From Gemmatimonadota bacterium (GTDB lineage: Bacteria > Gemmatimonadota > Gemmatimonadetes > Longimicrobiales > Gaopeijiaceae), in NCBI GenBank assembly GCA_028874995.1, contig JAPPGM010000093.1, positions 1 through 59,248 of the forward strand: a stretch of DNA of 59,248 nucleotides, written 5' to 3'. The notes under the pieces are model-generated. The model made no database searches. It saw nothing but the letters and a program-made list of their open reading frames with translations, and had not been told where the DNA came from. Below, piece by piece: positions 1-59,248 of the stretch; within the stretch, counting starts at the first letter, position 1, and every line of letters begins with the position of its first letter. Made by a program: the position numbers and the translations under genes.

Positions 1-1730
1 GCAGCAGTAGTCGAACTCGATCCCCTGCCCGATCCGGTTCGGCCCGCTCCCCAGAATGACGATCTTGCGCCGCTCCGTGGGGTCGGATTCGTCCTCGGAT
101 TCGTAGGAGGAGTAGTAGTAGGGCGTCGCCGCGGGAAACTCCCCCGCGCAGGTGTCGACCACGTTGTACGTCGGCCGGATCCCCCACTGCCAGCGCCGCG
201 ACCGTATGGCGGCCTCGTCCACACCACGCAGCGCCGCCAGCTGCGCGTCCGCGAACCCCTCGCGCTTCATCCGCCGCACCGAGGCCGCATCGAGGGACGG
301 CAGGTCCCTGAACCAGCCTTCCAGCTCGAGGATCTGCACGAGTTGGTCGAGGAACCACGGGTCGATCCCGGTCGCGCGGTGGATCCGTTCAACCGAAATC
401 CCCGCCTCCAGCGCGCGTTTCAACTGGTACTTGCGCAGCGTCGTGGGCCTGCGCACAGCGGCGAGCAGCGCCTCGGGATCGTCCGACTCGAGTCCATCGT
501 CCTCCAGTGTCTTCCCCGTCACCCAACCAATCCGCCCCACCTCCATCCCCCTCAGCCCCTTCTGCCACGCCGACCGGAAGGTGCGCCCGATCGCCATTGT
601 TTCGCCCACCGCCTTCATCTGCACACCCAGCGTGTCGTCCACGTCCGGGAACTTCTCGAAGGCGAAACGGGGAAACTTCACAACCACGTAGTCGAGCGCG
701 GGCTCGAACGAAGCCGGCGTCGTCTTCGTGATGTCGTTCGGCAGTTCGTACAGGTGGTACCCGACCGCCAGCTTCGCGCCCACGCGCGCAATGGGAAACC
801 CGGTCGCCTTGGACGCCAGTGCCGACGAACGCGACACGCGCGGGTTCATCTCCACCACCAGCATCTCGCCGTCCTCGGGGTTCACTGCAAACTGGATGTT
901 GCACCCCCCCGCCTCGACCCCGATCTCCCGGATGATCGCGATCGCGGCATCGCGCATGGTCTGGTACTCGGCATCCGAGAGAGTCTGCGCCGGCGCCACC
1001 GTGATCGAGTCGCCGGTGTGAACCCCCATCGCGTCGAAGTTCTCGATCGAGCAGACGATGATCACGTTGTCGAGCCCGTCGCGGACGACTTCGAGTTCGT
1101 ATTCCTTCCACCCGATCACCGACCGGTCGATGAGCACTTCCCGGATCGGGCTGGCGTCGAGCCCCCTGCGCACCTGGGCCTCGAACTCGGCCAGGTTGTA
1201 CGCGGTGCCGCCGCCGGTCCCCCCCAGGGTGAAAGAGGGCCGGATGATCGCCGGGTAGCCGGTGTACTCGATGATCGCGAGCGCCTCGTCGAGGCGGCGC
1301 GCGAAACCACCGTGGGGAACCGCGAGGCCTATCCGGTTCATGGCCGCGGTGAACTCCTCCCGGTTCTCGGCCATCACGATAGAGCGCTCGTCGGCCCCGA
1401 TCAGCTCGACGCCGTGGGCTGCGAGGAACCCCTGGCGATGTTGAGGGCGGTCTGTCCGCCCATGGTGGGCAGCAGGGCGTCCGGCCTCACGCGCTCGATC
1501 ACCCGCTCCACCCACTCCGGCGTCAGCGGCTCGATGTAGGTCCGGTCGGCCAGATCCGGATCGGTCATGATCGTCGCCGGATTGGAGTTCACCAGGACGA
1601 CCCGGAAGCCCTCCTCCTTGAGCGCGCGCACGGCCTGGGTACCGGAGTAGTCGAATTCGCAGGCCTGCCCGATGACGATGGGACCCGACCCCAGGATCAG
1701 GATCGAGTCGATGTCGGTGCGTCTAGGCAA
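1..1730 (-). pseudogene. carB: Carbamoyl-phosphate synthase large subunit, 5' part, frameshifted (partial)
   Basis: CarB makes carbamoyl phosphate from glutamine-derived ammonia, bicarbonate and ATP for pyrimidine and arginine synthesis. The start is a TTG at 1730 giving [19 protein letters not shown], the canonical CarB N-terminus. The gene leaves the window at the [17 protein letters not shown] motif that opens the second ATP-grasp half. Near 1428-1434 the frame breaks: the first frame reads GGQTALNIA and then runs to a stop at 1401. The next frame resumes with [13 protein letters not shown] and stays open to position 1. Compared with the family (ALNxALELxxxGVLxxxGVxLIGA) about six residues are missing and one base is extra, a net loss near 17 nt. 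This is not a simple homopolymer slip. Either the gene is inactivated or the assembly lost a short stretch. No carA is adjacent; a 21-bp repeat pair sits 9 bp upstream of the start, with no obvious ribosome-binding site. Confidence 0.88.
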
Positions 1731-1738
1731 GGTCGACC

Positions 1739-1780
1739 CAATGTAAACTGCGCATTACATAAAGTAAAGTAGGCATTACA
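1739..1780. repeat. 21-bp direct-repeat pair, locus A
   Basis: Two abutting 21-mers (1739-1759 and 1760-1780) match the pattern AATGTAA-N7-(A/T)T(G/A)ACA. This is one of six such pairs in the window, all in the same orientation (see loci at 28702, 39349, 45909, 51813 and 58830). The pair lies 9 bp upstream of the carB TTG start. Function unknown: tandem operator, promoter element, or IS21-like terminal repeats are the options. Confidence 0.75.
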
Positions 1781-1823
1781 TCGTGATCCGCTGGGCGACG
1801 CGGCACAGCGCGGATGCAACGGC

Positions 1824-1927
1824 GCTCGAATGCCGGGGGAATGTCGTACACGGGCTGGCAGACAGGCGAAGCGGTCCGGCCCGGATACAGCGCGGCTCGA
1901 ATGCCGGGGGGATCTTGTCCACGGGCT
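1824..1927. repeat. Imperfect 71-bp-spaced direct duplication
   Basis: The segment at 1824-1856 (beginning GCTCGAATGCCGGGGG and ending CACGGGCT) is repeated with few changes at 1895-1927. The spacing is 71 bp, so this is an imperfect tandem duplication. It ends just before the stop of the small membrane gene. It contains no recognisable gene. Confidence 0.6.
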
Positions 1928-1928
1928 A

Positions 1929-2042
1929 CTAGTCAGCGCTCTTGGCGGATTCCTTCCGAATCGCGGTGCGGAGGGCCATCGCGAGGCCTCCCCACACGAA
2001 CGCCATGATCACGATCATGGTGATCCAGGTTGCTGTGGTCAT
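1929..2042 (-). CDS. MetS-like NSS transporter small subunit
   Basis: This is a 37-residue protein: MTTATWITMIVIMAFVWGGL followed by a basic tail ending ESAKSAD. It has a single hydrophobic segment (about residues 5-25) with the FVWGGL pattern typical of MetS-family small subunits that accompany NSS symporters. MetS-type subunits are normally encoded directly beside the large NSS subunit. Here the only NSS gene in the window (10567-12048) is 8.5 kb away on the same strand, so the partner is uncertain. The ATG at 2042 is the only start that leaves a compact membrane peptide. The family assignment rests on length and hydrophobic pattern. Confidence 0.6.
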   Translation of the reverse strand: MTTATWITMIVIMAFVWGGLAMALRTAIRKESAKSAD

Positions 2043-2320
2043 GAGGGCGGTTCCGTTCGACTTTCGCGGTGGGTGTCCGGGTGGCGCCGCGGAAGAGGCG
2101 CACCCCCCGGGGTGCCGACATCCGTGGCCGCGATAAGGTGCGGAAACGGGGACGGCGGGGCAAGGCGGGGCAACGATGATCCGGCGCTGAGGGCGCCGGC
2201 CCACCTTGAATGGAACCGGAGCGTTCACGGACCCGAAACCGGTCGGAGCCGGCCGGGTTTCGGGAACAGTCCTTTCACTGACAACGTCATCTACGTATAG
2301 TTGACCTGTGCTGGTTGTAG

Positions 2321-2593
2321 AGACATGAGATCCGGGAGCACCGGGCTGGCAAGCGTACGCTAAGAACCATTCGAGTACCAAAACCGCTGCCCGGACTCTC
2401 GCCGGAACGAATCAGAAGGATTCGGGAGGAGCTCAACCTGTCGCGGGCGGTGTTCGCATCCATGCTCCGCACACCGGTCCGAACGCTTGAAGGCTGGGAA
2501 CAGGGCAGGTCGAAGCCGCCTCCTTCCGCCACGGCGCTCATCCTGATGGCCCGCAAGTACCCCGACACCTTCGAGCGGCTGGCGTCTCTGTAG
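2321..2593 (+). pseudogene. HigA/XRE-type antitoxin, 5'-truncated
   Basis: An open frame of 90 codons follows a TAG at 2318 and ends at TAG 2591. It encodes a helix-turn-helix: LSPERIRRIREELNLSRAVF, then ASMLRTPVRTLEGWEQGRSK and a C-terminal ALILMARKYPDTF. This is the HigA/NadS-like antitoxin fold that binds its own operator and neutralises a RelE/HigB toxin. No ATG, GTG or TTG lies between the upstream stop and the helix-turn-helix, and no toxin gene is found upstream. I read it as a decayed remnant. It ends 46 bp before the TonB receptor start. Confidence 0.6.
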
Positions 2594-2639
2594 AACCTCC
2601 AACTCCGAACTCGCCGTGATGCAACTCCAGGGGACGACG

Positions 2640-5600
2640 ATGACAAGCAGGCAGCGACCGAGGGACCCGTTGCGAACAAAGTGGCGCCGGACATCCTGGA
2701 ACCGCCTTGTCATCCCCCTCCTGGCCGCCCAGGCCACCACCCTCCCCCTCTCCGCCCAGAGCGCTTCGACCGGCGGCCTTCGCGGCCGCATCCTCGACCG
2801 GGACGGCACACCCGTCGAGGCCGCGCTGGTCACCCTCCTGCACACCCGGACCGGCGTCACCAGCACCGTGCTCAGCGTGGCCGGCGGACGGTACTCCCTG
2901 CGCGGACAGCGTCCCGGCGGGCCCTACACGGTCACGATCACGCGCATCGGGTTCCGCGAGTTCACCCGCGAAGGCATCGAACTGCTGCTCGGGCGGTTCG
3001 TGGACCTGGACATCACCCTCGTGCCGGAGGCCATCGAGATCGAAGGGCTGGTTGTCGAAGCCGAACCGGATCCGGTGTTCAATCCCGGCCGCATCGGGAT
3101 TTCCACCCTCGTCACCTCCGAGGTCCTGCGGGAACTTCCCACTCTGACCCGCAACTTCCTCGACTTCGCCGCGCTCTCCCCCCTGGTCCGCACCTCCGAG
3201 GATGGCGTGTCGGTGGCGGGTGCCAGCTACCGCTTCAACACCCTCAACATCGACGGAGCGCTCAACCAGGACGTGTTCGGGCTGTCCACCAACAACATCG
3301 CGGGCGGGCGCGCAGGGGCCCGGGTCATTCCGCTCGAGGCCGTCGAGCAGTTTCAGGTGGAGGTCGCGCCCTTCGACATCCGCCAGTCGGGGTTCACCGG
3401 CGGCGCCCTGAACGCGGTCACCAGGTCGGGGACAAACGAGTTCGAGACCTCCGCCTTCGGCTTCTACCGAGGGAGCGGACTGGTCGGTGAGCTGGTGATC
3501 GACGACGTCTCGACCAGGCCCGAACTGTCCACCGCGCGCGCGGGGTTCACCGCCAGCGGACCGATCCGCCGCGACCGTGCCCACTTCTTCATTGCCGGCG
3601 AGTGGGAACGGGTGCGGGAGCCGCCGAGCGGCTTCCACGTGGGCGAGTCCGACCCCTTCCGGCTGTCGCTGGTGCCCGACTCCGTGGCCCGTGTGCGATC
3701 GCTGCTGCACGAACTCGGCGCGGACCCGGGGACCGCCTCGTCGTTCCCGCTGGAGAACCAGCTGGCCAACCTCTTCGCGCGCGCCGACTGGAAGCTCGGC
3801 GACCGTCACGACGCCATGCTGCGCTACAGCTTCGCCGCGGCCGACGACGATCCGGATCCCAACCGCCTACCCGGCGCCGCCTATGAGTTCTCATCGGGCG
3901 GGAGCGAGATCCGGTCGCGCAATCACTCCGCGGTGCTCCGGCTCGTGTCGTCACCCGGCAACCGCCTCACGAACGAGTTCGCGGCCAATGTGCAGATGCT
4001 GAGTGATGACGAAACCGCGCGGTCCACCTTCCCCCAGTTGGAAGTCACCGTGGACGGCACGATTGACGACCTGTGGGTGACCCGCGACGTGCGCGCCGGC
4101 GCCGACTTCTTCGCCCAGGAGAACGGGCTCGAGCAACGGATCATCCAGCTCTCCAACAACCTCAGCTACGATGTGGGAAGGCATCAGCTGCTCCTCGGCG
4201 CGTCGGGCACCTGGTTCAACTTCGACCGCCGCTTCGTACCCGGGGTGTTGGGCAGCTACGAATTCGACAGCCTGGAAGATCTCGCGCTGAACCGGCCGGA
4301 CCGCTACGAGGTGACGATCCCGCTGACGGACCAGGGAGCCGCTCCGGCGTTCGGGGTGCGGGAACTGGCACTGTACGCACAGGACGAGTGGGAGGCCGAC
4401 GACCGCCTCACGCTGCGGGCGGGCGCGCGCGTGGACATCCCGACCTTCACGGGCCGTCCCGAAGCGAACGAGGAGCTGGAGCGGGAACTCGGGATCGACG
4501 CCTCGCAGCTCCCCGACAGGCGTCTCAACTACTCGATGCGCGCGGGACTCAACTGGCGTCCCTTCGAGGGGACGCAGTTCAGGGCGGGAACCGGGGTGTT
4601 CTCCGGCCGCCCCGCCTTCTCGTGGCTGGCCAACGCCTTTCAGAACAACGGTCTCGCGGTCACGACGATCGTGTGCAGGGGCGACCGGGCACCGGCCTTC
4701 GACCCCGCCGGACCGACGCCCACGGAGTGCGCGGGCGACCCGGGTACGGGCGAGTCACCCCCGATCATCAACTACTTCGACCCGGAGTTCCGATTCCCGC
4801 AGGACTGGCGCACGACCTTCGCCGTCGACCAGCGGCTACCGGGTGGCGTGGTGCTTTCGGCCAGCTGGATCTCCAACCTGGCGCTCCGGCAGATCTTCAT
4901 CACGAACGAGAATCTGAGCCCTGACCCCCACGCGGGTGGTCCGGAAGACGGATTCGGGTTCGGATTGCGCGACGTGTGGGGAAACGCGGTCACATTCAGA
5001 GACGAGCAGCTGTGGGTGGGAGGCAGGATCAGCGACCTGTTCGGACCGGTGCTGCGGGTCGGGAACAGGGACGGCAACTATTCCTATGCCGCCACGGTCG
5101 AACTCCGAAAGGACTTCCGCAACACCCTGGCGCTGCGGGCCGGCTACTCGCTGACACGGTCCGCCGACCTTCAGGACCTGCTGTCCATCGACGTCACGTC
5201 GAACTACGCGACGACGCCGATCGGCCGCCATCCCAACGAGCCGGTTTCGCAGCGATCCAGATTCGACCGGCCGCACAAGGTGGTGGCCAGCGCCCGGATG
5301 AGGCTCCTTCCGCGCCTCGGCGGAACGGAGATCAGCACGATGTACGTGGGACAGTCGGGAGTCCCCTACTCCTACGTCTACGACGGCGACCTGAACGGGG
5401 ACGGCTTCAACGGGCCCCGCGCCGCCGGTCTGGCCAACGACCTGATCTACGTCCCTCGATCAAGCCGTGAACTCCCGTCCCTCTTCGTGTCCCAGCTCAT
5501 TTGGGAGGGCCTTCTCCAGGAAGAAGAGTGCCTGCGGGAGCAGTGGGCCCGTATTCTTGCGCGGAACACCTGCCACACGCCCTGGTCGCACCGGCTCGAC

Positions 5601-5900
5601 CTGCGGGTGTCGCAGACGGTCGGCGTCCGCGGATTCAAGGCCGACCTGACGCTCGACATGCTCAACGTCCTCAACTTTCTGAGTTCGTCGTGGGGGGTGG
5701 TCCAGGTGGCCAACCCGGTAGTCCAACTGTTCCGGGTACGCCGGGATATCGAAACTGCGGAGCTGATGGCCCACTACATCGGGGCATTACGGCGGGACCG
5801 GGTCACCGGCAAGGTGCGGGCAACGCGGCCGTTCGCGCCCGAGGTGCCGTCGTCGCAGTGGCGGGCGCAGCTGGGGATCCGGGTGTCGCTACGGCGCTGA
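2640..5900 (+). CDS. TonB-dependent receptor with N-terminal carboxypeptidase regulatory-like domain
   Basis: Outer-membrane active-transport barrel of about 1086 residues. The ATG at 2640 has a GGGGACG ribosome-binding site; a GTG at 2616 and an ATG at 2619 are alternatives. A basic N-terminus and hydrophobic stretch ending near PLSAQSA form the signal peptide. A beta-sandwich carboxypeptidase-regulatory domain follows (GRILDRDGTPVEAALVTL, about residues 45-125), then a plug domain and a 22-strand-type barrel to the C-terminus, with an internal TonB_dep_Rec_b-barrel style TRSGTNEFETSAFGFYRG. No SusD-like partner lies nearby, so it is not an evident SusCD pair. The substrate cannot be read from sequence. 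It is the only outer-membrane importer in the window and stands alone. Confidence 0.85.
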   Translation: MTSRQRPRDPLRTKWRRTSWNRLVIPLLAAQATTLPLSAQSASTGGLRGRILDRDGTPVEAALVTLLHTRTGVTSTVLSVAGGRYSLRGQRPGGPYTVTITRIGFREFTREGIELLLGRFVDLDITLVPEAIEIEGLVVEAEPDPVFNPGRIGISTLVTSEVLRELPTLTRNFLDFAALSPLVRTSEDGVSVAGASYRFNTLNIDGALNQDVFGLSTNNIAGGRAGARVIPLEAVEQFQVEVAPFDIRQSGFTGGALNAVTRSGTNEFETSAFGFYRGSGLVGELVIDDVSTRPELSTARAGFTASGPIRRDRAHFFIAGEWERVREPPSGFHVGESDPFRLSLVPDSVARVRSLLHELGADPGTASSFPLENQLANLFARADWKLGDRHDAMLRYSFAAADDDPDPNRLPGAAYEFSSGGSEIRSRNHSAVLRLVSSPGNRLTNEFAANVQMLSDDETARSTFPQLEVTVDGTIDDLWVTRDVRAGADFFAQENGLEQRIIQLSNNLSYDVGRHQLLLGASGTWFNFDRRFVPGVLGSYEFDSLEDLALNRPDRYEVTIPLTDQGAAPAFGVRELALYAQDEWEADDRLTLRAGARVDIPTFTGRPEANEELERELGIDASQLPDRRLNYSMRAGLNWRPFEGTQFRAGTGVFSGRPAFSWLANAFQNNGLAVTTIVCRGDRAPAFDPAGPTPTECAGDPGTGESPPIINYFDPEFRFPQDWRTTFAVDQRLPGGVVLSASWISNLALRQIFITNENLSPDPHAGGPEDGFGFGLRDVWGNAVTFRDEQLWVGGRISDLFGPVLRVGNRDGNYSYAATVELRKDFRNTLALRAGYSLTRSADLQDLLSIDVTSNYATTPIGRHPNEPVSQRSRFDRPHKVVASARMRLLPRLGGTEISTMYVGQSGVPYSYVYDGDLNGDGFNGPRAAGLANDLIYVPRSSRELPSLFVSQLIWEGLLQEEECLREQWARILARNTCHTPWSHRLDLRVSQTVGVRGFKADLTLDMLNVLNFLSSSWGVVQVANPVVQLFRVRRDIETAELMAHYIGALRRDRVTGKVRATRPFAPEVPSSQWRAQLGIRVSLRR

Positions 5901-5951
5901 GGCGTGGCAACCCGGTTTGCGGTTGGTACCCGGACTCGCGATGGACAACCG

Positions 5952-6887
5952 TTACCGATCGTGACCGATCCCGAAGAACGACTCCCGCCGGGCGAGCGCG
6001 CGCCGTAGCAGGTCGGGCTCGGCGCGGCCGAAGCGGACCGATGTGCCCGGCCGTGCCTGCGCGAGGTCGTCCAGAGCGATCGGGTCGACGGAACCGAGCT
6101 TCGCGTAGCCGCCGATGGTCGGGCGGTCCCGCATGAACACCAGCGGGAGACCGTCGCCCGTGACCTGGATGGTTCCGTCCACGAGGGGCGTCGAGTCGAG
6201 GACGCGCGGACCCGTGGTCAGGACGGGACCGGCCAGGCGGGTCGCGGTGCGGTCGCTCGCGGGGTCCACGGTCCATGCCGCATCGAACACCCGCGCCCGG
6301 TCGTCACGCGAGAACTCGGCCCACTCGTAGCCGGTGACCAGGGGTATCGTGAGCGAACCCGGGGCCGGCGGAATCAGATCGTCGGGCACACGCCTGACCG
6401 GACACCTGTGGCCGGGCGCATACCATCGCAGTGGCTCCCCGGGACAGAGGCACCGGCCCAGCAATCCGGGCAACCCGTCCCGGGGCACGGTCGACGCTGA
6501 ACCGAAGGCGGTGGTGACGTCGAGGCCGCCGGGAAGGGCGAGGTAGGCACGCATGCCGGGCGAGCCGTATCCGAGGCGGACGAGCTGGCCCGGCCGTACG
6601 CGCACCGTGCGCCACGAGCCCGTCTCCACGCCGTCCAGGGTGGCGGCGCATCCCGCCCCCGCAATCGCGACAACGGTTTCAGCCGCGAGCCGCAGAGCGA
6701 ATCCTCCCAGGGTGATCTCCAGCGCGGGCGCCGCCGGGTCGTTCCCGAGAAGCCGGTTGGCCCAGAGATAGGCCCGCTGATCCATGGCGCCCCCGGGAGC
6801 GAGGCCGGCACGGCGTCCGGTTCGCCTCCCCAGATCCTGGATCGTGCAGAACGGCCCGGGGCGCTCCACGACACCGTGCGGGCTCAT
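5952..6887 (-). CDS. pxpC: 5-oxoprolinase subunit C (biotin-dependent carboxyltransferase/KipA family)
   Basis: 311 residues. PxpABC hydrolyses 5-oxoproline (pyroglutamate) to glutamate with ATP in the cytoplasm. The N-terminal block (PGPFCTIQDLGRRTGRRAG, then APGGAMDQRAYLWANRLLGN) and the later GLPLVFMRDRPTIGGYAKLG are hallmarks of the KipA/allophanate hydrolase subunit 2 family. Its start overlaps the stop of pxpB by 4 nt (ATGA), the usual translational coupling. It is the last gene of the pxpA-pxpB-pxpC operon on the minus strand. The older names kipA or allophanate hydrolase subunit 2 describe the same family. Confidence 0.88.
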   Translation of the reverse strand: MSPHGVVERPGPFCTIQDLGRRTGRRAGLAPGGAMDQRAYLWANRLLGNDPAAPALEITLGGFALRLAAETVVAIAGAGCAATLDGVETGSWRTVRVRPGQLVRLGYGSPGMRAYLALPGGLDVTTAFGSASTVPRDGLPGLLGRCLCPGEPLRWYAPGHRCPVRRVPDDLIPPAPGSLTIPLVTGYEWAEFSRDDRARVFDAAWTVDPASDRTATRLAGPVLTTGPRVLDSTPLVDGTIQVTGDGLPLVFMRDRPTIGGYAKLGSVDPIALDDLAQARPGTSVRFGRAEPDLLRRALARRESFFGIGHDR

Positions 6888-7555
6888 CCGCCCTGCGCCT
6901 CGTAGGTCCTGAGATCGATCATGCGGAACTCGACGGTGCCGCCGGGACGGAAACGGGCGATCCGCTCCGTGGGGTCCTCGAACAGCGCCGAGGGGACGCG
7001 GCCGACAAGGCGCCAGCCGCCCGGACCCGCCGCCGGATAGATGCCGGTGCGCCGGTCCGCGATCCCCACCGACCCCGCCTCCACCCGCCGGCGGGGCGTG
7101 GGCAGGCGTGGCATGGCGATCCGTGGATCCACGTCGCCGAGGTAGGCGAACCCCGGCGCGAAACCGGTCGCCAGCACGATGTACGCAGTGCCGGCATGGA
7201 GCCGCGCGATCTCCGCCACGCCGAGTCCCGAGCTTTCCGACAAGTCCTCGAGGTCCGGCGCCAGTTCCGGGTCATAGCAAACGGGCAGCGAAACGGGATC
7301 GCCAGCGTCGATCTCGGGGACATTCCGAAGGCACCGCCTGGCAGCACCAGCGAGCCGGGCCTCGACCTCCGCCGGGTCCCAACTGCGGGGCGAGCCCTCG
7401 ACCAGCAGCCGGTTGAACGCCGGAATCGTCACCCGCACATCCGGCAGCGCGTCACGCGCGACGCGCTCAAGGCCGAGGACGCGCGCGATCCCGTCCCGGT
7501 CGGCGGACACCGGCAGGGTGACCAGCGCGCTGACCGGGCCCGGGAAGGTGATCAC
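6884..7555 (-). CDS. pxpB: 5-oxoprolinase subunit B (KipI family)
   Basis: 223 residues from a GTG at 7555 that overlaps the TGA of pxpA (GTGA). Longer in-frame starts would run far into pxpA and give a low-complexity basic extension, so I reject them. The conserved KipI/AHS1 core is present: VCYDPELAPDLEDLSES, then ATGFAPGFAYLGDVDPRIAM and PTPRRRVEAGSVGIADRRTG. The protein forms the PxpBC complex that, with PxpA, opens the 5-oxoproline ring. In Bacillus the homologue KipI also inhibits sporulation kinase KinA; nothing here suggests that role. Confidence 0.88.
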   Translation of the reverse strand: MITFPGPVSALVTLPVSADRDGIARVLGLERVARDALPDVRVTIPAFNRLLVEGSPRSWDPAEVEARLAGAARRCLRNVPEIDAGDPVSLPVCYDPELAPDLEDLSESSGLGVAEIARLHAGTAYIVLATGFAPGFAYLGDVDPRIAMPRLPTPRRRVEAGSVGIADRRTGIYPAAGPGGWRLVGRVPSALFEDPTERIARFRPGGTVEFRMIDLRTYEAQGG

Positions 7556-8283
7556 CCGCCGCGCGGCACCAGCTCGCGGATGCGGCGCAGAACCTCCCGT
7601 GCCGACGGGTTGTCGCCGTGGACGCACAAGGTCTCGGCCCGCACCGGCAGCGGTCCTTCCGGCGTCTCCACGAATCCACCGAGAAGATTCGCCACGTGCC
7701 GGGCGACCGCATCGTGGTCGCTCAGCACTGCTCCCGGTATCGAGCGCGGCTGGAGGCGGCCGTCGGAAGCGTAGGCGCGGTCGGCAAAGGCCTCGAACGC
7801 CAGCGGCAGCCGCGTGTGCCCGAGCATGGCCGCGTGCCGCTCCCGGTCCGGCGTCGCCTGCAGGACGAAGGTGAGCGACGGATCCACGGCGGCGACGCCT
7901 TCGGCCAGCAGCGTGAGCAGCCGGTCGTCGTTCATCATGGCGAGGTAGAGCGCCCCGTGCGGCTTCACGTGGTGGAGGTGGGTCCCGAGTGCAGCCGCAA
8001 TCGCCTGAAGCGCCCCGATCTGCGCCTGAATCTCACGCACGAGCGAATCGGGCGGCCAATCCAGCCTCAGCCGCCCGAAGTTGCGACGGTCGGGGTACCC
8101 GGGATGCGCCCCCGCCTGCACATCATGCTCGGCCGCCAGCGACAGCGTGCGCGCCATCGTGTCCGGGTCCCCCGCATGGCCCCCGCACGCGATGTTGGCC
8201 CAATCGATGAGCGGCATGACCGCGTCGTCGGCCCCCTTCTCCCAGGGCCCGTAGCTCTCCCCCATGTCGCAGTTGATCAGCAT
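7552..8283 (-). CDS. pxpA: 5-oxoprolinase subunit A (LamB/YcsF family)
   Basis: 243 residues and first gene of the pxpABC operon. The N-terminus MLINCDMGESYGPW and the following ANIACGGHAGDPDTM are the metal-site signature of the LamB/YcsF family; HHVKPHGALYLAMM is the second family block. The protein acts with PxpBC in ATP-dependent 5-oxoproline hydrolysis, salvaging pyroglutamate formed from glutamine and glutamate. Start ATG at 8283. About 50 bp separate it from the HD-domain gene upstream, which is on the same strand. Confidence 0.9.
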   Translation of the reverse strand: MLINCDMGESYGPWEKGADDAVMPLIDWANIACGGHAGDPDTMARTLSLAAEHDVQAGAHPGYPDRRNFGRLRLDWPPDSLVREIQAQIGALQAIAAALGTHLHHVKPHGALYLAMMNDDRLLTLLAEGVAAVDPSLTFVLQATPDRERHAAMLGHTRLPLAFEAFADRAYASDGRLQPRSIPGAVLSDHDAVARHVANLLGGFVETPEGPLPVRAETLCVHGDNPSAREVLRRIRELVPRGG

Positions 8284-8336
8284 GCGGAAACATACCCCCG
8301 CCGGAACGGCGTCCGCACCCGCTCGTCCCCTGCGTC

Positions 8337-8930
8337 CTACCGCTCCCCCGCTCCCCGCCTCGCCGCCATGTCCACACCCCGAACCTCCAGCACATCACCC
8401 ACCGTCCTCAGCCCCTCGATGACGTTCCGTACGTGCTCGGCGCGCGGCAGCCCGATCAGCTCGATGCCGCGATGGACCGCGTCGCGGTGCACCCCGCGCG
8501 CGAAAGCCTTGTCCTTCATCTTCTTCACCACCGACTTCGGTTTCAGGTCGTCGATCCCGTTGGGACGCACCAGACAGCAGGCGTAGACCAGGCCGCTCAG
8601 CTCGTCGCAGGCGTAGAGGACGCGGTCGAGTTGTGATTCCGGGACGACATCGGTGCGGTCGGGGTACGCGTGCGCCTCGATCGCGTGGACGACCTCGTCG
8701 GGGTAGCCGAGCTCACGCAGCCGCGCGACGCCGACGCGAGGGTGCTCGTCCGGGTGGCGTTCCCAGTCCACGTCGTGCAGCAGCCCGGCCAGTCCCCACA
8801 GCTCCTCGTCCTCGCCCATGAGGCGGGCGTAGTGGCGCACCGCCGCCTCCACCGCGTACATGTGCTTCCGCAGGGCTTCGCTCTCGACCCACTCCTCGAG
8901 CAGGGCGACGGCATCGGATCGGGTGGGCAT
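8337..8930 (-). CDS. HD-domain protein
   Basis: 197 residues from ATG 8930. The metal-dependent phosphohydrolase HD motif is clear (GLAGLLHDVDWERHPDEH, about residues 45-65), preceded by HMYAVEAAVRHYAR. Later conserved parts include VVHAIEAHAYPDRT and LYACDELSGLVYACCLVRPN. This is the cytosolic HDIG-type protein common in many phyla; the substrate is unknown. It starts 11 bp downstream of nth on the same strand, so the two are probably co-transcribed. Confidence 0.8.
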   Translation of the reverse strand: MPTRSDAVALLEEWVESEALRKHMYAVEAAVRHYARLMGEDEELWGLAGLLHDVDWERHPDEHPRVGVARLRELGYPDEVVHAIEAHAYPDRTDVVPESQLDRVLYACDELSGLVYACCLVRPNGIDDLKPKSVVKKMKDKAFARGVHRDAVHRGIELIGLPRAEHVRNVIEGLRTVGDVLEVRGVDMAARRGAGER

Positions 8931-8941
8931 CGGGGAGACTC

Positions 8942-9595
8942 TCAGACGGCGCTTGAAGGGCACAGGTGGGAGACCGCGCATCGGTTGCAGCGCGGGCGCC
9001 GGGCGTTGCAGACCTGCCGGCCGTGAAAGATCAGCAGGTGCGCGAGCATGGTCCAGACCCGCCTCGGAAAGAGCGCCATGAGGTCCTTCTCGATCTTCTC
9101 CGGAGTGGCTTCCGCGGTGAAGCGCATCCGCCGCGACAGCCGCTTGACGTGGGTGTCCACGACCACGCCCTCGTCGATGCCGAAGGCGTTGCCGAGAATG
9201 ACGTTGGCCGTCTTGCGCCCGATCCCCGGCAGCGCGGACAGCTCCTTCATGTTCCGTGGCAGGTCTCCGCCATGTTCCTCGATGAGCGCGTTGGCCATGC
9301 CGATCAGGTTGCGGGTCTTGTTGCGGAAGAATCCCGTCGAGCGGATCACCTCTTCCAGCTGCTCGGGCAGCGCCGCGGCCAGCGACTCCGGGTCGGGATA
9401 GCGCCGGAACAGCTCGGGCGTGACCATGTTCACGCGCGCGTCGGTGCACTGCGCGGAGAGGATGGTCGCGACTGCCAGCTCGTAAGGTGACGCGTGGTTC
9501 AGCGCGCACTTGGCATCGGGGTACTCGGCAAGCAGGAGGTCGTAGATTTCGCCCGCGCGGGCGGCCCGTTTCTTCTTCGATTCGCGGGGGGTCAT
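8942..9595 (-). CDS. nth: Endonuclease III
   Basis: 217 residues. Bifunctional DNA glycosylase/AP lyase of base-excision repair that removes oxidised pyrimidines. The helix-hairpin-helix with catalytic lysine (LPGIGRKTANVI) and the catalytic aspartate (VDTHVKRLSRR) are both present. The C-terminal four cysteines with C-X6-C-X2-C-X5-C spacing (VCNARRPRCNRCAVSHLC) bind the [4Fe-4S] cluster. Length is normal for the family and the start is ATG 9595. Confidence 0.95.
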   Translation of the reverse strand: MTPRESKKKRAARAGEIYDLLLAEYPDAKCALNHASPYELAVATILSAQCTDARVNMVTPELFRRYPDPESLAAALPEQLEEVIRSTGFFRNKTRNLIGMANALIEEHGGDLPRNMKELSALPGIGRKTANVILGNAFGIDEGVVVDTHVKRLSRRMRFTAEATPEKIEKDLMALFPRRVWTMLAHLLIFHGRQVCNARRPRCNRCAVSHLCPSSAV

Positions 9596-9599
9596 GAGG

Positions 9600-9719
9600 T
9601 GGTCACGTAGATCACTGTGGGATGGCGGATGGCACCCTGGGCATCACGGATGGCATCTGGGGCATGTAGGAGTATATCCAGGGCATGGCGGATGGGTTCA
9701 TGGATGTCATGGCAGGAGG
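9600..9719. repeat. Degenerate short-period repeat around GGATGGC/GGGCATG
   Basis: Between nth and the hypothetical gene lie about ten irregular iterations of GGATGGC, GGGCAT and GGCATG words on the plus strand. Read on the minus strand this gives a periodic peptide-like pattern in a frame different from the neighbouring gene. It has no start of its own. It may be the decayed 3' end of the upstream gene or a simple-sequence expansion. Confidence 0.4.
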
Positions 9720-10535
9720 TCACAGGACTGCGTACGGAAGCGCCGTCGCCCGGGGATCCGAATGGTCCGGCGGGGGCTCGCTTGCGGGCACGGCGGAGGC
9801 AGGGCGAGAAGCCGGCTCGAGGGGCTCCCGCGTCACGCGGCCGAGTACAAGCGCCGCAAGCTTGAAGACTTCCGCCGGTGTGCAAATCCCCACGAGGCCA
9901 TCCAGTTCGGCGCCGGGAAGCGAAGTGGTGAAGTCGCCTCCTCCCTCCCTTGCGGGCCCCGACGCCCAACCCGGCATGGCAGCGAGGGGTTGGGGGGGGA
10001 CTGTCACGACCACGCATCCCGGACGGTCCCTGCGCATCCCGGCAACCATGGCCAGGTGCAGTACCCCGCTCTCGTCGCGGTGCCAGAAGAATCCGTCCAC
10101 CGATTCGGGCGGCTGATCCGGGGACTCCATCCAGACCAGGTGCTGGGGAAGCTGGACGTACCCGGCGCGCCGCTGGAGATCTCCCACCGAGCCGGCCTCT
10201 CCTCCCCCCACCACCCCCGTCCCCTCCGCCAGCAACCCACGCACCGTTTTCCGTTGCACGAGCACGACCCCCCCGCCACACCTCCAGAAGTGGTACGCAA
10301 AGAACAGGATGCCCGCGTGGTCATGCGCCGACTCCGGCGCTGCATCCTCTTCACGCAACTCCGCGAGCGCACCCTGCACCGCCCCAAGCATCACGTACGC
10401 GGCCGGATTGCCCGCATCGACCCCGCGTTCCTCCGCCTCGCGCGTGATCGCGGTGAAGCACCGTTCCGGGAACTCCGGGTCCGGGAGCAGGAGCTCGTAC
10501 GGGGTAAACCGGGCGTACGCGTCGTGGATGGCCAC
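9720..10535 (-). CDS. Hypothetical protein
   Basis: 271 residues, no family recognised. The N-terminus (MAIHDAYARFTPYELLLPD) has no signal peptide, so it is probably cytoplasmic. The middle contains FWRCGGGVVLVQRKTVRGLL and GFFWHRDESGVLHLAMVAGM, a mix of strand-like segments with His, Trp and Asp. The C-terminal 40 residues are Pro/Ala-rich and probably disordered. Codon use matches the neighbours. It lies between the symporter gene and nth on the same strand, about 30 bp downstream of the symporter stop. Confidence 0.55.
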   Translation of the reverse strand: MAIHDAYARFTPYELLLPDPEFPERCFTAITREAEERGVDAGNPAAYVMLGAVQGALAELREEDAAPESAHDHAGILFFAYHFWRCGGGVVLVQRKTVRGLLAEGTGVVGGGEAGSVGDLQRRAGYVQLPQHLVWMESPDQPPESVDGFFWHRDESGVLHLAMVAGMRRDRPGCVVVTVPPQPLAAMPGWASGPAREGGGDFTTSLPGAELDGLVGICTPAEVFKLAALVLGRVTREPLEPASRPASAVPASEPPPDHSDPRATALPYAVL

Positions 10536-10566
10536 GGTTCAACCCAGCTCCGCGGATGACGTGATC

Positions 10567-12048
10567 CTACCCGCCGCCGGGATCCGCCCCGGCCGCCCCA
10601 CCCCGCGCCGCCTGGATCCTGCGCACCATCCACCCGTTCAGCGCGAACAGCGCCAGCAGCACCACCGCCCACTGGATCAGCACCGAACCGACGTTGTAGG
10701 TCGACATCAGCGTCCACGTCTCGGCCGACCAGAAATCCTCGCCGCCTGCGGCGCGCAGCCACCAGACCATCAGCACGATCGCCTCGATCACCACCAGCCG
10801 GATCGCCCAGTCCCACCACTTCCCGATCCTAACGTCCGAATCGGGGGTGTTGATGAAGGTCTCGCGCCACTTCGTCACCCCGTACTTCAGCACGGCGAAG
10901 GCGAAGAAGAAGCCCGAGAGCATGAGGCCGACGCCCCACACCCAGTCCTGGTTCTGGAAGATCCCGATCCGCATCGCCGACGGGATGCCCAGCAGGAAGC
11001 CCGCCGTGCCCACGATCGTGATGGCGCGCTTGCGGGTCAGCCCCAGGTCGATCAGGATCCGCGACGACAGCTCGATCATGGCCACCAGGCTCGACCACGC
11101 GGCGAAGACCAGCGCGAGGAAGAAGAGGCCCATGAAGAACTGCCCCGCCGGGATCTGTGCGAAGAGTTGCGGGACCCAGATGAAGGTGAGCCCCTCGTTC
11201 CCCGCGCCCACGATCTCGTTCGCCGCCTCGGGCATCACCGAGAAGATCGTGCACATCACCATGATGCCAGCCAGCAGCGACATCGAGTTGTTGCCGAACC
11301 CGATCACGAAGCCGTTGAGCGCGGTGTCCTCGCGCGCCCGCATGTATACCGCGTAGGAAAGCACCAGTCCCCATCCGGCGCCGGTGTCCCACGCGTTCTG
11401 GGTCAGCGCCTCCAGCCAGATCTTCACGTCGCCCAGCTGGCTGAAGTCGGGGGTGAAGAGGAAAGCCAGCCCGTCGGACGCGCCCGGCATCGTCAGGGCC
11501 TTGATCGCCAGGACCACCACCAGGATCACCAGCGAGGGGATCAGGAAGCGGGCCGCGGTCTCGATGCCGCGCACCCCCTTCGCCACCACGAAGATGCCCA
11601 GCCCGATCGCGATCGCGTGGAAGAGCACCGCCTGCGGGGTGGAGTTGAAGGCACCCCAGAACTCGCCCGGCATCGCCGTCGGGATCTCGCCGCTCACCGT
11701 CGCCACGAAGAAGCGGATTGTCCACCCCATCACCACCGTGTAGTAGAAGAGGATCGCCGTGGCGACCCACGCCACCCACGCCCCCATCCACGCGAACTTC
11801 GGCCCGATCGTCTTGATGAACGACCCGACCGTGCCGCGCCGGGTCGCCTTCCCCATGCCGAATTCGAGGATCAGCAGCGGGACCGACCACAGCAGCAGGA
11901 AGACCACCCACGCCACCAGGAAGCTGCCGCCCCCGTTGGAGGCCGCGATGCGCGGGAAGCGCCAGATGTTTCCAGTACCGATCGCCATGCCGAGCATGGC
12001 CAGGAGCATTCCCCAGCGGGTGGTGAAGACTGCGGATCGGGTGGACAC
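10567..12048 (-). CDS. Sodium-dependent transporter, NSS/SNF family
   Basis: About 493 residues with 11-12 membrane segments. The Na+-site signature at the N-terminus (LGMAIGTGNIWRFPRIAASN) is typical of neurotransmitter:sodium symporters of the LeuT fold, which carry amino acids inward with Na+. I chose GTG 12048 because an AGGAG lies 8 bp before it; a TTG at 12066 is the alternative. The segment WGLVLSYAVYMRAREDTALN is the NSS TM6-7 region. Substrate unknown. The MetS-type small subunit at 1929-2042 might be its partner but is distant. Confidence 0.9.
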   Translation of the reverse strand: MSTRSAVFTTRWGMLLAMLGMAIGTGNIWRFPRIAASNGGGSFLVAWVVFLLLWSVPLLILEFGMGKATRRGTVGSFIKTIGPKFAWMGAWVAWVATAILFYYTVVMGWTIRFFVATVSGEIPTAMPGEFWGAFNSTPQAVLFHAIAIGLGIFVVAKGVRGIETAARFLIPSLVILVVVLAIKALTMPGASDGLAFLFTPDFSQLGDVKIWLEALTQNAWDTGAGWGLVLSYAVYMRAREDTALNGFVIGFGNNSMSLLAGIMVMCTIFSVMPEAANEIVGAGNEGLTFIWVPQLFAQIPAGQFFMGLFFLALVFAAWSSLVAMIELSSRILIDLGLTRKRAITIVGTAGFLLGIPSAMRIGIFQNQDWVWGVGLMLSGFFFAFAVLKYGVTKWRETFINTPDSDVRIGKWWDWAIRLVVIEAIVLMVWWLRAAGGEDFWSAETWTLMSTYNVGSVLIQWAVVLLALFALNGWMVRRIQAARGGAAGADPGGG

Positions 12049-12245
12049 GAACGCGGCTCCTTGCAAAAGGGGTGGATGACTCGGGATAGCCTACGGCTTT
12101 CGACCGGGCCGGGCCATAGGAACACGGCTCACGGAGTGTAGCCGTGCAACCATGGGAACACCGCTACGGCCCGCGCCCGGGGTCGCTGCGGCGGGCCGGA
12201 CACCCCCCGGGGCGCTCAACCGGCGATGTCTCTGCGCGGGATCCG

Positions 12246-13571
12246 CTACCCCAGCCGCCCCCGAATCCAGTCCACCACGTGGTCGAGCCCCACCCGTTCC
12301 TGCGCCAGCGTGTCCCGGTCGCGAATCGTCACCGTCCGGTCCTCCGAGGTCTGCCGGTCGATCGTGACGCACCACGGCGTCCCCGCCTCGTCCTGCCTGC
12401 GGTAGCGTCGCCCGATCGACCCCGCCTGGTCGTAGGATGCGGGAATCCTGGCCGCGCGCAGCTCCCCGAGCAGCCCCCGGGCGATCTCGGGCTGGCCGAA
12501 TTTCTTCATCAGCGGAAATACCGCGGCCTTGATCGGCGCCAGCCGCGGATCGAGCCCCAGCACCACGCGCGGCTGGCCATCGACCTCCTCTTCGCGGTAC
12601 CCGTCCACGAGGGCCACCAGCGCCGCCCGGCCCACCCCCATCGCCGTCTCCACCACGTACGGCACGTAGCGCTCCCCCGAACCGGGATCGATGTAGAGCA
12701 GACGCTTCCCCGAGTACTCCTGGTGGCGGGACAGGTCGAAGTCGGTGCGGTTGTGGACCCCTTCCAGCTCCTGCCAGCCGAAGGGGAACTCGTATTCGAG
12801 GTCCACGGCGGTCTTGGCATAGTGCGCCAGCTCGTTCGGCCCGTGGGCGTGCTGCCGGAGCTTCTCCGGTCGGATCCCGATACCGTGGTGCCACTCAAGC
12901 CGCTGCTCGAGCCAGTAGTCGAACCACTGGTCGTCGCTGCCGGGCTTGACGAAGAACTGCATCTCGGCCTGCTCGAACTCGCGGGTGCGGAAGATGAAGT
13001 TCCCCGGCGTGATCTCGTTGCGGAAGGCCTTGCCCAGCTGGGCGATCCCGAAGGGCACGCGCTGCCGCGACGTCTGCTGGACGTTGAGGAAGTTGACGTA
13101 GGAGCCCTGGGCCGTCTCGGGCCTCAGGTACACGACCGAGGCGTCCTCCTCGACCGGCCCCATGAAGGTCTTGAACATGAGGTTGAAGAGGCGCGGCTCA
13201 CCGAGGTCGCAGTCCTTGTGGTCTCCCGGCGCCACCGACGGCTTGCGCGCGCAGCCCGCCTCTTCCAGGTGGTCCGCTCGCCACCGCTTCTTGCAGGTCT
13301 TGCACTCCAGGAGCGGGTCGGTGAACCCCGAGACGTGCCCCGAGGCCTCCCATACGCGCGGGTGCATGAGGATCCCGGCGTCGAGCCCCTCGATGTCGTC
13401 GCGCGCGTGAACCATGGCGGACCACCACGCATCCGCCACGTTCTTGCGCAACTCGACCCCCAGCGGCCCGTAGTCCCAGACCGACGCGGCCCCTCCGTAG
13501 ATCTCCGAAGACTGAAAGACGAATCCCCGCCGCTTGCACAGCGAGACGATCTTCTCCATGCGGTCCGGCAC
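12246..13571 (-). CDS. glyS: Glycyl-tRNA synthetase, dimeric single-chain type
   Basis: 441 residues. Class II synthetase that charges tRNA-Gly. Family blocks: GFVFQSSEIYGGAASVWDYG at the N-terminus, motif 2 FRNEITPGNFIFRTREFEQA and motif 3-like GVGRAALVALVDGY. An inserted CKTCKKRW with a further downstream Cys suggests a zinc ribbon in the N-terminal half. This is the archaeal/eukaryotic-like alpha2 form, not the alpha2beta2 GlyQS of proteobacteria. The C-terminal anticodon-binding domain is intact (PLMKKFGQPEIARGLL, then SIGRRYRRQDEAGTPWCVT). Start ATG 13571. Confidence 0.95.
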   Translation of the reverse strand: MPDRMEKIVSLCKRRGFVFQSSEIYGGAASVWDYGPLGVELRKNVADAWWSAMVHARDDIEGLDAGILMHPRVWEASGHVSGFTDPLLECKTCKKRWRADHLEEAGCARKPSVAPGDHKDCDLGEPRLFNLMFKTFMGPVEEDASVVYLRPETAQGSYVNFLNVQQTSRQRVPFGIAQLGKAFRNEITPGNFIFRTREFEQAEMQFFVKPGSDDQWFDYWLEQRLEWHHGIGIRPEKLRQHAHGPNELAHYAKTAVDLEYEFPFGWQELEGVHNRTDFDLSRHQEYSGKRLLYIDPGSGERYVPYVVETAMGVGRAALVALVDGYREEEVDGQPRVVLGLDPRLAPIKAAVFPLMKKFGQPEIARGLLGELRAARIPASYDQAGSIGRRYRRQDEAGTPWCVTIDRQTSEDRTVTIRDRDTLAQERVGLDHVVDWIRGRLG

Positions 13572-13725
13572 GGCGTATCCCCGATCGTGTGTGTGGTGGT
13601 TGGAAAAGAAGCCCGTAACGGACGTTCCGCGGTGTTCGGGCGCCGCGGCGGTTCAACGCGAGCGTCCAACGGCCCGTGGACTGAATCCCCCCGGGTATTC
13701 GGGCGGGTTCATCCGCGGACTAAAC

Positions 13726-14667
13726 CTACCCAAGCGGCAGTTCGGGGGCATCGGCGAGAGCGGTATTGCGCACCCCGCTGCCGCCGGACCGCACGCTCGG
13801 GGATGCCGCATCGCCGTCGGCCTTCGGCGCCTGCAGCCCCGTTACCGCGGCACTCCAGCTCCACAGCCGCTCCTGCGCTTCCCTGTCACGGGCCGCGGCC
13901 GAGGGCTCGGCCCGAACGTTCTTGTGGAAGTACACGCCGTTCAAGTCCTCCTCGCGCCGCCCGACGGCCAGCTCCGCGACCACCGGACCGGCCTTCTCCG
14001 CCCTCGTCGTCCCAACTCGCGCCGCCATCCCGCCACCCGGAAACCGGCCCATGTAGTCGCGCAACAGTCCCGTGTCGTAGACGCCCGGGTGCAACACCAC
14101 CGCCTGCACCCCGGTCCCCGCGACCCGGCGGGCCAGCCCGAGGGTGAAGAGGACGTTGGCCAACTTGCTCTGCTGGTAGGCCCGCCGCCTCCGGTACCGC
14201 CGCCGCTCGAAGTTGGGGTCGCGGAAGTTGAAGGGCGGCCCCGAATGCGCGGCCGACGCCACCGTCACCACTCGGCTCGGCGTGGGCGCACCCCGCAGCC
14301 GCGGAAGCAGCAGGTTCGTCAGGAGGAAGTGACCGAGGTGGGTCACCGCCAGCTGCAATTCGAAGCCGTCGGCGCTGGTGCCGCGCTTCCGCGGGAGACA
14401 GGCGGCGTTGTTGACGAGCGCCGTGATGGGTGCCCCGGTCTCCCCGATGGTCTCCGCCGCCGCGCGGACGGAATCGAGCGAGGCCAGATCGGCGACGACG
14501 AGTCGGTGATTTCCGCGATTGTGAGGCGAGTGCAACGAATGGAGGGCCACCTCGCCCCGCTCCTCGTCGCGGCACACCAGGATCAGGTCGTAGCCGCGGC
14601 CGGCCAGATTCCGTGCCGTCGCCAACCCCACGCCCCGGTTGCCTCCGGTGACAATGACCGTCCTCAT
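13726..14667 (-). CDS. Short-chain dehydrogenase/reductase (retinol dehydrogenase-like)
   Basis: 313 residues from ATG 14667, directly preceded by GGGAGGAG. Rossmann-fold NAD(P) binding: TVIVTGGNRGVGLATARNLA at the N-terminus, ALVNNAACLP for the NNAG-like strand (with A for G), and the catalytic YQQSK near residue 170 (YxxxK) after VVTVASAAHSG. The overall order resembles RDH/WWOX-type SDRs. Substrate unknown. It is divergent from nfuA with about 140 bp between the two starts. Confidence 0.85.
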   Translation of the reverse strand: MRTVIVTGGNRGVGLATARNLAGRGYDLILVCRDEERGEVALHSLHSPHNRGNHRLVVADLASLDSVRAAAETIGETGAPITALVNNAACLPRKRGTSADGFELQLAVTHLGHFLLTNLLLPRLRGAPTPSRVVTVASAAHSGPPFNFRDPNFERRRYRRRRAYQQSKLANVLFTLGLARRVAGTGVQAVVLHPGVYDTGLLRDYMGRFPGGGMAARVGTTRAEKAGPVVAELAVGRREEDLNGVYFHKNVRAEPSAAARDREAQERLWSWSAAVTGLQAPKADGDAASPSVRSGGSGVRNTALADAPELPLG

Positions 14668-14808
14668 CTCCTCCCGCGCTTCGTTCAGGGGCCGTTGGTG
14701 CCGTGTGGACACCCTCACCATGGTCGGGGCATATTAAGGCATTGGCTCCGCACCTGGTATGTTCGCACGCTCGGACATCCGTGTTCATCGGCACCAACGA
14801 GGAATGAA

Positions 14809-15399
14809 ATGAAGCTCAACTTTTCGGACAAGGCCCGCGACATGGTCACGTCCTTCATGGATCTGGAGGAGGACGGGCTGCAGGCCCTCAGAATCGCGGT
14901 CGACGGAAGTCCCTTCGCACCCAACTACGAGCTCACGCTGGTCGACTCCGACAGCCGGGGCGAGTCCGACCTGGAGGTGGACGCGGGATCCTTCACCGTG
15001 CTGGTGGACCAGGCGAGCGCGGACCGGTTGAACGGCGCGACGGTGGATTTCGTCGAGACCATCCAGGAGAGCGGTTTCCAGATCACCCCGGATCCGGACG
15101 CCGTAAAGGCGGCGATGGGCGACGCGGGCCCCGCGGGCGAACTGGCCGACCGGGTCACGCACGTCCTGGACACCGAGATCAACCCGGCGATCGCCGCGCA
15201 CGGCGGCGTGATCAACCTGGTGGATGTGCAGGGAACGGAGATCTTCATCGAGATGGCGGGTGGCTGCCAGGGGTGCGCCATGTCGCGCATGACTCTGCGC
15301 CAGGGGGTCGAGCGCATGGTGTCGCAATCGGTTCCGGAGGTTACCGCGATCCACGACGTGACCGACCACGCGAGCGGGGACAACCCCTATTTCACGTGA
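14809..15399 (+). CDS. nfuA: NfuA-like iron-sulfur cluster carrier
   Basis: 196 residues from ATG 14809. An N-terminal degenerate A-type (HesB-like) domain (MKLNFSDKARDMVTSFMDLE) is followed by a C-terminal NifU domain. That domain holds INPAIAAHGGVINLVDVQG and the cluster-binding CxxC in GGCQGCAMSRMTLRQGVE. NfuA receives [4Fe-4S] clusters and passes them to apoproteins; Nth in this window is one plausible kind of client. The C-terminal domain is fully conserved, the N-terminal one lacks cysteines. Confidence 0.87.
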   Translation: MKLNFSDKARDMVTSFMDLEEDGLQALRIAVDGSPFAPNYELTLVDSDSRGESDLEVDAGSFTVLVDQASADRLNGATVDFVETIQESGFQITPDPDAVKAAMGDAGPAGELADRVTHVLDTEINPAIAAHGGVINLVDVQGTEIFIEMAGGCQGCAMSRMTLRQGVERMVSQSVPEVTAIHDVTDHASGDNPYFT

Positions 15400-15466
15400 T
15401 CCGGTGCTCGTGAAGGCCGGGACGGCGGCGGGTGGGGGACCGCGCGCTGTTGCGGGCTGACGGGGA

Positions 15467-16819
15467 GTGTCCCTCCGCACGTTGATACGCGACGCCGCGG
15501 TCGTTCTGCCACGGGAGACCGTGCGGACCTCGCTGCTGATCGAAGGGGGGCGGATCGCGGCGGTCGGCGCGGCGGCGCACACACGCGCGGACGAGGCGGT
15601 CGACGGGACCGGGCTCCATCTCATGCCGGGCGTGATCGACGACCAGGTGCACTTCCGCGACCCCGGCCTCACCCACAAGGAGGACCTGCGCACCGGGAGC
15701 CGTGCGTGCGCCGCCGGGGGCGTGACCTCGTTTCTGGAAATGCCGAACACCGACCCCCAGACGGTCACCGTCGAGGCGCTCACGGAGAAGCTGGCGCTGG
15801 CGGGGCGGCGCGCGGTGGTCAACTACGGCTTCTACATCGGCGCCACGACCGACAACCTGGCCGAACTGAAGCGCGCCCGCCGCACGCCCGGGATCAAGAT
15901 CTTCATCGGGTCGAGCACCGGGAACATGCTGGTTGACGACCAGGAGCGGCTCGAGGAGATCTTCGCCGAAACCACGCTCCCGATCACGGCCCACTGCGAG
16001 GACGAGGCGACCGTGCGCGCCAACCGGGCGAAGCTGCGGCCGCCGCTGACCGTCCACGACCACTCCCGCATCCGCGACCGCCGCGCGGCCGTGACCGCCA
16101 CTCTGCGCGCGATCGACCTGGCCCGGCGCCACAAACACCGCTTCCACGTCCTGCATGTGTCAACCGCGGAGGAGGTCGAGATACTCGCCCGGCAGCGCGA
16201 CGGCCTCGTCACGGCCGAGGTCTGCCCCCACCACCTCTTCCTCGACGCGTCGGATTACAGCCGCCTCGGCACGCTCGCCCAGATGAACCCCTCGCTGAAG
16301 ACGGCCGACGACCGGGCGGCGCTCTGGCGCGGCCTGCAGGAAGGCGCCATCCAGATCATCGCCACCGACCACGCGCCCCACACCCTCGCGGAGAAGGCCG
16401 CCCCCTACCCCGCTTCACCCTCCGGCGTCCCGGCGGTCGAAGTGGTGCTGCCACTCATGCTCAACGAGGTCAACCGGGGTCGCTGCACGCTGCAGGACCT
16501 GGCCGCGTGGATGTGCGACCGTCCGGCCCGGATCTGGGACATCGTGGGCAAGGGACGGATCGAGGAGGGGTGGGACGCCGACCTGGTGCTCGTGGACATG
16601 GCGGCCGAGCGGGCGGTCCGCAACGCCGAGCAGCGGACGAAGTGCGGGTGGAGTCCGTGGGACGGGACGGTGCTGAAGGGGTGGCCGGTGCGGACGTGGG
16701 TGGGGGGGAGGACGGTCTTCGCCGAGGGGCGGGTGGAGCGGGGGGCGGTGGGGCGGGAAATCGTCTTCGATCACGCGCGGGGGGGTTATTGGGCTACTCG
16801 AAACCCGCTGTCTTCCTGA
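15467..16819 (+). CDS. pyrC: Dihydroorotase (amidohydrolase family)
   Basis: 450 residues from a GTG. It closes carbamoyl aspartate to dihydroorotate in pyrimidine synthesis. The metal region reads [18 protein letters not shown], so the first His of the usual HxH is Gln. This QVH form, together with [14 protein letters not shown], marks a known subgroup shared with Bacteroidota (from memory). Further family blocks: [32 protein letters not shown] and the catalytic Asp in [18 protein letters not shown]. The C-terminus closes with [20 protein letters not shown]. The 3' end overlaps the convergent EEP gene by 26 bp. Confidence 0.87.
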
Positions 16820-17795
16820 TATCCCCCACCAGCGGATAGTGATCCGATCCGAAGCTGTCATCCAGCGTACGATACTCGCCTCGCCAACCGGGCGGGAGCC
16901 TGAACAGCAGGTAGTCCGCGCGGCGCAGCCAGCCGCCGACCTCCAGGTGGTGGGTGGGCCGGGGATCCGGGTGTTCCGGCTGGCGGAACGTCCTTCTGGC
17001 CAGCGTGTAGGCAGCTTCCCGGCGTCCGAACATCCATGTGTTGAGGTCACCGCCCAGGACGAAGGCATCCGCATGTGAATTGCCCGGGAAGACGCCCAGG
17101 AGCCCTGCCATCTGCCGACCGCGTCCACTTCCAAGGGTACGCCAAGCGCGGGCCCACGGAGCACGATTCTCCAGATGCACCGAACACAGCGCCACCCGAC
17201 GGCCGCCGATGGTCACCTCCGCCGCCACCACCACCCTTCGCTGCCGCTCGAACGGGAGTTCGATGGCGCGCGCCGAAGAGAGCGGCACGTTGGCGAGGAT
17301 CGCGTTCCCCCGGTCTTCCGGCGGGCTTCCGTCCGGCCCCCCGTTCCGCATCGACGGGACGTAGACCAGGGACAGCGAGGCTTCCCGCGCGAACGACACG
17401 ATGTCGGTTCGGTCTTCACCCTGCGGCGTGCCCGTGATGCGGTCGGCCCAGGCGCTGCCGGCGGCCGCCTCCGGAAGATCGGGGCCGGTGGCAAAGACCT
17501 CCTGCAGCAGCAGGACCGCGGGCACCGCCTCCTTGCCGGTATCCGGAGCGATCCGATTCCACAGCCTCCGAATTGCCCCGCCCCCGACCTGTGCGTTCCA
17601 GGCGGCCACCGTCAAGGGCAGCTTCGGCGCGCCGATTCCGGTGGCGTTGCGCACCCGAACCGGTCCCACCGCGGCCCGCCAGCGCGCGAGTTCGGGTTCG
17701 TCGCGGCCCGTCGCCGCCGGGGTCCACCGGATCGATGGCGCCGGCCGGCCATCCGGATCCACGCTTTGCCTCCACCGGTCGCTCAAGTGCCGCAA
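16794..17795 (-). CDS. Endonuclease/exonuclease/phosphatase-family hydrolase
   Basis: 333 residues. The EEP fold is shown by [13 protein letters not shown] (first strand with Asn), VLLLQEVF (catalytic Glu), [31 protein letters not shown] (Asp/Asn pair) and the terminal [12 protein letters not shown] (Ser-Asp-His). All expected catalytic positions of this metal-dependent phosphodiesterase superfamily are present. Substrate (DNA, lipid or other phosphodiester) is not readable. There is no clear signal peptide. It is convergent with pyrC and divergent from gpmI. Confidence 0.82.
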
Positions 17796-17869
17796 TGCCT
17801 TTCGTTAGATTGGTCACCGCCGCCCCGGCCCCGCCGAGCGTCTATCCGCGTACAGGAATCCGCCGCTCC

Positions 17870-19444
17870 ATGAACGATAGCAGGAAGCCGACCGTCCTGA
17901 TCATCCGTGATGGCTGGGGTGTCGGGGCGTCGGACGCGGCCGGAATCGAACGGCAGGGCAACGCCGTGGCCATGGCGCGAACACCCGTCAACGACCGGCT
18001 GATGCGCGATCGGCCGTGGAGTCTCCTCAAGACGTCGGGCGAAGCGGTCGGCCTGCCTCCGGGCCAGATGGGCAACTCCGAGGTCGGGCACCTGAACCTG
18101 GGCGCGGGGCGGGTCGTGCATCAGGATGTGACGCGGATCTCGATGTCGATCCGGGACGGGTCGTTCCACGCGCTGCCCGAGCTGGCCACCCTCGCCGCGG
18201 CGCTTCGCCGGAGCGGGGGCGCGCTGCACCTGATCGGGCTGTGTTCGGACGGGGGAGTCCATAGCGAAATCGGTCACCTGCATGCGCTCCTGGACTGGGC
18301 CGACAACGCACGCGTCCCGGTCCGCGTGCACTGCGTCACCGACGGGCGCGACACCTCGCCGACCTCGGGGGTCGCGTGGATCGAGGAGTTGGCCGCGCGG
18401 ACCGCTGCGGGGCACGACGCGAGGATCGCGACCGTGTCGGGGCGCTACTTCGCGATGGACCGCGACAGGCGGTGGAGGCGCACGGAACGGGCGTACCGGG
18501 CGATCGCCGAGGGGAGCGGTGGGCGGGAGGACGACGCCGCCGGGTACGTCGCCCGCTGTTACGCGGAGGGCACCACGGACGAGTTTCTGCCGCCGGTGGT
18601 GGTTGGGGAACCCACGGGCATCCAGCCCAACGACGGCATCCTCTTCTTCAACTTCCGCGCCGACCGCGCCCGGCAGCTCACCACCACTCTCACCAACCCC
18701 ACCTTCCCCCACTTCCCCCGCCCTCGCGGCACCTTCGGCACCTTCGTGGCCATGACCCGCTACGAGGACGACTTCCCCCACCCCGTCCTCTTCCACCCGC
18801 AGAGGATCCGCAACACCCTCGGCGAGGTCCTCGCGCACAACGGCCGCACCCAGCTCAGGACCGCCGAAACGGAGAAGTACGCGCACGTCACCTACTTCTT
18901 CAACGGCGGGGTCGAGGAGCCCTTCGCGGGCGAGGACCGCGACCTCATCCCCTCGCCGAAGGTCGCCACCTACGACCTCATGCCCGAGATGAGCGCACCG
19001 GAGCTCACCGACGCCCTCCTCGCCCATCTCGCCCGGGGCCGGTACGACTTCGTCCTCGTCAACTATGCGAACGCGGACATGGTGGGCCACACGGGGAGCA
19101 TTCCGGCGGCCGTCGCGGCGGTCAACACCGTGGACACCTGCGTCGGCCGACTCCTCGACCGCATCGGTGAACTCGGCGGCACGGCGCTGGTCACCGCCGA
19201 TCACGGCAACGCCGAGAAGATGCTCGACGAGGACGGCAAGCCGTTCACCGCCCACACCACCTTCCCCGTGCGCCTCATACTCGTCGCCCCGGACGCCACC
19301 TCCGGCACCACGACCCTTCACGACGGCATCCTTGCCGACGTCGCCCCCACCATCCTCGGAATCATGGGGATCCCCCAACCACCCGAGATGACCGGCCGGT
19401 CCTTGCTCGCCGCACCCGCCCGGGATAGTCTGGGCGGGTCATGA
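17870..19444 (+). CDS. gpmI: 2,3-bisphosphoglycerate-independent phosphoglycerate mutase
   Basis: 524 residues from ATG 17870. It interconverts 3- and 2-phosphoglycerate in glycolysis using two Mn2+. Signatures: LIIRDGWG near residue 15 (metal Asp; the residue before it is Arg where Leu or Met is usual), MGNSEVGHLNLGAGR with the phospho-serine, HCVTDGRDTSP, SGRYFAMDRDRRWRRTERAY, FNFRADRARQ, VNYANADMVGHTG and ALVTADHGNAEKM. Length is normal. The stop overlaps the dctQ start (ATGA), an unusual operon partner for a glycolytic enzyme. Confidence 0.93.
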   Translation: MNDSRKPTVLIIRDGWGVGASDAAGIERQGNAVAMARTPVNDRLMRDRPWSLLKTSGEAVGLPPGQMGNSEVGHLNLGAGRVVHQDVTRISMSIRDGSFHALPELATLAAALRRSGGALHLIGLCSDGGVHSEIGHLHALLDWADNARVPVRVHCVTDGRDTSPTSGVAWIEELAARTAAGHDARIATVSGRYFAMDRDRRWRRTERAYRAIAEGSGGREDDAAGYVARCYAEGTTDEFLPPVVVGEPTGIQPNDGILFFNFRADRARQLTTTLTNPTFPHFPRPRGTFGTFVAMTRYEDDFPHPVLFHPQRIRNTLGEVLAHNGRTQLRTAETEKYAHVTYFFNGGVEEPFAGEDRDLIPSPKVATYDLMPEMSAPELTDALLAHLARGRYDFVLVNYANADMVGHTGSIPAAVAAVNTVDTCVGRLLDRIGELGGTALVTADHGNAEKMLDEDGKPFTAHTTFPVRLILVAPDATSGTTTLHDGILADVAPTILGIMGIPQPPEMTGRSLLAAPARDSLGGS

Positions 19445-20016
19445 CCAACAACCCCTTCTCGCGCTTGGTCGACCGCACGACCAGCCGCCTCGGCCGTTTC
19501 ATCTCCTGGCTGACGCTGTGCATGGTGCTGATCGGCGCGTACAACGCCATCGCGCGCTACCTGGGGCGCTTCATCCACGCCAGCCTGAGTTCCAACCTCT
19601 ACCTGGAACTCCAGTGGTACCTCTTCTCGCTGATCTTCCTGCTGGGAGCGGCGTACGCGCTCAAGGAGGACGCGCACGTGCGCGTTGACGTGCTCTACGG
19701 ACGGCTCCGGCGCAAGGCGAAGGCGAAGATCAACGTCATCGGCTCGGCGCTGATGCTGATCCCCTTCTGCATCTTCGTCCTGTGGGTATCGTGGCCCTCG
19801 ATCCGCAACTCCTGGATCGTCCGGGAAGGGTCGCCGGATCCGAGCGGCCTGCCCCGCTATCCGATCAAGGCGGTCATCCTCGTGGCGTTCGTCCTGCTGG
19901 TCCTGCAGGGGATCTCGCAGTTCCTGAAGGACGTGGCCGTGCTGCGGGGACCGGATGAGGATGAGGATGAGGACGGCGAGGGTTTTGACGCCGACCCGGG
20001 AGCGCGCGGTTTATAA
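19441..20016 (+). CDS. dctQ: TRAP transporter small permease
   Basis: 191 residues with four membrane helices (about residues 18-36, 58-76, 97-115 and 140-160). The TRAP small-subunit motif ELQWYLFSLIFLLGAAYALK followed by DAHVRVDVLYGRL is clear. With the large permease and a periplasmic binding protein it imports organic acids using the Na+ gradient. Its start overlaps the gpmI stop and its stop overlaps the dctM start (TAATG), so translation of all three is coupled. The C-terminal tail is unusually acidic (DEDEDEDGEGFD). Confidence 0.9.
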   Translation: MTNNPFSRLVDRTTSRLGRFISWLTLCMVLIGAYNAIARYLGRFIHASLSSNLYLELQWYLFSLIFLLGAAYALKEDAHVRVDVLYGRLRRKAKAKINVIGSALMLIPFCIFVLWVSWPSIRNSWIVREGSPDPSGLPRYPIKAVILVAFVLLVLQGISQFLKDVAVLRGPDEDEDEDGEGFDADPGARGL

Positions 20017-21335
20017 TGGAGGATTTACTCGCCCCGCTGATGTTCGTGGTGGTCTTCCTGATCATCTTCAGCGGGTATCCGGTGGCCTTCGCGCTGGGCG
20101 GCGCCTCGCTCCTCTTCGCGTTCATCGGCGTGGAACTCGGCATCTTCGACTGGAACCTGCTCTACGCCATGCCCGAGCGGATCTTCGGGGTGATGTCGAA
20201 CCAGGTGCTGCTGGCGGTGCCGTTCTTCATCTTCATGGGACTTGTGCTCGAGAAGGCGAAGCTGGCCGAGGACCTGCTGACCACGATCGGCACGCTCTTC
20301 GGAAGGCACAGGGGGGGACTGGCGCTGGGGGTGGTGGTCGTGGGAGCCATGCTCGCTGCGGCGACGGGCGTGGTAGGCGCCTCGGTGGTGGCGATGGGCA
20401 GCATCTCGCTTCCGGTCATGCTGCGCTACAACTACTCGAAGCGGCTCTCGTCGGGGGTGATCCTGGCGTCGGGGACGCTGGGACAGATCATCCCGCCGAG
20501 CATCGTGCTGGTGGTGCTCGCGGACCAGCTCGGGATCTCGGTGGGCGATCTGTTCATCGGGGGACTGGTTCCGGGGCTGATGCTGGCCACGATGTACGCT
20601 CTGTACGTGGGAGGCGTGGCCTCGGTGAAGCCGGACGCCGCACCCGCGCTGCCGAAGGAGATGACGGACATCCCGTGGCGGGAGCTCCTTCAGCGGGTGG
20701 TCGTGGTGATGCTGCCGCCGCTGCTCCTGATCCTGATCGTGCTCGGGTCGATCTTCGCGGGGATCGCGACCCCCACCGAGGCGGGCGCAATCGGGTCCGT
20801 CGGCGCGATCCTCCTGGCCGGCGCGCGCGGCCGCATGTCGATGAACGTGTTGCGCGACTCGTGCGTGGGCGCTACCAAGCTGACCACCATGGTCATGTTC
20901 CTCCTGATCGGGTCGACCGCCTTCGCCCTCGTCTTCCGCGGCCTCTACGGCGACATCTGGATCGAGGACCTGCTCACCGGTCTTCCCGGCGGGAGGATCG
21001 GCCTGCTGCTCGTCGCCAACCTGACGATCTTCATCCTGGGCTTCTTCCTCGACTTCTTCGAGATCGCGTTCATCATCATCCCGCTGCTGGCTCCGGCGGC
21101 CTCGGTGCTCGGCATCGACCTGGTGTGGTTCGGCGTGATGATCGGTATGAACCTGCAGACGTCGTTCCTGACGCCCCCGTTCGGGTTCGCGCTCTTCTAC
21201 CTGCGCGGGGTGGCGCCGCCAGAGGTGAAGACGACGGATCTTTACCGTGCGGTGATTCCGTTCATCATCATCCAGCTGATCGGTTTGTTGCTAATCATCC
21301 AGTGGCCGGGGCTGGTGACGGGGCTGGTGGACTGA
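20016..21335 (+). CDS. dctM: TRAP transporter large permease
   Basis: 439 residues, about 12 membrane helices. DctM signatures: VNQ-type entry helix VMSNQVLLAVPFFIFMGLVL, ASGTLGQIIPPSIVLVVLAD, TPTEAGAIGSVGAILLAGA and FLTPPFGFALFYLRGVAPPE at the C-terminus. It forms the ion-coupled import channel with DctQ. The binding protein likely to serve it is encoded at 23345-24538 on the opposite strand, beyond a toxin-antitoxin module and a DUF4143 ATPase. Confidence 0.92.
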   Translation: MEDLLAPLMFVVVFLIIFSGYPVAFALGGASLLFAFIGVELGIFDWNLLYAMPERIFGVMSNQVLLAVPFFIFMGLVLEKAKLAEDLLTTIGTLFGRHRGGLALGVVVVGAMLAAATGVVGASVVAMGSISLPVMLRYNYSKRLSSGVILASGTLGQIIPPSIVLVVLADQLGISVGDLFIGGLVPGLMLATMYALYVGGVASVKPDAAPALPKEMTDIPWRELLQRVVVVMLPPLLLILIVLGSIFAGIATPTEAGAIGSVGAILLAGARGRMSMNVLRDSCVGATKLTTMVMFLLIGSTAFALVFRGLYGDIWIEDLLTGLPGGRIGLLLVANLTIFILGFFLDFFEIAFIIIPLLAPAASVLGIDLVWFGVMIGMNLQTSFLTPPFGFALFYLRGVAPPEVKTTDLYRAVIPFIIIQLIGLLLIIQWPGLVTGLVD

Positions 21336-21388
21336 GGGGAGGCGGGCAGGGCGGCCAAACCCCTGAAGACTTGCCGGATTCGGCGTCT

Positions 21389-21413
21389 TACATCATGATA
21401 CATACATCATGAT
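21389..21413 (+). promoter_or_regulatory. Probable VapB operator, twin ATCATGAT palindromes
   Basis: TACATCATGAT occurs twice with a 14-bp period (21389-21399 and 21403-21413). Each copy contains the palindrome ATCATGAT. The second copy covers the vapB start codon. Twin short palindromes in front of a ribbon-helix-helix antitoxin gene are the usual layout for autorepression by the toxin-antitoxin complex. Confidence 0.55.
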
Positions 21414-21651
21414 GACACGCACCCAATTGTCGTTCGAACGGGAAATGTTGCGCGACGCGCGACGCCGCGCCGACGGCCTGGGCGTTTCACTGGCGGAATA
21501 TGTGCGTCGGCTCGTGGCGGCGGACCTCGAAGGGGACGAACCGTCCGCGGATCCCAGTGCGATCTTCAATCTCGGGCGCTCGCGAACGTCCAACATCGCC
21601 GGGCAAAGGGGTTCGATGATCAGCCGCGCATATCGGGGCCAGGGGCAGTGA
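21409..21651 (+). CDS. Ribbon-helix-helix antitoxin (VapB-like)
   Basis: 80 residues (ATG at 21409, or the next ATG at 21412). The N-terminal beta strand and two helices (TRTQLSFEREMLRDARRRAD, then GVSLAEYVRRLVAADLEG) form a ribbon-helix-helix DNA-binding domain. The C-terminal part would wrap the toxin. The stop overlaps the vapC GTG start (GTGA). It lies just downstream of dctM and is probably a mobile module inserted between TRAP genes. Confidence 0.78.
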   Translation: MMTRTQLSFEREMLRDARRRADGLGVSLAEYVRRLVAADLEGDEPSADPSAIFNLGRSRTSNIAGQRGSMISRAYRGQGQ

Positions 21652-22061
21652 CCCTCTTCGTCGACACGACCGTGTGGTATGCCGCGGCGGACTCCGCGGA
21701 CCGGAGCAACGCGCGGGCATGCGAAATCCTGAGCGCGGGCGACCGGCTGGTCACCTCCGATCACGTGCTGGTCGAATGCTGGACGCTGCTTCGGGCGCAT
21801 ATTCACCGGGCTGCCGCCGAGACCTTCTGGGACGGTCTGCGCGGCGGGATTGCGCGGATCGAGAGTGTCGGGCCCGCGGACCTGCACGCCGCCTGGGCCA
21901 TCGGGCGGGCGTTCCAGCATCAGGACTTTCCCGTTGTCAACCGGACCAGCTTCGCCGTCATGGAACGGTTGGGCCTGGAACGTGTTGCATCCTTCGACAA
22001 CGGTTTTGCGATTTATCGCTACGGGCCCCGGCGGGCGCGGGCGTTTCAGGTTGTGCGTTGA
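21648..22061 (+). CDS. PIN-domain ribonuclease toxin (VapC-like)
   Basis: 137 residues. PIN-fold acidic residues: FVDTTVWYAAAD near the N-terminus, the Glu of VLVECWTLLRAH, and the Asp of ASFDNGFAIYRYG at the end. VapC toxins cleave RNA, often initiator tRNA or rRNA, when the antitoxin is lost. Translation is coupled to the antitoxin by a 4-nt overlap. The 3' end faces the convergent ATPase gene. Confidence 0.8.
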   Translation: MTLFVDTTVWYAAADSADRSNARACEILSAGDRLVTSDHVLVECWTLLRAHIHRAAAETFWDGLRGGIARIESVGPADLHAAWAIGRAFQHQDFPVVNRTSFAVMERLGLERVASFDNGFAIYRYGPRRARAFQVVR

Positions 22062-22116
22062 GGGGGCAAAGGATCTGCAACGCGATCGCCAACCTTCGCG
22101 TTACTGTGATGTGATG

Positions 22117-23280
22117 CTACCCTATCGCATCCTCCAACCCTTGCGCGGGGTTCAGGCCCCTGAGAAAGGGCTCGACCGGCAGGCACAGGATGCCCCGCCG
22201 GACCAGCCGGTGTTCGCCGCGGTAGAGGAGGATCCGGCGGGTCTCCGGGTATTCGTCCCCGAAGGCGGTCAGCCCGCGGAGATCGGCGGGCCGCACGCGG
22301 TCGGCGTTCATGACGTCGAAGGCCCACAGCCCCGGCGTTCCGTAGAGCACGAAATCCACCTCGGATCCGCCGCGCGTGCGCCAGTAGTGGAGTTTCGCAT
22401 CGCTTCCCGAGTACGCGAGCCAGGCGCGCAGGTGCTGGGCAACCAGTCCCTCGAGGGCGGGACCGTCGATCTCGGAGGGCCGGTCGAAGGGGCCCGCAGG
22501 ACGGAGACTCCGGAAGACGCCGCAGTCGAAGTAGAAGAACCGGGGGTGTGCAACCAGGCGGCGTTTTGCCCGCCGGGTGAAGACCGGGAGGCGGAAGGAG
22601 AGCAGCAGGTCTTCGAGCAGTTCCAGGTATCCCGTGACGGTGCTTCGGCTCGTCTCGCATTCCCTGGCGAGTTCGCTGACGTTGAGCGTCGCTGCGTGTG
22701 AGAAGCCCGCCGCTTCAAGAAACCGGGAGAAGCTGCCGATGTCACGCGCCAGGCCCTCGGCGCGGACTTCCTGTTCCACGTAGAGCGCGGCGTAGGCGGC
22801 AAGGGTGGACGGCGGGTCCCGGGAGGAGACCACGGTCGGGACGGCACCGCGTTGGAGGACTGTATCCAGATCGAAGGCGTCCGCCATTTCGCCGGCCATG
22901 AATGGATGCATGGAACGCATCAAGGCGCGGCCCGCAAGCAGGTTCACCCCACCTCGCCGGAGTTTGCGGGCGCTGGAGCCGGTGAGGACGAACCGGTATC
23001 CCCCGTGGGACTCCATAAGGTCATGCACGACGTTCAGGAGTTCGGGAACGCGCTGGACCTCGTCGATGACCACGTCGGTGTCGGGCGGGACGCCGAGTAC
23101 ACGCTCGCGCAGGCGCTCCGGGCGGGCCGACAGTTGACGGTACTCCTCCGGCTTTAGGAGGTCGACCACCACGGCGTCGGGCAGAACCGATCGCAACCAG
23201 GTGGTCTTCCCCGTCCCTCGAGGGCCGAAGAGGAAGAAGCTACCCGTGGGAAGGGTCAGGAATCGCGGTAGAGTCGTCAT
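22117..23280 (-). CDS. ATP-binding protein, AAA + DUF4143
   Basis: 387 residues. Walker A GPRGTGKTTWLRSV and Walker B VVIDEVQRVPELL, sensor VLTGSSARKLRR, then a C-terminal DUF4143 region with a PD-(D/E)xK-like core (KLHYWRTRGGSEVDFVLYG). These ATPases are widespread, frequently duplicated accessory genes of unknown role, suspected in stress or toxin-antitoxin-like functions. A paralogue of a different subgroup is at 39556-40806. The gene lies between the TRAP binding protein and the PIN toxin. Confidence 0.85.
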   Translation of the reverse strand: MTTLPRFLTLPTGSFFLFGPRGTGKTTWLRSVLPDAVVVDLLKPEEYRQLSARPERLRERVLGVPPDTDVVIDEVQRVPELLNVVHDLMESHGGYRFVLTGSSARKLRRGGVNLLAGRALMRSMHPFMAGEMADAFDLDTVLQRGAVPTVVSSRDPPSTLAAYAALYVEQEVRAEGLARDIGSFSRFLEAAGFSHAATLNVSELARECETSRSTVTGYLELLEDLLLSFRLPVFTRRAKRRLVAHPRFFYFDCGVFRSLRPAGPFDRPSEIDGPALEGLVAQHLRAWLAYSGSDAKLHYWRTRGGSEVDFVLYGTPGLWAFDVMNADRVRPADLRGLTAFGDEYPETRRILLYRGEHRLVRRGILCLPVEPFLRGLNPAQGLEDAIG

Positions 23281-23344
23281 AATGACAGGTAAAATGACGA
23301 CAGCGATGTAATTTTGTCAATCAAACTGGCGGTGCAATACCACC

Positions 23345-24538
23345 CTACAACTCGAATGCGAACCCCGCGTACCTCAGCTCGGCCGTACCGAACCAGCGAT
23401 ACGACGCCTCCTTGAAGTTGCGCCAGTGGTCGTAGACCTGGCGGTACTGGGCATCCGCCGCCGCGTACTCCTCGAGGATCTCGTTGATCGTCGTCCGGGC
23501 ACGCGCCATGATCTCGTCCGAGAAGGGGCGCAGCTGGGTGCCGCCCGCGATGAGGCGCTGGAGCGCCGCCGGGTTGCGGGCGTCGTAGGTGTAGAGCATG
23601 CGGCGGGCCGAGGCCTGGGCCGCGACCTCGAAGACCGCCTTGTAGTCGGCGGACAGGCTGTCCCACGCGTCCCGGTTGACCTCGAAGGAGACCGAGGCCG
23701 ACGGCTCCCACCAGCCCGGGTAGTAGTAGTACTCGGCGGCCTGGTGGAGGCCCAGTTTCTCGTCGTCGTAGGGCCCGACCCACTCGGTGGCGTCGATCGC
23801 GCCCCGCTCCAGCGCCGGATAGATGTCGCCCCCGGCGAGCACCTGCACGGTCACGCCCATCCGGTCCATCACGTCACCCCCCAGCCCGGGGATGCGCATC
23901 TTCAGGCCGACCAGGTCCTCCGGCGAATTCACCTCCTTGCGGAACCACCCGCCCATCTGCGCACCGGTGTTCCCGCCCGGGAAGGTGATGATGTTGAAGT
24001 CGGCGAAGACGCCGCGGACCACGTCGAGGCCGCCGCCCTCGTTGAGCCAGGCGTCCTGCTGGCGCGCGGTCATGCCGAAGGGGACCCCGGCGTCGAAGGC
24101 CAGCGCCTGGTTCTTGCCTGTGTAGTAGTAGCTGGTGCTCTGCCCGACCTGCACGGTGCCCTGCTGTACGGCGTCCATGACCTGGAGACCCGGGACCAGC
24201 TCGCCCGCGGGGTACGCGCGGATCTCGAAGCGGCCCCCGGTCAGCGCCGAGGTTAGTTCGCCGATCATCTCGGCCGATCCGTAGATGGCGTCGAGGCCGC
24301 GGGGGAAGCTCGAGGCGCAGCGCCAGCGGAGACGCTCGCCGGTCTGGACGGCGGGGGCGCCTTCGACGGTGTCTTCGGAGTCGCTGTCGGCACCGCATGC
24401 GGCAAGGAGGCCGGCGCCGGCGGTGGCGGCGGCGGCGTGGGAGAGGAAGTTGCGGCGATCGACGGGGGATGGGGAAGCGGGAGCGCCTTTGGCGGTCTTG
24501 TCTTCGAGGTGCCGGTCGGTGGTGGTCTTCTCGCTCAT
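23345..24538 (-). CDS. dctP: TRAP transporter substrate-binding protein (TakP-like)
   Basis: 397 residues from ATG 24538. A twin-arginine-like leader (DRRNFLSHAAAATAGAGLLA, then AC) suggests Tat export, possibly with lipid attachment. The mature domain matches the TakP alpha-keto-acid group: CASSFPRGLDAIYGSAEM, GQSTSYYYTGKNQALAFD, VPFGMTARQQDAWLNEGGGL, FPGGNTGAQMGGWFRKE, RIPGLGGDVMDRMGVTVQVL and GAIDATEWVGPYDDEKLG. It delivers substrate to DctQM. A keto acid is the likely ligand by family, not shown here. It is transcribed opposite to dctQM. Confidence 0.9.
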   Translation of the reverse strand: MSEKTTTDRHLEDKTAKGAPASPSPVDRRNFLSHAAAATAGAGLLAACGADSDSEDTVEGAPAVQTGERLRWRCASSFPRGLDAIYGSAEMIGELTSALTGGRFEIRAYPAGELVPGLQVMDAVQQGTVQVGQSTSYYYTGKNQALAFDAGVPFGMTARQQDAWLNEGGGLDVVRGVFADFNIITFPGGNTGAQMGGWFRKEVNSPEDLVGLKMRIPGLGGDVMDRMGVTVQVLAGGDIYPALERGAIDATEWVGPYDDEKLGLHQAAEYYYYPGWWEPSASVSFEVNRDAWDSLSADYKAVFEVAAQASARRMLYTYDARNPAALQRLIAGGTQLRPFSDEIMARARTTINEILEEYAAADAQYRQVYDHWRNFKEASYRWFGTAELRYAGFAFEL

Positions 24539-24882
24539 CGAGCTCTTCCGGGGTGCGGGGGATCGGCAGCCGTGAGGCGACCATGGGTGGTGAGCGTGAA
24601 GAGTAGCACGGAAGTGCGGTGGCGGGCGAGTCCGGGTGTTGTCCAGCGCACGGCTTCCGGGGGCGGGGAGATGGGTGGCGCGGTGCGCGGGGTCGCGCAA
24701 TGTGCCAGATTTCGCGCCGTGACCGCCGGGGCGGGTCGCTCAGGCGAACCCGGCGCGCGACCCGTGCCGGAACGCTACATGTGTGAATCGCTCCCCAACC
24801 GCTACCCCACCGAGGGCGCCGTCCGCGTGTTTCGGGCCCCCGCCCCGGCTGCTTCGGCAATCAGGACACGGAGAGCCAGGGC
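24539..24882. other. Divergent intergenic region, no gene seen
   Basis: 344 bp between the divergent starts of dctP and the SLC12-like transporter. It should hold both promoters. I see no convincing promoter boxes, hairpins, RNA gene or coding frame; the sequence is uniformly GC-rich. Confidence 0.5.
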
Positions 24883-27168
24883 GTGACGTCCGGCGCTCCA
24901 CACCGCCCGACCCGGACCGCGGCCCTCTTCGCCCGGCACCCGCCCGACCCCGCGGGATCGGGCCTCGGCTTCGGCACCTGGCCCGTCTTCCTGGCCTCGA
25001 TCAGCACCATTCTCGGGGCCATCCTCTTCCTGCGCTTCGGCTACGCGGTCGGCCACACGGGCCTCTGGGGCGCCCTGATGATCATCGCCATCGGGCACAT
25101 GGTGACGATCCCCACCGTCCTGGCCGTCTCCGAGATCGCCACCAACCGGCGCGTTGCCGGGGGCGGCGCCTACTTCATCATCAGCCGCTCCTTCGGGACG
25201 ACCATCGGGGGATCCATCGGCATCGCGCTGTACCTGTCGCAGGCGATCTCGGTCGCCTTCTACCTGGTGGCGTTCGCCGAGGCCTTCCAGCCGGTCCTGC
25301 AGTGGATCGCGGAAAGGTACGGGGTCGTCCCCACCCTGCACTGGGTGAGCGTTCCGGCGCTCGCGGCCCTGGTGGTCCTGATGCTGACCAGGGGAGCGGG
25401 ACAGGGCGTCAAGGTGCTGTGGATCGTCTGCGGGGTGCTCGCCCTCTCGATCGCCGCCTTCCTCTTCGGCTCCGGGCCGGACGACATTCGGCCCGACGGC
25501 CTGAACCTCACGTCCACCATCGACAACCCTGATACCTTCGGGATCGTCTTCGCCACCTGCTTTCCGGCCTTCACCGGGATGATCGCGGGCCTCGGGCTCT
25601 CGGGAGACCTCAAGGACCCCAAGCGCTCGATCCCGCTGGGTACGATCGGGGCGACGCTGGCCGGCATGGTCATCTATGCGCTGGTGGCCATCAAGCTGGC
25701 GCAGTCCGCGACGCCGGAGGCGCTGGCCGGGGACCAGTTCGTAATGACGCGGATCGCCGTGTGGGGCCCGGCCATCTACATCGGTCTGGCGGCCGCGGCC
25801 TTCTCATCGGCGCTCGGTTCGGTGATCGTGGCCCCGCGCACCCTGCAGGCGCTCGCCCGCGACCGAGTCTTCCCGGGCCGCGGCGTGAACAGGTTCCTGG
25901 TGGCGGGGAGCGGCGAGGCCGGCGAACCCGTCAACGCCACCTACGTCTCGGTGGCGATCGCCGCCGTGTTCGTGGTGTTCGGCGACATCGACTTCATCGC
26001 GCACATCCTGAGCATGTTCTTCATGGTGACCTACGGTGCGCTCTGCTCGGTGTCGTTCCTGGAGTACTTCGCGGGCAATCCCTCCTACCGTCCCACCTTC
26101 CGTTCACGCTGGTATATCTCTCTGCTGGGCGCACTTATGTGCCTGCTCATGATGCTTCAGATGAGCCCCCTGTACGCCCTGATCGCCATCGGCATCATGC
26201 TCGTGATCTACCTGGGCCTCAAGCGGTCCAGACAGGATGAGCGCGATCTGGCCGCGATCCTGCAAGGGGCGATGTTCCAGCTGGTGCGGCGGCTCCAGAT
26301 CACGCTGCAGAAGAACCAGAGCCGGCAGCAGGACGGCGGCTGGCGCCCGTCGTTCATCGCCCTGACCCGGCACGGGAGCCGGCGCGTGGCCCAGTTCGAC
26401 GTGCTGCGCTGGATCTCCCACCGGCACGGTTTCGGCCACTTCGTGCAGCACCTGGAGGGCGACTACTCTCCCGAGACCGAACGCGAGGCGCGCGCGTTGC
26501 TCGACAAGCTGGTCCACCGCTCCGAGGTGAGCCGCGCGGGCACCTTCGTGGACACCCTCATCACGCCGTCCTTCGAGACCGCCGTGACCCAGGTGCTCCA
26601 GTTCCCGGGCATCTCGGGGCTGCCGAACAACAGCATGCTCCTCGAGTTCGAACGCGAACACCCGGAGGAGATCGCCGAGGTGGGCCGCGCGATGATCATG
26701 GCGACCCGCTCCGACTTCAACGTGGTCGTGCTGCGCTCGTCCTCGTTCCGCTTCGGCTACCGCTCCTCGATCCACATCTGGCTGACCCACGAGACCCTGC
26801 CCAACGCGGCCATGATGCTCATGCTGGCGTACATCATCGTGGGGCACCCGGAGTGGCGGATGGCCGAGATCCGGGTGTTCGCGTGCGTGGGACGGGACGG
26901 CGACGAGGAGGAGGCCGGCGAGCTGTCGGCGCTCATCGACCAGGGGCGGCTCCCGATCGCGAGGAAGAACGTCGAGTCGGTGCGGGTGCAGTCGTGGGAG
27001 GCGGTGGAGGAGGCGGTCCGGGTGCGGTCGTCCGAGGCGGACCTGGTGATCGCGGGGATCGCGCGGGAGCAGATCGATGAGGGGGATGCGGGGGAGGTGC
27101 TGCAGCGGTACCGGGCGGCGAACAATGTGCTGTTCGTGCATGCGGTGGAGGAGATCGGGATCGATTGA
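24883..27168 (+). CDS. SLC12-like (cation-chloride cotransporter) APC-superfamily permease
   Basis: 761 residues from GTG 24883. The N-terminal two thirds hold about 12 membrane helices, starting WPVFLASISTILGAILFLRF, with TNRRVAGGGAYFIISRSFG and FATCFPAFTGMIAGLGLSGD. This is the amino acid permease/SLC12 pattern. The last about 280 residues are a soluble domain (RPSFIALTRHGSRRVAQFDV, VVVLRSSSFRFGYRSSIHIW) matching the C-terminal regulatory domain of bacterial CCC homologues. Transport of cations with chloride is inferred by family; some bacterial members carry amino acids. It is divergent from dctP. Confidence 0.85.
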   Translation: MTSGAPHRPTRTAALFARHPPDPAGSGLGFGTWPVFLASISTILGAILFLRFGYAVGHTGLWGALMIIAIGHMVTIPTVLAVSEIATNRRVAGGGAYFIISRSFGTTIGGSIGIALYLSQAISVAFYLVAFAEAFQPVLQWIAERYGVVPTLHWVSVPALAALVVLMLTRGAGQGVKVLWIVCGVLALSIAAFLFGSGPDDIRPDGLNLTSTIDNPDTFGIVFATCFPAFTGMIAGLGLSGDLKDPKRSIPLGTIGATLAGMVIYALVAIKLAQSATPEALAGDQFVMTRIAVWGPAIYIGLAAAAFSSALGSVIVAPRTLQALARDRVFPGRGVNRFLVAGSGEAGEPVNATYVSVAIAAVFVVFGDIDFIAHILSMFFMVTYGALCSVSFLEYFAGNPSYRPTFRSRWYISLLGALMCLLMMLQMSPLYALIAIGIMLVIYLGLKRSRQDERDLAAILQGAMFQLVRRLQITLQKNQSRQQDGGWRPSFIALTRHGSRRVAQFDVLRWISHRHGFGHFVQHLEGDYSPETEREARALLDKLVHRSEVSRAGTFVDTLITPSFETAVTQVLQFPGISGLPNNSMLLEFEREHPEEIAEVGRAMIMATRSDFNVVVLRSSSFRFGYRSSIHIWLTHETLPNAAMMLMLAYIIVGHPEWRMAEIRVFACVGRDGDEEEAGELSALIDQGRLPIARKNVESVRVQSWEAVEEAVRVRSSEADLVIAGIAREQIDEGDAGEVLQRYRAANNVLFVHAVEEIGID

Positions 27169-27348
27169 GGGGGGGTGTGGCGCACGGCTTCGTTCGCGTG
27201 GTTCCGGGGGCCAAACGCGCGGCCGCGGGACTACGTGCCGGGCAACTCCACCGCCTTCAAGGGGTGTCACACTGATGTCCATTCGCCCACCAGTCCACTG
27301 CGACGAGCTGCCGCCCGGTCGTCGGCCGAGTCGCCGCCAGGAGCCCAC

Positions 27349-28572
27349 ATGCCCGCGCCGCACCACCTCGGTTCCCGACAAGTCTTCCCTGTTCGCCTAT
27401 CTCTGTCCACGGCCATCGCGGGCGCCGTCCTGGCCTTCGCCGGCCCTGAGGTCGAGTCCCAACAGATCACCGCAAGGACCGACAGCGCCGGGGTCGAGAT
27501 CGTGACCAGCAACCCCTCGCTCTCGGACGCCGTCTGCACCCTCGGCGACGAACCCACCTTCCGCGTGGGTCAGGATGAGAGCAACGAGGCGACCTGGTTC
27601 AGCACGATCAGAGGTGTGCGCCGGCTTTCGGACGGCGCGGTGGCCGTGGTCGACCGCACCAGCGCCGAGATCCGGATCTTCGACGCGGACGGAAGGCATG
27701 TGCGCTCCATGGGACGCCGCGGCGAGGGTCCGGCCGAGTTCCGCAGCGCGTGGAAGCTGTGGGCGCTGCCGGGCGACACCCTGTGGGCTGGAGACTACCG
27801 CCCCTGGCGCTACAACGTCTTCACCCGGGAGGGAGAGTGGGTGGGGGCCGTTCAGATGAATCCGATCTACGGGAACCCGTCACGGCGCGGCGGCGTGCTG
27901 GACAACGGGGTCTCGATCAACACGGTGGAGAGGCGACCTGTCCCGCATGATTTCAGGACCCCCGACACCGTCGTGGTCGAAGCTCACGGGCCGGATGGCG
28001 AGCGTCTGGCGGTCCTGGGCCGAATCCTTCACACGACCTACGGCCCCGGCGGCATGTACCAGCTCTTTACCGCCTCCGCCGTAGTCGAAGCGGGCGGAAG
28101 CACGATCGTGCTGGGGCGCACGACCGAGCCGGAGTTGAGGGTGCTGGACGAGGAGTTGCAGCTGCGCCGGATACTGCGGTGGCCGGACACCGACCGCGAT
28201 GTCAGGGGCGCCGACGTGCGTGCGTGGCGTGACGACTACATCAGAAGCCGCGGCGGCCGCGATTCACCCAATTGGCGTCCGAGCGACGAGAATCTCGTGA
28301 CTGACGATGTTCCCGCGGCCGATGAATTCCCGGCCTTTTCGTCCGCACGGATCGGCCGCGACGGACGCGTATGGGTGCGCCCCTACCGGGGACCGCGCGG
28401 CGAGCGCGTGCGCTGGATGGGCTTCGAGCCCGACGGCGAGTTTCTCTGCCACCTTGAGCATTCCCACTCCGGGCTCACCCTCTACGAGTTTGGCGCCGAC
28501 TACTGGCTGGGCGTGCAGGCCGACGAACTGGGGATCGAGACGGTGGTGGTGTTCGGGCTCATCGTGCCGTAG
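27349..28572 (+). CDS. 6-bladed beta-propeller secreted protein
   Basis: 407 residues from ATG 27349 with GGAG 9 bp upstream. The signal peptide runs through LSLSTAIAGAVLAFAGPEVE. The mature part starts RTDSAGVEIVTSN, the opening shared with the proteins at 45978 and 51887. It has NHL-like blades such as VRRLSDGAVAVVDRTSAEIR and MGRRGEGPAEF. This family is abundant in Gemmatimonadota and Bacteroidota and its biochemical role is unknown. A perfect 13-bp hairpin follows the stop. Confidence 0.8.
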   Translation: MPAPHHLGSRQVFPVRLSLSTAIAGAVLAFAGPEVESQQITARTDSAGVEIVTSNPSLSDAVCTLGDEPTFRVGQDESNEATWFSTIRGVRRLSDGAVAVVDRTSAEIRIFDADGRHVRSMGRRGEGPAEFRSAWKLWALPGDTLWAGDYRPWRYNVFTREGEWVGAVQMNPIYGNPSRRGGVLDNGVSINTVERRPVPHDFRTPDTVVVEAHGPDGERLAVLGRILHTTYGPGGMYQLFTASAVVEAGGSTIVLGRTTEPELRVLDEELQLRRILRWPDTDRDVRGADVRAWRDDYIRSRGGRDSPNWRPSDENLVTDDVPAADEFPAFSSARIGRDGRVWVRPYRGPRGERVRWMGFEPDGEFLCHLEHSHSGLTLYEFGADYWLGVQADELGIETVVVFGLIVP

Positions 28573-28578
28573 ACACCG

Positions 28579-28614
28579 TTTGTCCGCCACTAACGGGGTG
28601 AAGTGGCGGACAAA
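28579..28614 (+). terminator. Perfect 13-bp inverted repeat after the beta-propeller gene
   Basis: TTTGTCCGCCACT (28579-28591) and AGTGGCGGACAAA (28602-28614) are exact complements around a 10-nt loop. They lie 6 bp after the stop codon. There is no T-tract after the stem, so an intrinsic terminator is likely but weak; it could instead be a protein site or a small mobile repeat. Confidence 0.55.
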
Positions 28615-28701
28615 GGGTGGCCGGCGCGACATCCCCGTGGATGGGCGAGCGGGCGCGGTGAAGGGGCTGTGACATGGTTACGCTCGAGACGCCGACGCTG
28701 T

Positions 28702-28743
28702 CAATGTAATCTCCGGTTTCCATAATGTAATGTGCGGTTGACC
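28702..28743. repeat. 21-bp direct-repeat pair, locus B
   Basis: Copies at 28702-28722 and 28723-28743, both beginning (C/T)AATGTAAT and ending TTTCCA and TTGACC. Same orientation and same zero spacing as the other five loci. This is the only copy not upstream of a minus-strand gene: it lies between two plus-strand genes, 65 bp before the next start. Confidence 0.75.
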
Positions 28744-28807
28744 GGTTTGCGTCCGGCGACTGGGGGATGGATCTTGAGGCTCACCCAGCCATGAAGGGAG
28801 CATCGCC

Positions 28808-31243
28808 ATGAGGTTCAGAGCTTCGTCGTCCGTCACGAGCGTTTTTCTTGCCACGATTTGGAGTACCGTGGGGATCCTCGCGCCATCCGGTCCCCTGGGT
28901 GGCCAGGCCTTTTCGCCCGAGCACGAGGCGGAGTGGATGGCCGCCGGGTTCGGGGCCGCGATCGCGATCGGCGATGGGGAGATCTTCGTGGGGCGGACGG
29001 GCGGGGGGGTGGCGGGTGAGATCTACCCCTCGCCGGGGAGTGTCTACGTGTTCGAGCGTGGCGATGATGGCTGGGAGTTCGCGTACATCATCACGGGCGA
29101 CGATGTGGAGATCGGGGACGGATTCGGGGCCGCGCTGGCGGTGGAGGGGGACCGGCTGCTGGTGGGCTCGCCGGGGCGTGGCAATGGCGTTGGCGGGGCC
29201 TACCTGTTCGTGCGGGGTGACGATGGCGCGTGGATGCGGACGGTTGAGTTCGTGCCCCCGGCCGATGGGGAGATCCGGGGTGCGGGTAGCGCCGTCGCGC
29301 TCTCCAGCGACGCCGTCTACCTCGGTGCGCCGTCAGACGCAGGCCCCGGCGCGGTGCTGCGGTTCCCGGCGGCCGGTGGGTCCGCCACGCTTCTCCCCTC
29401 CCCCGTCCTCTCCGCCATCGACCGTTTCGGCGCGTCCCTCTCCCTGACCGGCGGCCTCCTCTTCGTCGGAGCGCCCGGCACCCGTGACGACCGGGGCGCG
29501 GTGCACGTCTTCGACGCCGCCTCCCCGGCCACCGGCCCTTCTCCCATCGCGGTCCTGTCGCTCTCCGACGGCCGCGGCGGCGACGCCTTCGGCACAAGCC
29601 TGACCGCCTCCGGCACCTCCGTGCTCGTCGGGGCGCCCGGCGCGAACGAGGGAGCGGGCGCGGCGGCCCGTTTCACCCGGGGCGACGACGGCGAGTGGAA
29701 CGAGACAGCCCACCTCTTTTTCCCCGAGGCGGGCCCCGCCGGCTACGGCTCGGCGGTGGCCTTCGACGGCCGTAGCGCGTGGGTCGGCGCGAGCGGAGCG
29801 AGCGAGGGCGCGGGCGGCGCACAGGTCTTCCGCGTCGCGGAGGGAGCGATGACGCTCGAGAGCGAAAACACCATCCCGGCACCCGGATTCAACCGCGGCG
29901 CCCTCTTCGGCTCCTTCGTCGCCCTGCGCGGCGACGTGGCGGTGGTCGCGGCCTCGAACGCGGACCTGCGGCTCGGCGCCGCCGTCGTCTTCGAGCGCGA
30001 GGACGGCGCCTGGGTCGAAGGCACGACCCTGCGTGAATCCGCGCGCGCCCTGGACGCGGTCGTGGGCGGGGAGGCCCCGTGCACCGACGGCGCGACCGGT
30101 CCCTTCGACTGCTCGCAGATCGACCTGGTCGCCTTCGTGCCGCTCGACGCGCTGGGCGCCGATCCGGGCACCATCCTCAACGACATCTGGGGCTGGACCG
30201 ATCCGGTGACCGGCCGGGACTGGGCGCTGGTGGGACGTTCGGACGCGACGGCCTTCGTCGACCTCAGCGACCCCGCCAACCCCCGCTACGCCGGCGAACT
30301 GCCCCTGACCGAGGGCGCCACCGAGAACCTCTGGCGCGACATCAAGGTGTACCGCGACCACGCCTTCATCGTCGCCGACGGCGCCGGGGCACACGGCGTG
30401 CAAGTCTTTGACCTCACACAACTTCGGGACGCCGTGGGCCCGCCCGTCACCTTCGCCGAGACCGCCCGCTACGACGGCATCCACAGCGCCCACAACATCG
30501 TCATCAACGAGGAGACGGGGACGGCGTACGCGGTCGGCAGCAGCATGGGCGGCGAGACCTGTGGCGGCGGCCTCCACATGATCGACGTGCGCACCCCCGC
30601 CGAGCCCGTCTTCCTGGGCTGCTTCGCCGACGGCACCACCGGCCGCGCGCGCACCGGCTACTCCCACGACGCCCAGTGCGTCGTCTACCGGGGCCCCGAC
30701 GAGGACTACCAGGGCCGCGAGATCTGCTTCGGCTCCAACGAGACCGCGCTGAGCATCGCCGACGTGACCGACCGCGAAAACCCCGTCGCCATCGCCCGCG
30801 GCGAGTATCCCAACGTGGCCTACGCGCACCAGGGCTGGCTGACAGAGGACCACCGCTACTTCTTCATGGGCGACGAGGGGGACGAGGTGGAGGGCACCGT
30901 GGAGCGGACCCGGACGCTCATCTGGGACGTGGCCGACCTGGACGACCCGCTGCTGCTGAAGGAGCACTTCGCCGAGACGGGGACGATCGACCACAACCAG
31001 TACGTGCGCGGGAACCGGCTGTACCAGGCGAACCTGATGAGCGGGCTCAGGGTGCTGGACATCAGCGATGTGGAGAATCCGGTGGAGATCGGGTTCTTCG
31101 ATACGGTGCCGGATGATGCGGGGTTGCCGGCGTTCGGGGGGGCCTGGAGTAATTATCCGTTCTTTGAGAGTGGGATTGTGGTGGTGTCGAGTTGGGGGGA
31201 GGGGTTGTTTGTGGTGCGGGTGCGGGGGAGGGCGGTTAGTTGA
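28808..31243 (+). CDS. Secreted FG-GAP + LVIVD (choice-of-anchor B) repeat protein
   Basis: 811 residues. Signal peptide about residues 1-34. Residues about 40-400 hold seven or so integrin-alpha-like FG-GAP repeats (DGFGAALAVEGDRLLVGSPG, DRFGASLSLTGGLLFVGAPG). The C-terminal half is the LVIVD/choice-of-anchor B propeller: GRSDATAFVDLSDPANPRYA, IHSAHNIVINEETGTAYAVG, YSHDAQCVVYRGPDEDYQGR and DHNQYVRGNRLYQANLMSGL. Both parts are extracytoplasmic beta-propellers, so this is a fusion of two. Function unknown; adhesion or a surface enzyme scaffold are possible. Confidence 0.82.
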   Translation: MRFRASSSVTSVFLATIWSTVGILAPSGPLGGQAFSPEHEAEWMAAGFGAAIAIGDGEIFVGRTGGGVAGEIYPSPGSVYVFERGDDGWEFAYIITGDDVEIGDGFGAALAVEGDRLLVGSPGRGNGVGGAYLFVRGDDGAWMRTVEFVPPADGEIRGAGSAVALSSDAVYLGAPSDAGPGAVLRFPAAGGSATLLPSPVLSAIDRFGASLSLTGGLLFVGAPGTRDDRGAVHVFDAASPATGPSPIAVLSLSDGRGGDAFGTSLTASGTSVLVGAPGANEGAGAAARFTRGDDGEWNETAHLFFPEAGPAGYGSAVAFDGRSAWVGASGASEGAGGAQVFRVAEGAMTLESENTIPAPGFNRGALFGSFVALRGDVAVVAASNADLRLGAAVVFEREDGAWVEGTTLRESARALDAVVGGEAPCTDGATGPFDCSQIDLVAFVPLDALGADPGTILNDIWGWTDPVTGRDWALVGRSDATAFVDLSDPANPRYAGELPLTEGATENLWRDIKVYRDHAFIVADGAGAHGVQVFDLTQLRDAVGPPVTFAETARYDGIHSAHNIVINEETGTAYAVGSSMGGETCGGGLHMIDVRTPAEPVFLGCFADGTTGRARTGYSHDAQCVVYRGPDEDYQGREICFGSNETALSIADVTDRENPVAIARGEYPNVAYAHQGWLTEDHRYFFMGDEGDEVEGTVERTRTLIWDVADLDDPLLLKEHFAETGTIDHNQYVRGNRLYQANLMSGLRVLDISDVENPVEIGFFDTVPDDAGLPAFGGAWSNYPFFESGIVVVSSWGEGLFVVRVRGRAVS

Positions 31244-31373
31244 GGGGGGTTGCAAGGGATCGCGTCAATGGGGGATTCCACGCGAACGTAACCAACGGAG
31301 CACGGCGTAAGGAGGAAGCCCCTACACCAACGCGAGTGACTATCGGAACCCACTTTCCCATGCCCTCTTGAGC

Positions 31374-31412
31374 AGAGAAAACAGGAAGAGAAAACAGGAA
31401 GAGAAAACAGGA
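31374..31412 (+). repeat. 13-bp tandem repeat, three perfect copies
   Basis: AGAGAAAACAGGA is repeated exactly three times (31374-31386, 31387-31399 and 31400-31412), followed by a partial fourth. It lies in an AT-richer stretch (31260-32120) that differs from the surrounding DNA. No gene is seen between 31244 and 31552 apart from this repeat. Confidence 0.85.
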
Positions 31413-31552
31413 AGAGGACTTGCGGAACTAGCGAAATGACCCTAACTTCCCTTGGAAACCTACTAAACAACCATACAACGACGACATCGAATGGACAGAA
31501 ACGAAAACGGAGAATTCAACTTCGTCTATAACTTCAGACGATTCACCATAGG

Positions 31553-32050
31553 TTGTATCGTCGTTTTTTGATTCTTCTATGGAGTTTTATTGATGTTCTT
31601 GTTACTTCGCATAGAATTCGAAATTCAGTACCTGAAGAAATCGACTACGAGAGTTTTTACTTGAACACACACTACGAGGGACAAGCAACTGGCGAGACCT
31701 TCAATGCGGGTGGCAAGACAGACATTCTGGTTCGATCGAAGGATCGAAGCGTGTTCATCGCAGAATGCAAGGTATGGCGTGGTGCAAAGTCGCTGTTGGG
31801 CGCGGTGGACCAGTTGCTGTCCTATACGACTTGGCGCGATACGAAGACGGCTATCGTTGTGTTTAATCGAAACAGGAATGTGTCGGAGGTAATCGCCAAG
31901 ATACCTTTAGCGTTGGCACAACATTCTCGACACAAACGGGGCCTCACTGTTGACCTGGAAGGTGCCTATCGCTGCCTACTATCGCAGAAAGACGACCCGA
32001 ATCGCGAGCTGGTGTTGACCGTGCTTGTCGTTGATGTACCGGATAGCTGA
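31553..32050 (+). pseudogene. C-terminal remnant of a PD-(D/E)xK nuclease-like protein
   Basis: The open frame begins after a TAA at 31529, with only a TTG as start. From about residue 35 the protein looks real: NTHYEGQATGETFNAGGKTD, ILVRSKDRSVFIAECKVWRG and DQLLSYTTWRDTKTAIVVFN. The GKTDILV...FIAECK pattern (Asp, then Glu-x-Lys) is a restriction-nuclease-like active site. The missing N-terminal part and the poor start argue for a truncated gene. Base composition is far more AT-rich than neighbours, so it is probably foreign. It borders the defence-like operon that follows. Confidence 0.6.
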
Positions 32051-32149
32051 ATCAGCGTGACCGGTGATGCTGTCCAGTGCCAGTTTTCCCGTGGATGGAA
32101 TCCGTATGTAGGTATTATCCTACATTCTCGCGCCGACCAAACAGTCGAG

Positions 32150-32908
32150 TCAGGAAGGCAAGAAGAGAGACTCTGGTGGCTTTGCTGCCTTGAGGCGCAT
32201 CCAAGGAGACGATCCACTCCGATCCAAATAGGCCATCTGCCATTTCATGAGGCTTGACCAGCGCTGGTGCTGAATCGCGCGCCAATCATTGTGGTGATTC
32301 CGGGCACCCATTGTTCGTTGCTGCCAGTCATCTTGGAAGAGCTCGCCAAGCACGAATTCCACGGCGGCCATGGGCGTCACGAAAGGACTTGGTAGCCTAG
32401 GGATGGGAACGTTCCTCGGAAACGGAGGGTCCCCGTGGTCACCGAGGATCTGAAAATGGAAATAGCAACCTGGCGAATCATGGACACCGAACTCGATTCG
32501 CCACATCGCGAGACGGCTCGACTCTTCGTGCTTCTCCCGATACAGGCACTCAGCTGGCCATAGTTCGACGACGGACGAAGCCGAACCAACAAATGCAATC
32601 CTGCGGCCGGGACGCTTCTTTCCGACCGGCCGGACTTGCCATACTCCCCGTACATGGGCGTAGGCCTTTTGGCCACCGGATCTGCGAGCCCGCTCGTAAC
32701 CGCGAGTTGGCTGAGTGCGGAGTGGCAGCAACTCGAGCCTGCAATCGCGTTCGGCCGACCTCTCCCCAATTCGCTCCAAGTCCCGCGCGAAGTCTCTTAG
32801 CGGCCCATCTGACACGAATACGCCGGCGGCGATCCTCCGGAGCGCTTCGGTCTCCCGCATCAATTCCCGACACGAGAACTGAAGCCCTGCGAGCGCGGCA
32901 TTACTCAC
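32150..32908 (-). CDS. Unknown protein, last gene of the GHKL/receiver operon
   Basis: 252 residues, no family recognised. No signal peptide or membrane segment. The N-terminal half is helical and charged (LRDFARDLERIGERSAERDC). The middle has strand-like segments RIAFVGSASSVVELWPAE, RLAMWRIEFGVHDSPGCYFH and FQILGDHGDPPFPRNVP. The C-terminal part is Trp- and His-rich (QRTMGARNHHNDWRAIQHQR). Its start overlaps the stop of the receiver-domain gene by 8 nt, so it is translated with the operon. In a defence reading it would be the effector or an adaptor, but nothing in the sequence proves that. Confidence 0.7.
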   Translation of the reverse strand: MSNAALAGLQFSCRELMRETEALRRIAAGVFVSDGPLRDFARDLERIGERSAERDCRLELLPLRTQPTRGYERARRSGGQKAYAHVRGVWQVRPVGKKRPGRRIAFVGSASSVVELWPAECLYREKHEESSRLAMWRIEFGVHDSPGCYFHFQILGDHGDPPFPRNVPIPRLPSPFVTPMAAVEFVLGELFQDDWQQRTMGARNHHNDWRAIQHQRWSSLMKWQMAYLDRSGSSPWMRLKAAKPPESLFLPS

Positions 32909-34034
32909 CCGAATCGATCCGGTACTGGTCCAGCGGCTCCACTAACGCCCTCAGGTCCCGGTCGCTCCGCAGTTCTTCAATCTTCATCCACGCCGCATCC
33001 GCAAAGGGCGGCCAGTGGTCCGGACGGAGCTTTACGGCGTCATGCGGAGACGCAACCCCCAGCGGCCGGAAGTCCTGATCCAAGCACACCACCGGATCGC
33101 GCGTGGCGACCAGTTCGACGGCTTCCCCAGCTTTCTCCCGAAGCTGGATTTCAAACCCACCCGACCTCTCGGAAGACTCGCCCCCGAGCGTCCACGCGTA
33201 GTCTTCCATCGCGGTTCGCCACCAGCGGTCGCCTAGGAAACCAGCCAGAACCCCAGCGTACTTGAGCTGCTCCATATCCCGTGCCAGCTCACAGTCGGAA
33301 TCCATCAAGCGCTCAAGATCGTCCACGCGGAGACGGAGGCGCGCGGCCACCCAGTTCACATCCCAAAGGAAGCACGGGTAGGGTAGGATTTGGTGGAGCA
33401 GCCAGCGCAGAAACAGCGCTCCGTGGGGATGACCGGCCAGCTCGTAGAGGGGCGGCTGGCATTCCCGCACCTCGCGCCAGGCTCGTTCAGCCCACCCGTC
33501 CTCATCGTCGAGCTTCAGCAACTCTCGCGCACGGGCTTCGGAGGCCGAAGGATTGACCGGCCAATCACGCGCAAGACCTTGGGCGGCGCAAGCCAGTTGA
33601 ACCACGCCTTGGAAACGGTCTGGATCGCTTTTCTCGAACACCCATTCAAGATTGTTCAGACGCGCCACAACGTGTCTGGAATAGGGTGGCCGGATCCTCC
33701 CGCTGACATCTCCCAGATGTCCGGTGTGGAGGGCCACCGCAGTAAGGTGGCCATTCGCCCTCTCGTCCGCTGCCTCCCTCAGCACGGTGGCAAGAGCCAA
33801 ACCGGTTCGGATGTTGAAGGCCGCGGGCTGAACCTCGCGTTCAGGCCAGTCTTCGAGACGGTAGTCCATGAGGACCAGGTGTGCCTTGCCAAGATCTTCA
33901 GGTTCAACGCTCTGCGGATGTCGCACCATCAGTTCCGCTTCGTCGGCCAGCCGGAGTTCGAGGCCACTTCGCAGCTCGTCCGCCTCGTCGTCAACCACGA
34001 GAATGACCGGCTTGGCGGCACGTTGGGCGTTCAT
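32901..34034 (-). CDS. Receiver-domain protein with unknown C-terminal domain
   Basis: 377 residues. The N-terminus is a response-regulator receiver: VILVVDDEADEL (acidic pair Asp15/Asp16), phospho-acceptor Asp57 in LVLMDYRLEDW, and TAVALHTGHLG for the switch Thr. The remaining about 250 residues match no DNA-binding output domain known to me; they include PHGALFLRWLLHQILPYPCF, WDVNWVAARLRLRVDDLERL and LGDRWWRTAMEDYAWTLGGE. The start overlaps the GHKL gene stop by 4 nt (ATGA). It is presumably phosphorylated by, or binds, the histidine-kinase-like C-terminus of that partner. Confidence 0.8.
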   Translation of the reverse strand: MNAQRAAKPVILVVDDEADELRSGLELRLADEAELMVRHPQSVEPEDLGKAHLVLMDYRLEDWPEREVQPAAFNIRTGLALATVLREAADERANGHLTAVALHTGHLGDVSGRIRPPYSRHVVARLNNLEWVFEKSDPDRFQGVVQLACAAQGLARDWPVNPSASEARARELLKLDDEDGWAERAWREVRECQPPLYELAGHPHGALFLRWLLHQILPYPCFLWDVNWVAARLRLRVDDLERLMDSDCELARDMEQLKYAGVLAGFLGDRWWRTAMEDYAWTLGGESSERSGGFEIQLREKAGEAVELVATRDPVVCLDQDFRPLGVASPHDAVKLRPDHWPPFADAAWMKIEELRSDRDLRALVEPLDQYRIDSGE

Positions 34035-36364
34035 TTCGGAAAGACCATTTCGATGGCGGTTGCGTATGGCGAATCGGGTTCGACGAACTCAATCTCGATC
34101 CCGTAGTAGTCGAGCAGCCTTCTTGTGATCGTGAGACCGAGACCCATTCCCTGGCCGAGGACGGGATTGACCTCCTCGGTTGTGGACTCGAAAGGCTCGA
34201 ACCAGCGCTCCGCCTCGCCGAGGTCGACAGCTACTCCTGTGTTCTGGACCCTTACCCGCAGCACACTGTCGTCGCCAGCCGTCGAGGCCCCGATCCGTCC
34301 CCCCTCCCCCGCACCCTTCACAGCATTCGTAAGCAGGTTGGCGAAGACGGTGGTCAGTTCCGCCGGGAACATCGGGATCGTCCTAACTCCCTTCGGAATC
34401 CTGTTCTCGATCCTGATCTTCCGCCGCTCGGCGGAGTGCCTGACAAGACGGACGGCCGCGTCGAAGCGGGCGGCAACATCTTGGCGAGAACGGCGTCTAC
34501 GAGCGTCCGGTGTGACGACATCCACGAGGTAAGAGGCGTGGCGCTCGATCCACTGCGCCAAGTCGACGGCCGCAGCCCACGCAAGTTTCACCCGCCGTCG
34601 CTGAGACGGAGAGAGTGACTGGTCGCGGAGAATCGCCCTGAGACCCTCACGCAAGGTCTGTGCAGCCCCAAGCAACGCGTTCATCTCGTGGGCGAAGGCG
34701 GCCATTTGTGTACCGACAGAGGCCAGTACTCGGAAGAGGGCTCCTTCGGAAATCACGCTGTCCGCCCGCTCCTTAGCCTCCTCCATGGCATGCACAGCCT
34801 CACGCATCCTTGGTTGGGCAGCGTCTGCGTCGCCCTGGCTGACGAGCAGTCGAGCTTCGCTGATCGAAGCACCGGCCGCCGCGATGAGGTCCGGCAAGGA
34901 GCTGCGCTCGTCGCCCTTCGAACTGGTGGCGGGTCGCCGGTCATCTCCATTGGCGGACTCCACTTCCCAAGTCTTCCGCCGCTCCTCCCGCCTCCGCATC
35001 CGCGCCTTTAGGTTGCTGGCCGCGCGTACTCGGGTGCACAGGTCCACGCCCGTGCGAACCAGTTTAACGAGCGTGTCGAACGCCGCCTCGGGTACGAAGC
35101 CTTCGCGGTTGACAAGCACCCGTAGCGTGGGCGCGCGCTCCTGCGTGAGAAACACACCGCCGAAGTAGTTGATGTGGGGAAAACGGGTCAGTCCCTCGTC
35201 CGGGTCCGCATCCTCGAACTCCGCGGCGAGAGGCCAATTCCTCAGCATTTCGAGCTGGCGAGGGCGTCTGGCGTAGTCGGCATCAATGGAAAGCCAGTCG
35301 TCGTCTCCGTACGGCAGCACCCGGAACCCCTCCAGATATACGCGGATTCCACTCGCCTTGGCGGCCCATGTCCGCCGGCGACGAGCCCCCTTGCCCTTGA
35401 TCGGACCCTCACGCATTAGGATTCGGGCGTCGAATGACGGACCGCGTTCGGGGTCGGGGTGCTCGATAGTGGTCGCGTAGTCTCTCGCGTCGGGGTTCCC
35501 AGCGCGGGTGCTGCGTGTCGGCGCGATCGCAAATCGGACCCGCCCGGCGTCCGCCTCAGCACGGATCTCAATCACCCAAGCGGCCATCTGTGCAATCACG
35601 TCCCAGTACTCGTCGCCGGACGCGAACTCACCTTCAAGGACTACTTCGAATCCACCACCCACCTGCCCCGCCCGGTTTCCGCGTATGTCCCGCAGAACGG
35701 GGCGCTCGAACAGAACAGGCTGGCGAACTACGGTCTCCGGCAGTGGCTGCTGGATGAAGTCTGGAGTCTGGAACGCCTGAACCTCAGCGAAGAACCTGGC
35801 CCGTTCCTTGGGCGTCCACGGCCGCCTGAGATTCAACAAGGTCAGGACAGTTCCGGAGCTGGTGCCCTCGTCAATGTTATTCTCAATCAGCGACACCACA
35901 TGGTCGGGTATGTCGTCGAGGGTCTCGTATGCCTCGATCGCGTCCCAATCGAGAACGGCGACGAGTTCCTTCGCCTTCGTGCCGCCATCAGCGGACTCGG
36001 CGCGGTGCACACTCGAAACCTCCAGTCGTCGCGCCAGCTTGTGGGCCGCCAGCCTCCCGATCCCCTTGACGCCGGTATATCGGCGCTCGAACACGGTCGA
36101 GCGCCTCGTCCCTTGGTCTTTCAGCCGCGACGCGATGCGCAGGAAACCCGACAGGAACCGATCCCGCCTCATTCCGGTTCCATTATCCAGAATTACAATG
36201 TGTCCCCGGTCCTGATCGTCGAGGTTCTCACCGTGGACGATCACTTCTGTGGCGTCGGCGTCGTAGGAGTTCTTGATCAGTTCGATCAGCGCCGTGGAAT
36301 CGCGGCCCACCAAGAGCTCACCAAGCTCCCGAAACAGATGGGTGTCGACCGTGAATCTAGCCAT
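34031..36364 (-). CDS. Double GHKL ATPase: MORC/HSP90-like N-terminus and histidine-kinase-like C-terminus
   Basis: 777 residues. The first GHKL domain (about residues 1-120) has the N-box ALIELIKNSYDADATEVIVH, G1 ILDNGTGMRRDRF and G2 YTGVKGIGRLAAHKLARRLE. This is the HSP90/MutL/MORC type. A long middle region resembles the linker of paraMORC proteins (INYFGGVFLTQERAPTLRVL). Near the C-terminus a histidine-kinase-like module follows: H-box AAFAHEMNALLGAAQTLREG, N-box FANLLTNAVKGAGEGG, G1 VRVQNTGVAVDL and G2 GQGMGLGLTITRRLLDYYG. No membrane segments, so it is cytoplasmic. The start overlaps the methyltransferase stop by 8 nt and the stop overlaps the receiver gene. Confidence 0.85.
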   Translation of the reverse strand: MARFTVDTHLFRELGELLVGRDSTALIELIKNSYDADATEVIVHGENLDDQDRGHIVILDNGTGMRRDRFLSGFLRIASRLKDQGTRRSTVFERRYTGVKGIGRLAAHKLARRLEVSSVHRAESADGGTKAKELVAVLDWDAIEAYETLDDIPDHVVSLIENNIDEGTSSGTVLTLLNLRRPWTPKERARFFAEVQAFQTPDFIQQPLPETVVRQPVLFERPVLRDIRGNRAGQVGGGFEVVLEGEFASGDEYWDVIAQMAAWVIEIRAEADAGRVRFAIAPTRSTRAGNPDARDYATTIEHPDPERGPSFDARILMREGPIKGKGARRRRTWAAKASGIRVYLEGFRVLPYGDDDWLSIDADYARRPRQLEMLRNWPLAAEFEDADPDEGLTRFPHINYFGGVFLTQERAPTLRVLVNREGFVPEAAFDTLVKLVRTGVDLCTRVRAASNLKARMRRREERRKTWEVESANGDDRRPATSSKGDERSSLPDLIAAAGASISEARLLVSQGDADAAQPRMREAVHAMEEAKERADSVISEGALFRVLASVGTQMAAFAHEMNALLGAAQTLREGLRAILRDQSLSPSQRRRVKLAWAAAVDLAQWIERHASYLVDVVTPDARRRRSRQDVAARFDAAVRLVRHSAERRKIRIENRIPKGVRTIPMFPAELTTVFANLLTNAVKGAGEGGRIGASTAGDDSVLRVRVQNTGVAVDLGEAERWFEPFESTTEEVNPVLGQGMGLGLTITRRLLDYYGIEIEFVEPDSPYATAIEMVFPK

Positions 36365-38018
36365 TACTGTCCGCAGCCCTGGAAGGCCTGCGCCACTGCG
36401 TCAAATCGTTTCGCAGTTGGTTCAAGATCTCGATCTCCGGGTCCTTAAGGCGCAGCCCCTCGCCCAAAACCCGTTCGTCCGCAATCTCTCTGGCCTCCTC
36501 TTCGCTGCCCTCGCGAAGCAAGCGGTTAAGCTTCTGGAAGACATCTTTCGCACCGGGAATCAACGGCACGGGGATCCTCTTCAGCGTACCGGGTTCCATC
36601 TTCAGGATCCCTCCGCCGTAGCGACGGCCCCGCAGCTCGGCCCATGCCGAGACCGCGCTGGTGAGGAATCCCACGGCCACGGCTTCCGGGGTGACGGCAA
36701 GCTCAGACTCCCAGCAAACGCTGTGGAGGGCATTGCTGTTCAAGCACTCCCCCCTGTTTAGGACGAGCAGGGGCGATCCGGCTCGCGCGCAGGTTGCGAA
36801 CGCGTCGGAACGCGACGGTAGGTCAACTCGGAACCAGTGGCTCCGGAGGGCGCATTTGTATCGGTCGTCGATGCCGCCTTCGACACCTTCTTGAATCCAA
36901 GAATCGACGAGGCGGTCGTGTTCCGCGCTTTCGGGCCGGACCAGAAGCGCCGCTGCCCCAGCTGCCACGAGCGCTCCATGGTCGTCGTTCGTGAACTCTA
37001 GGCCCTCCAACCATCGAGTACGCGACACGATGCCATGCCGAACATCGGCAGGGATATTGATAGCGTCGAGGGCGGCTCGAGAGCGGATGAAATGCCGATT
37101 TGCGCCGGTGACCACTCCGACCCTTACTGACGCCACTTGGTCCAAACGCCTAACTTGGGGAGATTCTCGGATTCGGGACAGCAGGTCAATGGCTGCGTCG
37201 AGGGTGTCTCCATCGGTAGGCGGGAAGGAAGAGCAGTCAGGAGGGCAACCATTGGAGTTCAGGAGAACCGACTCGAGTCCCTCAACCGAATCGACGGCCA
37301 GCGTTTCGACGGTACCACTGTCACCAAATCCCGAGCACGCCAGCGCGACCACGGCCTCGTCCGTGCCCTCAAACTGCCGATCACGAATGTGGATCAATCG
37401 GCTGGTCCCGAACCGCTCGGCCAGCATCTCGCGCAGAGGCGCAGCATAGTCGGTCTGCAAGATCGCCTCTGGTACCAGCATGGCCAGTCGACCTCCGGTT
37501 GCCAAAAACCTCAGGGAATGAAGAAGAAAATACGCCCAGAGGCTGGCAGTGGCCGGGAGCGGCACCGACGATTCGGCTGCGACAGCCCGGGCCGACTCCT
37601 GTTGATCGCCCGTGATCCAGTGGTGTCGTACGTACGGAGGATTGCCCACGATAGCAGCGTATGGACTGCCTGGGAGATCACCGAATGATGTCGCCAAGAA
37701 GTCGGCCTCGATGCAGTTCGCCTCGATCAACAGTTCGCTGTCGCGCGCCGTCTCGATACAGCTGGGGTCGATGTCGACCCCGTAGACACCAGTTCCCGCG
37801 TTCGACGGATCGCTTCTTGAGAGTACACGAGCGGCAGCCTCCAGAAACGCGCAGCCGCCGTAGCTCGGATCCAAGACGGGCCCGTCTCCGTCCGCCAGCG
37901 CCCACCTCACCAGCACCGTTGCCAATTCGTCCGGCGTGTAGTAGGACCCGAGCAGGCGGCGCCTTGGTACGGACCCTAGATCGGGCTCTTGAGGCAACTG
38001 GTCGGTGGGGAGCATCAT
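36357..38018 (-). CDS. N6-adenine DNA methyltransferase
   Basis: 553 residues. SAM-binding motif I region (PVLDPSYGGCAFLEAAARVL) follows GSYYTPDELATVLVRWAL, the start common to N6-MTase/Eco57I-like enzymes. The catalytic NPPY is in AAIVGNPPYVRHHWITG. Mid-protein blocks TGGRLAMLVPEAILQTDYAA and DRQFEGTDEAVVALA are standard. The C-terminal half (RVGVVTGANRHFIRS, LKRIPVPLIP) is a TaqI-like target-recognition region. It would methylate adenine in a specific site and mark self DNA. Gene order places it directly upstream of the GHKL gene with overlapping ends. Confidence 0.88.
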   Translation of the reverse strand: MMLPTDQLPQEPDLGSVPRRRLLGSYYTPDELATVLVRWALADGDGPVLDPSYGGCAFLEAAARVLSRSDPSNAGTGVYGVDIDPSCIETARDSELLIEANCIEADFLATSFGDLPGSPYAAIVGNPPYVRHHWITGDQQESARAVAAESSVPLPATASLWAYFLLHSLRFLATGGRLAMLVPEAILQTDYAAPLREMLAERFGTSRLIHIRDRQFEGTDEAVVALACSGFGDSGTVETLAVDSVEGLESVLLNSNGCPPDCSSFPPTDGDTLDAAIDLLSRIRESPQVRRLDQVASVRVGVVTGANRHFIRSRAALDAINIPADVRHGIVSRTRWLEGLEFTNDDHGALVAAGAAALLVRPESAEHDRLVDSWIQEGVEGGIDDRYKCALRSHWFRVDLPSRSDAFATCARAGSPLLVLNRGECLNSNALHSVCWESELAVTPEAVAVGFLTSAVSAWAELRGRRYGGGILKMEPGTLKRIPVPLIPGAKDVFQKLNRLLREGSEEEAREIADERVLGEGLRLKDPEIEILNQLRNDLTQWRRPSRAADSNG

Positions 38019-38042
38019 CCTCCGCTCTGCTCGCGGACCGCG

Positions 38043-38438
38043 CTACGGCGTGTCCGGTTTCATCCGAGTGTTGTTCACCGGACCAATATAGGGCCCCGGG
38101 CGAAAGCCGAAACCGGTACTGTAGCTGAGCCGAAGACGGGTCAGCCGGTGGATGTTGTCCGCCTTATCGAAGCTCCCGCCGGTTGGTGCCGCGGCTCTAC
38201 TCTCGTCCCGTAGCGGAACCGGGGGCGAAGCCATTGGGAGGACCACAGAGGCACATCGCCCGGGGCCTTCCCAAGACGTCCGCACGAGAGAGCCATCCTC
38301 GTAGCCCAATGCCTCCAGCAGCTTCCCCGTTGCCTCGTCATGCTGGGCGGCGCGCCACAGATCGGCCAGAACAGACCATCGAGTCGTCAAGAGAAGAACC
38401 CACACCCACCCGCGCTTCCATCTCCGCGAACCCTCCAT
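38043..38438 (-). other. Probable frameshifted 3' part of the restriction-like gene
   Basis: From about 38370 down to the stop at 38043 this frame reads convincingly as protein: LADLWRAAQHDEATGKLLEA, then GYEDGSLVRTSWEGPG. It has the high GC third positions of the neighbourhood. The first 70 bp of the frame (MEGSRRWKRGWVWVLL) look like out-of-frame noise. Meanwhile the overlapping gene at 38338-39315 ends in an unlikely tail. I infer one gene of about 425 residues broken by a frameshift near 38368-38378. The alternative is a short separate gene. Confidence 0.5.
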
Positions 38439-39315
38439 CCCCCCACACCATCTTGGTCAACAGCGGCGACCCCACATGCCAGACCTCCCTCTCCGTCCAC
38501 CCCCTCAGCTCCGGGGCGCTGAAGACGAACCGCCGATCATAAACCGAGTACAGCCTCCGAAACATCCGGTTGAAATCCAGAACCGATCCCGGATCAGGAT
38601 ACCTGGAGCCCACAACGCAATGCTCCGGTCCACCATCGCATCTCGCCGGAGTCAATCCGCAAGCCTCGTAGTGCGACGGGTCATCCCGAAGGTCCCGGCG
38701 TTCCGAGAGTCTCCGTAGCGCATCGCGGTACCGGTTGAGTTCGCCACCCTCTTGGTGGTTGAGGATATCGGCGACACTCCGGCCCTCTGTCGGACCAACG
38801 CGGACTGGGCGCGCAACAGCATTATCGTTCCCGCTCACGACATGCCAGAAGCCGTAAACCAGTGCCGGATAAGCCATGTGAAGGTTGACGCAGCCGCCAG
38901 CGACGCCCTCCAGTCCTTCCACTAAGTCATCGAATCCGAAGTGAGTCCCCTTCAGCGACACGGCGAGCATCGGCCCGATGTCGGCAACCGTGACGGTCAC
39001 GTCGACCTTCCTGGCCGTGAGACCACCAAAGATCGTCCGGCGACCAGGTATCGCCGCATCCGGGTCATGGTGAAGGACGGCTCCACGCCGGTTTCGCTCC
39101 ACGGCGATCGGCGGACGCGGCCGGATCCGGTCGGGGTGGAACCCGCCTTCGATGACGAGACGACAGGCCACATACTCCCGTAGCGCACGGATCCGTTCCC
39201 CGGGCTGACCATTCGGATCAGAAGAAGCGAACCGGGTGATCGCCTGCCGCAGGCTGGTCGGTGCGCGCGTCTCAACTGGCACGGGAACGCCTTGTTCTTC
39301 GCCACATACACGCAC
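38338..39315 (-). CDS. Possible restriction endonuclease-like protein (first gene of the methyltransferase operon)
   Basis: 325 residues from GTG 39315, no named family recognised. A candidate nuclease core is KVDVTVTVADIGPMLAVSLK (Asp, then SLK in place of the usual E/D-x-K). It is followed by GTHFGFDDLVEGLEGVAGGC, where SLKGTHFGFDDL recalls several type II enzymes (weak). Four Cys/His positions in EACGLTPARCDGGPEHCVVG could bind zinc. The position immediately upstream of the methyltransferase on the same strand supports a restriction role. The C-terminus is probably frameshifted (see 38043-38438). A 21-bp repeat pair lies 33 bp upstream of the start. Confidence 0.6.
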   Translation of the reverse strand: MRVCGEEQGVPVPVETRAPTSLRQAITRFASSDPNGQPGERIRALREYVACRLVIEGGFHPDRIRPRPPIAVERNRRGAVLHHDPDAAIPGRRTIFGGLTARKVDVTVTVADIGPMLAVSLKGTHFGFDDLVEGLEGVAGGCVNLHMAYPALVYGFWHVVSGNDNAVARPVRVGPTEGRSVADILNHQEGGELNRYRDALRRLSERRDLRDDPSHYEACGLTPARCDGGPEHCVVGSRYPDPGSVLDFNRMFRRLYSVYDRRFVFSAPELRGWTEREVWHVGSPLLTKMVWGDGGFAEMEARVGVGSSLDDSMVCSGRSVARRPA

Positions 39316-39348
39316 CGTAGGTCGGAGTTGACTCCGCGCGTTGGGTCA

Positions 39349-39390
39349 AAATGTAAATCATACTTGACAAAATGTAATCCAGAGTAGACA
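39349..39390. repeat. 21-bp direct-repeat pair, locus C
   Basis: Copies at 39349-39369 and 39370-39390, both beginning AAATGTAA; the first ends TTGACA and the second TAGACA. Zero spacing and the same orientation as the other loci. It lies 33 bp upstream of the first gene of the methyltransferase/GHKL operon. Confidence 0.8.
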
Positions 39391-39555
39391 TCGTTGAGAT
39401 CGATCCAAGGCCTTCCCGCCTGAATTCCTCCAGGCTCCGCTGAAACGCCGCCGTGACCGTATCCATGCTCATCGTGCGCTCCAGTTCCTCGCTGTGGATC
39501 CCTGTCGAACGTAACATCGCTCGCACGTACAGGCCTTGTCGCGATCGAAGACCCC
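39391..39555. other. Intergenic, possible gene remnant
   Basis: A short minus-strand frame here reads MSMDTVTAAFQRSLEEFRRE before running into the repeat pair and losing sense. The helical start looks like genuine coding sequence, so this may be the 5' stub of a lost gene. No function can be named. Confidence 0.3.
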
Positions 39556-40806
39556 CTACGGCCCCAACCCCCCCACCGGAATCACCCCCACCCCATCCTC
39601 CCGCACATACCCGTACCCGCTGCTCACGATCACCCCCAGCGCCGCCGGCTCCCCCATCCTCTCCGAATCCACCCGCGCCGCCAACCTCCGAAGATTTCGC
39701 GCAGCCTCATCCACCCTCCCCTCCCCCAGCTTGACCTCGAAAGCCGCCCAGCGACCATCGTTCGCCTGCACGATCGCGTCCACTTCCAACCCTCCCTTTT
39801 CCCGGTAGTGGAACACCTCGGCGTCCGCGGCCTGGGCGTAGACCCTCAGATCCCGCACTACCAACGACTCGAAGAGGAGCCCCAGGAAGTCGAGGTCGCG
39901 GAGCAGGCGGGTGGGCGTCGCCCGAACGGCGGCCACGGCAAGGGAAGGATCCGTGAGGTGTCGAATCGGTTTCCGTCTCAGAACCGACCTCGACCTGAGG
40001 TGCGTGGGCCAGGCGGGCTGATTCTCGACGATCATGATCCGCTCGAGCGCCCTCAAGTACCCGGCCGCGGTGTGCTCCGTGATAGCCGACACACCTTCGC
40101 CGGTGTCGGAGGCGAGAGTCGCGGTCGCCGCGGGGGTTGCGACGTTGCGGGCCAGGGACCGAAGCAGCATTCCCACTCTCACCGGGTCTCTCCGCCTGCC
40201 GTCTCCATTCGCAATGTCCAGGCGGCGGATCTCGTCCAGGTGGTCCACGTTGGCGCGAAGTGCCAGCCGCGTGCTGCGTCCCAGGTTGACCGGCCACCCG
40301 CCGACGCAGATCAACTCCGCAAGGTCGTCGAGGGGGATCACCGCCCGGCCTGCAGTGACACGCTCCGCATCCAGAAGGCCCGCCAGCGAGACTTCGCCTG
40401 AAGAGCGCCCGAGTTCGAACAGCGAGAGCGGGCGCATGCGAAGACGCGTCAGGCGTCCGGCCCCCGTATGGCGGGTCGCGTCGTCGGCCGGCACCGCGGA
40501 TCCGGTAAGGATGAATTGACCCGGGAGGCGCCGATCGTCCACGGCGCGCCGCACGTGATTCCAGATCGCCGGCTCCAGCTGCCATTCGTCGATCAGCCGG
40601 GGCACGTCACCGACGAGGATGCGGGCAGGCTCGAGCGCGGCGAGGCGTCGCGCCACTCGGTCCACATCGAGCCGCACTTCACTGGCGGCGATCTGCTGCG
40701 CCGTGGTGGTCTTTCCCGAGGCGCGGGGGCCCTCTACCACCACCGCGCCATTGGCCTGCAAGCGCTCGGCCAACTCCGTGTCCACAATTCTGGGTTGATA
40801 GGTCAT
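39556..40806 (-). CDS. ATP-binding protein, AAA + DUF4143 (second copy)
   Basis: 416 residues. Walker A VVEGPRASGKTTTAQQIA, sensor-like FILTGSAVPADD, and GRLTRLRMRPLSLFELG. The C-terminal DUF4143 block has EVFHYREKGGLEVDAIVQAN and WAAFEVKLGEGRVDEAARNL, giving a PD-(D/E)xK-like Asp/Glu-x-Lys. Only distantly related to the copy at 22117. It lies upstream of the methyltransferase operon on the same strand, about 240 bp away. Role unknown; a frequent resident of accessory islands. Confidence 0.85.
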   Translation of the reverse strand: MTYQPRIVDTELAERLQANGAVVVEGPRASGKTTTAQQIAASEVRLDVDRVARRLAALEPARILVGDVPRLIDEWQLEPAIWNHVRRAVDDRRLPGQFILTGSAVPADDATRHTGAGRLTRLRMRPLSLFELGRSSGEVSLAGLLDAERVTAGRAVIPLDDLAELICVGGWPVNLGRSTRLALRANVDHLDEIRRLDIANGDGRRRDPVRVGMLLRSLARNVATPAATATLASDTGEGVSAITEHTAAGYLRALERIMIVENQPAWPTHLRSRSVLRRKPIRHLTDPSLAVAAVRATPTRLLRDLDFLGLLFESLVVRDLRVYAQAADAEVFHYREKGGLEVDAIVQANDGRWAAFEVKLGEGRVDEAARNLRRLAARVDSERMGEPAALGVIVSSGYGYVREDGVGVIPVGGLGP

Positions 40807-41056
40807 GGCTGCAGGCGAATGGACGTGATCGAAGGATCGGGATAGGCGGACAATAGCGCCAAGGAGGGCTTCGGGGAAGGTGTAGCGACACGTTTGGCAC
40901 TACTTTGATAGCAGAAATGGACTGTCACTTGTCGACATAAACGGCGATAACACAGCGACAGATTCGGACAGACAACCAACCCGAAAAGCAGACACCCCTG
41001 AGCAGCTCCAAAGGGCTCGGCCAACGGACGCCGGCCGACCCCTCCGGCAGTACGAA
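40807..41056. other. Intergenic, AT-richer, no gene seen
   Basis: 250 bp upstream of the DUF4143 ATPase. Lower GC than its surroundings around 40890-40990. Several GACA/TGTC words (for example TGTCACTTGTCGACA at 40922) are present but not in the 21-bp pair arrangement. It is the likely promoter region of the ATPase gene. No RNA gene recognised. Confidence 0.4.
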
Positions 41057-41164
41057 CTACACCCCGGCCAGTTCGTATTCCCGCACCAGCACCTCGGCCG
41101 GAAGATTCCATTCCGCCGCCAACACCCGGATCATGGCCAGGGAAAGGGGCCGGCGACGTCGTAA
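41057..41164 (-). pseudogene. HigA-type antitoxin C-terminal fragment
   Basis: The last 35 codons before the stop at 41057 read RPLSLAMIRVLAAEWNLPAE, then VLVREYEL. This matches the C-terminal end of HigA helix-turn-helix antitoxins (RPLSxAMIRxLxxxLGIPAEVL). Upstream the frame dissolves into basic low-complexity sequence with no helix-turn-helix core. It is a decayed antitoxin gene at the edge of the accessory island. Confidence 0.55.
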
Positions 41165-41338
41165 TCGATCTCGTTCCTGCCTCCCCCTCCCGCTCCGCCG
41201 ACCACCCCATCCGCAGCAGATTTCCATAGACCCCATCAAGCCGTTCCGCTAGATTTCACCGGGCAACCAACCGTCCGCGAGAGCGGGACTGGTCCACCGG
41301 GGGCGGATCAGGACAGCGCGAGGAAGCAAACAACGAGA

Positions 41339-42409
41339 ATGAAGCTGAAGCACGGCTTGGTCGGCGTTGGCATCATGATCATCGGAGTCTCCTTCGCAGC
41401 GCCCTCTCTCGGGCACGGGCTCGCTTCGGCGCAACAGGTCAGGGCACTCAGCGACGGCGCGGCCGTCCGGCTCGACCCGTCCGATTCCAGCCCGGTCATC
41501 GCCAACCTGGCGCCGGGTGCGACGCTGGACTGGATCGGGGAGTCCGGTCCGTACCACATCGTGTCGATACCCGGCCAGCCCGGCGAGGACGATCTGATCG
41601 GATATGTCCTCGCATCCGAAGTCGAGGTCGTGGGAGCCGTGTCCGGCGGCGGAAACCCCTCTATGACTGGGGCCGGGATTCCGGACATCCACGCGCAGTA
41701 CGAGAGATCGAAGGCCCGCCGGTCTTCGGGCCTGAAGAGGTGGCTCTGGGGAGGGACGCTGGCCATCGCCGCCATCGTAACAACGAAGGTCTTGTTCGAG
41801 GCGGGGGACGAGGACGCCTATGCGGACTCGGCCTCCCATCAGGCCGCGGTTGACAGGCACTCCTCGGCGCGGACCGTCAGGAACACCGTCACGCTGGCCG
41901 GCGTCGGCTTGCTCGCCTGGGGAGCCGCCGACTACGTCCTGGGAGGGCGAGACATGGAGACGATGGAAGGGGAGCTCCCCACATTGGCCGATCCGGCTCT
42001 GGAGGAGCAGTACAGGGAGGCCGGCGCGAGGTACGGGTCGGGGAAGAGGAAGTTCCTCTGGGGCTCCATCATGGCGGGCGGCTCCTACGTGACGGTGAAG
42101 TGGCTGCCCTGGCTGGGCGTTCCGGAGCGGGAGGACTACGACACCGAGTGGGAATACCTGTCCGCGGTGCACAGGCGGGACCGGACCGAAAGCGCGAACC
42201 GGTGGTTCATCGGGGTGGGAAGCGTGCTCGCAGTCTGGGGCGCGGCCGATTGGGTGCTCGGGTCGAGGAAGATGGCCGAGATCGAGGCGATTTCGCGCGT
42301 GACCGAGTCGCCGGCGCCGCGGGGGGCTCCCGCCGCGCGGGCCGGGCCGGACCTCTTCGTCAGGCGCGTCGTGGGCCGCACCGAGATCGGTCTCGCCTGG
42401 AGCCGGTGA
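41339..42409 (+). CDS. SH3-like membrane protein with duplicated two-helix module (motor cassette gene 1)
   Basis: 356 residues. Signal peptide or anchor about residues 1-31, then an SH3b-like domain (VRLDPSDSSPVIANLAPGAT, IGYVLASEVEVV, about 35-100). The rest is an internal duplication. One unit has KRWLWGGTLAIAAIVTTKVL and later VGLLAWGAADYVLGGRDMET; the second has KRKFLWGSIMAGGSYVTVKW and VGSVLAVWGAADWVLGSRKM. Each unit holds two hydrophobic segments separated by about 50 charged residues. The stop overlaps the next ATG (TGATG), so it is coupled to the leucine-rich-repeat protein. No named family recognised. In context it is an envelope component of a proton-channel-associated complex. Confidence 0.8.
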   Translation: MKLKHGLVGVGIMIIGVSFAAPSLGHGLASAQQVRALSDGAAVRLDPSDSSPVIANLAPGATLDWIGESGPYHIVSIPGQPGEDDLIGYVLASEVEVVGAVSGGGNPSMTGAGIPDIHAQYERSKARRSSGLKRWLWGGTLAIAAIVTTKVLFEAGDEDAYADSASHQAAVDRHSSARTVRNTVTLAGVGLLAWGAADYVLGGRDMETMEGELPTLADPALEEQYREAGARYGSGKRKFLWGSIMAGGSYVTVKWLPWLGVPEREDYDTEWEYLSAVHRRDRTESANRWFIGVGSVLAVWGAADWVLGSRKMAEIEAISRVTESPAPRGAPAARAGPDLFVRRVVGRTEIGLAWSR

Positions 42410-43908
42410 TGCGCCACCCCGGGGCCGGCCGCCGTCGTCTCCAATATGCGGCCGGCGTCATCGTGGTCGTGGGGGTCGCGGCCGCTATGGTCTCGATGGC
42501 GCGGAACCGGACCCTCACGCCCGAGCAGCTCGCCGCCGCCCAGGAGGCGCAGCTCGGCCTCGGCACCGATATCCTCGCGCTGGTGGAGCTGGGACTGTCC
42601 GGCGAGGGCCGCTACTCCGGAGACGCCGACGGTGTGCTGGAACCCGAAGCCCGCCAGGGACTCCGCGAATGGCAGGCGGACCAGGGAATCGACGCCACCG
42701 GATACCTGGACCGCGCCAGCCTGGCGGAACTGCTGGCGGCGGGCCGGCAGGCGGAGGCGGAAGCGGCGGAGGCGCGGCGGAGGGAGGAGGCGGAGGCCGA
42801 GGTGCAGCGGCTCGCCGAGGAACGCCGGATCGCACGGGAGGAGCGGCTCGCGGAACAGGCCCGCCTCGACTCCGCCAGGCGTAAAGGGGAGCGGCGGCTC
42901 GCCGAGGAGGCCAGGTTGGCCGAGGAGGAGCGGCTTGCGGAAGAGGCGCGCCGGGAGATGGAGCGGATCGCGCAGGAGGCCCGGCTGGCAGAAGATGAGC
43001 GGCTCGCGGAGGAGGCCCGCCAGGCCGAGGAGGCCCGCCAGGCCGAGCAGGAGCGCCAGGCGGAGGAGGCCCGCCGAGCGGAGCAGGAACGCCTGGCCAA
43101 GGAGGCCCGGCAGGCGGAGCAGGAACGCCTGGAGGAGGCCCGCCGCGTGGCGGCCGAGCGGATGGCGGACCCGGCGCAGCGACAGGCCGACATCCTGGAG
43201 ACGGCGCAGCGACGGGCCGAAGAGCGGCTCACCGACGACCAGCTGCTGCTCGCTTCCAAAAGCGCTCTGGCCGGGACCACCGGCGACCTGAACTGGCGCC
43301 TCACACTGAACCGGCGGTCCTGGACGGGTGTGCGGTCACGCGGCGAGAACGTCGTGGGACTCGATCTCAACGGACGGAATCTGGGGGGCGGGATTCCCCC
43401 GCGGCTTGCGAGCCTGACGGAGCTGGAGCTCCTCAACCTGGGTGGAAACGGGCTGTCCGGCGCGATTCCGGCCGAGCTGGGCTCGTTGCGACAACTCAAG
43501 GCGCTGTTCCTCGAGGGCAACCAGCTGTCGGGCCAGATACCGGCCGAGCTGGGTGCGTTGTCGAGCCTCGAGGACCTGCACGTGTACAACAACCCCCTGA
43601 CCGGAATCATCCCGCCCGAACTCGGGAATCTGGTGAGCCTCAAGAGGCTGCGCCTGTCCCGAACACAGGTCGCCGGCCGGATACCGCCCGAGCTCGGCAG
43701 ACTGCAGCGGCTCGAACTGCTCGCCCTCAGCGGCAACCAGCTCTCCGGGCAGATACCTCCCGAGCTGGCCAACCTGACCAACCTGAAGCGGCTGACGCTG
43801 AGCAACAATCGGCTGTCGGGATGCATCCCGAAGGCGCTGATGCGCTTCGAGTCCGGGATCAATCCGCAGCTGGGCGGGGTTCGTCTTCCCGAGTGCGGGC
43901 GGGAATGA
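42409..43908 (+). CDS. Anchored PG-binding-like / coiled-coil / leucine-rich-repeat protein (motor cassette gene 2)
   Basis: 499 residues. A TM anchor (residues about 13-31, YAAGVIVVVGVAAAMVSMA) is followed by a peptidoglycan-binding-1-like domain (about 50-105: LVELGLSGEGRYSGDADGVL, REWQADQGIDATGYLDRASL). A TolA-like Ala/Glu/Arg coiled coil of about 170 residues comes next (about 107-280). Seven plant-type 24-residue leucine-rich repeats (about 310-490) end the protein, with consensus LxxLxxLxLxxNxLSGxIP and xELG. The domain order predicts an inner-membrane anchor, a long rod through the periplasm and a recognition head. The start is coupled to gene 1 and the stop overlaps the MotA-like gene (ATGA). 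Confidence 0.85.
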   Translation: MRHPGAGRRRLQYAAGVIVVVGVAAAMVSMARNRTLTPEQLAAAQEAQLGLGTDILALVELGLSGEGRYSGDADGVLEPEARQGLREWQADQGIDATGYLDRASLAELLAAGRQAEAEAAEARRREEAEAEVQRLAEERRIAREERLAEQARLDSARRKGERRLAEEARLAEEERLAEEARREMERIAQEARLAEDERLAEEARQAEEARQAEQERQAEEARRAEQERLAKEARQAEQERLEEARRVAAERMADPAQRQADILETAQRRAEERLTDDQLLLASKSALAGTTGDLNWRLTLNRRSWTGVRSRGENVVGLDLNGRNLGGGIPPRLASLTELELLNLGGNGLSGAIPAELGSLRQLKALFLEGNQLSGQIPAELGALSSLEDLHVYNNPLTGIIPPELGNLVSLKRLRLSRTQVAGRIPPELGRLQRLELLALSGNQLSGQIPPELANLTNLKRLTLSNNRLSGCIPKALMRFESGINPQLGGVRLPECGRE

Positions 43909-44780
43909 GCGACAACGTGGGTACGCCTCCGGAGTCGGCCCACACCCCGCAGCGACCCGCGGAGAGCGACGAGCGGGTACCGTTCCGGGCCGTGACCCTG
44001 TTCGTCTCCCTGCTGGTCGGGATCGTCCTCGTGGGGGCTCTGTCGTACGTGTTCCCTGCCGGCGCCGACAGCGTGGGCGCCGAGCTGCTGGTCGACAGAA
44101 ACACCCGGATCTTCCCCTACCCTTTCACCATACAGAACGTGATGTGGCTCGGCTTCTGTGTGGCCGGCGGAGAGCTGGTGGTGCGCCATTTCACCGGGCG
44201 ACGGGAAGGCGAGCAGATCTACCTCGGGCTGCTTCCCGAGGACGACGAGACCATTCTGCACAAACGCGACCTCACCCCGATCTACGAACGGGTGGTCGAG
44301 TCCGACCCGGAGAGGCGCTATCTGCTGCAACGCCTGCTGACCGGCGCGCTGCTGCAGTTTCGCAACAGCGGGTCGGTGGACCAGGTCAACTCGATGATCA
44401 ACGTGTCGCTCGAGCTCTACCAGCATGAAATCGAGCTGCGGTACAACATGCTGCGCTACGTCATATGGCTGATTCCGACGCTCGGCTTCATCGGAACCGT
44501 ACTGGGCATCGCGTTCGCGATGCGTTCCGCCGGGGTCATGTTCGCGGGCGCCAGCATCATGGAGGGAACGATCGGACCCGAGATGATGGAGCAGTTGACC
44601 GGAGACCTCGGGGTTGCGTTCTACACAACCCTGCTCGCCCTCCTGCAATCGGCGGTGCTGATGTTCGTGATGCACGTCATGCAGGGGAAGGAGGAGGGGG
44701 CCCTGAACCGGATCGGCCAATACTGCCTCAACAATCTGTCCAACAGGCTGCACGAGGAGCGGAGTCCCGGCCCGCGGTAG
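43905..44780 (+). CDS. MotA/TolQ/ExbB-family proton-channel protein (motor cassette gene 3)
   Basis: 291 residues from ATG 43905. Four membrane helices: FRAVTLFVSLLVGIVLVGAL, FTIQNVMWLGFCVAGGELVV, IWLIPTLGFIGTVLGIAFAM and LGVAFYTTLLALLQSAVLMF. The last two carry the family signature (PTLGFIGTVLGIAF; LGVAFYTTLLALL). A cytoplasmic loop of about 90 residues lies between helices 2 and 3. Such proteins form the pentameric ring of 5:2 proton motors (MotAB, ExbBD, TolQR, ZorAB). A MotB/ExbD-type partner must exist; the convergent gene at 44817-45827 fits. Translation is coupled to the LRR protein. Confidence 0.88.
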   Translation: MSDNVGTPPESAHTPQRPAESDERVPFRAVTLFVSLLVGIVLVGALSYVFPAGADSVGAELLVDRNTRIFPYPFTIQNVMWLGFCVAGGELVVRHFTGRREGEQIYLGLLPEDDETILHKRDLTPIYERVVESDPERRYLLQRLLTGALLQFRNSGSVDQVNSMINVSLELYQHEIELRYNMLRYVIWLIPTLGFIGTVLGIAFAMRSAGVMFAGASIMEGTIGPEMMEQLTGDLGVAFYTTLLALLQSAVLMFVMHVMQGKEEGALNRIGQYCLNNLSNRLHEERSPGPR

Positions 44781-44796
44781 CGGGGGCGCGCCCGTG

Positions 44797-44816
44797 CCGG
44801 CGGCCGGCCGCGCCGG
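44797..44816. terminator. Possible bidirectional terminator hairpin
   Basis: CCGGCG and CGCCGG (44797-44802 and 44811-44816) flank an 8-nt GC core, in the 36-bp gap between the stops of two convergent genes. The position fits a shared terminator. There is no T-tract, so confidence is low. Confidence 0.3.
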
Positions 44817-45827
44817 TCAGAACAGCGACAGAAGCAGGTTGACCGTCAGCGAGCCTCCCACGTCCCGCACGTACTGGCCGCCGCCCGCTTCGGCGACGCT
44901 TCGAAGAAACCCCTCAGTGGCGGAGTTGTTCGAGCCCCCCGTCTTGACGTAGACCGTCGACACGCGATGTCCTTCCGATCGCCCGATGCCGGTCGCGACC
45001 TGTATGGATCGATCGATCTCCTCGCTATACGCCGGGTTGTCGGTCACCAGCACAATGACCCTTCGCTCGGATCGCGGCCGCCAGGTCATGCGGGAGGCCG
45101 CCGCGAGAGCATCGTAGAAGGCCTCGGGCTGGTCGGGGTTCCTACCGCTCCCGGTTCCCATGCCCACCGAGAGGCCGTTCACGAACGTGCGGAACGCATC
45201 GCGGTTCGCGGCCGGACCGGAGAGCTCACGCAACGGGAACAGGAACATCGGGCTCTCCCATCGGCGATCTCCGAACGCCACCATCCCGATGCCGAAGCTG
45301 GGCGAGATCCGGTTCAGAAGGACGGCGAGCTGCTCGACCTCCGCCTTGAGCTTGGCGATCTGCCCGCCCATGCTGTTGGTAACGTCCAGCGCGACGATGA
45401 TGTCGAGGTGGGGGAACCGGAAGTGCGGGGCGTTGACCTGGATGGGCGCGGGGGCGGGCTCCGGGCATATGACCGGGGCGGGCACCGGAGGACAGACCGG
45501 GCATTCCACGGGGTCGGGTACGGCGACTTCGGGACAGATCGTCTCCGGCACGGGTTCCGGAACCGGGCACGTGGGGCACACCGGGCAGTCGATCGGCTTC
45601 GTGACCGCGGCGACGACCGGGCATGTGGGGCACACCGGGCATACGACCGAGTCGGGCGTTGGAACCGCCATGATGATCGGAGCGGGCGGGGCCGGAATGT
45701 CCGGCACCACCTCCCCGATCATCGGGAAGATGACGACCGCGATCAGTATGAAGGCGCCGAGGGCCGACGCGAACAGGTCAAGCGCCGCGATTCCGAACGG
45801 GCTCGGTGCGCGGCTCCTCTTCTTCAT
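44817..45827 (-). CDS. MotB/ExbD-like single-pass protein with Cys/Pro stalk and VWA domain (motor cassette gene 4)
   Basis: 336 residues from ATG 45827. A short basic cytoplasmic tail leads into one membrane helix, GIAALDLFASALGAFILIAV. Asp17 sits at the helix start, where MotB, ExbD and TolR keep their proton-binding Asp. A periplasmic stalk of about 90 residues follows, with ten cysteines in CPVCPTCPV-like units separated by Pro/Val. The C-terminal half is a von Willebrand A domain (DIIVALDVTNSMGGQ as MIDAS with Thr for the first Ser; VIVLVTDNPAYSEE). It takes the place of the peptidoglycan-binding domain of MotB. It is convergent with the MotA-like gene. Confidence 0.8.
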   Translation of the reverse strand: MKKRSRAPSPFGIAALDLFASALGAFILIAVVIFPMIGEVVPDIPAPPAPIIMAVPTPDSVVCPVCPTCPVVAAVTKPIDCPVCPTCPVPEPVPETICPEVAVPDPVECPVCPPVPAPVICPEPAPAPIQVNAPHFRFPHLDIIVALDVTNSMGGQIAKLKAEVEQLAVLLNRISPSFGIGMVAFGDRRWESPMFLFPLRELSGPAANRDAFRTFVNGLSVGMGTGSGRNPDQPEAFYDALAAASRMTWRPRSERRVIVLVTDNPAYSEEIDRSIQVATGIGRSEGHRVSTVYVKTGGSNNSATEGFLRSVAEAGGGQYVRDVGGSLTVNLLLSLF

Positions 45828-45908
45828 GGCTTGCGGTCCGCTCCGTGTGTGGGGTCGCGGGTCCTGCGTCCGGTCTGTCGGCAGCGGGTTCGGCCAACCA
45901 TGCCACCC

Positions 45909-45950
45909 AAATGTACACGACACTTGTCAAAATGTAAACTGCGATTGACA
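45909..45950. repeat. 21-bp direct-repeat pair, locus D
   Basis: Copies at 45909-45929 and 45930-45950, both beginning AAATGTA and ending TTGTCA and TTGACA. The second copy is a perfect match to the consensus. It lies 81 bp upstream of the VWA gene start and 27 bp beyond the stop of the beta-propeller gene. Confidence 0.8.
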
Positions 45951-45977
45951 CCAGTCGCCGGGACCTTCGCCCGTCCC

Positions 45978-47153
45978 CTACCTCCCGACATGCCCGATCC
46001 CGACCCGCTCAAAGTCCAGCGAATCCACCACCTGGATCACCGCCCGACCGTCCGGAAGGAAGGTCAGCGGCATCGGAAACCCGTCGGGCAGCACCCCTTC
46101 GATTCGACCCTCGGGGGCCAGTACCAGGATCCGGGACCCAACGTCCGCGCGTCCCACCTCGGCCCACATGTATCCATCCGGCGCCACTGCCAGCCCGCTC
46201 ACGACCTGGGGCCGCGGGTGGAAGCCGTGTTTGTCGATCGTCTCGCCGACGTCGTCGTTACACGGGCCCAGGTATCCCTGAGCCTCCAGCAGCGCTTCCG
46301 CCTCCGCACGGCTCAACTCGCGCTCCCCTACCCCGGCCCAACGCACGCTGCGGACGAGCCGGTGACCCTCCAGGACATCGATCCTGAACCCGCCCCAGGC
46401 GCTGACGGCGACCCGGTCCCCCCATTGCGACCAGCGGATTCGGGGGGCCAGCGGCCGGTGGATCGAAAAGGTGAAGTTGCAGCGTGGATAGTGTGCGGTG
46501 GTCCGGTGACCCGGGTTTCCGGGGATCAGCGGGATCGTGTCCTCGCCCCTTACTGAAAGAAGCCGGACGACGCGCGCGTCGAGTTCCGCGACCGTTGTGG
46601 TCTCCGTGAAGCGTGCCCGTGCCCAGATCAGCAGTCCCTCTGGGGTCGCCTCGACATGGCGAAGGCCCATGTTGATCACCGAGTAGCTGAGTGGCGACTC
46701 GCTGCCGGATTCCTCTCCGGGCTTGAGCCGCACGAGCTGTCCGCCACCGTCATGGACGTAGGTGAAACCGTCGCCCCCGACGCTCACGGACAGGGGCCAT
46801 TCCAGCTCGCCGGGACCCTCTCCCTGCCGCCCCATCGACGAGACGGCCTGTCCGGTGGAATCGAACACCACCACCCGGTACTCGCCCGGCTCAAGGAGAT
46901 GGATCCGGCCTCGGGAGTCCACATCCACAAGGGCCGACCGAACCTGGTAGAAGGTGGCGGGGCCCGATTCGTCTCCCCCGAAGACTCGAACGGTGTCGAG
47001 CGTCCAGCCGAGTACCGGTGCACTGCCCAGGTTGGTGACGATGGAGATACCGGCCGAGTCGGCGACGGTGGTGACGGGGAGATCCGGCGAACCGCACCCT
47101 GCTCCGGCCGCTGTTGCGGCAGTCATGGACGCGAGGGCACGCCATCGCCCCAT
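45978..47153 (-). CDS. 6-bladed beta-propeller lipoprotein
   Basis: 391 residues from ATG 47153. The signal peptide ends in a lipobox (AATAAGAGCGS), so the protein is probably outer-membrane- or inner-membrane-anchored. The mature start VADSAGISIVTNL and the motif MGRQGEGPGELEWPL place it with the other two propellers in this window. Blades include VDVDSRGRIHLLEPGEYRVV and GLAVAPDGYMWAEVGRADVG. Role unknown. It is divergent from the sterol reductase gene, with a 236-bp shared upstream region in which I see no clear operator. Confidence 0.8.
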   Translation of the reverse strand: MGRWRALASMTAATAAGAGCGSPDLPVTTVADSAGISIVTNLGSAPVLGWTLDTVRVFGGDESGPATFYQVRSALVDVDSRGRIHLLEPGEYRVVVFDSTGQAVSSMGRQGEGPGELEWPLSVSVGGDGFTYVHDGGGQLVRLKPGEESGSESPLSYSVINMGLRHVEATPEGLLIWARARFTETTTVAELDARVVRLLSVRGEDTIPLIPGNPGHRTTAHYPRCNFTFSIHRPLAPRIRWSQWGDRVAVSAWGGFRIDVLEGHRLVRSVRWAGVGERELSRAEAEALLEAQGYLGPCNDDVGETIDKHGFHPRPQVVSGLAVAPDGYMWAEVGRADVGSRILVLAPEGRIEGVLPDGFPMPLTFLPDGRAVIQVVDSLDFERVGIGHVGR

Positions 47154-47389
47154 CAAGCGGCAACTTCCGAAAGGGTGATTCTTGATTTGCGCACTCCTCG
47201 AACGACTCCGTTTGCTGCTCTCGGGGGACATATTGGGCCGGTGCCGGAGAACTGTCAACTAATGACTTAGGACATTGCGTTCCACTCCCCAGCCGCCTAC
47301 GATCCCGCCCGTCGCCCGCCGGGCTGCAGCGCGTGACCCGATCACCCGTGGTCATTGACGAGTGTCACCTGAGAAAGAGATAGCCGATC

Positions 47390-48529
47390 ATGATCGAATG
47401 GCTCGGTATCGGACACCTCTTCCAGCTGACCCGGACGGAGGCGATAGCGGGCTTCTTCACCCCGATGGTGATCTTCGCCGCGTTCTTCGTGGCCCAAGTG
47501 GTGCTGCCGGGAAGGCGGGTCCCCGGCTACGTCACCGATCCGGACAGCGGCGAACCGCGCAACTATCGGCTGAACGGCATCCTGGTTTTCGCGCTCGCGG
47601 TGATCGTGTGGGCGCTCGAGCTCACGGGGATGCCGCATGACTGGTTCTACCGGTCCTCGATCCATGCCGTCGCCGGGGGGACGGTTCTGTGCGGCATCTT
47701 CGCCATGCTGGCGGTTTTCGGAGGGTCGGACGGCAAGGTCGAGCGTCCGCTGGCCGCGCTGTGGGAAGGGCGCGTCCTGGAGCTGCAGTTCCTCAATGAG
47801 CGCTTCGACGTCAAGATGTACCTGTACGTCGTCGGCGGCACGATGCTGTCGCTGAACGCCATGTCCGGGGCCGCCTGGCACTACGAGCTGTTCGGCGCGG
47901 ACGCCAACCCTGGCGTCTTCCTCTACGCCGCGTTCCTCACCTTCTATGTCGCGGACTACTTCGTCTTCGAGCGCGTCCAGCTGTACACCTACGACGTGAT
48001 CCATGAGCGGCTGGGCTTCAAGATGATCTGGGGCGGCCTCATGGTCTACGGGTGGCTCTACATCCTGCCGCTGTGGGGCATGGCCGTGTATCCGAACCCC
48101 GGGTTCGCGCCGGGATGGTCACATGTGTGGCTCATCGGATCAACCGCGCTGTTCCTCGTCGGATGGGGCATCGCGCGAGGCGCCAACATGCAGAAGTACA
48201 CCTTCAAGCGGTGGCCCGAGCGCAAGTTTCTCGGGCTCATCGAGCCCGGGTACATCGAGGCCGGCGACCGGAAGATCCTGTGCAGCGGCCTGTGGGGCGT
48301 CGCGCGCCATTTCAACTACCTGGGCGAGGGATTCCATGCCCTGGCGATCGCCCTGGTGTTCGGTCACTTCGCCGTTCCCTGGGCGTGGACCTACTTCCTC
48401 TTCATCGTCGGGCTGTTCATCTTCCGCCAGCGCCTGGACGACAGGTTCTGCGCAGAGAAGTACGGGGCCGAGAAGTGGGCGGAGTACCGGGAACGGGTGA
48501 GGTGGCGGATTATTCCGGGGATCTATTGA
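47390..48529 (+). CDS. ERG4/ERG24-family sterol reductase-like membrane protein
   Basis: 379 residues, about ten membrane helices. The C-terminus is diagnostic: SGLWGVARHFNYLGEGFHAL, then FRQRLDDRFCAEKYGAEKWA and RVRWRIIPGIY. It corresponds to the (G/W)WGxARHxNYxGD and YRxxPxIY blocks of delta14- and delta24(28)-sterol reductases and lamin B receptor. NADPH-dependent reduction of a sterol or steroid-like double bond is the family reaction. An isoprenylcysteine-methyltransferase-like protein is the broader alternative, but the block match favours the sterol group. No other sterol gene is in the window, so the substrate may be a host or dietary sterol. Confidence 0.82.
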   Translation: MIEWLGIGHLFQLTRTEAIAGFFTPMVIFAAFFVAQVVLPGRRVPGYVTDPDSGEPRNYRLNGILVFALAVIVWALELTGMPHDWFYRSSIHAVAGGTVLCGIFAMLAVFGGSDGKVERPLAALWEGRVLELQFLNERFDVKMYLYVVGGTMLSLNAMSGAAWHYELFGADANPGVFLYAAFLTFYVADYFVFERVQLYTYDVIHERLGFKMIWGGLMVYGWLYILPLWGMAVYPNPGFAPGWSHVWLIGSTALFLVGWGIARGANMQKYTFKRWPERKFLGLIEPGYIEAGDRKILCSGLWGVARHFNYLGEGFHALAIALVFGHFAVPWAWTYFLFIVGLFIFRQRLDDRFCAEKYGAEKWAEYRERVRWRIIPGIY

Positions 48530-48551
48530 GCCCGGAGTGGCTGATCCGCCC

Positions 48552-51790
<3,239 letters not shown>

Positions 51791-51812
51791 GGCATCCTCA
51801 TCGCTGGTCAGT

Positions 51813-51854
51813 GATTGTCAACTGTACTTGTCAGAATGTAATCCCCAATTGACA
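51813..51854. repeat. 21-bp direct-repeat pair, locus E
   Basis: Copies at 51813-51833 and 51834-51854. The second begins GAATGTAA and ends TTGACA; the first begins GATTGTCA and ends TTGTCA. Zero spacing and the same orientation as the other five. It lies 23 bp upstream of the intact SRPBCC gene and 33 bp beyond the stop of a beta-propeller gene. Confidence 0.78.
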
Positions 51855-51886
51855 TCCGTCCTGGCGCTGCCGCACCACGAAAGCCC

Positions 51887-53125
51887 CTACCGCAGCAGCG
51901 GCCAGACCTGGATCATCTCCACGTCCAGCTCACCCTCGGCGTGTCCCAGAAGGTAGTCCTCGCCGATCTCGTAGATCTTCAGCCCCGGCGGCGTCTCCAC
52001 GAATCCAAGCACCCTCCCTTCCGGGCTGAACACGGTCCACACCGGTGCCGGGCCCGCTTCCTTCGGGGGTTCGTATTCGCGGACCCAGAGGTAGCCGGCG
52101 GCGTCGGACATGATCTCCGCGAAGGCGGGGAAGGCCTCCTCGAGCTGGCTTTGCGGGACCCTGAGCATTTCGGCCTCCATGGGAATCCGCCATTCCGGCC
52201 TGAGCGTGGGGCTCACCATGATGTCCTCCGCCCTGGGGACCCTAGGGACATGCTCGCGGCGCACGATTCGAACCAGCGTGCCGTCGTCGGCGTAGGCCTT
52301 GAGTTCGTACCGGTCGCTCGGGGCCACCACGGCAAGGTCGCCCCAGAGACCGAGTTTCAGCTCCCGGCTGAAGTACAGGGCCCGGCGGCTGCGATGGTCG
52401 CCCAGGGACATGTGGAGCCCACCCTCGCCGTTCAGGATGCGGACCTCGGCGGAGCCCGCGTTCTCCCGCTCCGCGAGAACCCCCAGAATGCTCCCGTCCC
52501 TTCTGACCAGCTCCGGCCGTGTCACTTCCCAGGGCCTCTGGCCGGCGCCGGGCCGATTGAAAGACCGGCCGAAACTCCCAGCCGAGTCGAATACGGAGAT
52601 GGTCTGCGCATCCGCATACCACGCCACGATCGAGTCGCCCGGCCACGGCTCCACATTTCCGAGGCTCATCGGGGGGAACTCGCCGGGTCCTTCTCCCTGG
52701 CCACCCCATTTCGTCAGGTACACGCCGGCAGCGTCGAACACCCTCAGCTCGCTCGTGGAACGGTCGGCCACGACGATCCGTCCGTCGGACAACTTCGTGG
52801 CGTCCCAGGCGTAGCTGAGCAGGTAGGGATCCTCGCCATCGATGTCCCCGATCGTGACGTCCGGCTCCGGCCCGATCACCCAGTGCAGCCGCGAACCCTC
52901 TTCGGGACTGGCGTTCTCGACGATGCGGATGCCCGCGCTGTCCCGGCCGGCGGAGGCCGGGAGATCGCCCCAGACCTCCAACGGGTAGTCCTCGGACTGG
53001 ACATCGGTGCTCTGCACTTCAGTGCTGCCGGACGATTCCGCCGAGGCGGCGCCGTCCTGCTCCCGGTCCTGCTGGCAGGCCGGCATCGTGAGGGTGGCGA
53101 CCATTGTAGCGATCCGAATCCTCAT
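51887..53125 (-). CDS. 6-bladed beta-propeller lipoprotein
   Basis: About 412 residues. The leader MRIRIATMVATLTMPAC ends in a lipobox cysteine, giving a lipoprotein. After an acidic Ser/Glu-rich linker the family start GRDSAGIRIVENAS appears, then blades such as TKLSDGRIVVADRSTSELRV and WGGQGEGPGEFPPMS. It ends FVETPPGLKIYEIGEDYLLG. It is divergent from the M28 peptidase gene. An upstream in-frame start (53200) would only add a non-signal extension, so I prefer the lipoprotein start. Confidence 0.82.
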   Translation of the reverse strand: MRIRIATMVATLTMPACQQDREQDGAASAESSGSTEVQSTDVQSEDYPLEVWGDLPASAGRDSAGIRIVENASPEEGSRLHWVIGPEPDVTIGDIDGEDPYLLSYAWDATKLSDGRIVVADRSTSELRVFDAAGVYLTKWGGQGEGPGEFPPMSLGNVEPWPGDSIVAWYADAQTISVFDSAGSFGRSFNRPGAGQRPWEVTRPELVRRDGSILGVLAERENAGSAEVRILNGEGGLHMSLGDHRSRRALYFSRELKLGLWGDLAVVAPSDRYELKAYADDGTLVRIVRREHVPRVPRAEDIMVSPTLRPEWRIPMEAEMLRVPQSQLEEAFPAFAEIMSDAAGYLWVREYEPPKEAGPAPVWTVFSPEGRVLGFVETPPGLKIYEIGEDYLLGHAEGELDVEMIQVWPLLR

Positions 53126-53267
53126 TGTACTGCTCCCTTCCCGCGTGTCCGTTGCCTGCCGACGACAAACCCCCGTTTGTCGGAATCGGGGACCATACAT
53201 CTTGACCCGATCCGGGACGCCCGGCTACCCTGCCCCGGATCACCCATCTCAATCAGATGACACCATC

Positions 53268-54941
53268 ATGACAACGCGAACCATCCCCCTCCTCACCGCG
53301 CTGTTCGCATGCGCCACCATGGCCGCCTGCGGCGATCCCAACACCACCGACGCCCCGGATCCCGTCGACACCGCCGTCGCCGCCATGTCCCTCGAAGCCT
53401 ACTCGGCCGCCATCCGGACCCTCTCCAGCGACGAGTTCGAGGGTCGCGCCCCCTCCACTCCGGGCGAGGAACTCACCGTCAACTTTCTGGTCGAGCAATT
53501 CCAGGCGGCAGGCCTCGAGCCCGGCAACGGCGACTCCTTCTTCCAGAACGTGCCCCTGGTTGTGTTGACCGAGCAGGGCGAGCCGAGGCTGACGGTGCAG
53601 GCGCGGGAAGGCCGGCTCAGCTACGGCTGGCCCGATGACTTCGTGGCCTGGACCAGGCGCGTCGTCGAGAACGAGTCGATCAGCGACTCCGAGATGGTGT
53701 TCGTCGGCTACGGCATCGTCGCGCCGGAGTACGGCTGGAACGACTACGAGGGGGTCGACGCGGCCGGCAAGACCGTCGTCATGCTGGTCAACGACCCGGG
53801 GTTCGCGACCCAGGACGAGTCGGTCTTCCGCGGCAACGCGATGACCTACTACGGCCGCTGGACCTACAAGTTCGAGGAGGCGGCCCGCCAGGGCGCGGCG
53901 GGTGCGATCGTCGTGCACGAGGAGGCCGCGGCGGGATACCCGTGGTCGGTCGTGAGCGGCGGCTGGACCGGCCCGCAGTTCGACCAGGCCGGCGAGGACG
54001 GCAACATGCACCGCGTCCCGATCGAGGGATGGGTGCAGGAGCGCGTGGCGCGCGAGATCTTCGCGGCGAGCGGCTTCGACTATGACGCGCTGGCGCAGTC
54101 GGCCACCAGCGCTGATTTCCAGGCCGTTCCCCTGGGCGCCTCGGCGTCGGTGGCGGTCTCCTTCGACATCCAGCGCTCCGAGTCGAGGAACGTGCTGGCG
54201 CTGCTGCCCGGGAGCGAGCGGCCGGACGAGGTGATCATCTACACGGCCCACTGGGACCACTTCGGCGTCGGCGACGAAACCATGGAGGACCCGATCTTCA
54301 ACGGCGCCTTCGACAACGCCACCGGGACAGCCGGGCTGATCGAGTTGGCGCGGGCTTTCGCGGCTCTGCCGGAGCGTCCGGCCCGCTCCGTGCTCTTCCT
54401 GGCGGTCACCGCCGAGGAGCAGGGGCTGCTGGGGTCGGCCTACTACGCCGCAAATCCGGTCTACCCCACGGCGAACACCGTGGCGACGATCAATATCGAC
54501 GGGGTGAACGTCGACGGTCCCATGAACGACATCACGGTGGTGGGGATGGGGGTCTCGGAGCTGGACGACTACCTGGCCGAAGCGGCCGCTGCGGTGGGGC
54601 GTACGCTGCGTCCGGATCCGGAGCCCGAAAAGGGATTCTACTACCGCTCCGACCATTTCAGCTTCGCCAAGGTCGGCGTCCCCTCGCTCTACACCGATTC
54701 GGGGATCGACCACTTCGAACACGGGGAGGAATGGACGCTGGCGCGGCGGGCGGACTATACGAGCAACCGGTACCACAAGGTGACCGACGAGTTCGATCCC
54801 GAGTGGGACCTGACGGGGGCGCTGGATGACCTGGAGCTGGTGTTCAGGGTGGGGTATCGGATCGTGACGTCGGAGGATTGGCCGAACTGGCGGGAGGGGA
54901 ACGAGTTCCGGGGGATTCGGGATGCGGATCGGGGGGGATGA
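53268..54941 (+). CDS. M28-family metallopeptidase lipoprotein
   Basis: 557 residues from ATG 53268. A signal peptide with lipobox (LLTALFACATMAACGD) exports it. A PA-like inserted domain (about residues 130-280, with FVGYGIVAPEYGWNDYEGVD) precedes and interrupts the M28 catalytic part. Zinc ligands are in YTAHWDHFGVGD, NGAFDNATGTAGLIELARAF, FLAVTAEEQGLLGSAYYAAN and FYYRSDHFSFAKVGVPSLYT. This is a secreted aminopeptidase-type enzyme (PSMA/aminopeptidase S-like). All catalytic positions are present. Confidence 0.92.
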   Translation: MTTRTIPLLTALFACATMAACGDPNTTDAPDPVDTAVAAMSLEAYSAAIRTLSSDEFEGRAPSTPGEELTVNFLVEQFQAAGLEPGNGDSFFQNVPLVVLTEQGEPRLTVQAREGRLSYGWPDDFVAWTRRVVENESISDSEMVFVGYGIVAPEYGWNDYEGVDAAGKTVVMLVNDPGFATQDESVFRGNAMTYYGRWTYKFEEAARQGAAGAIVVHEEAAAGYPWSVVSGGWTGPQFDQAGEDGNMHRVPIEGWVQERVAREIFAASGFDYDALAQSATSADFQAVPLGASASVAVSFDIQRSESRNVLALLPGSERPDEVIIYTAHWDHFGVGDETMEDPIFNGAFDNATGTAGLIELARAFAALPERPARSVLFLAVTAEEQGLLGSAYYAANPVYPTANTVATINIDGVNVDGPMNDITVVGMGVSELDDYLAEAAAAVGRTLRPDPEPEKGFYYRSDHFSFAKVGVPSLYTDSGIDHFEHGEEWTLARRADYTSNRYHKVTDEFDPEWDLTGALDDLELVFRVGYRIVTSEDWPNWREGNEFRGIRDADRGG

Positions 54942-54968
54942 CGGGGATCTAGGCCAGTCAGCCACTCC

Positions 54969-55517
54969 TCAAAGTCCGAGGGTTTCCAGCAACTTCCGTA
55001 GTCCCTCGTCGAAACGGGCTACGCGCTTGAGATCGGTCACCGAAAAACGGCGTTTCAACTGCTCGGCGCGTAGCGACCCCTTGTCGTAGTCCGGCCACAT
55101 TGTCCGGAGTTGCCGCCCGGTATGGCTTGCCGTGATCGAGCGTGTCTCGTGTCCTGCGTGCAATCGAATGAGCAGACCTTCCAAGTTGGGAGTCATCAAT
55201 CGGACTTCCAGGCCCCACTTTGTGGCTGCGGCCCAAGCATCCCGGCCCGCCGCCTGATCCGTCTCAATCCGATCCGAATCCAGCAGTACCAACCGCCTGC
55301 TGATTGCCCGAGGGTCAGGATGTCTTTTCAGCCGACGTCCAGTTTCCTCAACGACCGCTACGGAGTCACCACCGGAAGCCGGTCTGACGTCGAGGTGAAG
55401 GTGAAGACCCTCTTCATCGCAAACGTGCCCGAGGAACCTGACGAAGGCGCGGTCGCTCTTCCCTTCAACCCCGATGAAGACGACCCGCCGACGTTCAATC
55501 CCACCCCACCGCCGCAT
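54969..55517 (-). CDS. TOPRIM-like nuclease partner (RloB/DUF4435-like)
   Basis: 182 residues. VVFIGVEGKSDRAFVRFLG (acidic Glu of the TOPRIM fold), GGDSVAVVEETGRRL and SRRLVLLDSDRIETDQ (Asp-x-Asp) form a TOPRIM-like core. NLEGLLIRLHAGHETR follows. This arrangement is seen in RloB-type proteins and in AriB of PARIS. It starts 6 bp after the AAA ATPase stop and is surely co-expressed. A role as nuclease effector of an ATPase-gated anti-phage pair is inferred from those families. Confidence 0.7.
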   Translation of the reverse strand: MRRWGGIERRRVVFIGVEGKSDRAFVRFLGHVCDEEGLHLHLDVRPASGGDSVAVVEETGRRLKRHPDPRAISRRLVLLDSDRIETDQAAGRDAWAAATKWGLEVRLMTPNLEGLLIRLHAGHETRSITASHTGRQLRTMWPDYDKGSLRAEQLKRRFSVTDLKRVARFDEGLRKLLETLGL

Positions 55518-55523
55518 CGCGCC

Positions 55524-56726
55524 TCAGCCGATTCGCGGGAGACCGCCGAGTACGCCGGCGCGATACTTCGGATAAAGACGGACATCACGTCGCAAGCCCC
55601 GCACATCCTGAGCACTGTAGACCCGAGTTGCTCCGCTATCATTCTTCTCGACGATGAACAGCTCCTCCTTCTCCAGGTCATCCAGCAGGCCCACATGATG
55701 TGAGGACACCAGCAGTTGGGCGTTTCGACGATTGCTTTCGTGCGATCGGAACTGATTTAGGATTTCGCCCAGCATGTCGACATGCAGGGCGCCATCGATC
55801 TCATCGAGAATCGCCATTCCGGTCACATCCAGCGCGCCCTTGAGAAGCGGCAGTAGATGAACCAGACGTCGCGTGCCCGTGGACTCGAAATAGAGCAGAA
55901 CCGGAGAGTCGAGCCCCTTGTGGGTGAAACAGAGATGTTTGACGCCCGACACCTCCTTGATCGCGAGGTCCCCGATGCCCAAGTCGTTCTGCTGGAGTTG
56001 TGCCTGAGCCCATCGTCTGAAGTCCGGATCGCTCTCCAGCCATCCGACGACGGCAGAGGTATCTGGAGCCCATGTGTCGTTGCCGACGATATTGGTTGCG
56101 TTCACGAGCCGGTTCTGCAGGAAGGCCGCGAAACGGCGCGCGACGGGCACGTTGAGGAACCCCAGAGTAGCGATCGCGGATCGGTGGGGATCGACCGCCT
56201 TCAGTCGGTCGTCCCGTGAAGTGAGACCGAGTTCGCGCGACACGTAGATGGGTGTTTCGGGGGGTCCTCGCTCGAAGAGTCTGCGACGGCGTCCCTTGGG
56301 GAAGTGGACCAGTGCTTCATGAGCCACGAAGTCTTCATCCTTCCCGTTGCTCGTTGGTTGACGTCCGACCGAGACCTCGTACCGGAACCTCCGAGGAGTC
56401 TCGTCCGGCACCAGGAAGTTCCCTTCACCCTCGAGCGAGAGGCGAGTCGGCTCCAAATGGCTTTGAATCGACGCGAAGGGCAGTAGTTGGATGGGGTCCG
56501 CTGGAGACGACACGATCTGACCCAGCTCGACCATCGCCCGAAGCAGCGTCGTCTTGCCTGAACCGTTGGGACCCATCAGTACAGCCACCGTGGGGAGTCG
56601 CACATCGGTCTGGTCCGCACTCCGCCTGAAGCGAGCCAAGTCCGGCGCCGTGCCCGGGATCCGGAGATCGAGGGTCACTTCTTCGCGTATCGATCCGTAG
56701 TTGGATACTGAAAACGTATGAATCAT
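55524..56726 (-). CDS. AAA ATPase (AAA_15/AAA_21), RloA/AriA-like
   Basis: 400 residues. ABC-type ATPase core as in OLD, RloA and AriA: N-terminal IHTFSVSNYGSIREEVTLDL, Walker A AVLMGPNGSGKTTLLRAM, signature region YFESTGTRRLVHLLPLLKGA, Walker B MAILDEIDGALHVDML, and the switch His in LLVSSHHVGLLDDLEKEE. The middle insertion is about 150 residues. First gene of a two-gene operon with the TOPRIM-like protein. The upstream 70 bp are AT-rich, unlike the surroundings, which suggests horizontal arrival together with its promoter. Confidence 0.85.
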   Translation of the reverse strand: MIHTFSVSNYGSIREEVTLDLRIPGTAPDLARFRRSADQTDVRLPTVAVLMGPNGSGKTTLLRAMVELGQIVSSPADPIQLLPFASIQSHLEPTRLSLEGEGNFLVPDETPRRFRYEVSVGRQPTSNGKDEDFVAHEALVHFPKGRRRRLFERGPPETPIYVSRELGLTSRDDRLKAVDPHRSAIATLGFLNVPVARRFAAFLQNRLVNATNIVGNDTWAPDTSAVVGWLESDPDFRRWAQAQLQQNDLGIGDLAIKEVSGVKHLCFTHKGLDSPVLLYFESTGTRRLVHLLPLLKGALDVTGMAILDEIDGALHVDMLGEILNQFRSHESNRRNAQLLVSSHHVGLLDDLEKEELFIVEKNDSGATRVYSAQDVRGLRRDVRLYPKYRAGVLGGLPRIG

Positions 56727-56798
56727 ACTTCAATGATAACATTTTTTCGTCGAATAGCAACAATGACGTCATGGTGCGATCTGGGGAGGGGGGGGCTC

Positions 56799-57620
56799 CT
56801 ACCGCCCCACCCCCACATTCCCGAACACGCCATTCGGCGCACCCGAATTGGCCGTCACGATCTTCGGCAACCCGTCTCCGTTCAGATCGCCCACCGCCAC
56901 CCCATGCGTGGTGCAGTCCTCGCACCCGAAGCGGAACTTGCTGAACCCTTCGGAATCGCTGGAACCGGCCGTCCCGGCACCACCCTCGCCCCAGCCTCTC
57001 CTGTTGAAGTACACCGCGTTCTGCGCGCCAACGTTCGCAACGATGATGTCCAGATCACCGTCGAGATCCACGCCCGCGAGACGCACCGCGTAGCTCCGGT
57101 CGTCGCCGTGCCCAAATCGCACGCTGCGCCCGAACCCCCCCGCCCCGTCACCGAAGTACACCGCGTTCGCCTCTCCGATGTTCGCTGTAACGATGTCGGC
57201 GAGGCCGTCACCGTCCACGTCCCCCACCGCCACCCCGCGCGTCTCGTCGCTCCCGGTTTTGTACCCGGTCACCCGTTCGAAGCTGACCGCTTCGTTCCAG
57301 TGGATCGTGTTCGCGCCTCCGTCGCGGTTGGCGAGGTCGAGATCACCGTCGCCGTCGAGGTCCGTAGCGGCGCCATCGATCGTCGAATCGTCCTCTGACC
57401 CGAATGGCACGCCATCACCGAAGGTGCCGGACCCGCTCCCGGGGAATATGAAGTTCTGCCGACCCCGGTTTACCACCAGGATGTCCGTGTGCCCGTCGCC
57501 GTCCAGATCGGCCAGCGTCAGGCTGCGAGTCGAACTCGGAGTGCCAAAGGTGGCGCCCGCCACGAATCGGCCAGTGCCGTCGTTGAGGAAGACGAGGTTG
57601 CGCGTGCGGTCGTTCCCCAC
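56799..57620 (-). pseudogene. FG-GAP repeat protein lacking its N-terminus (copy 2)
   Basis: 273 residues from a GTG (57620). Five or six FG-GAP/VCBS units with calcium loops: LADLDGDGHTDILVVNRGRQ, TDLDGDGDLDLANRDGGANT, VGDVDGDGLADIVTANIGEA, VDLDGDLDIIVANVGAQNAV and GDLNGDGLPKIVTANSGAPN. The frame extends further upstream (LADLDGDGDLDIAVGND) but finds no signal peptide or credible start before 57803, though such proteins are exported. It is therefore N-terminally incomplete. Copy 1 at 48552-48923 shares both ends. Confidence 0.7.
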
Positions 57621-57803
57621 CGCGATGTCCAGGTCTCCATCGCCATCCAGATCGGCGAGGGGGATCGCGTAGCTGTCGGCCTGTTCATCACCGACCTGAG
57701 CCGATGGAAGGTGCGCGCCTCCTGCCCTGCCAGCGGGCTTCCGGTGAGGGGCTGCGCGAACTGGGTGGCGATCGCGACGCGGCTGGCGACCAGCATCCTG
57801 AGT

Positions 57804-58447
57804 TCAGCCACCCCCGTCCGCCTCACCCATGTAGAGTGCGGTCGTTCGCGCTCCCGCCCCCCGCGCGGCACCGGGATCTTCACCACAGGCCACGGCTGCT
57901 TCCCCCCATGCCTCGCCTGCTCCCCACGACGAACGCCCTGCCATCCGGCGAACCGACGAATTCGGCATCGTTCGGCATCGGCGCGTCCGGTCGGCCGAGA
58001 TGGATCGCAAGTCCCGCCAGGGCCAACTCCCAGCCGACCCCCGTAGCTCCCGCTCCGTACTGATCCCAATGCTCTGAGTGCGGCGCGGTATGCGTGAGCG
58101 TGAGCCGCACCCCGGCGGCGGCGTCACCGGACACGCGCGCTTTCACCCAGCTGACGTACTCACCGAATACCCACGTGAGCGCCAGGAGCGACGGCGGCTC
58201 GCAGACCTCGACCACGCCGCCGGCGTTGCCCTCCAGCCGATAACGGCCCCCGGGTTCGAGGTCGCCGCTGACAGGCGTGAACCAGTGCCGAATGCGATGC
58301 GGGTTCGTAACCGCGTCCCAGAGGTCCTCCTCAGTCGTCGGATAGCTGCGGGAGAGCGTTATCGCGCGGGCGGGCCGACCGTCGCGTTCCGGCGACGATA
58401 CGGGAGCGCGCTACCGCGGCGAGGTGAGGCTTGAAGTCGACGCGCAT
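57804..58447 (-). pseudogene. SRPBCC (AHSA1-like) protein, frameshifted copy
   Basis: Paralogue of 51158-51790 broken twice. From ATG 58447 it reads MRVDFKPHLAAVARSRIV and then runs to a stop. One base on, near 58395, the homologous frame resumes (ERDGRPARAITLSRSYPTTE, then RIRHWFTPVSGDLEPGG and VVEVCEPPSLLALTWVFGEY). Near 57925 a second shift is needed to reach GEAWGEAAVACGED and the stop at 57804. The intact copy gives the colinear reference. Either this gene is decaying after duplication or the assembly contains indels here. Confidence 0.78.
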
Positions 58448-58827
58448 GGGGTGTCCCGACCATTCGTTGATGAGGTCGCCGCGCGGCGGAACAGCCACGC
58501 GGAAGCGACGAAGAGCGTCACGAAGAATCCGTTCGAGAGGACGATCTCCAGCGGCCCGCTCCAGGGACGGCCCAGGCCGCCGAATAGCGCGATCGCGGCG
58601 ACCAGTGCCTGGGCGACCGCCATCGCGACGAGCGTCCGCGCCATGCCGAGAGGCCGCAGCCGCGAGACGAGGGCGCCGATGCCGCCAACCGCGAATACGG
58701 CAATGTACATCGCGTTGGCTGGGTCGCCATCGGCCCCGATGAGGCCGACGCTCGGGCTCACCCACGCGAGGAGGAACGAGGCCCCAAGCGCCAGGGCGAA
58801 GGCGTACCGGTAGGCGGTTCTGTTCAT
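58411..58827 (-). CDS. Small integral membrane protein, unknown
   Basis: 138 residues from ATG 58827, with four membrane helices: YRYAFALALGASFLLAWV, ANAMYIAVFAVGGIGALV, ARTLVAMAVAQALVAAIALF and IVLSNGFFVTLFVASAWLF. The arrangement resembles small DUF membrane proteins encoded beside SRPBCC genes, but I cannot name the family. Its 3' end overlaps the start of the frameshifted SRPBCC gene by 37 bp. A 21-bp repeat pair begins 2 bp upstream of its start codon, so any ribosome-binding site must lie within the repeat. Confidence 0.65.
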   Translation of the reverse strand: MNRTAYRYAFALALGASFLLAWVSPSVGLIGADGDPANAMYIAVFAVGGIGALVSRLRPLGMARTLVAMAVAQALVAAIALFGGLGRPWSGPLEIVLSNGFFVTLFVASAWLFRRAATSSTNGRDTPCASTSSLTSPR

Positions 58828-58829
58828 GT

Positions 58830-58871
58830 TGATGTCAACCATACTTTCCACTTTGTAAACCCGGGTTGACC
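58830..58871. repeat. 21-bp direct-repeat pair, locus F
   Basis: Copies at 58830-58850 (begins TGATGTCA, ends TTTCCA) and 58851-58871 (begins CTTTGTAA, ends TTGACC). The pair fills the whole gap between the membrane-protein start (58827) and the MscS stop (58873). It is the most degenerate of the six but keeps the zero spacing and orientation. Confidence 0.7.
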
Positions 58872-58872
58872 C

Positions 58873-59248
58873 CTACTCCCCGGTCGGCAGCAACCCCGCC
58901 GCCCCACCACCCCCCCTGATGTACAGCTCCCGTTTCGGATACGGGATCTCCACCCCGGCCTCGGCGAACGCCAGCATCGCCTTCTCTGTGATCTCGTCGG
59001 CGATCCGGCGCCGCGACCGCGCCTCGATGATCCACACGCGCAGCTGCAGGTTGACCTCCGATGGCCCGAAGCCCCGTACGATCACGATCGGGGCGGGATC
59101 CAGCTTGACGCCCTTCACCTCGTGGGCCACCTCCTTCAACAGCACCTTCGCCCGCTCGATGTCCGACTCGTAAGCGCACGAGAAGGGGATCCGCAGCCGG
59201 ATGTCGTCGCCCGACATCGTGTAGTTGATGATGTCGCGCCGCATGATC
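58873..59248 (-). CDS. MscS-family mechanosensitive channel, C-terminal part (partial)
   Basis: The frame is open to the window edge. RRDIINYTMSGDDIRLRIPF is the MscS middle-beta-domain end, and YESDIERAKVLLKEVAHEVK with VRGFGPSEVNLQLRVWI and EKAMLAFAEAGVEIPYPKRE form the C-terminal alpha-beta cage domain. The last residues are Gly-rich (RGGGGAAGLLPTGE). The channel releases solutes on hypo-osmotic shock. The pore helices lie beyond the window. Confidence 0.87.
   Translation of the reverse strand, partial: IMRRDIINYTMSGDDIRLRIPFSCAYESDIERAKVLLKEVAHEVKGVKLDPAPIVIVRGFGPSEVNLQLRVWIIEARSRRRIADEITEKAMLAFAEAGVEIPYPKRELYIRGGGGAAGLLPTGE

Follow-up and report, generated by a model that had tools for sequence, protein, structure and literature searches.

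The DNA analysed here, contig C18 (59,248 nucleotides, hereafter the window), carries four genes that probably encode a single envelope machine driven by the proton motive force, in which a VWA protein would act as the axle and a leucine-rich repeat (LRR) protein as the arm. The most likely task of such a machine is to use its VWA and LRR parts either to exert force on the wall or outer surface or to sense the tension there. The source genome (4.5 Mb in 191 contigs, 96.7% complete) has Gemmatimonadota/Longimicrobiales MAGs as its closest named relatives, and record titles, together with general knowledge, suggest that this uncultured bacterium is perhaps associated with sponges. The features of the locus are as follows, domains having been called as Pfam profile matches judged against curated cut-offs.

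41339 to 42409, + strand: P0001 (356 aa), putatively exported, with an SH3-like domain and duplicated helical hairpins
41432 to 41632, + strand: SH3-like region of P0001, residues 32-98 (PF08239 below cut-off; beta strands in a weak model)
41687 to 42304, + strand: two helical hairpin copies of P0001, residues 117-211 and 221-322 (internal alignment; helices in the model)
42409 to 43908, + strand: P0002 (499 aa), transmembrane anchor, peptidoglycan-binding domain, long charged helix and LRR; proposed transducer arm
42445 to 42501, + strand: sole transmembrane helix of P0002, residues 13-31 (hydropathy)
42595 to 42726, + strand: PG_binding_1 domain of P0002, residues 63-106 (PF01471, 26.8 bits, cut-off 23)
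42733 to 43242, + strand: long Ala/Glu/Arg-rich predicted helix of P0002, TolA-domain-II-like, residues 109-278 (composition)
43423 to 43845, + strand: six GxIPxxL leucine-rich repeats of P0002 (LRR_1, 75 bits; regular 24-residue units)
43905 to 44780, + strand: P0003 (291 aa), MotA/TolQ/ExbB-family ring subunit with four hydrophobic segments (PF01618)
44496 to 44630, + strand: span of P0003 from Thr198 (GTVxGI) to Thr242 (YTTLL) (alignment with the motif threonines of TolQ and ExbB of the same genome)
44817 to 45827, - strand: P0004 (336 aa), transmembrane helix, Pro/Cys linker and VWA; proposed axle, in the ExbD/MotB position
45717 to 45797, - strand: trans-pore helix region of P0004, residues 11-37 (conservation; near-identical core in Rhizobium)
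45777 to 45779, - strand: Asp17 of P0004, candidate proton carrier (invariant)
45414 to 45716, - strand: Pro/Cys-rich linker of P0004 with CPVCP repeats, residues 38-138 (composition)
44820 to 45413, - strand: VWA domain of P0004, residues 139-336 (PF00092, 24.5 bits, cut-off 23.8)

Conservation and arrangement of the four families

An earlier note, made from the letters of the DNA, had described a four-gene set at 41339-45827 that included three overlapping genes on the plus strand. Both points are borne out: P0001, P0002 and P0003 on the + strand and P0004 on the - strand are intact open reading frames, and the + genes overlap by 1 base (P0001/P0002) and 4 bases (P0002/P0003), which suggests that these three form a single operon. 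In the nearest related species all four proteins are ~77-96% identical to those of the window; codon position 3 is the most variable in every one of the four genes, as in protein-like change, and synonymous changes exceed non-synonymous ones in the genes for P0003 and P0004.

The earlier note had also proposed that the co-occurrence of the four families be checked, and that their link would fail if homologues of the VWA protein occurred mostly without the MotA-like gene. The opposite pattern was found. Across 25 non-redundant loci the VWA gene is present in all 25, the LRR gene in 23 and the SH3-like and MotA genes in 22 each, while no other neighbouring family exceeds 8 of the 25; loci with missing members, such as L039 and L112, mostly reach the end of a contig. 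In a survey of 395 genomes of the phylum a strong MotA match was obtained in 20, every one of which also carries the VWA gene. Two further genomes (G077 and G110) contain the VWA gene with no MotA match anywhere in the genome, a point against pairing the two proteins, and in both the VWA locus meets a contig end. P0001 is confined to genomes of two genera that hold the MotA gene, the VWA gene or both, with the exception of one weak match in G060.

Gene order differs between clades. In the clade of the window SH, LRR and MotA genes face a convergent VWA gene, as the earlier note had it; elsewhere, however, the VWA gene joins a same-strand operon, either as SH-LRR-MotA-VWA (g12) or as VWA-SH-SH-LRR-MotA (L041-L043, and also L048, in which the contig ends within the MotA gene). 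There are thus three arrangements, the VWA gene being on the same strand in two of them, and the order has changed at least 2 times with the set intact. It could be argued from its opposite strand in the window that the VWA gene is a chance neighbour, unrelated to the + operon. The same-strand operons and the joint presence of MotA and VWA genes in 20 of 20 genomes refute this reading, which we regard as extremely improbable. That the set stays together through changes of order argues for a joint function of the four families. No relatives were found in viral contigs, either by protein or by helix pattern, and a viral origin was rejected.

The ring subunit and its probable VWA partner

P0003 matches MotA_ExbB (PF01618) with 38.3 bits against a cut-off of 22.9, and its last two transmembrane helices contain the conserved Thr/Pro/Gly channel motifs. 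The segment PTLGFIGTVLGI...AFYTTLL lies in register with PLLGLMGTVIGI...ALITTVA of TolQ and PLMGFLGTVAGM...ALLTTAA of ExbB from its own genome, and the channel signature P191/G194/G197/T198/G201/T242 aligns with both proteins; T198, T241 and T242 are invariant across the alignment of the P0003 family. By NCBIfam, P0003 is neither a TolQ nor a MotA equivalog (tolQ, 16.9 versus 221 bits; MotA1, 14.9 versus 303.8 bits), and a PDB sequence search with the MotA profile returned no match. The monomer prediction, made from a shallow alignment of closely similar sequences, is poor (pLDDT 43), which counts against the motor reading.

The convergent gene had been singled out in the earlier note as encoding the single-pass motor partner, a protein whose membrane helix opens with Asp17. 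Asp17 does directly precede the only hydrophobic segment of P0004 (residues 19-37), and this residue, together with the whole LDLFASALGAFILI segment, is invariant in an alignment of 12 sequences whose members other than P0004 are 58-96% identical to it. Identity in the helix region is 96-100% between members of the clade and 73-76% when clades are compared, in contrast to the linker (10 Cys and 31 Pro in residues 37-140), which is the fastest-evolving part, with 43-52% identity across clades. In the VWA domain D148-x-T150-x-S152 and D263 are invariant and resemble a metal-binding MIDAS site; the sole match in a PDB search with the VWA profile was a weak one to integrin beta-8. P0004 has no match to PF02472 (ExbD/TolR), and its trans-pore helix contains neither His nor an SHLS motif. 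Beyond P0003 the genome encodes three other PF01618 proteins and has four ExbD matches, contigs C165 and C174 carrying both; although ExbD genes thus exist elsewhere in the genome, contig C18 has no PF02472/ExbD match.

Searches beyond the Gemmatimonadota, which covered a plasmid collection as well as the viral contigs, identified a relative on plasmid pRlBT01d of Rhizobium leguminosarum (L138). Its ring protein is 44% identical to P0003, and the ring gene is followed by one for a protein that begins MRRPNRNIEIFSMSVLDLFASALGGFIMIAIILFPSY, the remainder of which has no Pfam or VWA match. The helix LDLFASALGxFIxIA is nearly identical between this protein and P0004, whereas the C-terminal domain of the Rhizobium homologue is not VWA. 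The helix is thus kept together with the ring but the outer domain is swapped, as would be anticipated were the helix the element that docks in the ring; this suggests that it may be a portable plug.

Thus, P0003 very likely forms a ring in which P0004 would be the VWA axle, as the earlier note had supposed. This assignment is drawn from the co-conservation of the two genes, the channel signature shared with ring proteins of the same genome, the invariant Asp17 helix and its Rhizobium counterpart, the lack of an ExbD match on the contig and an independent prediction of TolQ-vWA systems (PMC12204202). Set against it, in addition to G077 and G110, is the single vWA gene here, as the published systems mostly have two.

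It could also be proposed that the locus is an anti-phage motor of the Zorya type, in which disturbance of the cell wall by a phage is sensed and an effector triggered. P0003 does match ZorA2, albeit weakly (21 bits, E 3.5e-5), the set includes a peptidoglycan-binding domain, and a gene for an Eco57I-type methyltransferase and ATPase genes lie upstream in the window. P0003, however, does not extend at its C terminus into the long tail reported for ZorA, P0004 has no match to ZorB, ZorC, ZorD and ZorE are unmatched among the ten window proteins scanned, and no effector gene is conserved across the loci. Membership of Zorya was rejected on these grounds, and we consider the reading quite improbable. 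The suggestion of phage defence in the earlier note fared no better on genomic setting: in a comparison of the flanks with regions sampled at even intervals from two related genomes that each form a single contig (132 proteins each) the flanks had 46 PADLOC families and the random regions 49. The comparison is coarse, with the first 25 families itemised, and on it a defence island was likewise rejected. A role in defence is therefore the less likely one.

The LRR protein, its probable kinase past and the SH3-like protein

The layout of P0002 resembles that of TolA, to judge from its single membrane anchor and the long helix, in which 41 A, 44 E and 36 R are found among 170 residues (109-278). 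Two cysteines are conserved, C472 at the end of the LRR and C496 beyond it. TolA and TonB hold on to their rings through an SHLS motif; the transmembrane segment of P0002, YAAGVIVVVGVAAAMVSMA, contains no His and lacks the SHLS/His motif of these transducers, so the motif gives no support for P0002 contacting the ring as TolA does. The view of the earlier note that the LRR protein is a load arm or a sensor is plausible; whether P0002 is a force-bearing arm is, in our judgement, an evenly balanced matter.

Some relatives of P0002 have a further domain. The LRR proteins of G025 (L043) and G099 (L044) carry at their N terminus a Hanks kinase domain (65 bits in G025, 80 bits in G099), which is shortened in L041 and L048 and missing from the clade of the window. 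In these domains the catalytic Lys is replaced by Thr or Gln and DFG by GFG, whereas the aligned Rhizobium kinase retains both the catalytic Lys and the DFG Asp. With these residues missing, the domain is a pseudokinase from which no kinase output is expected. The kinase domain has been eroded stepwise, and the LRR protein may have descended from a pseudokinase form. The Rhizobium locus also contains genes for a kinase/PDZ protein and an FHA protein and, as we read it, PP2C-like genes. From the pseudokinase and these neighbours it follows that the motor may derive from an envelope system for phospho-signalling.

These observations bear on a different proposal, that the locus is a receptor or signalling system in which sensing falls to the LRR protein, a former membrane kinase, and MotA and VWA together act as an ion-conducting gate, not a producer of force. 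The Hanks domains, whether complete or truncated, and the kinase, FHA and PP2C-like genes around the Rhizobium relative would fit such a system, as would the FHA-like gene that follows the diverged VWA gene of G002. It should be emphasized, however, that the kinase domains lack their catalytic residues and that the domain is wholly lost in the clade of the window, and we regard this proposal as unlikely. VWA and LRR domains are also common adhesion modules, and in some clades additional LRR proteins adjoin the set, as might be anticipated of a gliding or surface-adhesion machine that moves LRR/VWA adhesins in the manner of AglRQS or GldLM. The absence of any other conserved motility genes near the 25 loci makes a machine of this kind very doubtful.

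The duplicated helices that the earlier note had seen in P0001 are real, the two hairpins being 33% identical across 96 residues and each having weakly hydrophobic stretches. Its 'SH3-like' label stands in part: residues 32-98 form beta strands, predicted with moderate confidence for this region, in a structure model of low overall confidence (pLDDT 52, from a shallow alignment of closely similar sequences), but the PF08239 match of 18.5 bits is under the cut-off of 27. At its N terminus P0001 has a hydrophobic stretch that resembles a signal peptide, with a putative cleavage site at ASA|QQ.

The proposed machine and known ring motors

In the machine that we favour, with a VWA axle and an LRR arm, P0003 would form a MotA/ExbB-type ring, and P0004 a dimeric axle whose helix and Asp17 sit inside the ring pore and whose VWA domain stands in the periplasm atop a proline- and cysteine-rich stalk. 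P0002, the arm with one transmembrane anchor, would hold peptidoglycan and carry its LRR head outward on the TolA-like helix, and P0001 would be a periplasmic or membrane scaffold. Proton flow would turn or shift the axle, and the VWA domain, in contact with the LRR arm or with some other ligand in the envelope, would exert a pull on the cell wall or outer membrane or report their tension. We infer the 5:2 assembly, the use of protons, the contact between VWA and LRR and the function. Rather more tentatively, and with the balance somewhat against it, P0002 could be a peptidoglycan-tethered inner-membrane LRR receptor of pseudokinase descent, mechanically driven or gated by a dedicated proton motor with a VWA adhesion domain on its axle; such a force-powered sensor of surface or wall would be a 5:2 motor of a new functional class.

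Flagella, Tol, Ton, gliding and Zorya defence all draw on proton-driven ring motors, and the wider question is how one type of ring acquires new jobs. The locus provides independent support, from another phylum, for the recent idea that VWA proteins may stand in for ExbD or MotB as the axle, and connects a motor with such an axle both to an LRR arm and to a kinase domain since lost in steps.

Similar to TolQ-TolR-TolA and ExbB-ExbD-TonB, the set includes a PF01618 ring and an arm with a transmembrane segment and a long charged helix; here, however, VWA replaces the ExbD/TolR domain, there is no SHLS motif, and P0002 bears peptidoglycan-binding and LRR domains in place of the C-terminal domain of TolA and TonB. 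With ZorAB it shares the family of the ring protein and a peptidoglycan-binding part within the complex, but this part is on the arm protein, not the axle, and both the ZorA tail and the Zor effectors are absent. The Rhizobium locus has in common with the window the ring protein and the axle helix, and differs in the non-VWA C terminus of its axle, in its linked kinase, PP2C-like and FHA genes and in that no LRR protein was seen there.

The closest parallel is with the TolQ-vWA systems, mostly from Proteobacteria and Verrucomicrobia and mostly with two different vWA genes, in which the partners predicted for TolQ-like rings are vWA proteins that have a conserved Asp and a trans-pore helix resembling that of TolR (PMC12204202; Mol Biol Evol 2025). 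In both cases a TolQ-like gene lies tightly linked to one for a membrane-tethered vWA protein whose trans-pore helix has a conserved Asp and lacks an SHLS motif, and tolR/exbD is absent; the likeness to the Idiomarina-type proteins of that study is drawn by description, not sequence homology. In contrast, the Gemmatimonadota loci contain one vWA gene each, not a pair, together with the LRR arm and the SH3-like protein. The view of the earlier note that no such system had been described therefore holds in part. A literature search for the combination of TolQ/MotA, FHA, kinase and vWA found no paper. The idea of a VWA axle is already known from PMC12204202, while the LRR arm, the SH3-like partner and the eroding pseudokinase are absent from that account.

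Linker and neighbours of the proposed motor set

The periplasmic linker of P0004, the VWA protein proposed as the axle of the motor, carries repeated CPVCP motifs (window 45414-45716), which are partly kept in most relatives and might act in disulfide formation or in metal binding. Upstream of the motor set, window 32901-40806 holds genes for a histidine-kinase-like ATPase, an Eco57I-type methyltransferase and a DUF4143 ATPase, and may represent a restriction or defence patch. In some species further LRR proteins adjoin the motor set (L044:2544-4262 and L042:4675-8991); one of these has a lipobox-like start, and the additional proteins are possibly outer-surface partners.

Loci in other genomes

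A diverged VWA protein is encoded in the Gemmatimonadota genome G002 (L113:3935-5090; helix LDVISGALGAFLIIMIVLMPYY), its gene being followed, at the contig end, by an FHA-like gene. On Rhizobium leguminosarum plasmid pRlBT01d (L138:3666-20703) FHA, PP2C-like and Ser/Thr kinase genes accompany a related ring and axle pair, the axle protein of which bears a non-VWA outer domain. In Anabaena cylindrica pANACY.03 (L139:1-7133) a MotA/TolQ/ExbB gene lies two genes downstream of cmr6 (type III-B CRISPR).

Three-gene sets with axle-like helices

A MotA-like protein and two small proteins form a three-gene set, distinct from the motor set of the window, at four loci:

L049:7868-10484, MotA-like three-gene set
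L050:8515-11228, MotA-like three-gene set
L051:9973-12443, MotA-like three-gene set
L057:732-3616, MotA-like three-gene set

A similar set occurs at L114:9006-11582. The helices of the two small proteins at the four loci, FNILACTLGVMVF and LMDILSCLVGVMLF, resemble the axle helix of P0004.

Follow-up and report, generated by a model that had tools for sequence, protein, structure and literature searches.

The closest structurally solved relative of the gene described here is MaSR1, the C-14 sterol reductase of Methylotuvimicrobium alcaliphilum (PDB entry 4quv). According to the accessible parts of two reports, its Asn359 and Arg395 are residues of the NADPH pocket (PMC4951196), and Tyr241, Asp257 and Asp363 have catalytic or pocket roles (PMC12489058). 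The gene, which we refer to as S-type, shares with MaSR1 the fold (Z 32.3) and the counterparts of Asn359, Arg395, Tyr241 and Asp257. However, it differs in having a short N-terminus (by about 75 profile positions), Glu at the site of Asp363 and Lys at that of Arg323, and in belonging to another clade. A second related system is found in sponge symbionts, which carry a cluster of ERG24, CYP51 and LSS and are enriched in ERG24, as stated in the available text of PMC9531527. This cluster ERG24 resembles S-type in its sponge-symbiont hosts, its short N-terminus, the Glu at the Asp363 site and its horizontal spread across phyla, whereas it sits with CYP51 and an epoxidase–cyclase fusion, an arrangement seen at none of the 80 S-type loci (best 80 of 242).

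Sterol reductases are also found as orphans. Coxiella burnetii possesses CBU1158 and CBU1206/Stmp1 with no sterol pathway, and both are thought to use host sterols (PMC8787468, available part). Compared by description only, these enzymes differ from S-type in that the same part of the report calls them eukaryote-like and gives Stmp1 ten predicted membrane spans. A further orphan is described for sponge chlamydiae in the accessible portion of PMC9666466. Finally, sterol methyltransferases (SMTs) of sponge symbionts work in vitro and leave double bonds in the side chain, according to the available part of PMC10070321. They parallel S-type as a case of sterol tailoring by sponge bacteria, including a member of the Chlamydiae thought not to make sterols; in contrast, that report concerns a methyltransferase, and its available part identifies no reductase partner.

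Whether the host or its bacteria produce the unusual sterols found in sponges bears on the use of 24-isopropylcholestane as the oldest animal trace. S-type is a defined and widespread candidate for the step after methylation, also in genomes where no cyclase was detected. Orphan bacterial sterol reductases, one of which is reportedly present in Legionella drancourtii too, and the enrichment of ERG24 in sponge symbionts are already known. What is new, as far as our searches show, is that S-type forms a separate clade, that its copies are nearly identical in at least ten phyla, that it is independent of the sterol cluster, and that it is linked to SMT in genomes where no cyclase was detected. 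No description of the S-type subfamily or of a sterol-linked GPP34–P450 fusion was found in the literature searched, with most subscription journals and preprints outside it.

The protein, its fold and its pocket

The window, that is the whole 59,248-nucleotide stretch analysed, is one entire contig of a Gemmatimonadota metagenome-assembled genome (MAG) related to MAGs with sponge-derived names. The S-type gene gives the single PF01222 match in this genome (4.52 Mb, 191 contigs, 96.7% completeness). The preliminary description had assigned it to the sterol reductases, and the open reading frame as well as the family hold. PF01222 (ERG4_ERG24) aligns residues 28–379 with profile positions 76–432 at 123.7 bits (E 1.1e-35, cut-off 27). 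The match to sterol reductases is therefore as described, but it runs near full length up to the last residue, with roughly the first 75 profile positions absent, and is not confined to C-terminal blocks. DUF1295 scores just 27.5 bits on the same protein, and no ICMT family appears in the Pfam scan of its 379 residues. By phmmer the protein matches 4quv with E 2.9e-38, and the PDB search yielded two clear PF01222 relatives. Since its identity to MaSR1 is only about 29%, the substrate cannot be read from the sequence. The gene is under purifying selection, with dN/dS of 0.10 against a 95% identical relative (L036) and of 0.10–0.19 across five pairs.

The AlphaFold model, built with 46 aligned relatives, has a pLDDT of 83 and a pTM of 0.85. 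It superimposes on 4quv with a VIA-align Z of 32.3 (rmsd 3.1, 348 residues aligned), a sterol-reductase fold, while Z is 11.6 against ICMT and 11.2 and 10.4 against steroid 5-alpha-reductases. Membership in ICMT or DUF1295 is excluded by Pfam, by this difference in fold and by the tree, so that the ICMT-like placement, which the preliminary description had named as evidence against its own reading, did not occur. Conservation was counted in the 46 rows of a structure alignment (A3). Of the 13 pocket residues examined, 12 do not vary across 46/46 rows and Tyr186 is kept in 45/46 (Table 1). The residues corresponding to Tyr241, Asp257, Asn359 and Arg395 of MaSR1 are retained, and the two changes, Lys273 for Arg323 and Glu313 for Asp363, are conservative; the latter Glu is common to S-type and the sterol-cluster ERG24s. 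Both lysines of the QKYTFKR motif are present in 46/46 rows. Their MaSR1 counterparts Lys319 and Arg323 are residues that we take to contact NADPH.

Table 1. The S-type gene and its pocket segments in the window.
Feature	Position	Strand	Basis
S-type sterol reductase-like protein, 379 aa, PF01222	47390..48529	+	ORF from ATG, Pfam, phmmer
Tyr186 (MaSR1 Tyr241), proposed catalytic proton donor	47945..47947	+	Y in 45/46 rows; PMC12489058 (available part)
Asp202 (MaSR1 Asp257), pocket residue	47993..47995	+	D in 46/46 rows; PMC12489058 (available part)
QKYTFKR (residues 268-274), cofactor-side motif	48191..48211	+	Lys269 = MaSR1 K319, Lys273 = R323
SGLWGVARHFNYLGE (residues 299-313)	48284..48328	+	Asn309 = MaSR1 N359, Glu313 = D363
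RQRLDDRFCAEKYG (residues 346-359)	48425..48466	+	Arg346 = MaSR1 R395, NADPH pocket; R in 46/46 rows

A bacterial clade shared between phyla

When 84,980 species genomes were searched with an alignment of 12 rows, 242 relatives emerged, the best 80 of which were kept. These 80 copies are 70–95% identical over practically their full length and come from MAGs of at least ten phyla. By phylum labels assigned from record titles, the best 80 of 242 comprise Gemmatimonadota (18), Chloroflexota (15), Acidobacteriota (9), Alphaproteobacteria (9), Dadabacteria (8), Nitrospirota (5), Binatota (4), Nitrospinota (3), Latescibacterota (2), 'Deltaproteobacteria' (2), Gammaproteobacteria (2), Actinomycetota (1) and two of unassigned phylum. 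Several of the names suggest a sponge source (Candidatus Palauibacter rhopaloidicola, Spongia_Bin9 and the RHO, COS and IRC bins), and the bin letters fit sponges in the available part of PMC8163846, where we infer the link from letters to species. The bacteria that carry S-type are unrelated to one another and seem to be inhabitants of marine sponges; the lineage of the window is probably host-associated, as suspected in the preliminary description. A full S-type is present in 21 of 395 Gemmatimonadota genomes (4 of 138 genera) and in 11 of 57 Dadabacteria, all of these with genomes of 1.6–1.9 Mb and none with the roughly 1-Mb genomes.

Between phyla, the identity of S-type is above that of RecA for 207 of the 208 pairs from the 22 genomes with both proteins, with means of 77.4% and 61.4%; the single opposite pair is included in the 208. 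Phyla were again labelled from record titles, and some Binatota/Deltaproteobacteria pairs may belong to one phylum. The test used 22 of 30 RecA loci, and 33 of 34 searched genomes gave a RecA match. S-type has therefore spread horizontally. Within phyla the two proteins are often close (e.g. Nitrospira pairs, 87–90 versus 90–92), and S-type is therefore not simply slow-evolving. MAG binning errors could mimic part of the cross-phylum copies, but for three copies (L054, L092, L093) the record title names a chromosome. Such extreme sharing marks S-type as a gene under selection in the sponge habitat.

In a tree with the window gene and 29 of the 80 fetched loci (best 80 of 242), S-type forms its own clade with support of 100/100, apart from MaSR1 and from the sterol-cluster ERG24. 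All its members are bacterial, the tree including one presumed eukaryotic row (9l5r), and they radiate as a shallow star in which sister rows can come from different phyla, e.g. Gemmatimonadota and Latescibacterota rows at 98/99. Instead of being specifically eukaryote-like, as described earlier, the gene belongs to a bacterial clade common to sponge-type MAGs of many phyla, and it is probably no stray gene from a eukaryote. A viral origin was rejected, the one partial viral_contigs match being 46% identical and closer to the L004 type. The L004 type (L004:1459-2613, L249 and L116) is a group sister to S-type, with about 47% identity to it for L004 and L116; all three rows have Phe at the catalytic Tyr241 site, and one member lies on an IMG/VR contig. 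A third PF01222 subfamily (L002, L003, L156:3564-4892; 443 aa, about 430 bits) occurs in two genomes of the same genus as the window and next to a sterol cluster in an alphaproteobacterium, with a broken copy in G004.

Could S-type be the ordinary C-14 reductase (ERG24) of a de novo sterol pathway, with the remaining genes missing from the assembly? Its closest solved relative is a delta14-reductase, and cluster ERG24 genes are known from sponge symbionts (PMC9531527, available part). However, the sterol cluster located in S-type genomes (Rieske gene, ERG24, CYP51, epoxidase–cyclase fusion, some with squalene synthase) has its own ERG24, which is about 30–34% identical to S-type and stands in another clade with full support. 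The ten cluster ERG24s that were read all come from genomes in which S-type is present too. In addition, cyclase, epoxidase, squalene synthase and cluster Rieske gave matches at 1e-8 in 0/80 S-type loci (best 80 of 242; stretches of 3.9–17 kb each), and a P450 with 24–26% identity to CYP51 was found in 5/80. The separate clade and the 0/80 count exclude membership in the known sterol cluster. In one locus squalene epoxidase and oxidosqualene cyclase share a single 1117-aa ORF (L153:6878-10231, minus strand; PF08491, PF13249, PF13243). The same order is seen by tblastn in several sponge-type sterol clusters, and the 3765 positions of the LSS alignment in the available part of PMC9531527 are a length compatible with such a fusion.

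The genome of the window bears on the same question. A PF13243 cyclase was not found by a profile search whose controls were positive in Bacillus subtilis and Methanosarcina acetivorans; an epoxidase–cyclase fusion (SQMO-OSC) was not found by a search without positive control; and the P450s gave no CYP51 match at 1e-8. The cyclase, epoxidase and CYP51 that the preliminary description proposed to look for are thus not detected, among them the oxidosqualene cyclase and CYP51 that would accompany an ERG24, in a genome 96.7% complete, and an action on hopanoid-like lipids, also suggested there, finds no support in this genome. The lack of a cyclase may be an assembly gap (191 contigs), because the nearest relative (G018/G148), in which no SMT match was found, and a further sibling (G153) have oxidosqualene-cyclase fragments at contig ends. 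The firmest case of S-type and SMT without a cyclase is G185 (OX638332), a chromosome-level Dadabacteria record with S-type and SMTs and no PF13243 match. Across 50 S-type genomes, PF13243 is absent from 18 and gives a strong squalene–hopene-type match (about 400 bits or more) in 18; matches of 90–195 bits in 16 genomes, a set overlapping the squalene–hopene-type one, are read as putative oxidosqualene cyclases, 13 of the 16 having been checked by alignment to one. Taken together, a de novo ERG24 seems to us distinctly unlikely.

Link to a sterol methyltransferase

Clustering of the S-type neighbours gave SMT, recognized by its Sterol_MT_C domain, as the lead. In Dadabacteria an SMT gene lies 88–99 bp from S-type in six of eight loci and 4.2 kb away in two (loci from the best 80 of 242), and the domain is shown for the SMTs of L088 and L289. 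Other genes near S-type in its relatives encode a GPP34–P450 fusion, an FAD oxidoreductase, a Rieske protein with a KshA_C domain, and LolA-like and MMPL proteins with sterol-sensing-domain (SSD) matches. In a genome of the same genus as the window (G012), Rieske, FAD enzyme, SMT, GPP34–P450 and S-type stand together on one 18-kb contig. In the window itself, the 30 ORFs scanned with Pfam (170 mechanical ORFs in all) include no further sterol gene, and queries from the sterol cluster and the sterol island matched only the S-type gene by tblastn. The reported lack of sterol genes nearby is thus right for the window and does not extend to the genome. Its contig C143 carries the Rieske–KshA_C gene, the FAD enzyme beside it and the last 140 residues of an SMT cut by the contig end (domain score 61.8 bits), and contig C61 carries a cut GPP34–P450 fusion (L032:229-2079) that is 96% identical to the G012 copy. 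In the sterol makers G162 and G171, homologues of the FAD enzyme (83–84% identity) and of GPP34–P450 stand next to the cyclase, and this ties the set to sterols. The GPP34 (Golgi phosphoprotein 3)–P450 fusion has SMT as its neighbour in non-makers and the cyclase in sterol makers; examples are L290:4746-6776 (minus strand) and L288:8727-10751 (plus strand).

The association extends beyond neighbouring genes. Among 395 Gemmatimonadota genomes, SMT is present in 19/21 with S-type versus 18/374 others (Fisher 3e-20), and with genera as units all four S-type genera fall within the six SMT genera of 138 (P about 1e-6). For the genus of the window alone the difference is not significant (9/11 with S-type versus 6/12 without, P 0.19), which means that part of the link seen across the phylum may reflect lineages associated with sponges. 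SMT is found in 35 of 43 S-type genomes reached through loci. A clear SMT lies within the fetched stretch in just 9 of the 80 S-type loci (best 80 of 242), and most of these 80 loci have neighbours without a sterol link.

Weakly matching methyltransferases near S-type in L091, L101 and L112 were not taken as SMTs: that of L112 has no Sterol_MT_C domain, and those of L091 and L101 were set aside with weak identity as the sole criterion. The catalase-peroxidase KatG, encoded beside S-type in the window (48910-51153, minus strand), looked like a partner at first and is given here as an observation only, since the fetched stretches show it at 13/80 loci from three phyla and not at the rest (best 80 of 242). 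These phyla are Gemmatimonadota, Latescibacterota and Acidobacteriota; the KatG gene is adjacent to S-type or no more than about 7.5 kb away, its orientation differs between loci, and it is present twice in three acidobacteriotal loci. In four Nitrospirota loci (L051, L065, L071, L103) an ORF of about 980–1020 aa after S-type looks by eye like a TonB-dependent receptor.

Proposed function and neighbouring genes

We propose that S-type is probably an NADPH-dependent C=C reductase which tailors acquired sterols as part of a kit passed among the phyla of sponge symbionts. That the substrate would be a sterol, and that the cell would take it up, we infer. Because no sterol-synthesis genes were found in its own genome, the substrate would be acquired: with cyclase and CYP51 not found, a home-made delta14 substrate is unlikely. 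An action on host sterols, as suggested in the preliminary description, falls within this best-supported reading. The integral-membrane enzyme would reduce a carbon–carbon double bond with NADPH. By analogy to ERG24, and judging from family and conservation, Tyr186 may protonate the sterol double bond while NADPH, held by Asn309 and Arg346, would donate the hydride. The sterol could come from the sponge, from the food of the sponge or from sterol-making neighbours. The kit would comprise the sterol C-24 methyltransferase, the KshA-type Rieske oxygenase, the FAD oxidoreductase and GPP34–P450, and in some relatives the SSD-bearing MMPL and LolA-like genes may form its transport side.

Which bond would be reduced? 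The yeast C-24(28) reductase Erg4 belongs to PF01222. Because of this and of the SMT products, the side-chain bond left after C-24 methylation is our first guess, held tentatively, and a nuclear bond such as delta7 comes second. For the latter, S-type would act like DHCR7 on the ring system of acquired sterols, perhaps following the KshA-type Rieske enzyme or working in the opposite direction to it. PF01222 includes delta7 reductases, and the Rieske–KshA_C domain family includes cholesterol 7-desaturases; one such Rieske enzyme is encoded in the genome of the window. In addition, a steroid 5-alpha-reductase directly follows S-type in a Latescibacterota locus (L080:9237-9995, plus strand; PF02544 180 bits, PDB 7c83 E 5e-75). 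However, the link of S-type to the methyltransferase is stronger than that to the Rieske gene, and we regard a nuclear bond as unlikely.

A non-sterol isoprenoid lipid, with the sterol-gene neighbours being coincidental, would agree with the wide variation of neighbours across phyla, with the 18 of 50 S-type genomes that have no PF13243 cyclase, and with the occurrence of prenyl-cysteine methyltransferases in the wider fold group. We consider it improbable, since Dadabacteria have SMT and Latescibacterota a 5-alpha-reductase as sterol-specific neighbours of S-type, and SMT also co-occurs with S-type. For the tailoring of acquired sterols, a doubtful extension is that S-type is a missing partner of the symbiont SMTs and would reduce the side-chain double bond that alkylation at C-24 leaves behind. 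Non-makers of many phyla would then together complete the peculiar alkylated sterols known from sponges, perhaps also those of the 24-isopropyl type used as a fossil biomarker, starting from host or shared sterols. If true, bacteria that do not make sterols would remodel them inside the sponge.

Two further loci of the window were noted. A protein with two HATPase domains adjoins an Eco57I-type methyltransferase (34031-38018, minus strand), probably a type II restriction–modification pair. An AAA ATPase (55524-56726, minus strand) matches the PADLOC AbiLi model with 187 bits and is a possible phage-defence gene.
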